A DNA stretch of 48,169 nt, taken from a bacterium (GTDB taxonomy: Bacteria; Bacillota_I; Bacilli_A; RF39; UBA660). The first letter of the stretch is position 1. Each line of letters begins with the position of its first letter. The translations under genes were made by a program, and so were the position numbers. Below are positions 1 through 48,169 of this stretch, in pieces. The notes beneath the pieces were generated by a model. That model did not search any database, was not told where the DNA came from, and saw only the letters and a list, made by a program, of their open reading frames with translations. Location: contig JAQXOT010000013.1 in the NCBI GenBank assembly GCA_029099845.1, positions 1-48,169 of the forward strand, in the 5' to 3' direction.

Positions 1-1
1 G

Positions 2-1906
2 ACTATTACGCTTCAAGAATTACAAAATAGAAAATATATTGGTCAAGTTCTCGATCGAAGCAAAAGTGAATGTACTGTTGGTTCAGTAACAATATTTAAG
101 TATTCTAAAGATGGTTATAGTTATCGGCCTTATTTAAAATGTCCTAAATATGAAACCGGGGCTGATAATTACGGAGAAAATGGACCAGAAATTACGCTTA
201 ATTTAAATAGAAATTATGCTAATCCATCATTTTCATATGAAATAGTAGCTGATGGTGATAGTAAAATAATTAGTTATAGTTATCTTATTTATAAAAATGA
301 AGTATTAGTTAGAGATAGTGGAAGTGTTGAAGTAAGTCGAGTTGGGAAAGTAGATTTAAAGGAAGTTTCTTTAAAAGATCTTGTTCCAGGAGATTTTAAA
401 ATTGTATTTAAAGCTACTAATGTTTATGGTTATAGTAGTACTAAAACAGTTAGTGGAGTTATTAAAGCAGAAAATGCTCCAGGTTGTGGTGAGGTTTCAC
501 CAGTTTATACAACTGCTGACTGGCGAAGATATGATCCGAGTGTACCAATCGAGGTTAAGGTTGGTTGTGTAGATACCAATGGAAGTGGTTGTGCTAAAGA
601 GATTTTCTCACAATTATTTAACTATGATGTTGGGGCTGATTATATTGAAATTGTTGATAATGCTGGGGTTAAGAATACTTGTTCAGTAGGTGTTTATATA
701 GATAATACCCCACCAACAAAGCCAGTATTAACTAATCCATACGAAGGTGTTTGGACGAACAAGAGTTATAGTATAACAGCGGTATCTAAAGATGAAACAG
801 GAGGAATTGCTTATTATCAATATCGTTATCCAAATTCTTTAGAGCCTTCAGAAAGAGAATGGCATACTTATGCCAATTCTAGTCGAGCACCAAAAGATGC
901 TACACCATTTACGACAACTCCATTTTCAAGGGAGCGTAGTGAATATGTAGAAATAAGGGCTTGTGACTATGCGGGAAATTGTTCAGAGCCCGCTCAAAGT
1001 TTAGTTAAAATCGATACGACAGCACCAACTTGTTCTATTTCAAGAAATATAGCATCACCTAATGGAAGTAATAATTGGTATGTTTCAAATGTAGTCTTAA
1101 ATATGGCAACAACTGATAATACTAGTGGAATAGTAACAGCTGTTAAAAGCCCAGTTAGTTATGAACTTACTACTAGTTTAACACCAGTTTATGCAAAGAT
1201 GAATTTGTCTGAAACACAAACTGATACAAAAGGCGTTACCTGGAATGGTTACATTAAAGATGAAGCAGGTAATACCTCAACTTGTAGTTCTGGAAAAATT
1301 AAGGTTGATAATGTTGACCCAACATGCGAATTAAAGATAGAAACCAGTGGCATAACATTTAATAGTAAAAAAGATGAAACCTCTGGAATAAATGTTTTTG
1401 ATATTACTAAAATAAGTACAGCCTCTTACAATAATGTTTCACAAGTAGAGTTTTCTAACGATACAACTTTTTATGGCTATGTAAAAGATGCTTCCGGACG
1501 TGTTGGTGCTTGTAATGCGAAGACAACTAGCACGAAAGATGAAGCATATTGTTCTGATTCATCATATAGTTTAGAAAACGGCCAATGTAAGAAAGAAACG
1601 CAAGCTAGCGAGACATGGCTTTGTAGTGGCGGTGCTGGTGCAGTTTGCGACTATTATACATCTGGAGCTACTGGTTCAAGCCAATGCTCTTCACATTGTA
1701 GCTCATATGCTGGTGCGGAAGCATCTTATAATAGTAGTAACCAAAAGTGTACGTGTACTATATATAATAAAAAGACAGGATATCGTTGTAATTCAGGCAC
1801 TTTATCAGGAAGCAAATGTGTTGAGACTACAAATGCAAGTAATAGAAAGGTTTGCCCTAGTTCTTATACTAAACTAAACGAAGATTACTGCTATCTATTA
1901 GGATAA
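2..1906 (+). CDS. Large pilin-like surface protein with Ig-like modules and Cys-rich tail (5' truncated)
   Basis: The reading frame is open from base 2 to the TAA at 1904-1906 (about 634 residues), so the true start lies upstream of the window. The first residues (TLQELQNRKYIGQ, then a short Cys-containing stretch ending YLKC) look like the region that follows the N-terminal helix in Firmicutes prepilin-like surface proteins, but that helix itself is not visible. After it come several beta-rich Ig-like modules with recurring DN/DTT-(A/P)PT linkers (near 700, 1015 and 1310), typical of extracellular adhesins. The last ~120 residues hold 12 cysteines in short C-x(n)-C units ending in a KVCPSSYTKLNEDYCY-like segment. 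There is no LPxTG motif and no C-terminal membrane anchor. The most likely role is a secreted or pilus-associated adhesin; the ligand is unknown. The other prepilin in the window (43758) supports a type IV pilus-like system in this genome. Confidence 0.6.
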   Translation, partial: TITLQELQNRKYIGQVLDRSKSECTVGSVTIFKYSKDGYSYRPYLKCPKYETGADNYGENGPEITLNLNRNYANPSFSYEIVADGDSKIISYSYLIYKNEVLVRDSGSVEVSRVGKVDLKEVSLKDLVPGDFKIVFKATNVYGYSSTKTVSGVIKAENAPGCGEVSPVYTTADWRRYDPSVPIEVKVGCVDTNGSGCAKEIFSQLFNYDVGADYIEIVDNAGVKNTCSVGVYIDNTPPTKPVLTNPYEGVWTNKSYSITAVSKDETGGIAYYQYRYPNSLEPSEREWHTYANSSRAPKDATPFTTTPFSRERSEYVEIRACDYAGNCSEPAQSLVKIDTTAPTCSISRNIASPNGSNNWYVSNVVLNMATTDNTSGIVTAVKSPVSYELTTSLTPVYAKMNLSETQTDTKGVTWNGYIKDEAGNTSTCSSGKIKVDNVDPTCELKIETSGITFNSKKDETSGINVFDITKISTASYNNVSQVEFSNDTTFYGYVKDASGRVGACNAKTTSTKDEAYCSDSSYSLENGQCKKETQASETWLCSGGAGAVCDYYTSGATGSSQCSSHCSSYAGAEASYNSSNQKCTCTIYNKKTGYRCNSGTLSGSKCVETTNASNRKVCPSSYTKLNEDYCYLLG

Positions 1907-1960
1907 TATTACTATTAGTAATTTCCTATACTGAAAATCATTTTTATTCAATAGTTGTAT

Positions 1961-1989
1961 AGAAGCATAAAAAATTATGCTTCTTTTTA
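1961..1989 (+). terminator. Rho-independent terminator of the surface-protein gene
   Basis: A 10-bp perfect stem (AGAAGCATAA / TTATGCTTCT) with an AAAA loop is followed by a run of T. It lies 55 bases after the stop codon of the surface-protein gene. Confidence 0.85.
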
Positions 1990-2074
1990 AATTTTATTTA
2001 TTACTTTTTCTTTTTTAGACTTCTCTAAATAAATATTTTATGTTAGAATAATATCAGAATAGAGGGTGTATCTT

Positions 2075-2647
2075 ATGACAAGAAAAGCAAAAAAAACATA
2101 TGATGATAGCTGGATGTATATACTTTTACTTACAACATTAACCATATTGTTATATTCTTTAAGTACATATAAATTTAGTATTGCGGGAATTACTTTAACA
2201 TATTCAGTATTAGGTTTACCATTGATTTTCTTTATAACAAACTATATAACTAAAAAATATAACTATGCTAAGGCAATATCTGCTATCTCGATATCTGGAG
2301 TATCTATGGTTTTATTTATCTTAATAATGAACTTTGTTTTAGGTAAATCAACCATTCTTTCCAGTATGAGTGGCCATTTTTGTGGATACGTAATAAGTCA
2401 ATTTGTTAACCTTATGATTTATTATTTTATTCTTCAAAATACATCTGCCAAGCCACTTTTAGTATTTTTAACATACTTATTTTCACTTATAGTTTTTTAT
2501 ATGTTCTATACCTTAATTTATTTAAATATGGTTGTAGAAGCTAATTATTGGAAAGGCTATTTCATAAGTCTTGGTCTACAAAGCGTAATTTGCTTAGTTC
2601 TAACTATAATTGATAATAAACTAATTAAACGAGGAAAAGACGATTAA
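2075..2647 (+). CDS. Small multi-pass membrane protein, VUT/YhhQ-like transporter
   Basis: This 190-residue protein has about six hydrophobic helices and short polar loops. The ATG at 2075 is preferred because an AGAGGGTG ribosome site (2061-2068) sits just upstream; the GTG at 2066 would fall inside that site. The segment GHFCGYVISQFVNLMIYY resembles the conserved helix of the VUT/YhhQ family (queuosine-precursor transporters of inner membranes, usually ~200-230 residues). The match is partial, so the substrate is uncertain. An extended -10 (TGtTAGAAT, 2041-2049) precedes it, which suggests its own promoter. It is monocistronic, with a terminator overlapping its stop codon. Alternative: an unrelated six-helix membrane protein. 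Confidence 0.55.
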   Translation: MTRKAKKTYDDSWMYILLLTTLTILLYSLSTYKFSIAGITLTYSVLGLPLIFFITNYITKKYNYAKAISAISISGVSMVLFILIMNFVLGKSTILSSMSGHFCGYVISQFVNLMIYYFILQNTSAKPLLVFLTYLFSLIVFYMFYTLIYLNMVVEANYWKGYFISLGLQSVICLVLTIIDNKLIKRGKDD

Positions 2648-2658
2648 GTCTTTTTTTC
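2635..2658 (+). terminator. Terminator overlapping the transporter stop codon
   Basis: AAAAGAC / GTCTTTT pair around a six-base loop that contains the TAA stop, followed by seven or more T. Confidence 0.75.
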
Positions 2659-2687
2659 TTGTCAAAAAAATCTATTTAATATATAAT
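2659..2687 (+). promoter_or_regulatory. SigA-type promoter for the small regulator gene
   Basis: TTGTCA (2659-2664), a 17-base spacer, and a perfect TATAAT (2682-2687). It leaves a leader of about 100 bases before the gene at 2795. Confidence 0.85.
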
Positions 2688-2794
2688 GAAGTCACAATTT
2701 AAATATTTAATGCGCTTTTCCTCATAGTATTTTTCAAGCGTTAGCTAAAGAAAAATTAAAGGTATAAAAGATCATATTAGAGGAGGAAAGTAGT

Positions 2795-3163
2795 ATGAAT
2801 AAAAAAATATGTGAATATTTAAATTGTAATAAGTCAAAGAGTTTTAATGAGATACTCTTTTCGTATATCGATAAGAGTGGACATAAAGACTCCGAGATAT
2901 ACAAAAAAGTCGATATAGATAGAAAATTATTTTCTAAGATAAGATGTAACAATAATTACATCCCTAAAAGAAAAATAATTATCAAACTATGTTTAGCTTT
3001 AGAACTAAAAAGAAATGAATTTAATAATTTATTAAATTCAGCTGGTTATTCTTTAAGCAACAATAAGTTTGATCAAATTATTTCTTATTGCTTAGATAAT
3101 AACATTTATGATTTAAAGCAAATAAATCAATATCTATATACCTTCTGTAACGCTTCTTTGTAG
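2795..3163 (+). CDS. Small XRE-like helical protein (IDRKLFSKIR family)
   Basis: A 122-residue soluble protein preceded by AGAGGAGG. The core reads EIYKKVDIDRKLFSKIR, then a basic stretch (PKRKIIIKLCLALELK), then NEFNNLLNSAGYSLSNNKFDQIISYCL and a terminal YDLKQINQYLYTF. From memory, this module occurs alone or at the C-terminus of macro-domain proteins in gut Firmicutes, and its helix pattern resembles an XRE-type helix-turn-helix, so DNA or RNA binding is plausible but unproven. It has its own strong promoter and terminator. It sits directly upstream of the structured RNA and the Ro-like DUF2828 gene, which suggests, without proving, a shared stress-related or RNA-related role. Confidence 0.6.
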   Translation: MNKKICEYLNCNKSKSFNEILFSYIDKSGHKDSEIYKKVDIDRKLFSKIRCNNNYIPKRKIIIKLCLALELKRNEFNNLLNSAGYSLSNNKFDQIISYCLDNNIYDLKQINQYLYTFCNASL

Positions 3164-3172
3164 GCGTTTTTT
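3149..3172 (+). terminator. Terminator overlapping the regulator stop codon
   Basis: AACGC / GCGTT stem with a 10-base loop spanning the stop codon, followed by seven T. Confidence 0.6.
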
Positions 3173-3173
3173 T

Positions 3174-3190
3174 GTCGCTTTTTAAGCGAC
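3174..3190. repeat. Perfect inverted repeat (7-bp arms)
   Basis: GTCGCTT, a TTT loop, then AAGCGAC. It immediately follows the T-tract of the terminator and lies 34 bases before the structured RNA. It could be a second hairpin of the termination region or an operator; the sequence does not decide. Confidence 0.5.
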
Positions 3191-3211
3191 CACATAAATT
3201 TATGAATATTA

Positions 3212-3217
3212 TATAAT
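3212..3217 (+). promoter_or_regulatory. -10 element for the structured RNA / Ro-like gene
   Basis: A perfect TATAAT. Transcription starting seven bases downstream would begin at about 3224, exactly at the 5' strand of the closing stem of the RNA element. No good -35 is visible at 17 bp, so the promoter is tentative. Confidence 0.45.
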
Positions 3218-3221
3218 TAAT

Positions 3222-3347
3222 TTAGTCAATGAAAAAAAGACACTTCCAGCAAATTATTTGAATAATTAAAAAAGGTGTCTTGTAAAAAAAGCCATATCCA
3301 GCAACAAAACGAAAAATATGATTATACAGTGGCTTGTAATTGACTGA
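3222..3347 (+). ncRNA. Candidate three-way-junction RNA with two sister hairpins
   Basis: Seen in the sequence: closing stem P1 pairs 3222-3230 (TTAGTCAAT) with 3339-3347 (ATTGACTGA), nine pairs including one wobble. Inside it, P2 pairs AAGACAC (3237-3243) with GTGTCTT (3275-3281), and P3 pairs AAGCCA (3289-3294) with TGGCTT (3330-3335). Both inner hairpins carry the same motif TCCAGCAA on the 5' side (3245-3252 region and 3297-3304) and end in CTTGT. The Shine-Dalgarno AGGAGG (3351-3356) of the Ro-like gene follows P1 by three bases. It may be a cis-acting leader (riboswitch or autoregulatory site) or a Y-RNA-like partner of the downstream protein. I do not recognise it as a known RNA family. 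Confidence 0.5.
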
Positions 3348-3364
3348 TATAGGAGGTAATACTT

Positions 3365-4798
3365 ATGAATTTATTAGAAGGGATGAAACAAAATAGTACA
3401 ATTACCAATAGTAAAGGTGGAAAGTACTATCAAACAACATATGATAGTAACCTAGATTTATTTACAAAATTATCAAGATATACCACAGATGAAGAAATCA
3501 TCAGACTATTTAATAGTGCCCTAAATGAAGATGAAGAACTAGCCTTGGCCAATTTATTATATATACTAGATGTTAGGGAAGGAAAAGGGGAAAGAAGAAT
3601 TTTTAAAACTATTTTTAAAAATTTATGTACAACCAATTCCACACTAGCTCTAAAAGTATTACCATTTATTAGTAAATTAGGTCGATATGATTACATTTTA
3701 GTTGGCTTAGATACTAAAATAAATGATGAAGTAATATCTCTAATAAAAATGCAATTAGCCGAAGATTTAAAAGAAGACCATCCATCATTATTAGCCAAAT
3801 GGTTACCAAGCCATCGAACACATAACAAAAATAGTCTTCTTGCTAAAAAAATTAGAAAAGGCTTAAACATGAGTGAAAAAGAATATCGCCAAACACTTTC
3901 ACTTATAAGAAAAAAGTTAAATATAGTGGAAAGAAATCTAACCACAAAACAATATAATAATATTGTTTTTAGTGAACTACCAGCTAAAGCAATGCTTAAA
4001 TACACTAACACTTTCCTAGCTAAAATGACAGATGAGTATACCGAGTATAAAAAGCAAGTCGCAAATTCTAAGGAAAAAATAAACACTAAAGTTCTCTTTC
4101 CCCATGAAATTATTAGAAACATCTTAACTGCCAAACAGTTAGATAATGAATTATATAATTTGATGTGGAGCAATCAAAAAGATGTTTTAAAGGGTTGCAA
4201 CAGTAATATATTAGTAATGGCTGATACTTCTAACTCAATGACTAGGTATGACTTATTGCCATATTCTGCCTCCCTTGGCTTAGCTTTAATAAGTGCGGAA
4301 CATAATACGGGACTATTTAAAAACCATTTTCTAACATTTTCTAACGAACCATATCTCCACGAAATAAAAGGAAAAACAATTTTTGATAAAATCAAAAATA
4401 TTCACCAAGCATCTTCTCATACTAATATTGACAAAGCTTTTGAGCTACTTCTAACAACAGCTAAAGAAAATAACCTCACACAGTCTGAATTGCCCAGTCA
4501 TTTATTAATAATTTCTGATATGGAATTTGCCTCCTCTGTTTCCTCTAAAAATGGGACAAATTTTTCAGCCTGGCAGGAAAGTTTTACTAATGCTGGCTAT
4601 AAATTACCAAATGTTATCTTTTGGAATGTAGCAGGTAGAATAAATGGAGTACCAGTAACTAAGTTTGATAATGATGTAGCCTTAGTAAGTGGCTTTTCAC
4701 CCAATATATTAACTAACTTATTTTCCCTAGATGTCTATACTCCAAATAATATTATGTTGGAAAAGTTAAAACCATATCTTGAAATATTAAGAAGATAG
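3365..4798 (+). CDS. DUF2828 family protein, Ro60/TROVE-like with VWA domain
   Basis: A 477-residue soluble protein with a strong AGGAGG ribosome site. The N-terminal ~270 residues follow the DUF2828 pattern: LLAKWLPSHRTH, then LNIVERNLTTKQYNNI, then SELPAKAMLKY and LFPHEIIRNIL. The C-terminal part is a von Willebrand A fold with metal-site residues DTSNSM, the Thr of SHTNIDKAF and the Asp of IISDMEF, in the correct order. A helical-repeat ring plus VWA is the architecture of Ro60/TROVE RNA-binding proteins, which bind Y RNAs and misfolded RNA; DUF2828 relatives are poorly characterised. A structured RNA element sits directly upstream. No catalytic residues are missing from the metal site. 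The RNA-binding role is an inference from architecture and context. Confidence 0.75.
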   Translation: MNLLEGMKQNSTITNSKGGKYYQTTYDSNLDLFTKLSRYTTDEEIIRLFNSALNEDEELALANLLYILDVREGKGERRIFKTIFKNLCTTNSTLALKVLPFISKLGRYDYILVGLDTKINDEVISLIKMQLAEDLKEDHPSLLAKWLPSHRTHNKNSLLAKKIRKGLNMSEKEYRQTLSLIRKKLNIVERNLTTKQYNNIVFSELPAKAMLKYTNTFLAKMTDEYTEYKKQVANSKEKINTKVLFPHEIIRNILTAKQLDNELYNLMWSNQKDVLKGCNSNILVMADTSNSMTRYDLLPYSASLGLALISAEHNTGLFKNHFLTFSNEPYLHEIKGKTIFDKIKNIHQASSHTNIDKAFELLLTTAKENNLTQSELPSHLLIISDMEFASSVSSKNGTNFSAWQESFTNAGYKLPNVIFWNVAGRINGVPVTKFDNDVALVSGFSPNILTNLFSLDVYTPNNIMLEKLKPYLEILRR

Positions 4799-4814
4799 AA
4801 GTATCTTCTTTTTT
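4789..4814 (+). terminator. Terminator of the Ro-like gene
   Basis: A perfect 9-bp stem (AAGAAGATA / TATCTTCTT) with a GAAG loop, overlapping the stop codon and followed by T-rich sequence. Confidence 0.85.
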
Positions 4815-5088
4815 AGTATGTAAGACAGTAATTAATAATGCTGATGAATTATAAACTATATATAAATACTATATTAAAGACAATTTAATTTAACTATTCT
4901 AAAAACAACTACAAATCAGCTCTTTTTTCTTCTTCATTCTAATGATATAATTAAAATGAAATTAGTAAACGATAATAATTAAGAAATACCGTCAAAAGTA
5001 TAAAAATATAGGAATTAAATAAATAAAAAACAAACTTTTTGTAGCACGCTAAAACCAAAATAATAAATTATAATAAGCGGTGATATTA
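4815..5088. other. AT-rich intergenic stretch without recognised gene
   Basis: No reading frame or stable hairpin stands out. An extended -10 (TGaTATAAT, 4943-4951) is the only promoter-like signal and could serve the frameshifted gene that begins at 5089. Confidence 0.4.
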
Positions 5089-5488
5089 ATGGCAAAGATA
5101 ACAGAAATAATGATTAGAGAATTTAAGATCTTAGAATTAGGCTATGATTTTATGGGTTATAGTTTAAATAAAGGGGATATATACCTATCACCATTTAATG
5201 ATCCCCAATCGTGAAGGTGGCCCAGCTTCCTTTGAAAATGGGGCTATATTGTGTGGGGCAAGTTCACACCCATATCTTCATGCCATTGAAGAAGTTGACT
5301 ATGGCATCTTCTACGAGCTAAGAAAAGAAATGATTGAAATGCATAAAAAATGTTGCATCGATATAGAAAACCTTAAAAAGATAAATGCACTACTTTGCCA
5401 ATTTGAAAGAGAAAATTGTTCAGCTAAACTAAAAAATGGTAGACCTCTAATTAAGGAGCAATATACTATCAGATTTTTAAATAAATAG
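5089..5488 (+). pseudogene. HNH-like conserved protein, frameshifted in a GGGG run
   Basis: An ATG at 5089 opens a frame (MAKITEIMIREFKILELGYDF...) that stops at 5212-5214. Removing one G from the GGGG at 5173-5176 joins it to the second frame, giving the continuous product GYSLNKG-IYTYHHLMIPNREGGP, then NGAILCGASSHPYLHAIE and a tail to the stop at 5486-5488. The HH...GG...NGA...H...LH arrangement resembles a small HNH-type nuclease fold and matches a conserved family I recall from gut Firmicutes; its function is unknown. The intact product would be about 132 residues. The single-base shift may be a real mutation, an assembly indel or, less likely, programmed frameshifting. No strong ribosome site precedes 5089 (only GCGGTG). 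Confidence 0.65.
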
Positions 5489-5513
5489 TATTTTAAAATT
5501 TTTTCAAAATAAA

Positions 5514-5547
5514 AAGCTACCTGTTATTAAACAAGTAGCTTCTATTT
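5514..5547. terminator. Bidirectional terminator between convergent genes
   Basis: AAGCTACCTG (5514-5523) pairs with CAAGTAGCTT (5532-5541) with one mismatch. It is A-rich on the left and T-rich on the right, so it can stop transcription from both directions. Confidence 0.75.
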
Positions 5548-6228
5548 TTATAATAATATTGAAACAAGAATTAAAATTGTATTATGAAAAATATGTGCGA
5601 GTATTGGTGTAAATACAGAATCAGTATCATAATACATATAGGCAAAAGCGATACCAAGACAACTATATGGAATAAAGAAAATTACCTCAATCAAAGAAGT
5701 AGCAGCAATTACGTGCATAAAGCCAAACACTAGACCAGATGCCAATATAAATGGCCATTTCTTTTTAATTGCATCTTTAAAGGCCTTCCTGAAAATTAAT
5801 TCTTCAATAATTGGCGCGATAATTCCTGCATTAATTAACATCACCCCAGGAAAAGCTGTAATCATACTTTGAACTAACTGTTCATTCTCAGCTTGCCCCA
5901 ACTTCAGAAACGAATTAATAAGAATATTAGATATCATCATTCCCGCAAGCCCTAATAACCAGTATTTAAAACAAGAATCCATAGACTTATTAAAATTTTT
6001 TCTAAAATGTTGCCATTCTTCTCTTAAACTTTTCCGATAAATAATAAATAAAACAAATAATAATATAAGATTTGAAAAGGCCCCAAGTAAGATATCAACT
6101 TGTGGAGTAATATTTTTAATTTTAAATACAAAGATTGGTATCCACTGTAAATAAGGACTAAATTCAAATAATAAAAATACTAAAATGAGCTTTCCAATTC
6201 TTCCTAGTAAATCTTTATCGACTTTCAT
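5548..6228 (-). CDS. CPBP family intramembrane glutamic protease (CAAX-like)
   Basis: A 226-residue membrane protein. The ATG at 6228 is preferred because GTGGTG lies six bases upstream on the minus strand; the GTG at 6240 would be inside that site. The three CPBP/Rce1 motifs are present: EELIFR (residues 142-147), FGFMH (168-172) and HIFHN (212-216). They supply the catalytic glutamates and the coordinating histidine and asparagine on adjacent helices. Bacterial members cleave membrane peptides or act in bacteriocin immunity and signalling; the substrate here is unknown. The gene is alone on the minus strand, convergent with the frameshifted gene and divergent from rpsO. Confidence 0.85.
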   Translation of the reverse strand: MKVDKDLLGRIGKLILVFLLFEFSPYLQWIPIFVFKIKNITPQVDILLGAFSNLILLFVLFIIYRKSLREEWQHFRKNFNKSMDSCFKYWLLGLAGMMISNILINSFLKLGQAENEQLVQSMITAFPGVMLINAGIIAPIIEELIFRKAFKDAIKKKWPFILASGLVFGFMHVIAATSLIEVIFFIPYSCLGIAFAYMYYDTDSVFTPILAHIFHNTILILVSILL

Positions 6229-6323
6229 ACTAATCACCACTATAAAGATATCATAAATTAGTATAAATTAAAAGGTATCTATCAAAGAGTTTAACTTTTT
6301 TTCAAGCTTTCCTGTAAAAAAAC

Positions 6324-6352
6324 TTGTCAAATATTAAAACTAATAGTATAAT
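6324..6352 (+). promoter_or_regulatory. SigA-type promoter of rpsO-pnp
   Basis: TTGTCA (6324-6329), 17 bases, TATAAT (6347-6352). Confidence 0.88.
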
Positions 6353-6354
6353 AC

Positions 6355-6435
6355 AAGTACTTACCGATTCTAGGTTTAAAGAATTTCCGACTTTTTACTT
6401 AGATTTGGCTAATATATAAGAAAGGAAGTGTTAAT
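6355..6435 (+). promoter_or_regulatory. Possible S15 autoregulatory leader
   Basis: The ~77-base leader contains an outer pairing AAGTA (6355-6359) / TACTT (6396-6400) and an inner GATTC (6366-6370) / GAATT (6381-6385). In many bacteria rpsO leaders fold into S15-binding structures of unrelated shape. This one is short and only suggestive. Confidence 0.3.
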
Positions 6436-6705
6436 ATGGCATTAACAAAAGAAGAAAAAGCTGTAATCGTAAAAGAGTTTGCTAAAAATGAAAAAGATAC
6501 AGGCTCTGCTGAAGTACAAATCGCTATTCTTACTAAAGAAATTAACGATTTAACAGAACACTTAAAAGTTCATACTCACGATTACCATTCACGTAGAGGA
6601 TTACTAAAGAAGGTAGGACAACGTAGAAATATGTTACAATATTTAGCTAAGAAAGATATTCAAAGCTATCGTGAAGTAATTAAAAAATTAGGATTAAGAA
6701 AGTAG
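6436..6705 (+). CDS. rpsO: 30S ribosomal protein S15
   Basis: At 89 residues it has the exact family length. Recognisable S15 features include [16 protein letters not shown], the [18 protein letters not shown] core that binds the 16S rRNA three-way junction, and a C-terminal [13 protein letters not shown]15 binds the central domain of 16S rRNA early in 30S assembly. The ribosome site AAAGGAAGTG precedes the ATG. The rpsO-pnp order is the classical one in Gram-positive bacteria; a terminator hairpin between them probably lets S15 be made in excess of PNPase. Confidence 0.98.
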
Positions 6706-6731
6706 GCACTTATTTTTAGTGTCTTTTTTTT
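6704..6731 (+). terminator. Intercistronic terminator between rpsO and pnp
   Basis: AGGCACT (6704-6710) pairs with AGTGTCT (6718-6724) with one G-U pair, followed by eight T. Probably partial, allowing read-through into pnp, since no separate pnp promoter is evident in the remaining gap. Confidence 0.75.
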
Positions 6732-6755
6732 CGAGAAGAAAAGAAGAGGTAAATA

Positions 6756-8963
6756 ATGAATAAAAAAGTATTTGAATTAGATTTTCATGGACGTAAAATT
6801 GTTGTTGAACATGGCGAGTTAGCCAAACAAGCTGACGGAGCTGTTTTAGTTAGATATAATGATACTGTTGTTTTAACTGCTGCTGTAGTTAGCAAAACAG
6901 TAAACTTATTATCTGATTTTTTCCCATTAACTGTGAATTATCAAGAAAAATTATATTCAGTAGGTAAAATTCCTGGTGGATTCATTAAAAGAGAAGGACG
7001 CCCAAGTGAAGCTGCCACTTTAGCAGCCAGAATGATTGATCGACCAATGCGTCCACTTTTCCCTGAAGGGTTCAAAAATGAGGTTCAAATTATTTCAACT
7101 GTTTTATCAGTTGATCAAGACTGCTCTCCAGAATTAACTGCTATGCTTGGATCATCCCTAGCGGTATCAATATCTAAAATACCATTTAATGGACCAATTG
7201 CTGGTGTAAAGGTTGGACGTGTTGATGGAGAATTTATTATTAATCCAACTCCAGAACAACTAGAAAAATCTGAACTAGACTTAACTGTTGCTGGTACCAA
7301 AGAGGCCATAAACATGGTTGAATCCAGTGCTAAACAAGTATCTGAAGATGTTATGCTTGAAGCCTTGATGTTTGGTCATGAAGCAGTTAAAGAGTTGATT
7401 GCCTTCCAGGAAAAAATCATTGCAGAAATAGGGGAAGAAAAAATGGAGTATGAAACATTAACTCCAGATCCAGAAATGGTTGAAAGAATTAAGGCTCTTG
7501 CAACAGATAAAATGGATAAAGCTTTAAGAATAAAAGGAAAATTAGAAAAATATGAAGCTATTGATTCTGTTAAAGAAGAAGTTTTAGAAATATATAAAAC
7601 TGAAAATGAAAATAATTTAAAAGATGACGAATTAAAAGAGTTATTAGTCAAAGTTAATATGGTTTTATCTGACATAGAATATGACTTATTTAGAAGCATT
7701 GTTGTTAAAGAAAAGCAAAGAGCAGATGGTCGTAAAATGGATGAAATTAGGCCTTTATCTACAGCCATTGATATCTTACCAAGAACTCATGGCTCAGCCC
7801 TTTTCACTCGTGGAGAAACCCAAGCTTTATCTGTTACAACTTTAGGTGCTTTAAATGAACACCAAGTAATAGATGGTTTAAGTATGGAAGATCAAAAACG
7901 TTTCATGCTTCACTATAACTTTCCACAATTTTCAGTAGGCGAAACTGGTCGCTATGGCGCACCTGGAAGACGAGAAATTGGCCATGGTGCTCTAGGTGAA
8001 AAAGCTCTAGCTCAAGTAATTCCTTCTGAAGAAGAATTCCCATATACCATCCGTGTTGTATCAGAAATACTAGAATCAAACGGTTCCTCATCTCAAGCCA
8101 GTATTTGTGCCGGCTGTATGTCTTTAATGACCGCTGGAGTTCCAATCAAAGCCCCAGTAGCAGGAATTGCTATGGGTCTAATTACACATGGTGATGACTA
8201 CACAATTCTTACTGATATTCAAGGAATGGAAGATCATCTTGGAGATATGGACTTTAAAGTAGCGGGAACCAAAGATGGAATTACAGCTTTACAAATGGAT
8301 ATAAAGATAAAAGGAATAACTAAAGAAATTTTAAAAGAAGCTCTAACTCAAGCTAAAAAAGCTCGCCTAGAAATTTTAGACGTCATTACTAAACAAATAC
8401 CACAACCACGTAAAGATGTTTCACAATATGCACCAAAGATGGAAACATTTACAATTAACCCTGCCAAAATCAAAGATGTAATTGGTCGTGGTGGTGAAAC
8501 AATTACAAAGATTATTTGTGATGCTTCAAATGTAACAGAAGTAACCAATATCAATGCTGTAAAAGTTGAATTAGAAGATGATGGCCGAGTAATTATCTAT
8601 CACTCTGATCGAGAAATAATTAATAAAACACGCCAAATGATTGAAGAAATTGTCCGTGAAGTTGAAGTTGGCAAAATCTATGAAGCTAAAGTAGTAAAAA
8701 TTGAAGACTTTGGTTGTTTTGTCCAACTATGGCCAGGTTGTGAAGGTCTAGTCCATGTTTCTCAATTAGCTAGTGAACATGTCAATAAAGTAGAAGATGT
8801 TGTTTCTTTAGGTGATGAAATTCTTGTAAAAGCTCTTGGCCCAGACAAAAAGGGAAGACAAAACTTTTCTAGGAAAGAGGCTCTAAAAGATTCAACCAAT
8901 TCAAAAAAGAAAGATTCAACAATGCCTATTGAATCATCAGAGCAAAACGAAGAACAAAAATAA
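6756..8963 (+). CDS. pnp: Polyribonucleotide nucleotidyltransferase (PNPase)
   Basis: 735 residues, slightly longer than typical (~705). It is a phosphorolytic 3'-5' exoribonuclease of RNA turnover that works as a trimer. Domain order is complete: RNase PH 1 (about 1-215, including [18 protein letters not shown]), an alpha-helical linker (235-310), catalytic RNase PH 2 (315-545, with [39 protein letters not shown] and [18 protein letters not shown]), KH (VIGRGGETI at ~574-582) and S1 (from ~625, [20 protein letters not shown]). A charged Lys/Ser/Glu tail follows S1. The ribosome site GAAGAGGT lies just upstream of the ATG. It is cotranscribed with rpsO and followed by a terminator. Confidence 0.98.
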
Positions 8964-8980
8964 ATTGAAATATCTACGAA

Positions 8981-9004
8981 AAAGTTCAGAAATGAACTTT
9001 TTTT
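8981..9004 (+). terminator. Terminator of pnp
   Basis: A perfect 8-bp stem AAAGTTCA / TGAACTTT with a GAAA tetraloop and T-tract. Confidence 0.88.
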
Positions 9005-9029
9005 CATATACTAACAATAGGTGAACATT

Positions 9030-9887
9030 ATGAAATTAAAAAAATTAATAAAACCACTTTCCGCCATTGTTTTGTTACTCTTTAGTTTTTATTACACCGA
9101 TAAAGTTGTCGACATCATTCGTGAAAAAGATCCAATTATGCAACAAATAAGACTATCAAGTGAAAAATATCAAATAGAATCAGTTGACGCCAAAGTCATA
9201 GGTGATAATATCATTCCTGGTAAAAATGGGAAAGAGATTGACTATGAAAAAAGTTATACTAAAATGAAACAATATGGTATGTATAATGAGGCCCTAACTA
9301 TCTTCAAAGAAACAACTCCAACCATCTCCATCGATGATTATTATGATAAATATATTATTCAAGGAAATACCGACAATAAACAAGTAGCCCTAGTATTTAA
9401 AATAAATGAGCTTAATAATTTCCAAGACCTCAGTGACCTTTTACTTTCAACTAATATTAAAACAACACTCTTTATTGATGGCCTTTTCCTTGAAAATAAT
9501 ACTGAAGAAATAACCAAATTACTTAATCAAGAATTAGAAATTTTAAGTTATGATAATAAATATGATGAATTATATTTTACTAGTGCTCTTAACTATTTAT
9601 CATCATTAACAAAAAAAGAACCTAAATTTTGCTATGCAGAATATGATCAAAAAGAAGTATTGGAACTTTGCTCAAAATTACATCTTCACACCATTATCCC
9701 CACAATTAGAGTAACTACTTCACCTTATAAGACAATTAAAGGAAAACTTAATAATTCTGCCATAATATCTTTGCCCTTAACCAATCAAACTATACGAGAG
9801 CTACCATTAATCATAGACTATATTACGCAAAAAGGTTACACATTATCAACCTTAGATGAACTATTAAGTGAAAACTTTGATAAGTAA
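9030..9887 (+). CDS. Degenerate NodB-fold (YlxY-like) membrane-anchored protein
   Basis: 285 residues. The ATG at 9030 follows AGGTGA; an upstream GTG at 9021 lies inside that site. One N-terminal hydrophobic helix anchors an extracellular domain. Position after pnp matches ylxY, a polysaccharide-deacetylase homologue of Bacillus. The deacetylase skeleton is recognisable: TTLFIDGLFLENN corresponds to the usual ATFFVDG strand, EPKFCYAEYDQKEVLELC to the FRPPYG region, and the C-terminal IIDYITQKGYTLSTLDELL matches the family end. The metal and catalytic residues are missing: the usual DD appears as KINELN, and the HxxxxH helix as SYDNKYDELY. The product is therefore probably a non-catalytic binding or structural protein of the cell wall. 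Confidence 0.6.
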   Translation: MKLKKLIKPLSAIVLLLFSFYYTDKVVDIIREKDPIMQQIRLSSEKYQIESVDAKVIGDNIIPGKNGKEIDYEKSYTKMKQYGMYNEALTIFKETTPTISIDDYYDKYIIQGNTDNKQVALVFKINELNNFQDLSDLLLSTNIKTTLFIDGLFLENNTEEITKLLNQELEILSYDNKYDELYFTSALNYLSSLTKKEPKFCYAEYDQKEVLELCSKLHLHTIIPTIRVTTSPYKTIKGKLNNSAIISLPLTNQTIRELPLIIDYITQKGYTLSTLDELLSENFDK

Positions 9888-9935
9888 ATTATAAGCTAAA
9901 ACACTACTTATTTCCTTTAATACCAAAGAAATTTC

Positions 9936-9964
9936 TTGTTTTACTACCATCTTTATAGTATACT
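9936..9964 (+). promoter_or_regulatory. Probable promoter of smc
   Basis: TTGTTT (9936-9941), 17 bases, TATACT (9959-9964), giving a leader of roughly 13 bases before the ATG at 9984. Confidence 0.6.
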
Positions 9965-9983
9965 TATAAATAGGGTGAAGTGT

Positions 9984-12938
9984 ATGTACTTAAAGGAAAT
10001 AACTGCGACTGGCTTTAAATCTTTCGCAGATAAATTAGATATTAAGCTTGATGACAAAATTACTTGTATTGTCGGGCCTAATGGCTCTGGAAAAAGCAAT
10101 GTAGTTGATGCTGTTAGATGGGTTTTAGGCGAACAATCAGTTAAGTCCTTGCGTGGAACTGATTCAATGAGTGATATTATTTTCTCCGGAAGTAAAAGTC
10201 GTAATCCCCTTAATGTTGCTAGTGTTGAATTAGTTTTTGACAATTCAGATCATTTCCTATCCGTACCATATACCGAAATATCAATAAAACGCCGTCTTTA
10301 TCGCAGTGGTGAAAATGAATACTTTCTAAATGGTGAAAAATGTCGTTTAAAAGATTTAAATAATTTATTGCTAGATTCTGGTATGGGAAAAGAATCATTT
10401 AATATTATTTCTCAAGGTGAAGTAGAAAAAATATTAAGTAATTCTGCTACCGATCGCCGAATAATTTTTGAAGAGGCCGCAGGAATTTTAAAATATAAGC
10501 GTCGTAAAGAAGAAGCTTTAAGAAAACTAGATCGTACACACAATAATTTAGATCGTGTAAATGATATTATTAGTGAACTAGAATCTCAAGTTGCACCACT
10601 TAAAGAGCAAAGCGCCAAAGCCCAAGAATATTTAGAGAACAAAAAAGGCTTAGACAACTATGAAGTAGCCTTGCTTGCTTATGACATTGAAAATACTAAC
10701 CAAGAATTAACCACCTTAAAAACACAAAAAGAAAAAATTGATCAAGAAATAATTACTATTTCCAATGAAATTTCTAAAGAAGATGCTGAAAGTTTAGAAG
10801 ACAAGACAAACTTAGAACATCTTGAAAATCAAAAAAATCTTCTTAATAAAGAACTTTTACAAATAACAGAAGAAGTTGAGAAAATAAACGGCGAAAAAAA
10901 TCTTTTAAAAGAACGTAGTAAGACTACTAAAGAAGAAAATGAACTAAAAGAAGAAATTAGAACATTACTTGAAAAAAAGTCTCAGTGTGAAGGTAATATT
11001 TCCATTCTCGAAGAAGAACTATCAAATATTTTATCAGCATCAAAAAAAGAAGAAGAACAAGATAAACTCCTTGCTAATAACCTACAAAATCTCCAAACTA
11101 AAAAAGTAATGTTAAATAATGACTATTCTAAATGCGACCGTGAACTTATCTCTATATCACATAAAATTTCATCATTAAGGCAGGAAATAGAAGAGGGGCT
11201 AGACATGCCTAATAGTGTTCGTCAGGTATTAAAAAATAATAACCTAACAGGAATACATAACACTATAGGTAACCTAATTTCCATAGACGACCAATATATT
11301 AAAGCTTTAAACATAGCTCAAGCTTCTAATAAAAATTTCATTATCACCAGTGATGAAAAGTCAGCTAAACAAGCCATTAACTATTTAAAAGATAATCATC
11401 TAGGAAGAGCTACTTTTTTTCCTTTATCGGTAATTAAAAGTCGCCACATTGATCAAGAAACCAAAAATTTATTAAGCACTAATAAAGACTTTATTGATGT
11501 CTTAAGTAATTTACTTACATATAATCCCCAATATCAAAGTATAATTGAAAATCAATTTGGTAATATTCTAATAGTGACCAATATGGATGCTGCCATTTAT
11601 ATAAGCAAACAAATCAATAATAAATATAAAATAATTACTTTAGATGGAGATGTTGTTAACGTTGGAGGATCCATGACAGGTGGATCAAACTACAACGCTA
11701 AAAGCCTAATTACTACCAAACAAGAACTAAATCATGCTTTAGAAAGAGAAAAAGCTTTAAAAGAAGAATTAACAACAACTGCCTCCAAAATTTCTTCCAT
11801 AGCTAAAGAAATTAATGAACTAGAAGAAAAAAATTATGCTTTAGCTAGAAATAAAGTAACATTAAAAGAGCAATACGATAAAAAACAAGCAGAAATAAAA
11901 CAAGAAAAGTTACAATTAGAAACAACTACAAAAGAGTGGGAAAGTCTTCAATCAATTTCCAATAACTCTATTAGTATAAAAGAACAAGAATTAATTCAAT
12001 TATTTCATGAAAAAAGTACCATTAAAGAACAAATTCAAATTAAAATTGCTTCTTTAATTAAAGAAATAGATGCTCTAAAACAAAAAATAGAGCAAGCAAG
12101 TGCTACAACTAAATTGAAAAATTCTAATTTAAGAAATCTTGAAAAAACTTCTCGTGAATTAGAAATATCTATAAATCGTTTAGATGTTAAAATAGATAAT
12201 ATGCTAAAGACACTGAGTGAGGAGTATGAATTGACTTTTGAAAGAGCTAAAAGTGAATATCAACTTGATAAAGAACCAGAAGAAGCACGAATTATGGTTA
12301 ATAAATATCGCAGTAATATTAAACGTATAGGCATGGTCAATTTAGCGGCTATTGAAGAATATGAACGCGTCAATACCCGCTATGTTTTCTTAACAAATCA
12401 AAGAGAAGATCTATATAATGCTGAAAATACACTTCTTGAAATAATGAATGAAATGGATGATGTTATGCGTGAAGAATTCCAAAATACTTTTGCTCAAATT
12501 AGACTAGAATTTCAAAAAGTTTTTAAAAAATTATTTGGTGGTGGACAAGCTGATTTAAAATTAACTAATCCAGATGATCTACTAGCAACCGGTGTAGATA
12601 TTGTTGCCTCTCCACCTGGTAAAAAATTGACCACTATTTCACTTCTATCAGGTGGTGAAAAAACTCTAACCGCAATTTCTTTACTTTTTGCTATTCTTAA
12701 TGTTCGCAGCACCCCATTTTGCCTTTTCGATGAAGTAGAAGCCGCTTTAGATGAAGCTAATGTAGAAGGCTTTGGTAAATATCTAAATCATTATCGAGAT
12801 AAAACCCAATTTTTAATTATTACTCACAAAAAGAAAACAATGGAATATGCTAATACTTTATATGGAATTACTATGCAAGAATCTGGTGTTTCTAAATTAG
12901 TTAGTGTTAAATTAACAAATTATGATGAGGTGCTATAA
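9984..12938 (+). CDS. smc: Chromosome partition protein Smc (short-armed)
   Basis: 984 residues from the ATG at 9984, chosen because GGGTGAAG precedes it and the product then starts MYLKEITATGFKSFAD as in other Smc proteins; in-frame codons from 9936 lie upstream of the promoter's -10. Smc with ScpA and ScpB forms the condensin that organises and segregates the chromosome. Visible: Walker A GPNGSGKSN (~31), Q-loop SQGEVE, N-terminal coiled coil (~170-405), hinge (~410-570, including GGSMTGGSN), C-terminal coiled coil, signature LLSGGEKTLTA (~887) and Walker B CLFDEVEAALDEA (~912). Bacillus Smc is ~1186 residues; the ~200-residue deficit lies in both arms, so each arm is about 90-100 residues shorter. 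All ATPase motifs are intact. Confidence 0.95.
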   Translation: MYLKEITATGFKSFADKLDIKLDDKITCIVGPNGSGKSNVVDAVRWVLGEQSVKSLRGTDSMSDIIFSGSKSRNPLNVASVELVFDNSDHFLSVPYTEISIKRRLYRSGENEYFLNGEKCRLKDLNNLLLDSGMGKESFNIISQGEVEKILSNSATDRRIIFEEAAGILKYKRRKEEALRKLDRTHNNLDRVNDIISELESQVAPLKEQSAKAQEYLENKKGLDNYEVALLAYDIENTNQELTTLKTQKEKIDQEIITISNEISKEDAESLEDKTNLEHLENQKNLLNKELLQITEEVEKINGEKNLLKERSKTTKEENELKEEIRTLLEKKSQCEGNISILEEELSNILSASKKEEEQDKLLANNLQNLQTKKVMLNNDYSKCDRELISISHKISSLRQEIEEGLDMPNSVRQVLKNNNLTGIHNTIGNLISIDDQYIKALNIAQASNKNFIITSDEKSAKQAINYLKDNHLGRATFFPLSVIKSRHIDQETKNLLSTNKDFIDVLSNLLTYNPQYQSIIENQFGNILIVTNMDAAIYISKQINNKYKIITLDGDVVNVGGSMTGGSNYNAKSLITTKQELNHALEREKALKEELTTTASKISSIAKEINELEEKNYALARNKVTLKEQYDKKQAEIKQEKLQLETTTKEWESLQSISNNSISIKEQELIQLFHEKSTIKEQIQIKIASLIKEIDALKQKIEQASATTKLKNSNLRNLEKTSRELEISINRLDVKIDNMLKTLSEEYELTFERAKSEYQLDKEPEEARIMVNKYRSNIKRIGMVNLAAIEEYERVNTRYVFLTNQREDLYNAENTLLEIMNEMDDVMREEFQNTFAQIRLEFQKVFKKLFGGGQADLKLTNPDDLLATGVDIVASPPGKKLTTISLLSGGEKTLTAISLLFAILNVRSTPFCLFDEVEAALDEANVEGFGKYLNHYRDKTQFLIITHKKKTMEYANTLYGITMQESGVSKLVSVKLTNYDEVL

Positions 12939-12980
12939 TAAAAATAATTACATTTAATATTAATAATAATTTAAAAAATA

Positions 12981-13008
12981 AAAGGGCTATTTAAAATAGC
13001 TTTTTTAT
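12981..13008 (+). terminator. Terminator of smc
   Basis: GGCTAT-type stem (AAAGGGCTAT / ATAGCTTTTTT) with a small AT loop, followed by T-tract. It abuts the next promoter. Confidence 0.75.
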
Positions 13009-13038
13009 TTGACATCTTCCCAAACAATATAGTAAAAT
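13009..13038 (+). promoter_or_regulatory. SigA-type promoter of the M3-like peptidase gene
   Basis: Consensus TTGACA (13009-13014), 18 bases, TAAAAT (13033-13038). Confidence 0.8.
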
Positions 13039-13061
13039 ACAAAGCTACAAGGAGAAGAAAA

Positions 13062-14477
13062 ATGAGTATTTTAAAAGCCAATGGTATTATTATTGATTAT
13101 GATAAAAAAAATAAAGCTCAAGCCTTAGAACTAAAAAAAATAATTGAGCAAAATCCTCAATTTTTTACTTATTTATTATCAAACTATAAAGGTATAAGTT
13201 TTACTAATAAGAAGTCATATCTAAATATTCCCCTAGATATGGACCTAAGTACTAGCGTAATATCTACTATTGATAGCTTTTTTCTTCAAACTACGCCTAA
13301 AAAAACACAAGAGGAATTATCAAATTGGCTTTTAGCTTACACAATAATTGAAAAAACCAATCATCCTTCTAACTATAATATAGCCAAATTACCACCAAAT
13401 TTTAGCTATTATTATATAGCATATTTACGCTATCAAGTTGATCACTCTAAAGAAAAATTACTATCTTTTATTTTTAATCCAACCATTGCTGAGGAAAATG
13501 CTCTATTTAACTGGTTATGTAAAAGATCTGGCCTTTCTCTTTATAATAACTTACTACAAAAAGAAATATTAACTTTGAGTAATTCAAAAAAACCACTAGA
13601 TTTATTTTTAGTTAACAATATAGAAAAAATAACTAAAATAATTTCTGATAATTTTAGTGCTGAAGAGCAAGAAGAATGTCACCAAAATTTACCGCTTCAA
13701 AATTTAACAAAACTAAAAAAAGAGCAATGTGATGAACTTTGTATGGAATACTTAGCCACAATTGATCCAACCCTAAAATGGTTGGAAATATATATAACAG
13801 CTCAAGAAAACGGTCATATAAAATACACTTCAAATAATAGAAAATGGGAAACAATATCAAACCATGATGATATATCCATAGTAGCTCCACTATCTGGAAC
13901 AATCGAAGATTTTATTTCTATGATTCATGAATTTTCTCATTATATTTCTTTGATAAATTTAAATATAGGGGAGAGTATACCCTTAACTTTAATAGAGTTT
14001 CCAGCCCTTTTCTTTGAAAAAACAGCATATGATTTTCTTTTATCAAAAAACTATCCTCAAGATGAAATTGCTCTTTTACAAGAGCAAAGAGACTCATGGA
14101 CTCAAGAAAACTATTTATCAGTTCTTCCATATTTAAATTATTTATCTGGGTATTTAAAAAATGATTTTAAATTAAACGAATATGAGGTAAAAAATTGGCA
14201 TGAAGTGCAAGATGACTATATTGAAGATCAAGATGAATGTCTAAATAGAAACTCCTTTTTAATTACTAAACATGATGCTATCACCAAACAATATCCTTAT
14301 GTTATTGGTAGCTATTTAGCACAAACTGCTTTAAGAAAGCAAAATGCTGCTCCAGATACTTTAAAAGATATTATTTACTATACCGAAAACTTATCTAAAA
14401 CTTCTCCAGAAGAAATTTTTACCTATCTTTCCATTCTTTCTTTTCCAAAGGAAAAAAGAAATATCTTAATTAAATAA
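13062..14477 (+). CDS. M3-like (oligoendopeptidase-type) zinc metallopeptidase
   Basis: 471 residues, preceded by AAGGAGAAG. The zinc motif HEFSH (residues 289-293, IHEFSHYISL) is followed about 20 residues later by a Glu in LTLIEFPALFFEKTAYD. This HExxH...E arrangement and its surroundings resemble the M3/PepF gluzincin active site. The protein has no signal peptide, so a cytosolic peptidase is likely. It is shorter than PepF (~600 residues), and its N-terminal half is not recognisable, so it is a divergent family member at best. It is monocistronic with its own promoter and terminator. It could also belong to another gluzincin family. Confidence 0.65.
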   Translation: MSILKANGIIIDYDKKNKAQALELKKIIEQNPQFFTYLLSNYKGISFTNKKSYLNIPLDMDLSTSVISTIDSFFLQTTPKKTQEELSNWLLAYTIIEKTNHPSNYNIAKLPPNFSYYYIAYLRYQVDHSKEKLLSFIFNPTIAEENALFNWLCKRSGLSLYNNLLQKEILTLSNSKKPLDLFLVNNIEKITKIISDNFSAEEQEECHQNLPLQNLTKLKKEQCDELCMEYLATIDPTLKWLEIYITAQENGHIKYTSNNRKWETISNHDDISIVAPLSGTIEDFISMIHEFSHYISLINLNIGESIPLTLIEFPALFFEKTAYDFLLSKNYPQDEIALLQEQRDSWTQENYLSVLPYLNYLSGYLKNDFKLNEYEVKNWHEVQDDYIEDQDECLNRNSFLITKHDAITKQYPYVIGSYLAQTALRKQNAAPDTLKDIIYYTENLSKTSPEEIFTYLSILSFPKEKRNILIK

Positions 14478-14508
14478 AAAAGACTAGATTGCTCTCATCT
14501 GGTCTTTT
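14478..14508. terminator. Bidirectional terminator between peptidase and def
   Basis: A 12-bp stem AAAAGACTAGAT / ATCTGGTCTTTT with one T-G pair. Its right arm overlaps the 3' end of def on the other strand. Confidence 0.8.
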
Positions 14509-15032
14509 CCTTTATAAGGCTCCTTTTTATCAATATGATCAGTAAATAAAATCCCATTTAAATGATCTAATTCATGTTGCATAGCAATCGCTAAATCCTC
14601 TCTAGCTCTAACATGAATTTTTCTTCCTTCCATGTCATATGCTTCCATTGTAACTCTTGCATATCTAGGAACTATTCCATCAACCGGACGGTTAACACTT
14701 AAACACCCTTCCCCAGACTCAACATAAATTTTTTCTACTGAATTACTAATAATCTTTGGATTAACAAGAATATAATCTTCTAGCTTTCCATCTCCTAAGT
14801 CATCTGTTACTACAAAGTATCTCTTTGCTACCCCGACTTGAATAGCAGCAAGCCCCATACCAGGACGTAAATTATATTTCTCAGCCAATTCTTCATTTTG
14901 ACTATCATGCAAATACTTAAGCATTAATTCTATCGTTTCTTTATCTTTTTCTGTTAATGGAAAAACAACTTCTTTGCTAACAGTTCTTAATCTTTTATCA
15001 CTCTCATCTAATATGTCCTTTGTTCTTAGCAT
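14484..15032 (-). CDS. def: Peptide deformylase
   Basis: 182 residues; it removes the formyl group from nascent N-formyl-methionine using a bound metal. All three motifs are present: GMGLAAIQVG (motif 1), EGCLSV (motif 2, with the metal-ligand Cys) and QHELDHLNG (motif 3, HExxH-type). The length and the insertion after motif 1 fit the type 2 enzymes of Firmicutes. The start at 15032 is supported by AGAGGTGATTGT just upstream on the minus strand; a further upstream GTG/ATG extension to 15056 would bury this site. It has its own promoter at 15095-15123. It is often next to fmt; that is not the case here. Confidence 0.96.
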   Translation of the reverse strand: MLRTKDILDESDKRLRTVSKEVVFPLTEKDKETIELMLKYLHDSQNEELAEKYNLRPGMGLAAIQVGVAKRYFVVTDDLGDGKLEDYILVNPKIISNSVEKIYVESGEGCLSVNRPVDGIVPRYARVTMEAYDMEGRKIHVRAREDLAIAMQHELDHLNGILFTDHIDKKEPYKGKDQMRAI

Positions 15033-15094
15033 ACAATCACCTCTTAATACATACATAATTACTTTTAATATTTCACGTAAATAGAAACAAACAT

Positions 15095-15123
15095 ATTATA
15101 TATCAATAATATCTAAAAGTCAA
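15095..15123 (-). promoter_or_regulatory. SigA-type promoter of def
   Basis: On the minus strand: TTGACT, 17 bases, TATAAT, 63 bases upstream of the def start codon. Confidence 0.8.
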
Positions 15124-15156
15124 AAATAAAACGCATAAGTATTTACTTATACGTTT
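15122..15156 (-). terminator. Terminator of the YjcZ-like gene
   Basis: A 13-bp stem AAACGTATAAGTA / TACTTATGCGTTT (one wobble) followed on the minus strand by a U-rich stretch. It separates the small gene from def and overlaps the def -35. Confidence 0.75.
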
Positions 15157-15163
15157 ATAAAAA

Positions 15164-15328
15164 TTAATTGCCAAAACGACAACCAAGAACAATTACTAAT
15201 AAAATAAATAATACTAAAATAATAGCATAATTAGAAGAGGTGTTTCCACCGCAACCTGTTTGGTAGTAAGGCATTTGATACATTTGATTACCGCACCCAC
15301 AACCAGAGCCTCCACCATAATAATACAT
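15164..15328 (-). CDS. YjcZ-like tiny membrane protein
   Basis: 54 residues. The N-terminal half is rich in Gly, Tyr and Cys (MYYYGGGSGCGCGNQ... QTGCGGN) and is followed by one hydrophobic helix (YAIILVLFILLVIVLGCRFGN). This is the layout of the YjcZ family of small sporulation-associated proteins in Bacilli, which typically end in a single helix with a short polar tail. AAGGAGGCACTGTT precedes the ATG, an excellent ribosome site. A SigK-like promoter match lies about 30 bases upstream. Its function is unknown; location in a membrane is inferred from the helix. Confidence 0.75.
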   Translation of the reverse strand: MYYYGGGSGCGCGNQMYQMPYYQTGCGGNTSSNYAIILVLFILLVIVLGCRFGN

Positions 15329-15356
15329 AACAGTGCCTCCTTTTCATAATCTACTA

Positions 15357-15383
15357 TAAAATATGTAAATTGACAAAAAATGT
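15357..15383 (-). promoter_or_regulatory. SigK-like promoter match upstream of the YjcZ-like gene
   Basis: On the minus strand: AC, 16 bases, CATATTTTA, which fits the Bacillus SigK consensus (AC, 16-17, CATAnnnTA). The predicted start near 15350 leaves a short leader containing the ribosome site. In AT-rich DNA such matches arise by chance, so confidence is low. Confidence 0.35.
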
Positions 15384-15464
15384 TAATAAAAATAACCTAA
15401 GGAAACTTTTCTTTAAAACTATCTTAAAAATATATGCTATATTATTATAAAGTGGAGTGATATA

Positions 15465-16604
15465 ATGAAGAAGATAATAAAGTATTTAGATAAGCCTTTA
15501 TTAATTACGACAATTATATTGTTTATTTTTGGCCTTATTATGATATTTTCTGCCTCTAATGTAGTAGCTTATATGTCATACAATGTTTCAGCATCACATT
15601 ATTTCCTAAAACAAGCCTTATTCCTTTTTGTTGGCTTTATTCTATTTTTAATAATGATTATGGTGCCAACTAAAACATATAAAGTCCTCTCATGGATCTT
15701 ATTAATTATTTTTTCCATTAGTTTAGTAATACTATTAATCTTTATAGCTCCTAAAAATAAAGCTCAAAGTTGGTTTGATTTAGGACCAATTAGTATCCAA
15801 CCTAGTGAATTTATTAAGGTTATTATCATTGTTTGGTTAGCCTGCTTTTATGAATCTAAACAAAAAAAATTAAATACCTATACAACTAGTTTATTTCCTA
15901 TTTTTATTTGTTTAGGCATAGCTCTTTTAATTTTTTTACAACCAGATTTAGGAACTACTATCATTTTTTGTGCAATTGTTGCTGCCATCTTTTTTGCCGT
16001 CCCGATTTCAAAAGAAATAAAAAAAAGAACAGTTTTTCTCGCTGTTGGTCTTGTTGCCTTTGCCGCAGTAATTTTTATTAGTACTGGTAGCCAGCTTCTT
16101 CAAAAAAGACAATTAGAACGCTTTGACTTTTTTAAACCTTGCGATAAACTCCTAACTACTGGAAATCAAGTTTGTAACTGTTATATTGCTATAAATAATG
16201 GAGGCCTAACAGGAACAGGACTTGGAAATTCAACTCAAAAATATTTATATCTTCCTGAGCCCTACACAGATTTCATTTTTGCGATTGTTGTAGAAGAATT
16301 AGGCGTTTTAACTGGTATTGCTTTAATTCTAACATATATTTTTATTATTTATCGTATTCTTCTAATTGGCCGAAATAGTACCACCAATAGAGGAGCGACT
16401 ATGTGTTATGGAATTGCCATATACATATTCCTCCATATAGCAGTTAATCTCCTTGGAATATTTGGATTAATGCCTATGACTGGTGTGCCATTACCATTTA
16501 TGAGCTATGGTGGTAGCTTTACAATTTGTTTAATTGCCGCTCTTTCCATTGTACAACGTGTTAACATTGAAACTGGGCTTGCAAGAGAAAAGGAGTTGCG
16601 ATAA
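15465..16604 (+). CDS. ftsW: SEDS peptidoglycan glycosyltransferase FtsW
   Basis: 379 residues with about ten membrane helices. SEDS proteins polymerise lipid II into glycan chains together with a class B PBP. Conserved elements: FSASN after the first helix, IQPSEFIK, FLQPDLGTT, the large extracellular loop with GLTGTGLGNSTQKYLYLPEPYTDFIFAIVVEELG, and LMPMTGVPLPFMSYGGS. The VPLPFMSYGGS form and Gly-rich ending favour FtsW (septal) over RodA, although the gene is not in the division cluster. The cluster at 31816-35665 encodes a class B PBP that could be the partner. The start follows GTGGAGTGATATA. The following gene overlaps by one base, so they are translationally coupled. Confidence 0.88.
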   Translation: MKKIIKYLDKPLLITTIILFIFGLIMIFSASNVVAYMSYNVSASHYFLKQALFLFVGFILFLIMIMVPTKTYKVLSWILLIIFSISLVILLIFIAPKNKAQSWFDLGPISIQPSEFIKVIIIVWLACFYESKQKKLNTYTTSLFPIFICLGIALLIFLQPDLGTTIIFCAIVAAIFFAVPISKEIKKRTVFLAVGLVAFAAVIFISTGSQLLQKRQLERFDFFKPCDKLLTTGNQVCNCYIAINNGGLTGTGLGNSTQKYLYLPEPYTDFIFAIVVEELGVLTGIALILTYIFIIYRILLIGRNSTTNRGATMCYGIAIYIFLHIAVNLLGIFGLMPMTGVPLPFMSYGGSFTICLIAALSIVQRVNIETGLAREKELR

Positions 16605-17206
16605 TGCCAAGCATATTAATTCACGAACAAGTAGCCTATGAATTATCAAGAAAATATAAACAACTTCATACTAAAGACTTCTATCTAGGCTCTCTTGCCC
16701 CAGATGCCGTTAACTTAGCTGGCTTTGCCCCTAAAGAAGAAAGATGGCAATCCCATATTCGTCACCAAGATTTAAATATCTGGCTAGAAAATGTTAAAGA
16801 CTTTTATTATGTTAACCAAACTAAATACAATAAATATTTTCTTTTAGGCTATATTTTACACATAATAACAGATATTATCTATGATAAATATTTTTATAAT
16901 GCCACCATTCAAAAGATTGCCCAAGATAATATTAAAAAAGAAAACCAGCATCAGGCTTTACGAAAGGCTATGGAAGAGTATGACCAAGAAAATGCTTCTA
17001 GTGATTTTTGGTTAGAAATAAAACACCTTTTAACCCAAGCAACCGGCTATGACATAAGAAATATCACAAAAGAAGATTTATTTTTATGGAAAAATAAATG
17101 CCTTACTCTAAAAAATACCAATACCAATTCCAATAAATATATCACCAAAGAACAAATACTTGCCTTAACTAATAAAGTTGAAGAAGAATTTAAAATATTT
17201 ATTTAA
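16604..17206 (+). CDS. Zinc-dependent phospholipase C-like protein
   Basis: 200 residues, start codon overlapping the ftsW stop (TAATG). The N-terminus MPSILIHEQVAYEL, then YLGSLAPDAVN, the IRHQDLNIWL His/Asp pair and LLGYILHIITDIIYDKYFY form the recurrent His/Asp pattern of the Zn_dep_PLPC family. These proteins fold as helical bundles with a trinuclear zinc site. No signal peptide is visible, so it is unlikely to be a secreted toxin; Gram-positive genomes often encode such cytosolic relatives of unknown substrate. Coupling to ftsW suggests a link to envelope metabolism, but this is an inference. Confidence 0.75.
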   Translation: MPSILIHEQVAYELSRKYKQLHTKDFYLGSLAPDAVNLAGFAPKEERWQSHIRHQDLNIWLENVKDFYYVNQTKYNKYFLLGYILHIITDIIYDKYFYNATIQKIAQDNIKKENQHQALRKAMEEYDQENASSDFWLEIKHLLTQATGYDIRNITKEDLFLWKNKCLTLKNTNTNSNKYITKEQILALTNKVEEEFKIFI

Positions 17207-17240
17207 AGTATTTATTTATTAAAATAGATACTTTTTTTTT
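17205..17240 (+). terminator. Terminator of the ftsW operon
   Basis: AAAGTAT / ATACTTT with an internal TAT/ATA extension and a long T-tract. Confidence 0.75.
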
Positions 17241-17291
17241 AAAATATAGTATAATTAAAAAACAACACAAAATATTGTGTTAATGATTAAT

Positions 17292-17323
17292 TTGTTATAG
17301 TATATATAAATGTACTATAACAA
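17292..17323. promoter_or_regulatory. Palindromic promoter/operator before the DHH gene
   Basis: Perfect 11-bp inverted repeat TTGTTATAGTA / TACTATAACAA with a 10-base centre. The left arm supplies a -35-like TTGTTA (17292-17297), and the right arm a -10-like TATAAC (17316-17321) at 18 bp, so the palindrome coincides with the likely promoter and reads the same on both strands. A second, shorter inverted repeat (ACACAA / TTGTGT) lies at 17265-17280. Confidence 0.5.
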
Positions 17324-17346
17324 GCAAAAATTAGGGGGAGAGCAAA

Positions 17347-18468
17347 ATGAGTGAGATGTTAAAAAGTCTCAAAAAAGCTTTATCAGAAATTATTAAAAAT
17401 TCATCTCAAGTATTTATTGTTGGCCACAATGAACCAGATTTTGATTCAATTTCTTCTGCCATTGGCTTGCGTACAATCTGCCAATTGTTTGGAAGAAAGT
17501 CCTATATTATTGTTAATGATAATGAGGCCAACTTAGAACCAGGAGTAAGAAAGATAATAAATGAAAACCATGAAAAATTTAATATTATAGATTTAGCTAC
17601 CTTTGAAAAATTAGTGGACTATAATTCATCATTAATCATTACTGATACTAATAAAAGCTATTTATTACCAGTCAAGGATTATTTAGAATGTTTCAAGTAT
17701 AAAATGATAATAGACCACCACGCTAAAGATCAACATACCGTAGAAGCGGATTATACCTATATTACTCAAGACGCTTCAAGTGCATCAGAAATGGTGGCTC
17801 AGGTCTTAAATTCCTATCATCTTCGTTATGATGAAGATGTCGCTAACTATCTATTAGCCGGTATTCAGTTAGATACAAATCGTTATAGCAACAATACATC
17901 TTCAAAAACACATAATGTCGCTGAAAAATTAATTGAAAGAGGTGCCAATCCAAGCGTTGTATCAAAACTATTTCGAGCTGAATTTGAAACTGATCGCCGT
18001 ATCAATAATTTAATTTACAATGGTAGCTTATTTGAAACTTATGAAAGAAGTATTTTTCAGACTAGACAAGTAAGTTTCACCTTAAATAGAGCTGCCCCAA
18101 CGACCATTTATAAAAAAGAAGATTTAGCCAAGGCTGCTGATAAAATGCTTGATTACAATGTTGATGCCTCATTTGTTATGGGATATATTAGTGATAATTT
18201 AGTATCTGTAAGTGCCAGAAGCAAAAGTGATATTGATATTGGAAAAATCATGGAATCATTAGGTGGTGGTGGAAATCAAGCCAGCGCCGCTTGTAAAATT
18301 GTAACGCCAAGTATCGATTTGGTAGAAGAAAGACTACGTGAACTTGTTTTTGCTTCTATTTGTGAAAACAAAAATGATATTACAAGTATTGCCGTCGAGC
18401 AACCTGATTTTTCTGCCGTGATTTCTAAAGAGCCTTACGTAAAAGTAAAAATTCAACCAAAAGAATAG
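17347..18468 (+). CDS. DHH/DHHA1 phosphoesterase, GdpP-like without sensor domains
   Basis: 373 residues. DHH motifs: VGHNEPDFDSISSAIGL (motif I), a DTN-containing segment (TDTNKSYLL), MIIDHHAKD (the DHH signature) and GIQLDTNRY. The C-terminal DHHA1 domain ends with ESLGGGGNQASAA, the GGGH-like substrate site (here GGGN). Sequence similarity is closest to the catalytic half of GdpP, the membrane c-di-AMP phosphodiesterase of Firmicutes, but the two N-terminal helices, PAS and GGDEF domains are absent. It may therefore act like the stand-alone enzymes Pde2/DhhP (pApA or c-di-AMP hydrolysis) or NrnA (nanoRNA). The His of the usual GGGH is replaced by Asn. Ribosome site GGGGGAG. Alone between a palindromic promoter and a terminator. 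Confidence 0.85.
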   Translation: MSEMLKSLKKALSEIIKNSSQVFIVGHNEPDFDSISSAIGLRTICQLFGRKSYIIVNDNEANLEPGVRKIINENHEKFNIIDLATFEKLVDYNSSLIITDTNKSYLLPVKDYLECFKYKMIIDHHAKDQHTVEADYTYITQDASSASEMVAQVLNSYHLRYDEDVANYLLAGIQLDTNRYSNNTSSKTHNVAEKLIERGANPSVVSKLFRAEFETDRRINNLIYNGSLFETYERSIFQTRQVSFTLNRAAPTTIYKKEDLAKAADKMLDYNVDASFVMGYISDNLVSVSARSKSDIDIGKIMESLGGGGNQASAACKIVTPSIDLVEERLRELVFASICENKNDITSIAVEQPDFSAVISKEPYVKVKIQPKE

Positions 18469-18489
18469 GGAAACCTTTCTTTTTTTTTG
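18459..18489 (+). terminator. Terminator of the DHH gene
   Basis: AGG-GAAA-CCT hairpin with AAAG / CTTT outer pairing interrupted by small internal bases; eight T follow. Confidence 0.6.
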
Positions 18490-18515
18490 AATAATAAAAG
18501 TAGGAGGTGATTCAA

Positions 18516-19193
18516 ATAACATTCCACTATCGTTATCGCAAACAGATTATTTTAGGTTTATTAAGTTTAATATTTATAACACTACTTACAATACTATGCC
18601 TAAATTATTTTTCAAAAAACTCTAAACCTAAAAAAGAAACAATTATAAAAGAATTAAAAGAAGAATCCGTAGAAAAAGAAGAAAAAGAAGAAGACATATA
18701 TAAAGTTGATATTAAAGGGCAAGTTATATCACCAGGTATTTACACAATGCCCGCAACATCAAGAGTAATCGACGTTATAGAAAAAGCTGGTGGTCTAGCG
18801 GAAAATGCCAATACAACTGTTTTAAATTTAAGCAAAAAAATTACAGATGAAATGGTTATAATTGTTTATAGTAACGAAGAAGTAGCCAATTTTAGTAAAA
18901 CAAAGGAACTAGAAAATATTGTTCAAGAAAAGTGTGAGCAAAAAGACTCAACTTCGTTAAAAAATGATGCTTGTATTTGTAGCACTAGTGATTCTTTAAC
19001 TAGTTTAATATCGCTTAATACCGCAACCTTAGAAGAATTAATAACTCTACCAGGTATTGGAGAGGCCAAAGCCAAAGATATTATTGATTATCGCTCCGCT
19101 AATGGCAATTTTCAAACAATCGAAGATATCAAAAATGTTCCAGGAATAGGGGAGAGTCTTTTTGCTAAAATTAAGGACTATATTACTATCTAA
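18516..19193 (+). CDS. comEA: Competence DNA receptor ComEA (probable AUA start)
   Basis: 225 residues if translation starts at the ATA at 18516. It binds double-stranded DNA outside the membrane and hands it to ComEC. An N-terminal helix (~8-32) anchors a Lys/Glu-rich linker, an SLBB domain (VDIKGQVISPGIYTM, then VIDVIEKAGGL) and a C-terminal pair of helix-hairpin-helix motifs (LNTATLEELITLPGIGEAKA and NVPGIGESL). No ATG, GTG or TTG lies at a usable distance: the GTG at 18507 overlaps the perfect Shine-Dalgarno AGGAGGTGAT (18502-18511). The ATA sits 14 bases from the start of that site, exactly where the pbp gene at 33515 has TTG after the nearly identical AGGAAGTGATTCAA. It overlaps comEC by 32 bases. 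Confidence 0.85.
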   Translation: MTFHYRYRKQIILGLLSLIFITLLTILCLNYFSKNSKPKKETIIKELKEESVEKEEKEEDIYKVDIKGQVISPGIYTMPATSRVIDVIEKAGGLAENANTTVLNLSKKITDEMVIIVYSNEEVANFSKTKELENIVQEKCEQKDSTSLKNDACICSTSDSLTSLISLNTATLEELITLPGIGEAKAKDIIDYRSANGNFQTIEDIKNVPGIGESLFAKIKDYITI

Positions 19194-21225
19194 TACTCCA
19201 TATTATGTATTACTAATTATAACTATTCTGATATCAACAATAAAGCTAACCATTCCAAAACAAAGTAAATATTCTTTAAAGCAGCAAGAAATAGCAGGAA
19301 CCATCATAAATATTAATCAACAAAATAATCAAGTAAAATTAATAGTCAAAGCCAAAGAACTAGTTTTAGCAACCTACTATCTAAAAGAAAATGAAATATT
19401 TACTTATCAATTAGGCGAAAAAGTAAAATTAACAGGAACTCTAACAAGACCAAAGAAAAACACAACCCCCAATCTTTTTAACTATCAACAATATTTAGAA
19501 CATAAAAATATATTTTTCCTTCTAAAAACAGAAAAAGTTGACTTCATCTCCACGAATAAAAATCCTTACTTCTATCTAAAGCAAAAATTAATTAATTATC
19601 TAGCTAAAAATCCCTACTTACTAACCTTTATAATAGGTGATAAGACTAATATTTCACAATCAATCATCAAAAGCTATCAAAAAAATGGCATAAGTCATCT
19701 TTTCTCAATAAGTGGTATGCATATAACTTTATTATCTTCTTTAATACTAAAACTTTTAAAAAAAATAAAAATCAGTGAAAATAAATGTTATCTAATTACC
19801 TCTTTCTTTTTAATAGCCTACTTAAATCTAGCTAATCAGTCAGCCTCTATTTTAAGAGGAGTTTTATTTTTCATTTTCTTCTCCTTAAATAAAATATATT
19901 ATTTCCACATAAAACCAGTAAACATTTTCATATTAACTCTATCAATTTCCCTTCTTATAAATGAAAACTATATTTATGATTTAGGCTTTTGGTATTCCTA
20001 TAGTATTAGCTTAGCTCTAATTTTACTAACAAAATCCCTTGGACCTAAAAATTACTTATTTAATCTCTTAGCAACCTCCATAATCTCTTTTATAGCAAGT
20101 ATCCCAATAAGTATATACAATTTTTATGAAATTAATTTTTTAAGTATTATATATAATTTATTTTTTGTCCCATTAGTTAGTATAATTATTTTCCCCATGT
20201 CACTAATTACTTTTATCTTCCCATTTTTCCTTCCAATTTTTAATTTCCTAACCAAGATCTTAGAAAACTTATCACTATTATTATCAAGCATAAGTTTTGC
20301 TACTTTTAGCTTTCCTAAATTAAAATTACCAATTTATTTTCTTTATCTTTTATTTTCAATAACTTGTTTATATGGCCTTTATTCCCATCAAAAAAAATTA
20401 ATTATACCCTTAATATTATTACTATTTTTTCACTACTTTTATCCATACTTTATTAAAGATGCCTTTTTAGACGTGTTAGATATTGGCCAAGGCGATTCAA
20501 TTTTATTTCATGAGAATAATACAACAATCTTAATTGATACTGGTGGCTTACTAGCCCAAAATAAAGCATCAACTGAATCATCGCTTACAGAAACAGTTAC
20601 CATCCCATATCTAAAAAGTTCGGGGATAAGAAAAATTAATTATCTAATTTTAACTCATGGGGACTATGACCACATGGGAGAAACTATTAATTTAGTTAAT
20701 AAATTTAAAGTAGAAAATGTAATCTTCAATTGTGGGGAATATAACACTCTAGAAAAAGAAGTTATTAAAGTGTTAGATAAAAAGAAAATTAATTATTATT
20801 CATGCCTCAAAGAATTAAATATTGGAAAGCATCAACTACAGTTTTTAAATACTGGTATTTATGATAATGAAAACGATAATTCAAACGTAATTTATTTTAA
20901 TTACAATAATTATAAGTTCTTATTTATGGGTGATGCTGGAGTAAGGCGTGAAAAGGATATTCTAGCTAAATATAATTTAAAAGATATAGATTTTTTAAAA
21001 GTTGGTCATCATGGCTCAAATACAAGTAGTAGTGAGTATTTTATAAATAAGATTAAGCCTAAATATAGTTTAATTAGTGTAGGAGCAAACAATCGCTATA
21101 ATCATCCCCAAAAAATAGTATTAGAAATATTAAAAAACAGTAAGATTTATAGAACAGATCAAGATGGTAGTATTAAGATTAAATTAAATAAAAATGACAA
21201 CATGATAAGCACTTGTCCACCATAG
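19162..21225 (+). CDS. comEC: Competence channel protein ComEC
   Basis: 687 residues with TTG start; GGGGAG lies seven bases upstream inside comEA. ComEC forms the membrane channel that takes single-stranded DNA into the cytoplasm. Order: two N-terminal helices, an OB-like extracellular domain (~30-120), the Competence domain with many helices (GISHLFSISGMHITLL is the family signature; helices ~170-430), then a metallo-beta-lactamase-like domain (VLDIGQGDSILF, LIDTGG, LTHGDYDHMGE, FLFMGDAG, VGHHGSNTSSSEY). All metal-binding motifs are intact, so a functional nuclease domain is plausible. Length is slightly below B. subtilis ComEC (776). With comEA it forms one operon; holA, the usual next gene, is absent here. 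Confidence 0.95.
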   Translation: MLKLRTILLSNTPYYVLLIITILISTIKLTIPKQSKYSLKQQEIAGTIININQQNNQVKLIVKAKELVLATYYLKENEIFTYQLGEKVKLTGTLTRPKKNTTPNLFNYQQYLEHKNIFFLLKTEKVDFISTNKNPYFYLKQKLINYLAKNPYLLTFIIGDKTNISQSIIKSYQKNGISHLFSISGMHITLLSSLILKLLKKIKISENKCYLITSFFLIAYLNLANQSASILRGVLFFIFFSLNKIYYFHIKPVNIFILTLSISLLINENYIYDLGFWYSYSISLALILLTKSLGPKNYLFNLLATSIISFIASIPISIYNFYEINFLSIIYNLFFVPLVSIIIFPMSLITFIFPFFLPIFNFLTKILENLSLLLSSISFATFSFPKLKLPIYFLYLLFSITCLYGLYSHQKKLIIPLILLLFFHYFYPYFIKDAFLDVLDIGQGDSILFHENNTTILIDTGGLLAQNKASTESSLTETVTIPYLKSSGIRKINYLILTHGDYDHMGETINLVNKFKVENVIFNCGEYNTLEKEVIKVLDKKKINYYSCLKELNIGKHQLQFLNTGIYDNENDNSNVIYFNYNNYKFLFMGDAGVRREKDILAKYNLKDIDFLKVGHHGSNTSSSEYFINKIKPKYSLISVGANNRYNHPQKIVLEILKNSKIYRTDQDGSIKIKLNKNDNMISTCPP

Positions 21226-21242
21226 AAAGGAAAAAACGATGA

Positions 21243-21329
21243 GCAGCAGATAATCATTATGATGAAGAAATAATAAAAGAATACTCGTTAAAACTAACTA
21301 AAAAAATATTTCGAGAAAATATGAGTTAG
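21243..21329 (+). other. Short coding-like remnant after comEC
   Basis: An open stretch of 28 codons (ADNHYDEEIIKEYSLKL..., ending at a TAG at 21327) has protein-like composition but starts right after a stop and has no start codon. It may be the C-terminal tail of a lost gene. Low certainty. Confidence 0.25.
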
Positions 21330-21355
21330 TATAAATCTAGAAATTATGTTATAAT
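21326..21355 (+). promoter_or_regulatory. Extended -10 promoter of the orphan gene
   Basis: TATAAT (21350-21355) with an upstream TG one base off the ideal position and a weak -35 (TTAGTA, 18-base spacer). Confidence 0.5.
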
Positions 21356-21385
21356 ACAAATCAATTATTTGCTGGGGGGCATTTT

Positions 21386-22066
21386 ATGAAACTAGAAAGA
21401 AAGTATTTTCATAGTGTACATTCATATTTACCAAATAAAAAGTATAATAGTGCTGAACGAATATTAGAGTTAAAAGATATATTATATAAATATAAAAAAA
21501 TATTAGAAACAGGTTATATACTGCCTTATAATGAAATAATAAAATTATACGGAGAAACGATAAATAGAAATAGTAGTTTAAATTTAAATGGCAGTGCTTT
21601 TATATCAGTATCTTTGCATGAAAATAGCCAACAAGATTTAGATCTAAAAATGTATCAAGATTATGCTGGTGATGTTGAAAATGCATTTTATGATTTTATA
21701 ATTCAAGAACCATCGATAGTATTAAGTGAACAAATAGAACGAGAATTAAAATTCATAAAGTATCCTGGAATATATTTAGAAAGAATAGTTAGCGAACCCA
21801 TATCATTAGAATATATGGAAGCAATATCTATTTTTGTAACAGGATATTTAAAACCATTTTTTAGTCCAAATGATTCTAGTGATTATGAAAAATTATCTCA
21901 TGAAATAGTTTATAGACATTGGCCTATTGAATATATAGAACAATTATTAGCTTTATTAGATAAAAGCAAATATCATGTACCACTCATAGATCTAATGACT
22001 GGTAATGAATTTAAAGATAATCAAGAGTATAGAAAAGTATTATCAAAAGCAAAAAGTCGTTTTTAA
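21386..22066 (+). CDS. Hypothetical protein, orphan gene
   Basis: 226 residues, ribosome site CTGGGGGG. I do not recognise the family. It is a soluble, acidic-basic mixed protein without signal peptide, membrane helix or obvious metal motif. It is rich in Tyr, Glu, Lys and Ile, and the predicted structure is mostly helical (for example YNSAERILELKDILYKYKKIL near the N-terminus). Codon choice is strongly A/T-ending compared with comEC and dnaI on either side, which suggests recent acquisition. It is flanked on one side by a possible gene remnant and on the other by a decayed piece of comEC, so it may have arrived with a rearrangement of this locus. No function is proposed. Confidence 0.6.
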   Translation: MKLERKYFHSVHSYLPNKKYNSAERILELKDILYKYKKILETGYILPYNEIIKLYGETINRNSSLNLNGSAFISVSLHENSQQDLDLKMYQDYAGDVENAFYDFIIQEPSIVLSEQIERELKFIKYPGIYLERIVSEPISLEYMEAISIFVTGYLKPFFSPNDSSDYEKLSHEIVYRHWPIEYIEQLLALLDKSKYHVPLIDLMTGNEFKDNQEYRKVLSKAKSRF

Positions 22067-22112
22067 AATAGATTTTTTCTTTGCTTAAATTAGCTCACTA
22101 AAAGACAATCAC

Positions 22113-22206
22113 CACATGGCGATTATAAACACATAAGAAAGCTATTAATTTAATTAATAAATTTATGTTGCGAAAATTTATTTAATGTTCATATAATGAT
22201 TTAGAA
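22113..22206 (+). pseudogene. Decayed duplicate of the ComEC metallo-beta-lactamase motif
   Basis: The stretch ACATGGCGATTATAAACACA, followed by CTATTAATTTAATTAATAAA, aligns with comEC bases ~20660-20715, which encode HGDYDHMGETINLVNKF. About four in five bases match over ~54 positions, with one base deleted. The match continues through GAAAAT...TTTAATGT...GATTTAGAA, parallel to the VENVIFN...NTLE segment. Frame is lost and stops are present. The rest of the 22067-22316 interval shows no gene. Confidence 0.65.
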
Positions 22207-22316
22207 TAAAAATATATAAGAAATAATATCTAATTATTAAAGTAAAAACATAAGAATAAAACAACCTAGACAATTTTATTTAATTTAGTTAAAATAACAT
22301 ATGTGGTGGTAATAAA

Positions 22317-23222
22317 ATGAAAAACGTTGAAAATGTAATAGGTAAAGTAGATGAAATTAAATTAACACAATCGTTTATGGATGCTTGCAGTAATCAAGAT
22401 TTTAAAGATTATGTTTATGGTTTAAATATTAACGAATCAATTTTGAAAAAATATACTTCTAGTTTAGAAGATGCATATGAGGAACATAAAAATTGTCAAA
22501 ATTGTTCTTCTTTAAGAGAATGTAAAAACAAAGTCCCTGGTTATGCCTATACTCCTGAAAAAAATGGCGAATTAATTACGTTTTCTTATCTTGCCTGTGA
22601 AAGAATGAGGCAAGAATTAAAAAATAATATGTATAAAGAAAATCTAGATTTGTTTGATATGCCACAAGATATTCTCAATGCGTCTCTTACTAATCTTTAT
22701 AAAGACGATAAAGCTCGTTTACCAATAATTAAATATTTTAAAGAATTTATAGATAACTATAATTCCAAAGAAAAACCTAAAGGCATTTATTTAACTGGAT
22801 CTTTTGGATCTGGAAAAACCTACATGATAGCGGCACTATTTAATGAATTAGCTAAGAAGGGTATCAAAAGTGCTCTTATCTATTATCCTGAATTTTTAAG
22901 AAGCCTAAAAGCCTCATTTCAAACTAATTATAGTGATAAATTTGATTATATAAAAAAAGTACCATTATTATTGCTTGATGATATTGGTGCTGAAAATTGT
23001 AGTGCTTGGTCTCGAGATGAAGTTCTAGGACCAATTCTTCAATATCGAATGGATAGTCATTTACCAACCTTTTTTACTTCAAACCTTTCACTAGAAGAAT
23101 TAGAAATGTCTTTAGCCGTTACTAGTACAAATGCTGATAAAGTAAAAGCACGTCGTATTATTGAACGAATAAAGCAATTGACTATAACAATTGAATTAAT
23201 AAGTAAAAACCGTCGCAGTTAA
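22317..23222 (+). CDS. dnaI: Helicase loader DnaI
   Basis: 301 residues, ribosome site GGTGG. DnaI loads the replicative helicase DnaC at the origin and at restarting forks. The N-terminal part carries a zinc-binding cluster (CQNCSSLREC, with His nearby) that regulates helicase contact. The AAA+ part has Walker A TGSFGSGKT (~160-168), Walker B LLLLDDIGAE (~218-227), sensor-1 TSNLS and a C-terminal RIIERIK arginine region. In B. subtilis dnaI lies between dnaB and thrS; here thrS follows after two genes, consistent with that order. No dnaB is seen upstream because the comEC scar region lies there. Confidence 0.93.
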   Translation: MKNVENVIGKVDEIKLTQSFMDACSNQDFKDYVYGLNINESILKKYTSSLEDAYEEHKNCQNCSSLRECKNKVPGYAYTPEKNGELITFSYLACERMRQELKNNMYKENLDLFDMPQDILNASLTNLYKDDKARLPIIKYFKEFIDNYNSKEKPKGIYLTGSFGSGKTYMIAALFNELAKKGIKSALIYYPEFLRSLKASFQTNYSDKFDYIKKVPLLLLDDIGAENCSAWSRDEVLGPILQYRMDSHLPTFFTSNLSLEELEMSLAVTSTNADKVKARRIIERIKQLTITIELISKNRRS

Positions 23223-23235
23223 AAATTATATTCAT

Positions 23236-23263
23236 TTGACAAAAAATAAAAAACTGTTATAAT
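23236..23263 (+). promoter_or_regulatory. SigA-type promoter of the M23 peptidase
   Basis: TTGACA (23236-23241), 16 bases, TATAAT (23258-23263), with an extended TGn. Confidence 0.85.
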
Positions 23264-23290
23264 AAGCACTACTTTGAAAGTGGTGACTAG

Positions 23291-24049
23291 ATGGCAGCGA
23301 AAAGAGAAAATTTTCTAATAGCAATATCAATAACCTTACTATTTATTTCTGTTTATTTATTTCTAGCCAAAGAACTAATTAATGAAAATATAATTAGTAA
23401 TATAGTTATTGAATCTATCAATACTAAAAATATGGCTACTGTAAAAAAAGCTTATAAGGAAGGACATTATTCTAATCAACAAGAAAAAGATGCAATAATT
23501 ACTAGAACTGATTTAATCAAAAAACCACCAGAAGATAGTACTTCATCACTAGTCCAACAGTTAGCTTCACAACCAGCTATCAAGTGGCAGTTACCAACAA
23601 AAACTGGTAATGTTACTAGCTATCCCAATTATTATCATGTTGCCTATGATATTTCTAGCCGTAACGGCATTTATGAACAGATATATCCAATTGCTAATGG
23701 AGTTATTAGCGGTATTTATACAGATAGTGCAGGAGCATTAATTGTAACAATTAACCATAATATTGATGGCATTAATTATACATCACAATATGTTCATCTT
23801 TCATCATATGCTCCTGGAATTTATACTGGAAAATATGTAACTACCAATGATGTAATTGGGCAAATGGGAAGAACAGGAATAGCAACAGGCGTCCATCTTC
23901 ACATAACTGTAGTTGACAACTGTGCCTTATTTGATCAAAACGACGCTAATTGTAAAGATTTAAATAGTTTCTTTCGCTACGCTAAAATTCGCTATAATCA
24001 AGGATTTAGTGGGCTAGGAAGCCTAATTGAAGTTCCAAATAGTTGGTAA
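23291..24049 (+). CDS. Membrane-anchored M23 (LytM-like) peptidase
   Basis: 252 residues; ribosome site GTGGTG. One N-terminal helix (residues ~8-28) anchors a linker and a C-terminal M23 domain. In lysostaphin-type enzymes the zinc is held by HxGxD and HxH motifs: here the first is YHVAYD (Gly replaced by Ala, His and Asp kept) and the second is GVHLHITV. The glycine-rich ISGIYTDSAGALIVTINH and QMGRTGIATG strands between them are typical. The likely role is cleavage of peptidoglycan cross-bridges outside the membrane. The Cys pair after HLH (DNCALF...NCKDL) may form a disulfide. Confidence 0.85.
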   Translation: MAAKRENFLIAISITLLFISVYLFLAKELINENIISNIVIESINTKNMATVKKAYKEGHYSNQQEKDAIITRTDLIKKPPEDSTSSLVQQLASQPAIKWQLPTKTGNVTSYPNYYHVAYDISSRNGIYEQIYPIANGVISGIYTDSAGALIVTINHNIDGINYTSQYVHLSSYAPGIYTGKYVTTNDVIGQMGRTGIATGVHLHITVVDNCALFDQNDANCKDLNSFFRYAKIRYNQGFSGLGSLIEVPNSW

Positions 24050-24054
24050 AATGA

Positions 24055-24083
24055 TTGCCAAACAATAAAAATTGTGCTATATT
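24055..24083 (+). promoter_or_regulatory. Promoter of the T-box operon
   Basis: TTGCCA (24055-24060), 17 bases, TATATT (24078-24083), preceded by TGc as an extended -10. Confidence 0.7.
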
Positions 24084-24105
24084 AAAAATATCTTTTAAAT
24101 ACATT

Positions 24106-24292
24106 GACAAAGGATCCGATAAATTATCTAAACTCTCAAGAGAGTTCGTGGTTGGTGCAAACGAATGAGTATTTAACTTATTACTACCTTTCGAGTTGAA
24201 TTAGTAAATGTAATTCCGGCAATTGTCGTTAAAAAAATAAGATAAACAAAGGATGGTACCGTGCTTATGCACTCCTGTACTATCTTTTTTTA
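24106..24292 (+). promoter_or_regulatory. T-box riboswitch (threonine) with terminator
   Basis: Hallmarks in order: stem I sequence AGAGAGTTCGTGGTTGGTGC, a specifier region ATTACTACCTTTC offering ACC (or ACT), both Thr codons, the T-box bulge ATGGTACCG (24253-24261) and a terminator in which GATGGTAC (24252-24259) pairs with GTACTATC (24277-24284) before seven T. Uncharged tRNA-Thr would stabilise the antiterminator and allow expression of the MBL-fold gene and thrS. Confidence 0.92.
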
Positions 24293-24312
24293 TTATCTAA
24301 AGAGGTGATTAT

Positions 24313-24927
24313 ATGGATATTGAGGTGTTTAGACATTCGTCGATTAAATTAGTTGGATCAAAAACTATTTACTTTGATCCTTATCAAATTTCTGATGATT
24401 ATCATGATGCAAATTACATATTCATAACTCACGATCATTATGATCATTATGATGAAAAATCAATTAAAAAGATTATGACCAAAGATACAACAATTATAGC
24501 ACCAGCCTGCCTAAGGGAAAAAATAAGTACTATAACAAACAATATCTTAATAGTAGAACCGGAAAAAACCTACTACCTTACGGATATAACTATTAAAACT
24601 ATCCCAGCTTATAACATCAATACCAACTTTCATCCCAAAGAAAAATCATATGTTGGTTACAATGTATTAATAGATAATCAGTGGTATTATATAATGGGTG
24701 ATACTTCAAAAACTAAAGAGGCACTAACCGTAATAACGGATATTTGCTTCGTACCTATTGGGGGCATTTACACTATGGATGTAGTTGAAGCGACTAGCTA
24801 CATAAATACAATAAAACCACAAACTGCAATTCCTATTCATTATGGTGATATTGTTGGAGAAAAACACTTAGCCGAAGATTTTAAAAGATTAATAGATAAA
24901 GAAATAAAAGTAGATATACTTATTTAG
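24313..24927 (+). CDS. MBL-fold metal-dependent hydrolase
   Basis: 204 residues, ribosome site AGAGGTGAT. The motif THDHYDHYD (HxHxDH) and downstream IMGDTS and IPIHYGD motifs are the metal ligands of the small UlaG/UPF0173-like metallo-beta-lactamase family. It starts MDIEVFRHSSIKLVG, like members that begin with a beta-strand and an invariant His. These enzymes hydrolyse various phosphate or lactone substrates; the substrate here is unknown. It is the first gene after a Thr T-box and is followed 11 bases later by thrS, so its expression should rise in threonine shortage. Whether it serves tRNA quality control or is a passenger is not known. Confidence 0.85.
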   Translation: MDIEVFRHSSIKLVGSKTIYFDPYQISDDYHDANYIFITHDHYDHYDEKSIKKIMTKDTTIIAPACLREKISTITNNILIVEPEKTYYLTDITIKTIPAYNINTNFHPKEKSYVGYNVLIDNQWYYIMGDTSKTKEALTVITDICFVPIGGIYTMDVVEATSYINTIKPQTAIPIHYGDIVGEKHLAEDFKRLIDKEIKVDILI

Positions 24928-24938
24928 GAGGAAATAAA

Positions 24939-26702
24939 ATGATAAATATAAAAGAAGATCAAGAATTAAGTATTATGAACCACTCTTGTGCACATTTATT
25001 AGCACAAGCCGTAAAACATTTATACCCACAAGCTATGTTTTGGGTAGGACCAGTAATTGAAGATGGTTTCTACTATGACATTGATTTAGGAGATACTACA
25101 TTAACTGAAGAAGATTTAGCAAAAATTGAAAAAGAAATGAAAAAAATCGCTAAAGATGGTAAAAAAATAATTCGCCAAGAATTAACCAAGGAAGAAGCAT
25201 TAGCAAAGTTTAAAGATGACCCTTATAAAATTGATTTAATTTCTAGAATGAATGAAGACGAAACAACTATAACTTGCTATACTCAAGGCGACTTTACAGA
25301 TCTTTGCCGTGGCCCACATGTTGAGTCAGTAAAAGAATTAAAATACTTTAAACTAACTAAATTTAGCGGAGCTTATTGGAAAGGAGACGCTAAAAATAAA
25401 ATGCTTCAACGTATCTATGGGGTTTGCTATAAAACAGAAGCCGATTTAGAACAACATCTTCAAGAATTGCAAGAAGCTAAAGAACGTGATCATCGTAAAA
25501 TTGGTAAAGAACAAGAATTATATATGAACCACGAGCTAGTAGGTGCGGGTATGCCTTTATGGCTACCACATGGAGCTTTAATAAGAAAACAATTAGAAAA
25601 CTACATTTATGAAAAAGAACAAAAGTTAGGCTATGAACATGTCTACACACCATGTGTTGGCACTGTTAATTTATACAAAACTTCTGGACACTGGGATCAT
25701 TACAAAGAAAATATGTTCCCAATGATGAAAGTTGATGACGAAGAATTTGTCTTGCGTCCAATGAACTGCCCACATCATATGTTAATATATAAAAATAAAA
25801 TGCATTCATATCGCGACTTACCAATTAGAATTGGCGAATTTGCTACTGACTTTCGTTATGAAGCTAGCGGAGCTGTTAAAGGCTTAGAAAGAGTTCGCTG
25901 TATGTGTCAAAATGATGCCCATTTATTTGTCACACCAGAACAAATTGGCGATGAATTTAAAAAAGTAGTTAGTTTGATTCTTGATGTTTACCATGACTTT
26001 GGCATTGAAAATTATAAATTCCGTCTTTCATTAAGAGACCCTATGGACAAAGAAAAATATTTTGATGATGACAAAATGTGGAACGAAGCTGAACAAAAAT
26101 TAAGAGAAGTGTTAAATAGCTTAGGTGTTGAATATTTTGAAGCTGTTGGTGAGGCTGCTTTCTATGGACCAAAACTAGATGTTGAAGTAAAACCAGCTGT
26201 TGGTCCAGAAGTAACTTTATCAACTTGCCAATTAGACTTTTTATTACCTCGTAGATTTGACCTATCATATATCAATAGTAAAGGTGAAAAAGAAACCCCT
26301 GTAGTCCTTCACCGTGCTATATTTGGAACCTTTGATCGCTTTACAGCCTTCATAATAGAAGAAACAAAAGGTTGCTTCCCAACTTGGCTATCTCCAGTTC
26401 AAGTAAAAGTAATTCCTGTCAATCCAGAATTCCAAGGAGATTATGCTAAAGAAATAAAAGATTACCTAGTAGAAAATAAAATTCGTGCTGAGTTAGATGA
26501 TCGCAATGAAAAATTAGGTTATCGTTTGCGTGAAGCCCAAACAAATAAAGTACCATATACTTTAATATTAGGTGATAATGAAAAAGAAAATAATCTTATA
26601 AGTTATCGTCTTCACGGCAAAAAAGAAACAACATCTGTCACTAAAGAAGAATTCCTAAAAATGTTACAAGAAGAAATTGCTAGTAAGGCTTTAAGAAAGT
26701 AG
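24939..26702 (+). CDS. thrS: Threonyl-tRNA synthetase lacking the TGS domain
   Basis: 587 residues, ribosome site AGGAGG. It charges tRNA-Thr. Editing domain: HSCAHLLA (~15-22) and CRGPH supply the four metal-type residues that hydrolyse Ser-tRNA-Thr. Catalytic core (class II): PLWLPHG motif, NMFPMM, RPMNCPHHM (zinc Cys and His), motif 2 FRYEASGAVKGLERVRCM, motif 3 LHRAIFGTFDRF. C-terminal anticodon domain begins near WLSPVQVKVIPV. Typical bacterial ThrRS is ~640 residues with an N-terminal TGS domain; that domain is missing here, since the protein starts directly before the editing domain. The ATG is well positioned and the upstream gap is only 11 bases. Confidence 0.97.
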   Translation: MINIKEDQELSIMNHSCAHLLAQAVKHLYPQAMFWVGPVIEDGFYYDIDLGDTTLTEEDLAKIEKEMKKIAKDGKKIIRQELTKEEALAKFKDDPYKIDLISRMNEDETTITCYTQGDFTDLCRGPHVESVKELKYFKLTKFSGAYWKGDAKNKMLQRIYGVCYKTEADLEQHLQELQEAKERDHRKIGKEQELYMNHELVGAGMPLWLPHGALIRKQLENYIYEKEQKLGYEHVYTPCVGTVNLYKTSGHWDHYKENMFPMMKVDDEEFVLRPMNCPHHMLIYKNKMHSYRDLPIRIGEFATDFRYEASGAVKGLERVRCMCQNDAHLFVTPEQIGDEFKKVVSLILDVYHDFGIENYKFRLSLRDPMDKEKYFDDDKMWNEAEQKLREVLNSLGVEYFEAVGEAAFYGPKLDVEVKPAVGPEVTLSTCQLDFLLPRRFDLSYINSKGEKETPVVLHRAIFGTFDRFTAFIIEETKGCFPTWLSPVQVKVIPVNPEFQGDYAKEIKDYLVENKIRAELDDRNEKLGYRLREAQTNKVPYTLILGDNEKENNLISYRLHGKKETTSVTKEEFLKMLQEEIASKALRK

Positions 26703-26717
26703 AAATACTTTCTTTTT
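26693..26717 (+). terminator. Terminator of the thrS operon
   Basis: A 9-bp perfect stem AAGAAAGTA / TACTTTCTT with a GAAA loop and T-tract, overlapping the stop codon. Confidence 0.88.
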
Positions 26718-26727
26718 TCTTTATATC

Positions 26728-26756
26728 TTCACAAAAAAAGCAAAGCGTGATATAAT
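26728..26756 (+). promoter_or_regulatory. Promoter of the TPR triplet operon
   Basis: TTCACA (26728-26733), 17 bases, TATAAT (26751-26756), with an extended -10 TGa. Confidence 0.8.
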
Positions 26757-26784
26757 ATGCAGTACTAGAAAAGGGGGTTAAACT

Positions 26785-28377
26785 ATGTATAATCAAAAAG
26801 AAAAAAACCACCATAGAAAAGCATCTATTATTAGAGAAAGAAAAAAAGCACTTGATAGCATTAAAAATCTTGTAGAAAGAAAAAATTATGCTAAGGCCTT
26901 ATCCGAGCTAAATAAATATTTAGAAGTAAATAGCACTGATATGTTTGGTCACTTCTTACATGGACGAATTCTTATGGCTTGCGGAGATTTAAAGCAAGCT
27001 AAGCAAGTCTTTACCAAAGTTTTCGAATCAACTAGTACCAATCGCTATAGTGCCTTAATAGCCTTAGGTGATATTGCTAAACTAGAAGGTAATATAGAAA
27101 CAGCCAAAGATTGTTATTATCAAGCAATTACTAATAGCCCCTATAATGAAAAATATGCCATAATAACCCTAGCACGTTTAGAAAGTAAAGAAGAACATTA
27201 CGATAAAGCCTTAAAGCTTCTTGAAAGATTAGATCCAAATTCTATCGAAACAAAAATTGAACAAGCTCGTTCTTATACGGCTAAAGGAGAACTCGGTAAA
27301 GCTTATGAAATTTTAGAAACTTGCATTAATCAAACAAGCGATGAAAATAGACTATTAGCCTTAGAAAAAGGTAAAATTGCTAGAAATGCCAAAGACATTC
27401 CAACTGCTAAATTTAATTATTTAAAAGCCAAAGAAAGTTCTAAAAAGGATGATATTTATTATAAAACATTGATGGAAGAAGCCAAGTTATATTTAGATCT
27501 TGGAGATTTTAATAATGCATCTTCTTGCTGCCAAGAACTACTATCATCTAATGTAGAATATCAAGGTGAAGTATATTTGCGCTTAGGCACTGCTCAAGAA
27601 GGCTTAAAACAATTTGACCAAGCCCTTATTAATTATCGTCTAGCAACAACTTCACAAGATCCTGATATTCGTTCATTAGCATACTACAATATGGGGTCAT
27701 TACAGTTTGCTAAAGGAGAATATTCTTCTGCCAAACGTTCATTGATAAATAGTATAACGCCTAAAAAAGCGCCTAATTCAACCCATATTAAATTAATTGC
27801 CATTATGTTAAAAGAAAAAAGATACGATGAAGCTTACTCTTATCTTCAACAAGTCATGCCAGAAAATCCCACTAAAGATGATTTCTGCTTATTACACGCT
27901 AAATTACTTTTAGATAAAATTAAAGGCAATCCCTTACCAACTCGTGCTAGTAAAAACTACACGGAAAGACAAATTATTGAATACCGTGAAGATGATGCCC
28001 TAGATCATATTATTAATCATCATCAACTAATAATAGAAGAAGTTGGAAACTTTGCTAAACAAATTGATATTCCCACACTTTTTACAGATATAAAGTATCA
28101 ATTAACTGAAGAAAATATGGTTAATGAGGATATTGCCGATATCTATGAAGTTGACTATCCTAATGCTGGTTATGATCTAGATGGTACTTTAGTTCACAAA
28201 ATAAGAGTTGTTTGCCTACCAACAACCAAAAACATCTTAACTATGTATCCAAGTTCTAAATCCAAAACCCCACGTTTAGGAGATTTTAAGAAAATACCTC
28301 AAGAAACTTCAAAAACTAGTGATCAAATAGCCAAATTTAATAAAAAATTTAAAAACTATGTTCCACCCAAATGCTAA
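26785..28377 (+). CDS. TPR repeat protein, first of three tandem paralogues
   Basis: 530 residues, AAAGGGGG ribosome site, no signal peptide. A short Lys/Arg-rich head (MYNQKEKNHHRKASIIRERKK) leads into about ten TPR-like helix pairs (for example YAKALSELNKYLEVN, GDLKQAKQVFTKVFE, GNIETAKDCYYQAI, QFDQALINYRLATT). After ~380 a shared C-terminal region begins (NPLPTRASKNYTERQIIEYRED) and ends with a compact domain YEVDYPNAGYDLDG, VVCLPTTKNILTMYPS and a tail IAKFNKKFK. This C-terminal domain is the feature shared with the two downstream genes. TPRs mediate protein-protein contacts; the partner is unknown. Position behind thrS is accidental, as a terminator and a strong promoter separate them. Confidence 0.75.
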   Translation: MYNQKEKNHHRKASIIRERKKALDSIKNLVERKNYAKALSELNKYLEVNSTDMFGHFLHGRILMACGDLKQAKQVFTKVFESTSTNRYSALIALGDIAKLEGNIETAKDCYYQAITNSPYNEKYAIITLARLESKEEHYDKALKLLERLDPNSIETKIEQARSYTAKGELGKAYEILETCINQTSDENRLLALEKGKIARNAKDIPTAKFNYLKAKESSKKDDIYYKTLMEEAKLYLDLGDFNNASSCCQELLSSNVEYQGEVYLRLGTAQEGLKQFDQALINYRLATTSQDPDIRSLAYYNMGSLQFAKGEYSSAKRSLINSITPKKAPNSTHIKLIAIMLKEKRYDEAYSYLQQVMPENPTKDDFCLLHAKLLLDKIKGNPLPTRASKNYTERQIIEYREDDALDHIINHHQLIIEEVGNFAKQIDIPTLFTDIKYQLTEENMVNEDIADIYEVDYPNAGYDLDGTLVHKIRVVCLPTTKNILTMYPSSKSKTPRLGDFKKIPQETSKTSDQIAKFNKKFKNYVPPKC

Positions 28378-28410
28378 CCATAGTTAAAAATATAAAAAAG
28401 GAGTAAAACT

Positions 28411-30015
28411 ATGCGCCATAATAATTCTAAAAGAAAGTATCAAACTACGATAGAAAAAACGAAAGACATAAAAAATCGTAGTAAGAAACTTGAAAGTATT
28501 AAAAATTTAACCTCTAAAAATATAAATGCTGGTAGAAGAGAAATTCTCCATTATTTAGAAGAATACCCAAATGATATGTTTGGCTATTTTCATTATGGAC
28601 ATATTGAAGAAATGCTAGGAAACCTAGATCATGCAACAGAAATATTTACTGCTGTAGCTAATTCTGATTGGAAAAATAAGTATAGCGCCATAATTAGACT
28701 AGGAGATATTGCTAGTAAAAAAGGTGATATATCTAAGGCCAGAACACTATATACTAAAGCGATTAATGAAAGCAGTCACGAAGAAGTTTACGCTCTTCAA
28801 GCCCTAGCAACTTTAGAAAGATCACAAGGTAATTACACCAAGGCTTTAGCAATATTAGAAAAAATTAGTTTACCAACAGATAAAATTAAATTAGAAAAAG
28901 TAAAACTCATTGCTTTAGCAGGAAATGCCGAAAAAGCTTTAAAAATGATTAGTGAACTTGCCCAAAATAGTACCATTTCTAAAAGAGAATTAACTCTAGT
29001 CTATGGCAGAGTTTTACGCCAAATAGGAGATAAAAAGTCTGCCTTATATTACTTAGAAAGCATCAAAGAATATCCTCTTAAAGATGATACCTATTATGAG
29101 GCAATTTATGAATTAGCTCGCATCCTAGAAGAAACAGATACTAAAAGTGCTATTGCTTATTGTGAAGAACTAATTGCAACTGACAATTTATATGACCGAG
29201 CTGTTTACGTCACTTTAGGTTTTGCCAATCAGCGCCTAGGAGAATATGCTAATGCCCTAAAATGTTTTAAAGAGGCAACTAAATCAACTGATACCGAAGT
29301 ATATTCCAATGGCTATTATCAATTAGGATGTCTTCAGTACTTAATGGGAGAATATGAGCAAGCTGAACATTCATTGCAAAATAGTATTGTTAATCAGCAA
29401 AATATTTCCTCAGCGCTATGTGCTAAACTAATCGGTGTATACATTAAACAAGGAAAATATCAACAAGCAGATGCCTTTTTACAAAAAGTCATTCAAATAA
29501 ATGGTGATTTTCTTAAAGAACACGACTTTACTTTGGCCAAATTACTTATTGCCAAAAAGCTTGGTCGAAGCCTTCCACCACTTAATAGATGCAGTTATGG
29601 TGGTCAACAAATAATAGACTACTCTAAAGACCGAACTCTAGATCATATTAAAAAATATCATGTTAAACGAGTTCCTGACAAAACAACTTTTAGCCCGGAT
29701 ATAGATATTGAAAAATTATATAGTGAAGCCGTCCTTCAAATGAACGATGCTAATCGAATAAATTCTGATATAATGGATTTTTATGCTCTATCTTATCCAA
29801 ATTGTGGCTATGACCAAGAAAACAACATTTCTAACAGCCTTATTGTCATTACTATTCCAGGAACCACCAACATTATAAATATGTATCCAGCTGCACCAAA
29901 TCTTCTTCCTACTCAAGGAGAAATATTATCTAAAATAGAATCAGAAAAGCGTCCCAGCAAGCAAATCAGCAAATTTAATGCTAGATTTGAAAAATCAAAC
30001 AATTATAAAAAATAA
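28411..30015 (+). CDS. TPR repeat protein, second tandem paralogue
   Basis: 534 residues, 33 bases after the first paralogue; ribosome site AAGGAG. Same architecture: basic N-terminal head, a first repeat containing DMFGYFHYGHIEEMLG (compare DMFGHFLHGRILMACG in the first copy), multiple TPRs (ISKARTLYTKAI, YANALKCFKEATKS, YEQAEHSLQNSI), then SLPPLNRCSYGGQQIIDYSKDRTLDHI, followed by YALSYPNCGYDQEN, ITIPGTTNIINMYPA and ISKFNARFE. The shared C-terminal domain is therefore retained while the repeat region has drifted. No catalytic motif is visible. The role is likely the same kind of scaffold or receptor as in copies one and three. Confidence 0.75.
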   Translation: MRHNNSKRKYQTTIEKTKDIKNRSKKLESIKNLTSKNINAGRREILHYLEEYPNDMFGYFHYGHIEEMLGNLDHATEIFTAVANSDWKNKYSAIIRLGDIASKKGDISKARTLYTKAINESSHEEVYALQALATLERSQGNYTKALAILEKISLPTDKIKLEKVKLIALAGNAEKALKMISELAQNSTISKRELTLVYGRVLRQIGDKKSALYYLESIKEYPLKDDTYYEAIYELARILEETDTKSAIAYCEELIATDNLYDRAVYVTLGFANQRLGEYANALKCFKEATKSTDTEVYSNGYYQLGCLQYLMGEYEQAEHSLQNSIVNQQNISSALCAKLIGVYIKQGKYQQADAFLQKVIQINGDFLKEHDFTLAKLLIAKKLGRSLPPLNRCSYGGQQIIDYSKDRTLDHIKKYHVKRVPDKTTFSPDIDIEKLYSEAVLQMNDANRINSDIMDFYALSYPNCGYDQENNISNSLIVITIPGTTNIINMYPAAPNLLPTQGEILSKIESEKRPSKQISKFNARFEKSNNYKK

Positions 30016-30044
30016 ATAATCGTAATATAAATCGAGGAGAAAAT

Positions 30045-31676
30045 ATGACAAAAAGAAACAAGAAAACATATCATAAAGACCAAAATTTAGAAAAATGGGC
30101 AAAAATAAAAGAATTAAATAGTATAAAAACATTAATAGATAGTGGTAAACTTTCTAAAGGCTATGCAGAGTTAGCTAAATATGTTGAAAGACACCCAGAA
30201 GACCCATATGGGCATTATTTATATGGCAAATGCTTCCTTGATAATAATGAATTAGATTGTGCTCAAAAAGAATTTGAAATAGTTGCCAAACAAGACAGCA
30301 AAAAACGTCATAGTGGTTTAATTAGTTTGGCCAGAGTATACTGGTTAAAAGGCGATAAGGATAGTGCTAGAGAATATTATAATGAGGCTATAGAAGATAA
30401 TCCTTATGGTAGCCTTTTAGTCTATCTTTGTTTAGCCGAATTAGAAAATGAGGATAAAAATTATTATAGTGCTTTAAATACTTTATACCGTGCTTTAGAT
30501 GTAGAACCAGTAAAAGGGCATAGTGAAGTAGCAATCACTCACGATGATGTTCGTCTTAGAATTGCTAAAAACTTATTAGCCTTAGGCGACTATTCTGCTG
30601 CTTCTTTAATGGTAGAAAGTATTGTTGCATCTAATCCTACTTTAGAGCGAGAATTATACTTTTTAAAAGCAGAAATCAATAAAAGCCAAGAAAATTATGA
30701 ACAAGCTATTCCATATTTAGAAATGGTTCGCACATCTGAAGAAAAGGACAAAATATACTATCAAGCCACTATGACTTTAGCTATGGTGTATAAACAACTT
30801 GGAAAAATTTCAGAAGAAATAGCTTGCTTAGAAGAGCTACAACAAAATACAATTTGTCCATATGATGATGTTCCATTATTGTTAGGCATGGCCTTAATAG
30901 CCAACAAGGATTATGCTAAGGCAAAAGCTGCTTTCAAAACAGGATTGGATGCTAGAGATTTTAATGTTAAAAATCAATCTGCCTATTATTACAGCGCTCT
31001 TCAACTCCTAGAAAAAGATAATACTGGAGCTATAATTACCTTAAAAAAAGTAATTGATAATCAAACTACACCATATCGCATTAATTATATATCTTTAATT
31101 AGAGCTCTATATAATCAAGGAAACTATGAAGAAGCTCGTCACTATATAGAAAAAATCTGCCATATTAGTCCTGACAATGAAGACAACTATTCTTTTATTC
31201 GCCTTCAATTATTACTCGACAAATCGCAAGGGCTACCTTTACCTAATAGAGAAAAAAAGCCTTACATAGATCGACAATTCATTGCTTATGATTTAGATGA
31301 AGCCATTGATTTAGTAACTAATAATCATCTTAAAAATACCTTTGGAAATTCTGCCTTTCCAAGTAATACCGATATTCGCCAAGTCTTTGAAGATGTTAAA
31401 CCATTTTTAGTAGAAGAAAATAAATTACTAGATAATATTGTTGATGAATATGAAGTTTTCTATCCAAACGCTGGCTATTATGAAGGTCGCGTTTATAATC
31501 ATCTTCGGGTAAAGACTATTCCAGGAACCACTCAAATTCTTTCACTTTATCCTAGTGAGGAGTCTTTCCTTCCAACAAATGGAGCCCTAAAAGAAACTTT
31601 AGGCTATGAAAAAAGAAAAGAGTCTTCAAAAATTGAACGATTCAATAGACGATTTGCTAAACAACAAAATTTATAG
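30045..31676 (+). CDS. TPR repeat protein, third tandem paralogue
   Basis: 543 residues, 29 bases after the second copy; ribosome site GAGGAG. The head is again basic (MTKRNKKTYHKDQNLEKW), followed by SKGYAELAKYVERHPEDPYGHYLYGKC, then TPR units (KDSAREYYNEAIEDN, YEQAIPYLEMVR, YAKAKAAFKTGL). The C-terminal domain carries LPLPNREKKPYIDRQFIAYD, YEVFYPNAGYYEG, VKTIPGTTQILSLYPS and IERFNRRFA. The three genes share order of elements and terminal motif, which marks them as tandem duplicates diverged over long time. The operon ends at a strong terminator immediately upstream of the mraZ region. Confidence 0.75.
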   Translation: MTKRNKKTYHKDQNLEKWAKIKELNSIKTLIDSGKLSKGYAELAKYVERHPEDPYGHYLYGKCFLDNNELDCAQKEFEIVAKQDSKKRHSGLISLARVYWLKGDKDSAREYYNEAIEDNPYGSLLVYLCLAELENEDKNYYSALNTLYRALDVEPVKGHSEVAITHDDVRLRIAKNLLALGDYSAASLMVESIVASNPTLERELYFLKAEINKSQENYEQAIPYLEMVRTSEEKDKIYYQATMTLAMVYKQLGKISEEIACLEELQQNTICPYDDVPLLLGMALIANKDYAKAKAAFKTGLDARDFNVKNQSAYYYSALQLLEKDNTGAIITLKKVIDNQTTPYRINYISLIRALYNQGNYEEARHYIEKICHISPDNEDNYSFIRLQLLLDKSQGLPLPNREKKPYIDRQFIAYDLDEAIDLVTNNHLKNTFGNSAFPSNTDIRQVFEDVKPFLVEENKLLDNIVDEYEVFYPNAGYYEGRVYNHLRVKTIPGTTQILSLYPSEESFLPTNGALKETLGYEKRKESSKIERFNRRFAKQQNL

Positions 31677-31677
31677 T

Positions 31678-31702
31678 AAGCCAAAATTTGGCTTATTTTT
31701 TT
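31678..31702 (+). terminator. Terminator of the TPR operon
   Basis: AAGCCAAA / TTTGGCTT stem followed by a long T-tract; it starts two bases after the stop codon. Confidence 0.85.
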
Positions 31703-31771
31703 GTCAATGTTTGTCAAGTGACATTTTTTTTCTTTTTTCGTTATTTACAATTTTACCCTAACTGTGTAATA

Positions 31772-31810
31772 TATAATTAAATAGTGGCTGATAGTGGTAA
31801 AAAGTGGGGG
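31772..31810 (+). promoter_or_regulatory. mraZ promoter -10 and three MraZ boxes
   Basis: TATAAT at 31772-31777 is followed by three direct repeats of (A/T)AGTGG beginning at 31782, 31792 and 31802, exactly 10 bp apart. This is the known operator layout of MraZ, which represses its own division cluster. The third repeat (AAGTGGGGG) also forms the ribosome site of mraZ. No convincing -35 is visible. Confidence 0.8.
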
Positions 31811-31815
31811 ATAAT

Positions 31816-32253
31816 ATGTTTATTGGAGAATATCACCATTCTATTGATGACAAAGGGAGATTAATAATTCCTTCCAAATTTCGTGAGGAATTAGGAGAAA
31901 AGTTCATAGTAACTAGAGGAATTGAAAATTGCCTTTTTGTATATTCAGAAGAATCATGGCAAAAAATCGTTGATAAACTAGAAAGCCTACCATTTACCAA
32001 AAAAGATGCACGTCAATTTATTCGTTTCTTTCTATCAGGCGCTAGTGAAGCAGAATTTGATAAACAGGGCCGTATCAATATACCATCACCATTAATAACT
32101 TATGCAAACATTAATAAAGAATGTATCGTTATTGGAACTGGTGATCGCCTAGAGATATGGTCAAAAGAATCATGGGATGAATTCTTTATTTCTGCTAAAG
32201 ACAGCATGTCAGACATAGCTGAAAATCTATTTAATGAAAGTGTGAATATCTAA
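31816..32253 (+). CDS. mraZ: Transcriptional regulator MraZ
   Basis: 145 residues from the ATG at 31816; the upstream GTG at 31804 lies within the ribosome site/operator. MraZ is a double AbrB-like (SpoVT-AbrB) DNA-binding protein that controls the division and wall (dcw) cluster. First half: [23 protein letters not shown]; second half: the repeated motif [16 protein letters not shown]. Both halves carry the DxxGR core that contacts DNA. Length matches the family (143 in B. subtilis). It overlaps rsmH by one base (TAATG), so the two are coupled. Confidence 0.97.
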
Positions 32254-33182
32254 TGGAAAAACATATTAGCGTTTTACTAGAAGAATCTATTTCTTCCCTT
32301 AATTTAAATGAATCTAGTATCGTAGTAGATTGTACACTAGGCTATGGCGGACACAGTAGTAGCATCTTGGCTAGAATAAAAAAGGGGTTTTTATTCGCCT
32401 TTGACCAAGATAGTGAAGCAATTCGGCATAGTACTGATCGCTTAAGCGCGATTGGTACTAACTTCACTATCATTAAGAGCAATTTTGTAAATTTAAAAGA
32501 AGAATTAGCAAGAAGAGAAATTGACAAAGTCGATGCTGTTCTATTCGATTTAGGTGTATCTTCTCCTCAATTAGATGATGCTAAAAGAGGCTTTTCCTAT
32601 CATGAAGATGCAAAATTAGATATGCGAATGGATCAAGATATGGCTTTTTCTGCCTATGATGTTGTTAATAATTACTCACAAGAAAAATTAACAGAAATTT
32701 TTTATAAATATGGGGAAGATAAATTCTCAAAAAATATTGCTAAAAAAATTGTAGACTACCGCAAAACAAAACCAATTGAAACAACACTAGAATTAGTAGA
32801 AATAATAAAAAGTGCTGTTCCCATGAAATATAGAAAAGACAAACATCCTGCTAGACAAATATTTCAGGCAATTAGAATTGAAGTAAATCACGAATTAGAT
32901 GTTATAGAACCAGCCATTAATCAAGCGCTATCGCTATTAAATGTTGGCGGGCGAGTTGCCGTTATCACATTTCATTCGCTTGAAGATAGACTAGTAAAAA
33001 ATATATTTAAAGAAAAATGTGCTATAGATCCAAAAGTTCAAGGTCTGCCTAATATTCCACCTGAATATTTACCAGACTTTAAATTAGTGGTAAATAAAGC
33101 CATAAAACCTAGCGCTGAAGAATTAGAAAAAAATCCACGGGCTAGAAGTTCAAAACTACGTGTAATTGAACGTGTAAAATAA
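32253..33182 (+). CDS. rsmH: 16S rRNA (cytosine-1402-N4)-methyltransferase
   Basis: 309 residues. RsmH methylates C1402 in the decoding centre using S-adenosylmethionine. Motifs: HISVLLEESI, VDCTLGYGGHSSSIL (SAM motif I), LFDLGVSSPQLDDAKRGFSY, LDMRMDQ, HPARQIFQAIRIEVNHEL and VITFHSLEDRLVK, all in the usual order. It ends NPRARSSKLRVIERV as expected. Its place after mraZ and before ftsL is the classical dcw arrangement. Confidence 0.98.
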   Translation: MEKHISVLLEESISSLNLNESSIVVDCTLGYGGHSSSILARIKKGFLFAFDQDSEAIRHSTDRLSAIGTNFTIIKSNFVNLKEELARREIDKVDAVLFDLGVSSPQLDDAKRGFSYHEDAKLDMRMDQDMAFSAYDVVNNYSQEKLTEIFYKYGEDKFSKNIAKKIVDYRKTKPIETTLELVEIIKSAVPMKYRKDKHPARQIFQAIRIEVNHELDVIEPAINQALSLLNVGGRVAVITFHSLEDRLVKNIFKEKCAIDPKVQGLPNIPPEYLPDFKLVVNKAIKPSAEELEKNPRARSSKLRVIERVK

Positions 33183-33199
33183 AAAGAAAGGTGAATAAC

Positions 33200-33499
33200 G
33201 TGAAAAAGAAAATAAAAAAGAAAATTAAACTTTCTAAATTTGAAAAGTTATTATACTCTTTAGCCATAGTATTAGCGTTAGCATCACCAATTTCTATCGT
33301 TTTTTCCAAAGCTACCTTATCAAAAATAAATTTTGAAGTTGAAAAGAAAAAAGATGCCATTAAAGAGCAGGAAAAAACAAACGAAAGCATCTCAATGACT
33401 ATTAATGAGCTAGCTTCCCTTACCAAGATTCAATCAGTTGCAGAAGAACAAGGTTTGAGTTATAATAATGATAACATAAAGAGAGTAACCGAAGATTAA
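33200..33499 (+). CDS. ftsL: Cell division protein FtsL
   Basis: 99 residues from the GTG at 33200; AAAGGTGA lies a few bases upstream (a GTG at 33191 is inside that site). A Lys-rich cytoplasmic head (MKKKIKKKIKLSKFEK) is followed by one membrane helix (LLYSLAIVLALASPISIVF) and a short extracellular coiled coil (VEKKKDAIKEQEKTNESISMTINELASL). This bitopic layout, size and position between rsmH and the class B PBP identify FtsL, which recruits and activates the septal synthase through DivIC. Sequence conservation of FtsL is low, so position is the main evidence. Confidence 0.88.
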   Translation: MKKKIKKKIKLSKFEKLLYSLAIVLALASPISIVFSKATLSKINFEVEKKKDAIKEQEKTNESISMTINELASLTKIQSVAEEQGLSYNNDNIKRVTED

Positions 33500-33514
33500 T
33501 AGGAAGTGATTCAA

Positions 33515-35665
33515 TTGAAAAATAAGAAGAGAAATAATATACGCTATTCCAAGACAATTATCATTATTTCTCTTTTTTTATTTGCTTTAATGATTCTTCG
33601 TCTTATTCAATTAGGCTTATCGACAACTATTGATGGTGTTAATCTAAAACAACTAGCTAGTAAAAGAACCACCAAAACAGAAACAATTACCGCTAAAAGA
33701 GGAAATATTTATTCAAACGATGGTGATATTTTAGCTCAAAATGTTGCTTCCTATAAAATTATTGCTTATCTAGATGAAAAAAGAACAACTGACGAAAATA
33801 ATCCGCAACATGTGGTTGATAAAGAAAAAACCGCCACTGAACTAGCACCAATTTTAGGAATGGAAAAAGAAACAATCTTAAAATATCTAAATAAAGAAAA
33901 TGTTTATCAAACAGAATTTGGTTCCAAGGGTAAAAACTTAACTGAACTAACTAAACAAAAAATAGAATTGTTAAATTTACCGGGTATCGATTTTATTGAA
34001 AGCTTTAAGCGCTATTATCCTAAAGGTGATTTTGCCTCATATACTATCGGTTATGCTAAAAATAATACCGATTCCGAAACTTCAAAAGAAGAAATTGTTG
34101 GAGAAATGGGAATTGAAAAACAATATGATAACCTTTTACGTGGTGAAGATGGCTATATAACTTACCAAAAAGATTTGCGTGGTTACCAAATTGCTAATAC
34201 TAACGTTTGGCAAAAAGATGCCGTTCAAGGTAAAGATGTATATCTAACATTAGAAAGCAATGTACAGTTTTTTATTGAGCAAGCTTTAGATAATGCTGAT
34301 GCTGATTATGATTTTGAATGGTTTACTATTACTATTTTAGATGCTAAAACTGGTGCTATTTTAGGTACTGCCACTTCGCCATCATTTGATCCAAATACTA
34401 GAAATATTACCAATTATTTAGATTTACTGCTTGCTGCACCATATGAACCAGGTAGTACCATGAAAACATTTACCTACATGGCCGCTATAGAAAATGGCGT
34501 ATATAATGGAAATGACACCTATAAATCAGGAGTATATTACACAACTGACGGAACAGAAATTGGTGACTGGAATCGTGCCGGCTGGGGCATGCTAACATAT
34601 GATAAAGGTTACGCTATGAGTAGTAATGTTGCTATCATTAATTTAATTAAAAATAATATGGACAGCATGATGCTCCGCCAATATTTTAAAAAGTTAGGTT
34701 TTGGCAAAAAAACTGGTATTTCTTTGCCAAATGAAAGTGCCGGTAAAATCGATTTTAAATATGAAACCGAAATTTATAACGCAGGTTTTGGTCAAGGAAT
34801 TACCACAACTCCAATTCAAAATGTCCAAGCTATGACACCATTAACTAATGATGGTATGCTTCTAAAACCTTATATTGTTTCAAAAATTGTAGATCCAACA
34901 ACAGGGGAGGTAATTCTTGAAAATACTCGTAAGACAACAGAACGAGTAGCCTCAACCGCCACAGTTCAAAAAATGCTTCAATTAATGGACGACTGTGTTA
35001 ATGGTGAAGGCAATACCGGAAGTGGTTATAAAATATCATCTGGTGAGCTAATTGGTAAGACTGGTACTGCCCAAATTGCTAATGAAAACGGAGGAGGGTA
35101 CCTAAATGGCAAAGAAGATATCATATCTTCATTTGCAGGAATTTATCCAAAAAGTGATCCCCAATATATAATATATGCCTCAGTAAAACGGCCTACTAAT
35201 GGTAGTCAAAAACCTATCTCAAATGCGATAAAAGAAATTGTTAACAATCTTTCAAAATATTATGGTACTGAAGAGGCCTCTAGCAATAAAATAACTATTA
35301 ACGAATACACTTTAGATAGCTACGTTAATAAAAAAATAGCTAACATCACCACGACTTTAAATGCTCTTGGTATTAAATATAGTATAATTGGTGATGGCGA
35401 TAAAGTAATTAAACAGTATCCAGAAAAGAATGATATTATTACCAACAAAGATACTTTATACTTAATTACTAATACTAACAACTTAACAGTTCCTAATGTT
35501 GTTGGCTTATCATCTAAAGTAGCCAGTAGTCTTTTAAAAGAACTGGGAATAAAAGTTAACTTAGAAGGAGTAGGCTATGTCACCAGTCAATCAATCCAAG
35601 AAGGCACGCCTATTATAGACGGTTTAGAAATTAATCTAGCATTAAGCCCTAAATATCAAACCTAA
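33515..35665 (+). CDS. pbpB: Class B penicillin-binding protein with PASTA domains (PBP2B-type)
   Basis: 716 residues with TTG start after AGGAAGTGATTCAA. It cross-links peptidoglycan at the septum as partner of FtsW and FtsL. An N-terminal helix (~12-32) is followed by the dimerisation domain (RTTKTETITAKRGNIYS; SFKRYYPKGDFASY) and the transpeptidase domain with the catalytic SxxK in EPGSTMK, SSN in YAMSSNVAI and KTGT in IGKTGTAQ. Two PASTA-like repeats close the protein (from ~590), the second reading LTVPNVVGLSSKVAS. PASTA domains occur in PBP2B/SpoVD/PBP2x. The dcw position favours the vegetative septal enzyme. All active-site residues are intact. Confidence 0.93.
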   Translation: MKNKKRNNIRYSKTIIIISLFLFALMILRLIQLGLSTTIDGVNLKQLASKRTTKTETITAKRGNIYSNDGDILAQNVASYKIIAYLDEKRTTDENNPQHVVDKEKTATELAPILGMEKETILKYLNKENVYQTEFGSKGKNLTELTKQKIELLNLPGIDFIESFKRYYPKGDFASYTIGYAKNNTDSETSKEEIVGEMGIEKQYDNLLRGEDGYITYQKDLRGYQIANTNVWQKDAVQGKDVYLTLESNVQFFIEQALDNADADYDFEWFTITILDAKTGAILGTATSPSFDPNTRNITNYLDLLLAAPYEPGSTMKTFTYMAAIENGVYNGNDTYKSGVYYTTDGTEIGDWNRAGWGMLTYDKGYAMSSNVAIINLIKNNMDSMMLRQYFKKLGFGKKTGISLPNESAGKIDFKYETEIYNAGFGQGITTTPIQNVQAMTPLTNDGMLLKPYIVSKIVDPTTGEVILENTRKTTERVASTATVQKMLQLMDDCVNGEGNTGSGYKISSGELIGKTGTAQIANENGGGYLNGKEDIISSFAGIYPKSDPQYIIYASVKRPTNGSQKPISNAIKEIVNNLSKYYGTEEASSNKITINEYTLDSYVNKKIANITTTLNALGIKYSIIGDGDKVIKQYPEKNDIITNKDTLYLITNTNNLTVPNVVGLSSKVASSLLKELGIKVNLEGVGYVTSQSIQEGTPIIDGLEINLALSPKYQT

Positions 35666-35708
35666 AATATTAGGAAAGGAACTAATTAGCTATTAGATTA
35701 TAAAACAT

Positions 35709-36587
35709 ATGCAAACATCTAATTTTGATAAAATATATAAAAGATTTCAAGTTATTGTCTTTTTAGTAGTTATAATAATTGCTACAGCATATTATATAAT
35801 TCCTGATTTAAAAGACAATTTTGGTAGCAGTGATTCTTTCATTAATACCAAAGAAATAACTACTATCATCGGCATAAAATTACCATCTGGCCCAGACTTT
35901 AGTCTAATCATAAATAATAATACCAAGATAAGTAATATTCTTTTTCATAATACGGCTTCATTATGTTTATATAATAAAGAAATAGAAAACCAAAACTTAT
36001 CTTCTTCACTAAATCGAATCATAACAATTTTAGAAGATAATTCATACTTAACGGAAAATAGTACCATAATTTTAATAGAATATGAAAAAAATAAAGACTA
36101 TTTAGTCTTCAAAAAATCCTTCCAAGAAAAAACAAAAGATTTAAATATTAATTATCAAAAATCACAATCAACGGTAATAGATAAAGTCAATGAACTAGCT
36201 TTAATAAGTTCTGAAACTGGTATCAAAGCTCTAGAAGAATACTCAAAAAGCTTAATTAGCAATTATAAAGATCAAAAGTTAATTACTAGTTTAAAAGAAA
36301 AGGAAGAACTAACCGAAGAAAATGCCTCACTATATGCTGATAATGTTTATCTTCGTCTAACTAATTATGCTCTTAATGTATCTAATCAAGGAATAACAGA
36401 TAGTACTATGCCTATCCAACTAATTCCCGCCATCACTGAAAAAAATATATATCCTACAGAAAATAGTTGGTATTATATCAAAGAACACAAAGTCTATGCT
36501 TATATAGAATTTAAAAGTACTACCCAAAGCTATGCTTTTTGCTATAATGGTAGTAAGGATTCCAAAAGGGAGGGAAATTGTGAATGA
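35709..36587 (+). CDS. Single-pass membrane protein, possible RsgI-like extracellular domain
   Basis: 292 residues. One helix (residues ~14-32) is followed by an extracellular region of ~255 residues. The stretch DFSLIINNNTKISNIL, then LNRIITILEDNSYLTENSTIILIEYE resembles the middle domain of RsgI-type anti-sigma factors (iN-x-n-x-V-I-s followed by gyl...n.Vlis), but the N-terminal sigma-binding domain is missing, so the resemblance is tentative. It overlaps the next gene by four bases (ATGA), so the two products are coupled. The ATG lacks a close ribosome site: AGGAAAGGA is ~28 bases upstream, with a 5-bp hairpin (35682-35696) between. It is the first gene after pbpB in the same direction. 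Confidence 0.45.
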   Translation: MQTSNFDKIYKRFQVIVFLVVIIIATAYYIIPDLKDNFGSSDSFINTKEITTIIGIKLPSGPDFSLIINNNTKISNILFHNTASLCLYNKEIENQNLSSSLNRIITILEDNSYLTENSTIILIEYEKNKDYLVFKKSFQEKTKDLNINYQKSQSTVIDKVNELALISSETGIKALEEYSKSLISNYKDQKLITSLKEKEELTEENASLYADNVYLRLTNYALNVSNQGITDSTMPIQLIPAITEKNIYPTENSWYYIKEHKVYAYIEFKSTTQSYAFCYNGSKDSKREGNCE

Positions 36588-37114
36588 ATAATTTAGTTAA
36601 AACTAGAAATTGGATTATAATAATTTTATGTTCAACCATAGTATGTATGGGAATTGGTTTTGCCATAGTTGCCATGCAATTAGAAAACGCCACTAATGAA
36701 CAACCAACTTTTGCTGTTGAATTTACAAGTGCCAAAGAACGTACTCCTGTTCAAGGTGGAATTAAAACTCCCTCTGCCACCTCTAGTATTACCAATTCTA
36801 ATCAAACCATCAATATAGAATTTAATCTATCATCTCCTCGTGATGAAATAAGCTATCGCGTTACTATTAAAAACACCGGAAATGTCAAAGCAGAGATTAT
36901 CGAACTTATTGAAAAGCCAGATTACTTAACTTCACCAGCAGCTGCTACTAGTATTCTTCCTGTAAAAATATCCCATAATAGTATTAGTGGTAAAGTCTTA
37001 GATCCCGGCGAAGAAGTTGATTTAACCATAATTGCTATGTATGATTATAATGCCACCTCTTCTCCTGTTACGGTTCCTTACCAACTAAGTATACTAGCTA
37101 AGTCAAAAGAATGA
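36584..37114 (+). CDS. Membrane-anchored extracellular Ig-like protein
   Basis: 176 residues. One N-terminal helix (residues ~10-31) is followed by an extracellular beta-rich domain with DEISYRVTIKNTGNVKAEI, PVKISHNSISGKVLDPGEEVDLTII and VPYQLSILAKS. The IKNTGN...A-E-I and PGEE motifs recur in secreted beta-sandwich proteins such as TasA-type matrix subunits. No sortase signal. The overlap with the preceding gene (ATGA) suggests a protein pair. The functional class is uncertain; an adhesin, matrix component or envelope accessory factor are all possible. Confidence 0.5.
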   Translation: MNNLVKTRNWIIIILCSTIVCMGIGFAIVAMQLENATNEQPTFAVEFTSAKERTPVQGGIKTPSATSSITNSNQTINIEFNLSSPRDEISYRVTIKNTGNVKAEIIELIEKPDYLTSPAAATSILPVKISHNSISGKVLDPGEEVDLTIIAMYDYNATSSPVTVPYQLSILAKSKE

Positions 37115-37134
37115 TTTTAAATCATTCTTTTTTT
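37105..37134 (+). terminator. Terminator after the exoprotein pair
   Basis: AAAAGAATGAT / ATCATTCTTTT around a TTTAA loop, overlapping the stop codon, followed by T-tract. Confidence 0.85.
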
Positions 37135-37156
37135 AATCTGTCAATATATTTTTATC

Positions 37157-37185
37157 TTGTTTGACAAATATCGACATGCTATAAT
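37157..37185 (+). promoter_or_regulatory. Extended -10 promoter of the next exoprotein pair
   Basis: TTGTTT (37157-37162), 17 bases, TATAAT (37180-37185), with the extended TGc directly before it. Confidence 0.8.
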
Positions 37186-37203
37186 GATAATAAGGTGAGA
37201 ATA

Positions 37204-38559
37204 GTGAGAAAAAAAAATATTGGTTTTAAAATAGGCCTACTATTACTAATACTTTCGTTATTTTTAATTAGTAATGGTATCTATATTAATTATTTATCAA
37301 ATCCAAAACGTATTTTTAAAACAGCCATCAACGCTTTAGCTAATTCTATAAATTATAATGAATCAATCAAAAAAACAAGCGTTAAAGAATCATCTTCACA
37401 AGACTCTCTAGCAATTGATTCTATCATAAAACTTAATATTAGCAGTGAATATTTAACTAATAAAGCCGTATCAAATCAAACTTATTTAAAATACTCTAAT
37501 CTCATAAAAAATTTAAATAATATTAAAACTAATATCTTTCTTGCTCAAAATAATAAAGATCAAGAATTATTACTCACTACAAATAGTACTTTAGAAAATC
37601 ATCCCTTAATTTATCAAAAATATTACATAAAAGGTGCAACTGAATACTACTATAATGCCAATTTAAGTAATAATTATATTAATAATGGCAATAATACTTA
37701 CTTTGAATTATTTAAAAATACTTCTATAAAAGAAAAAAAAGAATACTTAAAAAATTCAATAATTAATTCTATAAAAAATAATCTAGCCAATCAAAATTTC
37801 AAAAATAGTAGAGTAGAGCTAAATAATGAACCATGTAATAAAACATCTATTAAAATAACAACCAAAGTCTTAAAAGAAATAACAGAAAATATTTCTAATG
37901 ACCTAAAAAAAGATCCCAAAATAGTCAATCTCCTAAATATTTTAAATAGTAATATTGAACCAATTGATTTATTTGCTGAACTAGATCAATTAAACTACTC
38001 ACTAGAAGAAATTACTATAAATATATATACTGATAGAATTAAGTACAATAACTTAAAGCTTGAACTAATCATAAAAAGTAAAAAAGAAGTCTATAGATTC
38101 GACTATGATTACAAAACCAATATAATACTTTTATATAAAGATGACAATCTTTTGTATACATGTATTGTTACTAATAATGATTCTGATATTAAGGTTAAAA
38201 TTCTTTCCAAAGAAAAGCAAAATCTTGGCTATATTTCTTTTGAAAAATTATCTACTAAAAAAGAACTTGAACTAGACTATAATGATGGAACAACTTCTTG
38301 TCTTGGAAGCTTTATAATAGAAAGTAATATGCAAGAAAATAACCAAGATTATCCTAATCTTAAAGCAGGAAATTTAAGAATAGTAAGTAAAAATATTGAA
38401 TTAATAAATTTAAATTATACAGTTACCAGTAGCATAAAGAGTAATCCAAAAATAGCAGAAGACATAACATCTTCAATATTTAAAAGCAGTTTAACATCAG
38501 CAGAAAAAGAAAAATATACAATAAAAACAACCGAAAATTTTAACAAATTATTTCAGTAG
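37204..38559 (+). CDS. Membrane-anchored extracellular protein of unknown function
   Basis: 451 residues from the GTG at 37204, preceded by AAGGTGA; the GTG at 37195 lies inside that site. One helix (residues ~8-28) anchors a long extracellular region with extremely high Asn, Lys, Ser and Thr content. A region with PLIYQKYYIKGATEYYY followed by a Cys (EPCNKTSIKI) and YTDRIKYNNLKLELII suggests a beta-rich fold of the kind seen in uncharacterised lipoprotein-like envelope proteins (DUF6583-like in general pattern). No catalytic motif is seen. It is cotranscribed with the 199-residue protein that follows 9 bases later. Confidence 0.5.
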   Translation: MRKKNIGFKIGLLLLILSLFLISNGIYINYLSNPKRIFKTAINALANSINYNESIKKTSVKESSSQDSLAIDSIIKLNISSEYLTNKAVSNQTYLKYSNLIKNLNNIKTNIFLAQNNKDQELLLTTNSTLENHPLIYQKYYIKGATEYYYNANLSNNYINNGNNTYFELFKNTSIKEKKEYLKNSIINSIKNNLANQNFKNSRVELNNEPCNKTSIKITTKVLKEITENISNDLKKDPKIVNLLNILNSNIEPIDLFAELDQLNYSLEEITINIYTDRIKYNNLKLELIIKSKKEVYRFDYDYKTNIILLYKDDNLLYTCIVTNNDSDIKVKILSKEKQNLGYISFEKLSTKKELELDYNDGTTSCLGSFIIESNMQENNQDYPNLKAGNLRIVSKNIELINLNYTVTSSIKSNPKIAEDITSSIFKSSLTSAEKEKYTIKTTENFNKLFQ

Positions 38560-38568
38560 AGGTGTAAT

Positions 38569-39168
38569 ATGAAAAAAAATAATGAATCAATCAAAAATAA
38601 TAAGCGAAAAGCTTCCACAAAGCCTTCGTCTAAAAATTCTAAAATAAAAGAAAAAAGTTCACTAATTACTAAATTAATTCCCAAGACAACAAGTGAAAAG
38701 GTTCTAACTATATCATTTATTTTATTATTAATTATAGTAATTATATTAGGAATAAAAACACTTACATTAAAACAAAACCAAACCAAGAAAGAAAAAGTTG
38801 ATCTAACTTTACCAATATTAGAAAAAACTGTAAATAATGAATTTTCTATTGATTTATCATCTTTAGAACAAGATGAAATTAAAGAATATAAATTTATGAT
38901 TACTAATTATAAAGATGATAAAGTTTTATCTACCGATATTAACTATCAAATTGAAGTAAAAAATAATAGTAATTCTGTCGCTATTAAATTATACAAAAAT
39001 AAAGACAATCAAAATTTATTATCAAAAGATTCTACTACCAGTATCATTAAAGACAACAAATTATCAAAAGATAAAAAAACCGAAGATATTTACTATTTAA
39101 TAATTAGAAGAAAAGGTGAAATTTTAGCTAAAGAAAATATTACAATTAAAATTACCAGTATAAATTGA
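38569..39168 (+). CDS. Basic-headed single-pass membrane protein with small exodomain
   Basis: 199 residues, ribosome site GAGGTG. A 45-residue Lys/Ser-rich cytoplasmic head (rich in KK and NN) is followed by one membrane helix (VLTISFILLLIIVIILGI, ~46-63) and a ~130-residue extracellular domain ending in alternating Ile/Lys beta strands (NITIKITSI). The FSIDLSSLEQDEIKEYKFMITNY stretch resembles an Ig-like strand pattern. Together with the preceding gene it forms a two-protein membrane system of unknown role; a sensor/anchor relation is a guess. Confidence 0.5.
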   Translation: MKKNNESIKNNKRKASTKPSSKNSKIKEKSSLITKLIPKTTSEKVLTISFILLLIIVIILGIKTLTLKQNQTKKEKVDLTLPILEKTVNNEFSIDLSSLEQDEIKEYKFMITNYKDDKVLSTDINYQIEVKNNSNSVAIKLYKNKDNQNLLSKDSTTSIIKDNKLSKDKKTEDIYYLIIRRKGEILAKENITIKITSIN

Positions 39169-39193
39169 CATTAAATAAATTATAAACTATAAT
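39165..39193 (+). promoter_or_regulatory. SigA-type promoter of the DUF1292 gene
   Basis: TTGACA (39165-39170, overlapping the previous stop codon), 17 bases, TATAAT (39188-39193). Confidence 0.85.
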
Positions 39194-39233
39194 AATATAG
39201 TATAGAGTAGACATCTATTAACGGAGGATAAAA

Positions 39234-39503
39234 ATGGGAAATGTTACGGAGAAAATTACAATATTAAAAGATGAAAAAGAAGTAGAATGTGAAATATTAT
39301 TTACCTTTGACTGCGAAGAAACAGGAAAGAGTTACGTAGGCTATACAGATAATGAATTTGGAACTAATGGGCGTAAAAATATTTATATTTCTTCTTATGA
39401 TACCGTTGTTGGAACTGGAGAATTATACGATGTTACGGATCCAGAAGAACTAGCTATGGTTCAAGAAGTTTTAGCTCAAATAGATGAAGAAAGTAGAATG
39501 TAA
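39234..39503 (+). CDS. DUF1292 (YrzB-like) small acidic protein
   Basis: 89 residues, ribosome site CGGAGG. The sequence EKITILKDEKEVECEILFTFDCEETGKSYVGYTD and the acidic tail DPEELAMVQEVLAQIDEE follow the DUF1292 family of small soluble proteins, which in Bacilli sit in the alaS-ireB-ruvX region. Its function is not established. It is followed nine bases after its stop by the ribosome site of a coiled-coil protein, so the two genes are in one operon. Confidence 0.85.
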   Translation: MGNVTEKITILKDEKEVECEILFTFDCEETGKSYVGYTDNEFGTNGRKNIYISSYDTVVGTGELYDVTDPEELAMVQEVLAQIDEESRM

Positions 39504-39517
39504 TAGGGGTGAAAAGT

Positions 39518-40636
39518 ATGACAACATATATAGGACAATTAAGTAATAGAATTGAAATTAATAAACGAAAATTAACAAGTCTAGAAGAATATAAAGCAAC
39601 ATTATTAGCTAGTAAAGAAAATATTGACAAAGATTTATTAGCTGATCGCCTTGAACAAATTGATACGGAATTTTTAAGATTAAAAAAAGCCATTCACGCC
39701 AATAAAAAAGCTATTGCACACTATGATGCTGCTTACAATCATTTAATTGATTTGCGTCTTTTGGATAATGAATTGCAACTAACACATGATGAAGAAAAAA
39801 CAAAAAAACTAGAAGCCGAAGTAATTGAGCATACTAATAAATTACAAAAACATCTATCTATCTTACCAGAAAAACTAGTTAATGAATTACAAGAAGCATA
39901 TCGTAAATATGTTGAAGAAAATCCAATAGTTAACGTTGCACCTAGTGATGAAGAAGAAAGTAAAGAACCACTAAGTGACTTTACAAATAGTGTTATTTAT
40001 CTTAAATTATTAGAAATATTTGAAGAAGAAAAGAAAGAATTTAATGATATAAAAGTCTTCAATTCACCAAAAGAATTAGAGCAATTCTTGAACAAATATT
40101 ACACTATGAAGATGGATTGCTATACAAGTTTAGCTATTTTAAATAATATTGGGGATAGAATAACTTCAGAAATTCCTGTTGCAGTAGAAAGTACTAGTGA
40201 AGATATTGAAGAAGAAAGTATGCCAGAACCAATAGTTGAAGAACCACCAAGAAAATTACCAATTATTACAATGTTAAATCTAGTTGATGGTCTAGAAATA
40301 GGAAAAACTGCTACTAAAAAATTACATGCAACCAATATTAAAGCTAAAGAGCCTTTTAAAGATGAACTAAAAAATGCCACTTGGTTATATAACGTAATTC
40401 ACTCATCAGCAAGACTTATTCATATCGCTGATGTTGATAGTGCTAGTTTCATGAAAGAAATTGCTAATACTGAAGTAAACCAAAAACGTCTTGATGTTTT
40501 AAAAGCAAGAATTGCTAAATTAGGATCATCAGATATCATTAGTTTATATAATGAATATTATAATTCATCTAGTATGGCTAGCTTGCCAACAGCCCTAGAA
40601 GTATTAATTACAGAAAGAGCTAAAGCACTAGCTTAA
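39518..40636 (+). CDS. Coiled-coil protein of unknown function
   Basis: 372 residues from the ATG at 39518, preceded by AGGGGTGA (the GTG at 39509 lies at that site). The N-terminal 130 residues are a continuous heptad-rich helix (for example QLSNRIEINKRKLTSLEEYKATLL and LKKAIHANKKAIAHYDAAY), followed by an acidic linker with EESKEPL and ESTSEDIEEESMPEPIVEEPP, then a smaller helical C-terminal domain. No membrane segment or signal peptide. Not recognised. It is cotranscribed with DUF1292 and terminated by a strong hairpin. Confidence 0.6.
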   Translation: MTTYIGQLSNRIEINKRKLTSLEEYKATLLASKENIDKDLLADRLEQIDTEFLRLKKAIHANKKAIAHYDAAYNHLIDLRLLDNELQLTHDEEKTKKLEAEVIEHTNKLQKHLSILPEKLVNELQEAYRKYVEENPIVNVAPSDEEESKEPLSDFTNSVIYLKLLEIFEEEKKEFNDIKVFNSPKELEQFLNKYYTMKMDCYTSLAILNNIGDRITSEIPVAVESTSEDIEEESMPEPIVEEPPRKLPIITMLNLVDGLEIGKTATKKLHATNIKAKEPFKDELKNATWLYNVIHSSARLIHIADVDSASFMKEIANTEVNQKRLDVLKARIAKLGSSDIISLYNEYYNSSSMASLPTALEVLITERAKALA

Positions 40637-40649
40637 TAAAAATATGGAA

Positions 40650-40673
40650 AAAGGGGAGTGCTCCCTTTTTTTA
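40650..40673 (+). terminator. Terminator of the DUF1292 operon
   Basis: AAAAGGGGA / TCCCTTTTTT around a GTGC loop and T-tract. Confidence 0.8.
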
Positions 40674-40702
40674 TTGACTAATTAATTTGATTAATTTACA
40701 AT
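40674..40702 (+). promoter_or_regulatory. Promoter of the flavin reductase-rubredoxin gene
   Basis: TTGACT (40674-40679), 17 bases, TACAAT (40697-40702). Confidence 0.75.
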
Positions 40703-40724
40703 TAAAAAAGAAAGGAATTAAAAT

Positions 40725-41372
40725 ATGATAGATACCAAAGTATTTAGAGATATATCATATGGTATGTATCTCGTAACAACAAAAAATATTAAAAATAGTG
40801 GCTGTATTATCAATACTCTAACTCAAATAACCTCTATTAATCCATTAATATCAATTAGTTTAAATAAAAATAATAATACTAATCAAGAAATAAAGCAAAG
40901 TAAGCGCTTTGCGGTTTCAATTATTTCTGAAAATACCCCTAATGATATCATTACAACCTTTGGCTATAAAAGCTCAAAAGAAATAAATAAATTTGCAAAT
41001 ATTCAAGAAGAAGAAATAGCTTCTTTACCTGTTATTACCAATAATATGTGCGGCTATTTAATTTGTGAGGTAGTAGATATTATTGACTGCGAGACTCATG
41101 ATCTATTTATTGCTAGAGTTCTAGAAACTAAAAAATTATCTGAAGAAAAAGCCATGACTTATAAATATTATCATGAAGTAAGAAAAGGTACATCACCTAA
41201 AAACGCACCAACATTTATTGATGAGTTAAAAAATACGGACAGCTATCGCTGTACTGTTTGTGGTTATATATATGATAATACAAAAGAAAAAGTAAAATTT
41301 GAAGACTTACCAGACGATTGGGTTTGCCCAATCTGTGGAGAACCGAAAAGCAAATTTGAAAAAATAAAGTAA
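40725..41372 (+). CDS. Flavin reductase-rubredoxin fusion (high-molecular-weight rubredoxin)
   Basis: 215 residues, ribosome site AAAGGA. The first ~155 residues are a flavin reductase-like FMN domain ([14 protein letters not shown], then [21 protein letters not shown], then the [20 protein letters not shown] strand). The last ~50 residues are a rubredoxin with [10 protein letters not shown] and [15 protein letters not shown], providing the four Cys for one iron. Such fusions transfer electrons from NADH-linked partners to oxygen- or peroxide-reducing flavodiiron proteins, protecting anaerobes. It stands alone between its own promoter and terminator. All four Cys are present. Confidence 0.9.
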
Positions 41373-41380
41373 CAAAAAAA

Positions 41381-41410
41381 TATCTTGCCTCACTAATAAG
41401 CAAGATTTTT
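41381..41410 (+). terminator. Terminator of the rubredoxin fusion gene
   Basis: ATCTTGC / GCAAGAT stem with an 11-base loop and a T-tract. Confidence 0.8.
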
Positions 41411-41448
41411 TTATATCTTCATAATATAAAACCGAAAGCCAAAACACA

Positions 41449-41478
41449 ATTGTAAAAAATATTCAGTCATGGTAAAAT
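41449..41478 (+). promoter_or_regulatory. Promoter of the lipoprotein gene
   Basis: TTGTAA (41449-41454), 18 bases, TAAAAT (41473-41478). Confidence 0.6.
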
Positions 41479-41497
41479 TAAAAAAAGAGGTGAAAAT

Positions 41498-41956
41498 GTG
41501 AAAAAAATTCAAATAATATTAGTGCTTATAATTGCCTTATTTGCAACAGGTTGTGTTAAAGAATCAGAAGAAAAAACCATGACTTGTACTAGAACTGTAA
41601 ATAAGGAAGATGTTAAAATGGACTTTCAATATAATGTAGTCTACCAACAGGACTATGTTAAAAAAGTAGAATCTATCGAAAAAGTTACAACAGATAATTT
41701 AGAAACCCTTAATAATTATAAAACTACGGTAGAACAAGTATATGCACCATATAAAGATATTGAATACTATGAAACAGAAGTCACTATTTCTGATAATACT
41801 TTAACAAGTATCGCAAGCATTGACTATGAAAATATTGACATCGATGAGTTAATAAAAATTGACTCTGCTTATGAGCAACTATTTACCAATGGTAAAATAA
41901 GTATTGATACGATAGAAAATTTATATAATCAAATTGGAGTATCATGTACAAGATAA
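41498..41956 (+). CDS. DUF1307 (YehR-like) lipoprotein
   Basis: 152 residues with a GTG start after AGAGGTGAAAAT; the ATG two bases earlier runs straight into a stop. A lipoprotein signal (MKKIQIILVLIIALFATGC, lipobox ATGC) predicts diacylglyceryl anchoring on Cys19 and a mature exodomain of ~134 residues. The domain TMTCTRTVNKEDVKMDFQYNVVYQQDYVKKVESIEKV and the C-terminal LYNQIGVSCTR with a conserved Cys pair fit the DUF1307/YehR family. The function of that family is unknown. Alone in its transcription unit. Confidence 0.8.
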   Translation: MKKIQIILVLIIALFATGCVKESEEKTMTCTRTVNKEDVKMDFQYNVVYQQDYVKKVESIEKVTTDNLETLNNYKTTVEQVYAPYKDIEYYETEVTISDNTLTSIASIDYENIDIDELIKIDSAYEQLFTNGKISIDTIENLYNQIGVSCTR

Positions 41957-41989
41957 TTTAAAAATCAAATTCAAGATTTTACCGTTTTA

Positions 41990-42018
41990 TTGACAAAAAA
42001 ATAATAAAATGATAGCAT
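41990..42018 (+). promoter_or_regulatory. Probable promoter of ackA
   Basis: A consensus TTGACA (41990-41995) with a weak -10 TAGCAT (42013-42018) at 17 bases. Confidence 0.5.
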
Positions 42019-42048
42019 AACTTTTATATTTAGGAGGAAAGAAAACAA

Positions 42049-43260
42049 ATGGAAAAAGAAAAATATTTAGTAGTTAATGCTGGTAGTTCATCTTTAAAAT
42101 TTTCATTATATGAAATGCCAGCACAAGAAGAACTAGTTAATGTATATGTTGAAAAAATAGGTTCAAAAGATTGCTTTTGGACATTAAAAATGAATGGTGA
42201 AAAAATCAAGAAAAATGCTCCATTAAAAGATCATTCAGAAGCCGTAGAAAAAATGATGCAAGAGCTTATTGACAATAAACTAATTGAAAATATTAATGAA
42301 ATCAAAGGTGTTGGTCATAGAGTTCTTCATGGTGGAGAGTTCTACGCTGAATCAGTAAAAATTGATGATGAGGTTTTATCAAATATTGAATCAATTATTG
42401 ATTTAGGACCTCTTCACTTACCACCTGCTATTAATGTTATTAAGTACATGCAAACGATTATGTCAAAAGATGTACCACAAGTTGCTGTATTTGACACAGC
42501 TTTTCATCAAAGTATGCCAAAAGAAAGCTATATATATCCTGTACCATATGAATGGTATGAAAAATATGGTGTAAGAAAATATGGTTTCCATGGAACTAGT
42601 TATAGATATATAACTAAAACTATGGAAGAAAAACTAAATAAGAAAACTGTTAATTTAATTATTTGTCATATTGGAAGTGGAGCTTCTATTGCGGCCGTTA
42701 AAGATAGTAAATGCTTCAATACAACTATGGGGCTAACTCCACTTGCTGGGTTAATGATGGGAACTCGCTCTGGTGATATTGATCCTTCAATTCTTGAATA
42801 TATTTGCAAAAAAACTAATATGACAATAAAAGAAGCGACTAACATTTTAAATAAGGAAAGTGGCCTAAAAGGAATTTCTGGTGAAAATGATTTCCGTGAT
42901 GTTGAGGAACTAATGTCTAAAGGAGACGAAAAAGCTACACTAGCTTTTGAAATGATAAAAAATAGCATTGTAAAATTTATTTCTCAATATTATATTGAAT
43001 TAGATGGAGAGGTAGATGGCATAGTCTTTACTGCCGGTGCTGGTGAGAACGATATTGATTTAAGAAGAGAAGTTGTTAAGAAACTAAAACCACTAGGTAT
43101 TATCCTAGATGAAGAAGCCAATGACAATATTGCTAAATTCAGAACTCAAAAAAGTGGACTTATAACAACCCCTGAATCAAAAGTTCCAGCTTACGTTGAG
43201 CCAACTGATGAAGAATCAGTAATATTAATGGATACTTATACAATTGCTAAAAATAACTAA
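42049..43260 (+). CDS. ackA: Acetate kinase
   Basis: 403 residues, ribosome site AGGAGG. It makes ATP from acetyl phosphate, yielding acetate in fermentation. ASKHA-fold motifs: VNAGSSSLKFSLY (phosphate 1), GHRVLHGGE, DTAFHQSMP, KYGFHGTSY, NLIICHIGSGASIAAVK, GLTPLAGLMMGTRSGDIDP and IVFTAGAGENDIDLR (adenosine), all in normal order. A Phe follows the first DTA and the catalytic Asp/Arg pair is kept. It is monocistronic; pta is not adjacent. Confidence 0.98.
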   Translation: MEKEKYLVVNAGSSSLKFSLYEMPAQEELVNVYVEKIGSKDCFWTLKMNGEKIKKNAPLKDHSEAVEKMMQELIDNKLIENINEIKGVGHRVLHGGEFYAESVKIDDEVLSNIESIIDLGPLHLPPAINVIKYMQTIMSKDVPQVAVFDTAFHQSMPKESYIYPVPYEWYEKYGVRKYGFHGTSYRYITKTMEEKLNKKTVNLIICHIGSGASIAAVKDSKCFNTTMGLTPLAGLMMGTRSGDIDPSILEYICKKTNMTIKEATNILNKESGLKGISGENDFRDVEELMSKGDEKATLAFEMIKNSIVKFISQYYIELDGEVDGIVFTAGAGENDIDLRREVVKKLKPLGIILDEEANDNIAKFRTQKSGLITTPESKVPAYVEPTDEESVILMDTYTIAKNN

Positions 43261-43336
43261 TATATAGAAAGTGCAATTAAGTTTCTTTATCAAATAGTGT
43301 TGATAAGCAATAAATTTGATAAATGAATTAATATTT

Positions 43337-43369
43337 AAGAGTGATTTAAAATTTAAAATCACTCTTTTC
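43337..43369 (+). terminator. Terminator of ackA
   Basis: AAGAGTGATTT / AAATCACTCTT, 11 perfect pairs, followed by T residues. Confidence 0.85.
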
Positions 43370-43390
43370 TAATGCCTTTAATTAAAAGAC

Positions 43391-43657
43391 CATATTTTTA
43401 TATCCAAAACTAATAATGCTAATGAAAGCCTATATACAATAGAAATCGTAGAAGAAAAGACTATTTTAAAACCTTAAAATTACAGTTATTTGAAGAAAAT
43501 GAATTAACATCAGCAGAGTATCAATATTTATTCAGAAAGCATTTATTTATGGATGCTCAACGACATAAGAGGTTTTGAATATCTAGGAAATACTAAGAGA
43601 CTAGAAGAAACAGGTTTTGATAGAAAAGTAATAAGGGAATATAATGGTACTAATTAA
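43391..43657 (+). pseudogene. Decayed gene fragment with several frameshifts
   Basis: Coding-like segments in shifting frames: HIFISKTNNANESLYTIEIVEEK up to a stop near 43478, then LFEENELTSAEYQYLFRKHLFMDAQRH, then after another shift RGFEYLGNTKRLEETGFDRKV, ending at TAA 43655-43657. Together they suggest one ~85-residue product broken by indels. I do not recognise the family; there is no start codon or ribosome site. The remainder of 43370-43757 shows no other gene. Confidence 0.5.
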
Positions 43658-43757
43658 TTTTAACGCCTATTTTTGCGTAAATTTACACATAAAAATGAAA
43701 AAAACCAGAAAATATTAAAACGAGTAAGTATAATTGAATTATAGAGGAGTAAGACAA

Positions 43758-45173
43758 ATGAAGAAATTAAATGAAAAAGGATTTACATTAATAGAACTTT
43801 TAGCAGTCATTGTAATAATATCTATACTTATGATGATTGCAATTCCTAGTGTTTCTCGGATAATTGAAAAATCAAGAATAGATTCTTTTGTAACTACAGC
43901 AAAAGCATATGTTAATGCAGCTAAAAACTTATGGACAGCTGATTCTTTAACATGTGGTAATAATAATACATATGTTTCTGGAGTGGATGATGGAGATTAC
44001 TATATTTTAATAGACACAAGTGATGATACTATTTCTCCATTGATAGAGAAAAATAGTAAATCACCTTGGGGAGGTAGAGATTTAAAAGGTTACGTTCGTA
44101 TTACAAAAGCAGGGGATGGAGATAAAGTTACTAAATATTATGTTGCTTTAACTGATGGAACACATGCAATATATGACGATGTATTTAACCCAATAGAATC
44201 ATATCAGTTAGATAGAAATGATGTAATAAATGATATTACTAAAGAATCAAAAAAATTAAAAAAGATTCAAACAACTCCATTTGAAATAAATAAATATACA
44301 ACATGTAGTGAAGAAAGTGTAACATGGACAGGAACTTCAAGCCCTTATAAAGATAGTTATGAACCAAAAACAGAAGGAGTAGCATATGCTTTATTTTCAG
44401 AAACCGACAACTCATTAACTTTCGTACGTTCTGAAGCCGAAATTAAACCAGGCGATGTTTATGAAGGAATAAAGGTAACAAAGGTTTATACAGGCTTTGA
44501 AAGAGCAGATTATCATTCATCTGATTTTGTTCCTTGGCATGGTGAAAGCAGAGCAATTAGGAAAATTGAGGTAAGAGATATAATAAAACCAATTAGCACA
44601 GCACACTGGTTTTATGAGTTTGAATATTGTTCAGATGTAAATGTTGCCAACTTAGATACATCAAACGTTACAAATATGAGAAGTATGTTTAGAGATTTAG
44701 GATATTATGGTGAAGATATATATTTGGATTTGAGTGGTTTTAATACAAGTAATGTTACATATTTACCTTATATTTTTATGTCAACAGGATATAAAGCTAA
44801 AAATATTACGATAGATTTAACTGGGTGGAATACTAGTAAAATTACAGATATGAGTGATTTTTTCTGGAGAGTTGGTGAATACGCAACAACAGTAAATATA
44901 ATAGGCATTGAAGATTTTGATACAAGCAAAGTTACAAATATGTCTAGTATGTTTTATGCAGTTGGTGAAAATGCCACAACTCTTAATTTAGGCGATTTAA
45001 GTAAATGGGATACATCGAATGTAACTAATATGGAGAGTATGTTCTGTAAAACAGGATATAATGCATCTTTTTCATTGGACTTAAGTAACTGGAATGTTAA
45101 TAATGTTACTAGACATGGTAGTTTTAATTATAATGTATCTTATAAGATAAAATCTCCAATTTGGGTTAATTAA
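43758..45173 (+). CDS. Type IV prepilin-like protein with DUF285/BspA-like repeats
   Basis: 471 residues from the ATG at 43758, with AGAGGAG upstream; the in-frame TTG at 43734 lies before that site. The N-terminus MKKLNEKGFTLIELLAVIVIISI is a classical class III signal: prepilin peptidase would cut after EKG and methylate Phe. A pilin-like middle (~30-250) with a Cys pair follows. From ~298 come five or so DUF285-type repeats (NLDTSNVTNMRSMF, FNTSNVTYLPYIF, WNTSKITDMSDFF, FDTSKVTNMSSMF, WDTSNVTNMESMF), with ~25-30 residues between units. Such repeats are known in BspA-like adhesins and Mollicutes surface proteins. Fusion to a prepilin head implies display on or assembly by a pilus-like fibre. 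Codon use is more AT-rich than ackA. Confidence 0.85.
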   Translation: MKKLNEKGFTLIELLAVIVIISILMMIAIPSVSRIIEKSRIDSFVTTAKAYVNAAKNLWTADSLTCGNNNTYVSGVDDGDYYILIDTSDDTISPLIEKNSKSPWGGRDLKGYVRITKAGDGDKVTKYYVALTDGTHAIYDDVFNPIESYQLDRNDVINDITKESKKLKKIQTTPFEINKYTTCSEESVTWTGTSSPYKDSYEPKTEGVAYALFSETDNSLTFVRSEAEIKPGDVYEGIKVTKVYTGFERADYHSSDFVPWHGESRAIRKIEVRDIIKPISTAHWFYEFEYCSDVNVANLDTSNVTNMRSMFRDLGYYGEDIYLDLSGFNTSNVTYLPYIFMSTGYKAKNITIDLTGWNTSKITDMSDFFWRVGEYATTVNIIGIEDFDTSKVTNMSSMFYAVGENATTLNLGDLSKWDTSNVTNMESMFCKTGYNASFSLDLSNWNVNNVTRHGSFNYNVSYKIKSPIWVN

Positions 45174-45184
45174 AAACAAAGCTT

Positions 45185-45211
45185 AAAGACATAGAAATAT
45201 GTCTTTTTTAT
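45185..45211 (+). terminator. Terminator of the prepilin gene
   Basis: AAAGACATA / TATGTCTTT with a GAAA tetraloop and T-tract. Confidence 0.85.
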
Positions 45212-45333
45212 TGCCTAAAATTTAGGATTTATTAAACCGATCACGAACTTATCAGAAAAAGCACTTTATTCTTTAAACTTTCAATTAGTTCTTTTTTTTC
45301 TAAAAAAACATAGAAATAACTAAGAGGTGAAAT

Positions 45334-46257
45334 ATGTTTTTTAAAAAAATAGATGAACGTATAAAAGTAGTATTTCTCATAATTTTAATTCTTTTTATAT
45401 TCATAATTTTAAGAGTCTTTTACATTCAAGTGGTTGATTATAAAAAATTAAATACTTATGCCGCAAACTTATGGAGTAGAGACTTGCCAATAGAAGCTAA
45501 TAGGGGCTTAATTCTTGATCGCAATGGGACAGTTTTAGCCGATAATCTTACAACTACTAGTCTAGTTTTAATTCCAAATCAAATCAAAGATAAGGAAGAT
45601 GCCACCAAAAAACTGGCTGATATTTTAGGCATATCATATGAACAAATGAAAGAACATGTATATAAAGAAACATCAATAGAACGTGTTCACCCAGAAGGAA
45701 GAAGACTATCATATGATATAGCCGAAAAAATATCTGCTTTAGAGCTAGACGGAATCTATCTAGTTAAAGAGGCTAAAAGATATTATCCTTATGGAAATTT
45801 ATTATCACATTCCCTAGGCTATGTTGGAATAGATAATCAAGGACTATCTGGCTTAGAACTACAGTATGATGAATATCTTACTGGCAAAAGCGGTGCCATT
45901 AAGTATTTTTCAGATGCCAAAGGAAATAAATTAAATCTATCTGATATATATGTAGAACCTCAAGATGGAATGAATATTAGTCTAACAATTGATATAAACA
46001 TTCAAAAATCCATTGAGCGAGAACTAGATAATATTGTTGATATGTTCACGCCAGATATGGCTTTAGCCTTAGCTATGGATCCTAAAACAGGAGAAATTTT
46101 AGGTATGGGATCCCGTCCTGGCTATGACCCAAATAGTTATCAAAACTATAGTCAAGAAGTATTAAGTAGAAATTTGCCAGTTTTCTCATCATATGAACCA
46201 GGATCTACCTTCAAGAACGTAACTCCACTTTTTAGTAATTTTATTTTAAAGTTATAA
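45334..46257 (+). CDS. Class B PBP (SpoVD-like), N-terminal part, interrupted
   Basis: 307 residues, ribosome site AGAGGTGA. A membrane helix (~12-32) and the PBP dimerisation domain (WSRDLPIEANRGLILDRNG; KRYYPYGNLLSHSLGYVG; GLSGLELQYDEYLTG) are followed by the start of the transpeptidase domain (ALALAMDPKTGEILGMGSRPGYDPNSY). The active-site motif EPGSTFK is reached at 46195-46215. Then the sequence departs from the family and stops after NVTPLFSNFILKL. The expected SxN and KTG motifs are therefore lost. The dimerisation domain reads like SpoVD/FtsI. A recombinase-carrying element begins directly downstream, so the missing C-terminal half is probably on its far side, outside the window. As it stands, the product cannot be a transpeptidase. 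Confidence 0.85.
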   Translation: MFFKKIDERIKVVFLIILILFIFIILRVFYIQVVDYKKLNTYAANLWSRDLPIEANRGLILDRNGTVLADNLTTTSLVLIPNQIKDKEDATKKLADILGISYEQMKEHVYKETSIERVHPEGRRLSYDIAEKISALELDGIYLVKEAKRYYPYGNLLSHSLGYVGIDNQGLSGLELQYDEYLTGKSGAIKYFSDAKGNKLNLSDIYVEPQDGMNISLTIDINIQKSIERELDNIVDMFTPDMALALAMDPKTGEILGMGSRPGYDPNSYQNYSQEVLSRNLPVFSSYEPGSTFKNVTPLFSNFILKL

Positions 46258-46280
46258 ATATTATTTATTGGTGATGATAA

Positions 46281-46427
46281 TTGATAAATAATAAAATATT
46301 TGAACTTCAAATACAAATAATAATTAACACTAATTTATTAAAAAAAAAAGTAATAGATGTAAATACATTTTTAAAAGTAAATGATAAATTATTGAGAAAT
46401 ATTAGATTGTTGCGAAATAAATATTAA
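46281..46427 (+). CDS. Small ORF upstream of the recombinase (SHOCT-like N-terminal domain?)
   Basis: 48 residues, TTG start after GGTGATGATAA. The sequence FELQIQIIINTNLLKKKVIDVNTFLKVNDKLLRNI resembles the short helical pattern (Q-x-x-x-N-x-x-L-L-K-x-x-x-I-D...F...N-x-x-L) of small proteins found before recombinases in Firmicutes integrative elements. It is separated from the recombinase by only 19 bases, so it is cotranscribed. A recombination directionality factor is an attractive but unproved role. Too short for confident family assignment. Confidence 0.5.
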   Translation: MINNKIFELQIQIIINTNLLKKKVIDVNTFLKVNDKLLRNIRLLRNKY

Positions 46428-46446
46428 TTGTGAGAGGAGTAGTATT

Positions 46447-48169
46447 ATGAATTATGATAAAATATTAAAATCAATAATGCTTGGAGAAAAAATTTATGAT
46501 CTTCCTCTTCGAGTATGCTACTATTGTAGGGTTTCAACAGATTCTGATGTTCAATTAAATTCGTTAGGAAATCAATTAGAATATTATGAAAACTATATTA
46601 AATCAAAACCAAAATGGATTTTTTCTGGTGGTTATATTGAAGAAGGAAAAACAGGTGTTAGAGTTGATGTTAGACCGAGTTTTAAAAAAATGATATTCGA
46701 TGCAAAACATAATAAATTTGATTTAATAATTACAAAAGAAGTATCTAGATTTGCTCGTGATTTAGAAGATAGTATTCATTATATAAGGGAGCTAAAAGAT
46801 TCTGGAGTTGGTGTATTTTTTGAAAATCAAAATTTGAATACATTTGATTCTAATTCTGAATTAATTTTAAATATAATGTTTAATTTAGCTCAAGATGAAT
46901 CTAGAAAATTATCTGCAAGAGTAAAGTTTGGACATAGACAAGCCATTGAAAATGGACATGTGCTAGGTAGTTCAAATATCACGGGATATAAAAAAGATAA
47001 TTGTAAATTAGTAATAGTCGAAAATGAAGCTAAATTTATAAAAGTATTGTTTGAATTGTATGCAAGTGGAAAATATGGTTTTCATAAATTATCAAAGAAA
47101 TTATCAGAGTTAGGATATCTTAATAAAAAAGGAAAACTATATGATAAAGATTCTTTAAAACGTATGATAGAAAATCCTAAATACAAAGGATATTATCGTG
47201 CAAGGACTTACGAAATACTTGATTATAGAACAAAGAGAAGGAAAAAAAATAGTACAGAAGATCAAATATTATATAAATGTGAAGATGGAAGTATTCCATC
47301 AATTATATCTGAAGAACTTTGGGATAAAGCTAATGCAATATTAAAAACACGTACTAAAGGATATAAAAGTAATGATTATTGGTCTGGTGGCTTAAAATAT
47401 GCTTTTAGTTCAAAATTATATTGTAAGGAACATAATACAAATTTTCAAAGATCACATGGTAGTAGAAATAAGAATAGACCTACGTGGAGTTGCGGTATGT
47501 ATTTACAGCATAGATTGGCTGCATGTGAATCTCCAATTATTGCTGAAATAGACTTGTACAACATCTTATCATCTATAATGAATTATATTATTCCACAAAA
47601 GGAAAATGTTGTTGATGATTTGCTAAAATTATATGAGAGTATAGATATAACTAATGATTATGATAAAGAATTAGAATTTCTTAATACTAATATAAAAACT
47701 ATTGAAGAAAAGAAATTAATGATGCTTGATTTAATTTACAATGGAGATATAAGTAAAGAGTCCTTTAAGGTGCAATTTGATAAATATGATCAAGAAATTA
47801 AAAATTTGAACGTAGAGAAAAATGATTTAATTGAACAAATTGAACGATTAAAAAATAGTCATAATAATTCTGATAGAATAAAAAAATCAATAGAAGAAGA
47901 AATTAATGGTGGTTCATTGAACGAGTTTATCAGAAAATTTGTTGATGAAATAATAATATCTAAAATAGATGGCGATAGACATAACATTAAGCTTGAAATA
48001 TATTTGGATTTATTAGGTGAAGAAAAATCAAAAACTAAGGGCGCAAGACACATAAATGGTGCTACTACTAATGATATTCTTTATTTAGAAAATCAAACTT
48101 GCGATACTATCGAGATTAAGAGAGCGATAGATAATCCAAATAGATTTACATACAATGTTTATTTAAAAA
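46447..48169 (+). CDS. Large serine recombinase (integrase), 3' truncated by window
   Basis: At least 574 residues with GAGGAG ribosome site; the frame stays open to the window end. The N-terminal resolvase domain has YCRVSTDSD (catalytic Ser ~30), then EVSRFARD with the conserved Arg, and LAQDESRKLSARVKFG at its end. The recombinase domain (~175-270, with ITGYKK, YASGKYGFHKLSKKL, NPKYKGYYR) is followed by a zinc ribbon (YCKEH, then WSCGMYLQHRLAAC) and a long coiled-coil segment (~385-470), the layout of large serine integrases. These catalyse site-specific integration and, with a directionality factor, excision. The neighbouring split PBP gene is the target site. Confidence 0.93.
   Translation, partial: MNYDKILKSIMLGEKIYDLPLRVCYYCRVSTDSDVQLNSLGNQLEYYENYIKSKPKWIFSGGYIEEGKTGVRVDVRPSFKKMIFDAKHNKFDLIITKEVSRFARDLEDSIHYIRELKDSGVGVFFENQNLNTFDSNSELILNIMFNLAQDESRKLSARVKFGHRQAIENGHVLGSSNITGYKKDNCKLVIVENEAKFIKVLFELYASGKYGFHKLSKKLSELGYLNKKGKLYDKDSLKRMIENPKYKGYYRARTYEILDYRTKRRKKNSTEDQILYKCEDGSIPSIISEELWDKANAILKTRTKGYKSNDYWSGGLKYAFSSKLYCKEHNTNFQRSHGSRNKNRPTWSCGMYLQHRLAACESPIIAEIDLYNILSSIMNYIIPQKENVVDDLLKLYESIDITNDYDKELEFLNTNIKTIEEKKLMMLDLIYNGDISKESFKVQFDKYDQEIKNLNVEKNDLIEQIERLKNSHNNSDRIKKSIEEEINGGSLNEFIRKFVDEIIISKIDGDRHNIKLEIYLDLLGEEKSKTKGARHINGATTNDILYLENQTCDTIEIKRAIDNPNRFTYNVYLK

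What the first reader, a model, noticed from the sequence alone, without database searches (positions are those of the whole stretch)
3222..3347. Two-sister-hairpin three-way-junction RNA next to a Ro/TROVE-like gene
A 9-bp closing stem encloses two hairpins that share the pattern AAGnCA...TCCAGCAA...TGnCTTGT, with the gene's Shine-Dalgarno right after the closing stem and a TATAAT whose start would fall at the 5' edge of the stem. The duplicated UCCAGCAA motif within different stems points to a conserved recognition element. It could be a Y-RNA-like partner of the downstream ring-shaped protein, an autoregulatory binding site, or a new riboswitch.
Basis: seen in the sequence. Interest (0 to 1): 0.75.

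Follow-up and report, generated by a model that had tools for sequence, protein, structure and literature searches.

The report
Y-RNA array beside a Ro60-like gene
The two hairpins belong to a large, apparently uncatalogued family of small RNAs found beside a Ro60-like RNA-binding protein gene in gut bacteria and many phages; many members carry a piece of tRNA, so they look like the bacterial counterpart of the human lupus-linked Ro/Y RNA particles.

Summary
The structure is real and the Y-RNA guess is right in kind. Window 3222-3347 folds as described. Its conserved core is a 7-8-bp stem followed by NNACAGCAA, not UCCAGCAA. Across 148 distinct loci encoding homologues of the downstream protein, 119 carry such hairpins within about 2.5 kb: 306 sites, against 2-12 for permuted motifs. 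With no stem filter, 63% of sites have the exact complement of their own arm downstream, against 1.4% for other loci's arms. The protein models as a Ro60 ring: VIA-align Z 22-23 to Ro60, next unrelated hit 11.8. Many relatives, though not the window, carry tRNA-like modules: direct, YrlA-like permuted, or a complete tRNA body whose anticodon arm is replaced by this stem. The window has the minimal form, two plain hairpins in the leader of the ro-like mRNA, joined by a closing stem specific to its clade. Rfam has no matching family; only permuted members match YrlA, below threshold. Binding, processing and function are inferred. I rate it a new variant of a known kind, with wide spread and unexpected topological diversity.

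The parts
3212..3217 (+). TATAAT -10-like box, about 5 nt before the closing stem
   Evidence: Read. A -10-like box lies at about the same place before the closing stem in clade relatives L100, L101, L102, L104, L106, L107. No good -35; the consensus scan does not list a + strand promoter here.
3222..3230 (+). closing stem, 5' arm (UUAGUCAAU)
   Evidence: Pairs with 3339-3347. An 8-bp or longer stem with different sequences in L100, L101, L102, L104-L107, L109; only chance-level matches (0-7 pairs) in L108 and L111-L121.
3237..3243 (+). hairpin 1, core Ro-type stem, 5' arm (AAGACAC)
   Evidence: Pairs with 3275-3281 (GUGUCUU).
3247..3252 (+). conserved CAGCAA of hairpin 1
   Evidence: CAGCA 99-100% and the last A 81% across 286 hairpins (the scan was anchored on this motif); significance.
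3253..3272 (+). hairpin 1 loop, A/T-rich, with a small inner hairpin; no tRNA-like body
   Evidence: fold; read directly.
3275..3281 (+). hairpin 1, 3' arm (GUGUCUU), followed by conserved GU at 3282-3283
   Evidence: G after the 3' arm in 94% of hairpins.
3289..3295 (+). hairpin 2, core Ro-type stem, 5' arm (AAGCCAU)
   Evidence: AAGCCAC/GUGGCUU in most clade relatives.
3299..3304 (+). conserved CAGCAA of hairpin 2
3329..3335 (+). hairpin 2, 3' arm (GUGGCUU), followed by conserved GU at 3336-3337
3339..3347 (+). closing stem, 3' arm (AUUGACUGA)
3351..3356 (+). Shine-Dalgarno AGGAGG of the ro-like gene
   Evidence: Read.
3365..4798 (+). ro-like gene, 477 aa, DUF2828 + DUF7788 (vWA-like), PHROG 850; Ro60 fold
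   Evidence: Pfam, PHROG 850 E 1.2e-111, AlphaFold pLDDT 91.7 / pTM 0.91, Ro60 match.
2795..3163 (+). 122-aa gene, looks HTH-like by eye, conserved upstream neighbour in the window's clade
   Evidence: 61-80% identity over at least 115 residues in 13 loci (11 distinct relatives; L002=L107 and L005=L106 are duplicates); no Pfam match.
3149..3168 (+). terminator-like hairpin at the end of the upstream gene, separating it from the RNA
   Evidence: No terminator-like site between the hairpins and the ro-like gene.

Best explanation
Window 3222-3347 is a tandem pair of minimal Y-RNA-like elements, the RNA partners of the Ro60-like ring protein encoded just downstream. Each element is a 7-8-bp stem whose 5' strand runs into an internal-loop motif NNACAGCAA and whose 3' strand is followed by G(U). 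I propose that this stem and motif is the Ro-binding site. In relatives the same stem holds tRNA-like bodies in several circular permutations, so it works as a handle that displays an effector module on Ro, as YrlA does for Rsr. In the window the effector is reduced to a short A/T-rich loop. The likely mechanism is this: the leader is transcribed from a promoter just upstream, Ro binds the two hairpins, the RNA is stabilised and may be trimmed to a particle of about 125 nt, and it occupies or gates the Ro ring. Because the pair sits immediately before the ribosome-binding site, Ro binding may also dampen its own translation in this clade. Shown: structure, covariation, motif conservation, linkage to the gene, Ro60 fold (predicted model), tRNA mimicry in relatives. 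Inferred: binding, processing, gating, autoregulation.
For: Unselected covariation: 220 of 351 sites have an exact cognate 7-nt complement against 1.4% for non-cognate arms, 62 arm types. Enrichment: 306 sites at 119 of 148 loci against 2-12 sites for permuted motifs; upstream 209 hairpins against 3 in the gene bodies. The protein model matches Ro60 2i91, 1yvr and 1yvp (Ro with RNAs) at Z 22-23 over about 400 residues, and Rsr 2nvo at 13.4; the first unrelated row is 11.8 and vWA only. Foldseek below 1e-3 returns only Ro autoantigen and Trove. 31 of 254 loops hold a 5-bp T arm against 0.08 in shuffled loops. Permuted members align with the Rfam YrlA model, several end to end. A scan by RNA pattern alone found 77 viral loci; 43 have the Ro-like gene on the same strand in the held DNA and 10 more elsewhere on the contig. 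An exact RNA pattern hit 3 of 386 family genomes, all three with the gene. The hairpins lie up- or downstream of the gene in phages of Salmonella, Listeria, Mycobacterium, Staphylococcus, Campylobacter and Bacillus.
Against: No RNA or binding data. The window's loops carry no tRNA-like body, and its linker base before CAGCAA is C rather than the usual A. No terminator-like site separates the hairpins from the gene, so a discrete RNA would need processing. About 20% of homologue loci show no hairpin nearby, and Vibrio phi-pp2 (weak hit), Staphylococcus Alsa_3 and Xanthomonas XbC2 show none convincing. 24 of 77 RNA-pattern viral records have no Ro-like gene found, most being fragments but some over 170 kb.
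Confidence: 0.85

Rival explanations
1. The hairpins are only a cis-acting autoregulatory leader: the Ro-like protein binds its own mRNA and blocks translation, with no free RNA partner.
For: In the window's clade hairpin 2 mostly ends 22-34 nt before the start codon, next to the Shine-Dalgarno, and no terminator-like site separates RNA and gene in the window.
Against: In Staphylococcus SEP9, Mycobacterium Enceladus and Felixounavirus UAB_Phi87 the hairpins lie downstream of the gene or among downstream tRNAs. Arrays of up to six and tRNA-like cargo are unneeded for a repressor site.
Confidence: 0.1
2. The hairpins derive from phage tRNA arrays: decayed or rearranged tRNA genes with no shared function with Ro.
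For: Many copies sit in tRNA clusters and contain tRNA parts.
Against: The part under selection is the CAGCAA stem, with 62 arm sequences that are matched by their own complements, present with or without tRNA parts. Permuted and anticodon-replaced forms keep intact arms and 7/7 acceptors.
Confidence: 0.03
3. A metabolite riboswitch controlling the ro-like gene.
For: Conserved motif in a structured 5' leader.
Against: The only conserved part is a stem with one short internal-loop motif. Loops differ freely, copies number one to six, position relative to the gene varies, and the elements track one protein gene. No Rfam riboswitch match.
Confidence: 0.02

Closest known systems
YrlA bacterial Y RNA (Rfam RF02553), partner of Rsr/Ro60
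   Same: A basal stem made by the 5' and 3' ends holds a tRNA-like module. Permuted members (T arm, closed acceptor, D arm) align with the Rfam model, several end to end. YrlA's basal stem binds Rsr and its tRNA-like domain binds PNPase (PMC8394870).
   Different: All matches are below the gathering score (39.8 bits at most, against 69). The internal loop carries CAGCAA rather than YrlA's AUGCU-like loop. Members come as arrays, with plain, direct-tRNA, permuted-tRNA and anticodon-replaced tRNA forms. The window's copies have no tRNA module.
Ro60 / TROVE proteins (Ro60 autoantigen, D. radiodurans Rsr, Ro60 of Thermus phage phiLo)
   Same: Same ring fold with a vWA domain; Z 22-23 to the best Ro60 entries, 13-15 to phage and Deinococcus Ro.
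   Different: TROVE is not among the common Pfam matches of 60 homologues; they match DUF2828 and DUF7788 instead. Five TROVE-type loci examined lack the CAGCAA array; the Deinococcus gobiensis one has a YrlA-like RNA instead.
Permuted tRNA genes and tRNA-like RNAs in general
   Same: Circular permutation of a tRNA body and intact T and D arms.
   Different: The break or insertion is the CAGCAA stem at the anticodon position, so they cannot decode; they look like handles for Ro rather than tRNAs.

Membership tests
Y RNA (Ro-associated noncoding RNA) | Bound by a Ro60-family protein | not testable with these tools
   Needs binding or pull-down data.
Y RNA (Ro-associated noncoding RNA) | Encoded next to a Ro-family gene | tested here: met
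   119 of 148 loci within about 2.5 kb; RNA-only pattern: 53 of 77 viral loci have the gene on the record.
Y RNA (Ro-associated noncoding RNA) | Stem pairing the 5' and 3' parts of the RNA, with a conserved internal-loop motif for Ro | tested here: met
   Covarying 7-8-bp stem plus NNACAGCAA. That this is the Ro site is inferred.
Y RNA (Ro-associated noncoding RNA) | Effector module mimicking tRNA (bacterial type) | tested here: inconclusive
   Met in a subset of relatives (31 of 254 loops with a strict T arm); absent from the window's own two loops.
Rfam YrlA (RF02553) | Score at or above the gathering threshold of 69 bits | tested here: not met
   No match in the window; best relatives 39.8 and 39.0 bits.
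Ro60 / TROVE protein family | Ring of helical repeats plus vWA domain (Ro60 fold) | tested here: met
   AlphaFold pLDDT 91.7; top rows all Ro60/TROVE, Z 22-23.
Ro60 / TROVE protein family | TROVE sequence signature (PF05731) | tested here: not met
   DUF2828 and DUF7788 in 60 of 60 homologues; TROVE not among the 25 most-matched families and not in the window protein at E up to 1; a TROVE search of the own genome finds nothing.
Ro60 / TROVE protein family | MIDAS motif DxSxS in the vWA domain | tested here: met
   D287, S289, S291 invariant in 55 sequences.
Riboswitch | Ligand-binding aptamer with conserved loops and an expression platform | tested here: not met
   Loops are not conserved, no Rfam riboswitch match, no terminator-like or Shine-Dalgarno-sequestering helix in the leader. 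Ligand binding itself was not testable.

The most novel reading that the evidence does not exclude
A widespread, undescribed class of Y RNAs, defined by the NNACAGCAA stem and paired with a DUF2828-type Ro60, occurs as arrays in phages and gut bacteria. It exists in reciprocal circular permutations: the same Ro handle either encloses a tRNA body or replaces the anticodon arm of a complete tRNA body that keeps its acceptor stem (in Cronobacter phage S13 with encoded CCA), giving undecodable tRNA mimics that Ro carries.
Probability: 0.65. Interest if true: 0.87.

Novelty: new variant of a known kind. Interest (0 to 1): 0.8.

Why it matters
Ro/Y RNA particles are targets of autoantibodies in lupus, yet what they do is poorly understood, and bacterial functional work rests mainly on Deinococcus (PMC7790460). 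This family puts a Ro60-like protein and its likely RNA partners within reach in hundreds of sequenced phages (671 records with a homologue), including phages of E. coli K-12 and M. smegmatis laboratory strains. That makes three questions directly testable: what Ro recognises, what the tRNA mimic does, and why phages carry the system. The circularly permuted forms define the minimal Ro handle by nature's own mutagenesis and may explain odd phage tRNA annotations.

Tried and rejected
The single-protein query failed to find relatives in genome contigs and viral contigs; an 8-sequence alignment solved this. Low-scoring Rfam hits in the window (snoRNA, miRNA, Dictyostelium RNA) are chance. YrlA searches of phylum genomes only ring below cut-off, and also in control genomes, so they are not used as evidence. 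A functional link to the pnp gene about 2 kb downstream (6756-8963) was considered because Rsr, Y RNA and PNPase form RYPER; no pnp or rpsO was found in the DNA held around the gene in the relatives, so adjacency looks coincidental. Two exact patterns for the anticodon-replaced form found nothing; a looser one found 26 distinct places, 13 with both a complementary stem and a 7/7 acceptor. The main Y-RNA papers (RNA 2014, 20:1715; Annu Rev Microbiol 2020) are not held, so prior description of parts of this family cannot be excluded; a secondary source says several phages were reported to have YrlA (PMC7765460).

Full report
What is in the window. Energy is only mildly better than shuffles (z -2.13), and two TCCAGCAA in the window are unremarkable on their own. 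The gene at 3365-4798 matches DUF2828 and DUF7788 and PHROG 850, 'RNA-binding protein'. The window comes from a small genome of about 1.14 Mb; the closest relatives found are labelled uncultured Bacilli.

Comparative test. Only 12 of 386 genomes of the same family have a homologue. With an alignment of eight homologues I collected 80 viral and 80 genomic loci. Their upstream regions contain hairpins of one design: a 7-8-bp stem, usually AAGNCAC-like, then NNA, CAGCA(A), a loop of very variable length, the 3' arm, and G(U). In the 700 nt upstream, 99 of 148 distinct loci hold 209 such hairpins, against 16 in a farther 1-kb stretch, 3 in the gene bodies and 9 downstream; the median permuted hexamer gives 1. 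Counting both flanks, 119 of 148 loci have 306 sites against 2-12 for permuted motifs.

Covariation without selecting for stems. Of 351 [AG]CAGCA sites upstream, 63% have the exact reverse complement of their own 7-nt arm 12-140 nt downstream; arms borrowed from other sites fit in 1.4%, and permuted motifs in 0-3%. There are 62 different arm sequences. Pair tables show AT/TA/GC, AT/CG/GC and GC/AT/CG exchanges at successive levels of the stem (those hairpins were selected for pairing, so one search is the evidence). The window's closing stem has different, still paired sequences in L100, L101, L102, L104-L107 and L109, but only chance-level matches in L108 and L111-L121: a clade feature, not part of the core.

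The protein. An AlphaFold model built from 55 sequences has pLDDT 91.7 and pTM 0.91. Foldseek finds two PDB matches below 1e-3, Ro autoantigen and a Trove domain. VIA-align puts Ro60 with misfolded RNA (2i91), Ro60 (1yvr) and Ro60 with RNAs (1yvp) at Z 22-23 over 388-411 residues at 3.7-3.9 A; the Ro60 of Thermus phage phiLo scores 14.9 and Deinococcus Rsr 13.4, while the best unrelated row is 11.8 over the vWA domain alone. TROVE is not among the common Pfam matches of 60 homologues; all match DUF2828 and DUF7788. The MIDAS residues D287, S289 and S291 are invariant. So this is a Ro60 by fold, on a branch that Pfam names DUF2828.

tRNA mimicry. Rfam tRNA hits fall inside hairpin loops in several loci. 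By a strict rule 31 of 254 loops hold a 5-bp T arm, against 0.4 expected from gene bodies and 0.08 in shuffled loops. Twelve show D arm then T arm, seven the permuted order T arm, closed acceptor, D arm. The permuted ones match the Rfam YrlA model, several end to end, but at 26-40 bits, under the gathering score of 69. A third arrangement appeared in odd long tRNA hits: a tRNA-shaped RNA whose anticodon arm is replaced by the same stem, now closed by a short loop, as in GTGCTTT-GTTA-AAAGCAC-TAA-CAGCAA (L264). Seventeen such candidates have 7/7 acceptor pairs, while four tandem-hairpin false positives have 5/7. A pattern search that knows nothing of tRNA returned 26 distinct places: of 16 with complementary stems, 13 have a T arm and a 7/7 acceptor. 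In Cronobacter phage S13 two RNAs of this shape are annotated as tRNA-Ser (121 nt) and tRNA-OTHER (113 nt).

Linkage tested from the RNA side. A pattern for the RNA alone found 77 viral loci; 43 hold the Ro-like gene in the DNA at hand, all on the same strand, and 10 more elsewhere on the contig. An exact pattern hit 3 of 386 family genomes, each with the gene. In named phages the hairpins lie upstream (Listeria AG20, Campylobacter F365, Enterococcus VRE9_3, Bacillus BcoS-136), downstream (Staphylococcus SEP9, Mycobacterium Enceladus) or in the adjacent tRNA array (Felixounavirus UAB_Phi87). This movement argues for a trans-acting RNA. Five TROVE-type Ro loci have no such array, and the Deinococcus gobiensis one has a YrlA-like RNA at 49.6 bits just upstream.

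Mechanism, with status. Shown: a covarying stem with an invariant motif, tied to a Ro60-fold protein gene, often displaying tRNA-like modules. From published work (PMC8394870; PMC7790460): in YrlA the basal stem binds Rsr and the tRNA-like domain binds PNPase, giving a structured-RNA degrading machine. Inferred: the CAGCAA stem is the Ro site and the loop is the effector. The window's pair is the minimal case. It has a -10-like box just before the closing stem, a position shared by several clade relatives, and no terminator-like site before the gene, so it is probably transcribed with the ro-like mRNA and either trimmed out or acting in place. Ro binding beside the Shine-Dalgarno could also limit Ro synthesis in this clade.

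Standing against what is known. It works like a Y RNA. It is not a member of Rfam YrlA by score, and the protein is not TROVE by sequence. Phage Ro proteins are known (annotations; PDB 9l5y), and a secondary source says YrlA has been reported in several phages. I found no held paper describing the CAGCAA stem, the arrays or the anticodon-replaced forms, but the key primary papers are not held, so novelty is likely rather than certain.

Noticed in passing
window 2795-3163: A 122-aa gene that looks HTH-like by eye lies upstream of the RNA and is conserved (61-80%) in 11 distinct clade relatives, roughly those that have the closing stem; no Pfam match. Possibly a regulator travelling with the RNA/ro-like module.
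   Followed up: partly
window 6371-8963: rpsO with an Rfam S15 leader (6371-6492) and pnp (6756-8963) lie about 2 kb downstream of the ro-like gene; PNPase is the known partner of Rsr/Y RNA, but neither gene was found in the held DNA of relatives.
   Followed up: yes
L112, L113, L115, L117-L121, just upstream of hairpin 1: A strongly conserved promoter region, about TTGACACAAATGACACATTGTGTTA, with an operator-like inverted repeat directly before the first hairpin; the regulator is unknown.
   Followed up: no
L288 4395-4515 and 4525-4637 (Cronobacter phage S13): Annotated tRNA-Ser (121 nt) and tRNA-OTHER (113 nt) are tRNA bodies whose anticodon arm is a CAGCA stem, apparently with encoded CCA; probably misannotated Y-type RNAs.
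   Followed up: partly
window 43734-45173: A 479-aa protein with a prepilin-like start (GFTLIELLAVIVIISILMMIAIPS) and repeats of the type LDLSNWNTSNVTNM, probably a surface protein.
   Followed up: no
window 26785-31676: Three consecutive similar genes encoding 530-543-aa repeat-rich (TPR-like by eye) proteins in tandem.
   Followed up: no
window 5090-5488: An apparently frame-shifted gene: the reading frame that begins near 5090 stops early, near 5215, and coding seems to continue in another frame from 5198.
   Followed up: no
L206, L243, L245, L256 (viral records of 170-280 kb): RNA-pattern hits in large viral contigs in which no DUF2828-type Ro gene was found; they may use another partner or the record may be incomplete.
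   Followed up: partly

Follow-up and report, generated by a model that had tools for sequence, protein, structure and literature searches.

We found that the spoVD gene of the window, by which we mean the whole stretch of DNA analysed (48,169 bases, the entire contig C13 of a 28-contig, 1.14 Mb MAG, genome G000), is split inside the active-site SxxK lysine codon by an element carrying a large serine recombinase (LSR) gene, and that related elements split spoVD at this and two further motifs in other genomes of the family. The most probable explanation, to which we assign a probability of about 0.8, is that these are small skin- and gin-like intervening elements in spoVD, excised in the mother cell to restore the gene. 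The host is an uncultured, probably gut-dwelling bacterium.

The split gene and the ends of the element

The PBP open reading frame at 45334-46257 (+, 307 aa) matched PBP_dimer and only the first 50 of the 299 Transpeptidase positions (Pfam). Its frame is normal through EPGSTFK, breaks inside the SxxK lysine codon (46213-46215), continues for 13 further codons to a TAA at 46255-46257, and is followed on the same strand by the LSR gene (46447-48169), within which C13 ends at 48169. The preliminary description had reported this arrangement, apart from the contig end, and had predicted a downstream segment encoding the missing half. A search of the same genome traced it to the terminal part of contig C14 (C14:110184-111209, minus strand, of 111348); it opens with ATGGTAGGTACG/TTCAAAATTATTACT, which reads GTFKIIT, and contains GTFKIITMASAVEE, SxN (NSCN) and KTGT. 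Downstream of it lie mraY and then an ftsW/spoVE-like gene, in an order matching that of a relative (L126), and no intact spoVD copy was found in the searched genome G000. C13 and C14 are separated by a gap of unknown size, the middle of the element being absent from the assembly of this genome; on C14, the final ~130 bases of the element encode the end of another ORF, taken by eye to be a putative ArsC/Spx-like protein. Among the intact SpoVD of other genera, the nearest were 72-75% identical to exon 1 of the window. In the ORF upstream of spoVD (43734-45173) the N-terminus is like that of pilins (GFTLIELLAVIVI) and the repeats recall BspA-type surface proteins; pilin-like ORFs similar to it are present as cargo in L130.

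Table 1. Positions of the features in the window.
Feature	Position	Strand	Remarks
Paralogous class B PBP (PbpB/PBP2X-like), unbroken, internal control	33548..35470	+	720 aa open frame; TIGR02214 321 bits, below 688
CATA motif of spoVD, candidate -10 of a sigma-E/sigma-K-type mother-cell promoter	45309..45312	+	CATA enrichment before spoVD starts
spoVD exon 1 (residues 1-293, to STF of STFK)	45334..46212	+	PBP_dimer and start of Transpeptidase; exon alone 272 bits to TIGR02214 over profile 4-295, a partial length that cannot reach 688
Inferred crossover dinucleotide AA in the SxxK lysine codon	46213..46214	+	Found in attL as well as attR; midpoint of the attP dyad
Element left-end arm of attL (GAACGTAACTCCACTTTTTAG...)	46215..46240	+	Pairs as a dyad with the arm at the other end of the element (C14)
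Small ORF before the LSR, 48 aa, TTG start, candidate recombination directionality factor (RDF)	46281..46427	+	Counterpart upstream of related LSRs
LSR gene	46447..48169	+	PF00239 Resolvase and PF07508 Recombinase; cut short by the contig end, with no more than a few C-terminal codons lost

The window recombinase was matched by PF00239 (E 1e-27) and PF07508 (E 7e-18), which places it among the large serine recombinases, and by the Zn ribbon PF13408 just below its cut-off. An assignment to the SCCmec Ccr recombinases was rejected, as the CcrC score was 98 bits against an NCBIfam cut-off of 900. A small ORF similar to that of the window lies directly upstream of nearly every LSR examined at the three split sites of spoVD; the only family match was a sub-threshold SHOCT similarity in one member, and we consider these ORFs candidate RDFs. 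Phage families were not found among ten cargo ORFs of relatives, the window's own element being incompletely assembled. An LSR search of viral contigs yielded no relative, and therefore no phage origin is claimed.

The attL site reads GGATCTACCTTC-AA-GAACGTAACTCC, with the core TTCAA at 46210-46214, and attR reads ATGGTAGGTACGTTC-AA-AATTATTACT. The attP site built from the two arms of the element is a near-palindrome, TACGTTC-AA-GAACGTA, centred on the AA of the lysine codon, with a perfect 7-bp dyad and 9/10 matches around AA (shuffle p 1.5e-4), whereas attB has only 3/10; a dyad in attP and not in attB is as expected for serine integrases. Joining of the host flanks gave EPGSTFKIITMAS / YEPGSTFKIITMASAVE and restored the reading frame, in agreement with the earlier proposal that the SxxK codons serve as the attachment site. 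The conserved protein was likewise restored by joining the host flanks of most pairs at all three split sites, and the joined flanks were 20/20 identical in L041 (site A), L129 (site B) and G002 (site B).

Recurrence in the family and recombinase clades

The split points of spoVD in the family lie at SxxK (site A), at the asparagine codon of SxN (site B) and at GQGxSVTPxQ, also GQGxSVTPIQ (site C). One to three of these sites are interrupted in ~69 of the 242 spoVD-bearing genomes (~28%), an approximate manual count in which some genomes show one side of the break only or end near a contig end. Because many other genomes break at the same SxxK codon, each beside an LSR of the same clade, the break is not a matter of chance. 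The preliminary description had regarded the SxxK region as a robust target, an idea that the two further sites in the same gene bear out. Whole elements are present on single contigs in L041, L042, L126, L127 and L129-L132. Sites A and B of L041 are occupied by different elements, G075 carries B and C elements in order on one contig, and G002 and G261 have all three sites filled, giving four exons. The elements of relatives are about 3-16 kb in size, mostly with one LSR each, and vary in cargo (Fic, DarT-like, HipA-like). In G003, a 127-bp exact contig overlap across an empty site A (L192/L121) was considered as a sign of mixed excised and integrated cells, and this was rejected, as the shared k-mer passes the core on both sides; the overlap appears to be an assembly-graph break.

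A tree of 58 LSRs placed the recombinases of each spoVD site (A, B and C) and of each of two spoIVA sites in a single clade, a match between clade and insertion site that was reached in 0/500 shuffles. The window LSR is a member of the clade of site A, which has 15 rows and a support of 100. The branching of the LSRs disagrees with that of the hosts. The congeners G001 and G002 carry an A-site LSR subclade different from that of the window genome, so either the SxxK codon was hit more than once or the element was replaced. The LSR has the direction of the split gene in 33/34 cases; the number of independent events behind these is small, orientation being inherited within each clade. One site-A LSR (L043 5796-8425) is opposite to its spoVD half and has an attL arm of the usual type; an inversion within the element is possible. 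We also observed many LSRs, ~40% identical and forming another clade of related recombinases, by which the gene of an ABC transporter substrate-binding protein is apparently interrupted in antisense orientation (L052-L087). This target looks like a non-sporulation gene, and thus the LSR elements of the group may not always be tied to development.

Sporulation genes in pieces

Intact copies of the gene, whose presence in relatives the preliminary description had put forward as a check, were found in other genera of the family. They scored 711 and 693 bits against TIGR02214 (Stage V sporulation protein D), above its curated equivalog cut-off of 688 bits, and are SpoVD, as the earlier term SpoVD-like had implied. 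The vegetative paralogue PbpB, which has the same motifs, retains a full-length frame in nearly all spoVD-split genomes. SpoIVA of the window genome passes its own equivalog cut-off, and SpoIVA was present in 256/291 family genomes, six of these matches being weak and scored as absent in the co-occurrence counts. Co-occurrence of spoVD and SpoIVA was significant among the family genomes (Fisher p 1e-13). SpoIVA was kept in 67/69 genomes with split spoVD, 160/173 with unsplit spoVD and 23/49 without spoVD (Fisher p 1e-10); since it is as frequent in split as in unsplit genomes, the splits do not seem to be a stage on the way to losing sporulation.

In B. subtilis, promoters read by sigma-E and sigma-K have the tetranucleotide CATA as the core of their -10 box. 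We found CATA 14-34 nt before 36/40 spoVD starts, at a near-fixed distance, versus 44/305 other starts, a comparison set that includes some spoVD and other sporulation genes (Fisher p 4e-22); it also precedes nearly all spoIVA starts. A strict sigma-E two-box pattern (-35/-10) was not enriched (3/28 versus 1.5 expected), only the positioned CATA was, and the motif is absent directly before the window LSR and the window small ORF. The equivalog assignment, the SpoIVA co-occurrence and the CATA motif place the element inside a sporulation gene.

The spoVD exons of G000, G001 and G002 showed pN/pS of 0.08-0.16 at synonymous distances of about 1 or more, and are under purifying selection. The presence and conservation of the C-terminal half, together with the lack of decay, go against the two outcomes named earlier as adverse, namely that this half is absent or that the PBP was truncated long before the element arrived. 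The selection might partly be older than the insertions, although an insertion shared in a cotD-like coat gene argues against this. An LSR element interrupts that gene in 3/3 species of the genus (L186 14-2557, in G000 C25; L198, L199); the gene is intact, at 109 aa, in G015. Its exon shows 5-11 synonymous versus 0-2 other changes between the species sharing the insertion, over a length of only 45 codons. The G000 and G002 elements in the cotD-like gene have a NERD-like cargo protein in common. All three LSRs of the window genome adjoin broken genes, namely spoVD, the cotD-like gene and a LysM amidase, two of which are sporulation genes by sequence. The amidase (L187 1-1427, in G000 C26; L210) is split by its LSR in the window genome and has a longer open frame, of at least 345 aa, in G002.

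We further observed that spoIVA is split inside its ATPase domain in ~18 family genomes (L173 1086-7757, in G183; L174, L175, L166, L169, L170), a separate LSR clade adjoining the right-hand piece where checked. Two genomes of different genera, G113 and G292, have identical LSR proteins over ~478 aa, which suggests a recent transfer. A further LSR clade is located just before an apparent SpoIVA C-terminal piece (..VDVESTFEPIIGSE..) in L048-L050.

Probable excision in the mother cell, alternatives and implications

The data strongly suggest excision of the elements and its timing in the mother cell. The attB of the LSR would be the stretch of DNA encoding SxxK, and crossover would take place at the AA of the catalytic lysine codon. 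Growing cells could not make SpoVD but should lose nothing by this, as the enzyme has a role in the spore alone. In sporulating cells the LSR, with a directionality factor for which the small ORF is a candidate, would excise the element from mother-cell DNA and restore the reading frame precisely. The mother cell dies, and the element would be passed on in the spore. Since related elements fill SxN and GQGxSVTPxQ of the same gene, some species would have to remove two or three of them to make one enzyme.

One alternative is plain parasitic integration, in which spoVD is inactivated without programmed excision, the cells sporulate poorly or use another PBP, and intact copies persist through occasional random excision or the turnover of strains. 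The related elements in the transporter gene, the discordance of the LSR and host trees and the variable cargo, as in mobile elements, are in keeping with it. We consider it unlikely, however, as splits reach ~28% of the spoVD-bearing genomes, with up to three per gene, without exon decay or loss of SpoIVA, the cotD-like insertion is common to three species with its exon kept, and every LSR of the window genome lies in a broken gene, mostly of sporulation. Another alternative is reversible phase variation that is not bound to a cell type, with excision and re-integration at a low rate in growth, which would leave just a fraction of the population able to sporulate. Serine integrases with an RDF can work in both directions, which would permit this. 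It might also be compared with yin, which is excised in part of the culture at all time points (PMC10747680). Yet the CATA motif of the split gene is of mother-cell type, and re-integration is unnecessary in a terminal mother cell, leaving phase variation improbable. That unrelated fragments were joined by assembly or binning could be suspected from the two halves of the window gene, which are on different contigs with a gap between them; the same break with an LSR on single contigs of many independent genomes, and the agreement in flanking gene order, reduce this to a negligible chance.

Intervening elements excised in the mother cell, the reading we prefer, have several known counterparts. 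The gin element in gerE of Bacillus cereus ATCC10987 is 28.6 kb long, with three LSRs at one site, a 9 bp core ending in AA, a predicted diadenine crossover and a helper, GirX, needed for excision (PMC5595907). Like gin, the spoVD elements are apparently non-prophage serine-recombinase elements that split a mother-cell sporulation gene with a short core and predicted AA crossover; unlike gin, they are about 3-16 kb, carry mostly one LSR, have new targets with up to three per gene, and are known here from sequence alone. The skin element in sigK (B. subtilis, C. difficile), for which excision under RDF control is the model (PMC5025042), is also an LSR element in a mother-cell gene, but it is a prophage-like remnant in a sigma factor gene, whereas spoVD encodes a cortex-synthesis enzyme whose catalytic motifs are the points of insertion. 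SPbeta in spsM, vfbin in spoVFB and yin in yabG are further excisable LSR elements interrupting sporulation genes (PMC4191935, PMC10747680); in contrast to the spoVD elements, they are prophages or prophage-like, with a single insertion per gene. The elements interrupting cyanobacterial heterocyst genes are similar in splitting terminal-cell genes, sometimes several per gene, with four in Rivularia nifD (PMC4874684), and differ in phylum, developmental programme and their mixed tyrosine and serine recombinases. The ICEBs1 insertion in B. subtilis spoVD (PMC3715440) was set aside as unrelated, being a laboratory secondary site of another element.

In the literature searched, we found no earlier report of spoVD and spoIVA as split sporulation genes; also new there are the placing on catalytic motifs, the several elements per gene in sporulation and the tie of each recombinase clade to one motif. 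A survey of the order RF39 describes spoVD as reduced or absent (PMC10868615). Genome size and content, with published notes on RF39, suggest that the host family may belong to this order, and if so, split genes missed by annotation may explain that description. The site-dedicated clades also offer naturally occurring recombinases whose attB sites are known, and through them developmental excision can be tested in a large lineage of uncultured bacteria. We tentatively raise the wider possibility, about which we are more doubtful than hopeful, that sporulation across the family runs on genes in pieces, with spoVD, spoIVA, the cotD-like gene and the LysM amidase rejoined in the mother cell by independent site-dedicated LSRs, and up to three excisions per enzyme acting as a multi-key developmental checkpoint. 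Taken together, these results suggest that spore formation in this lineage depends on DNA excision to rejoin genes.
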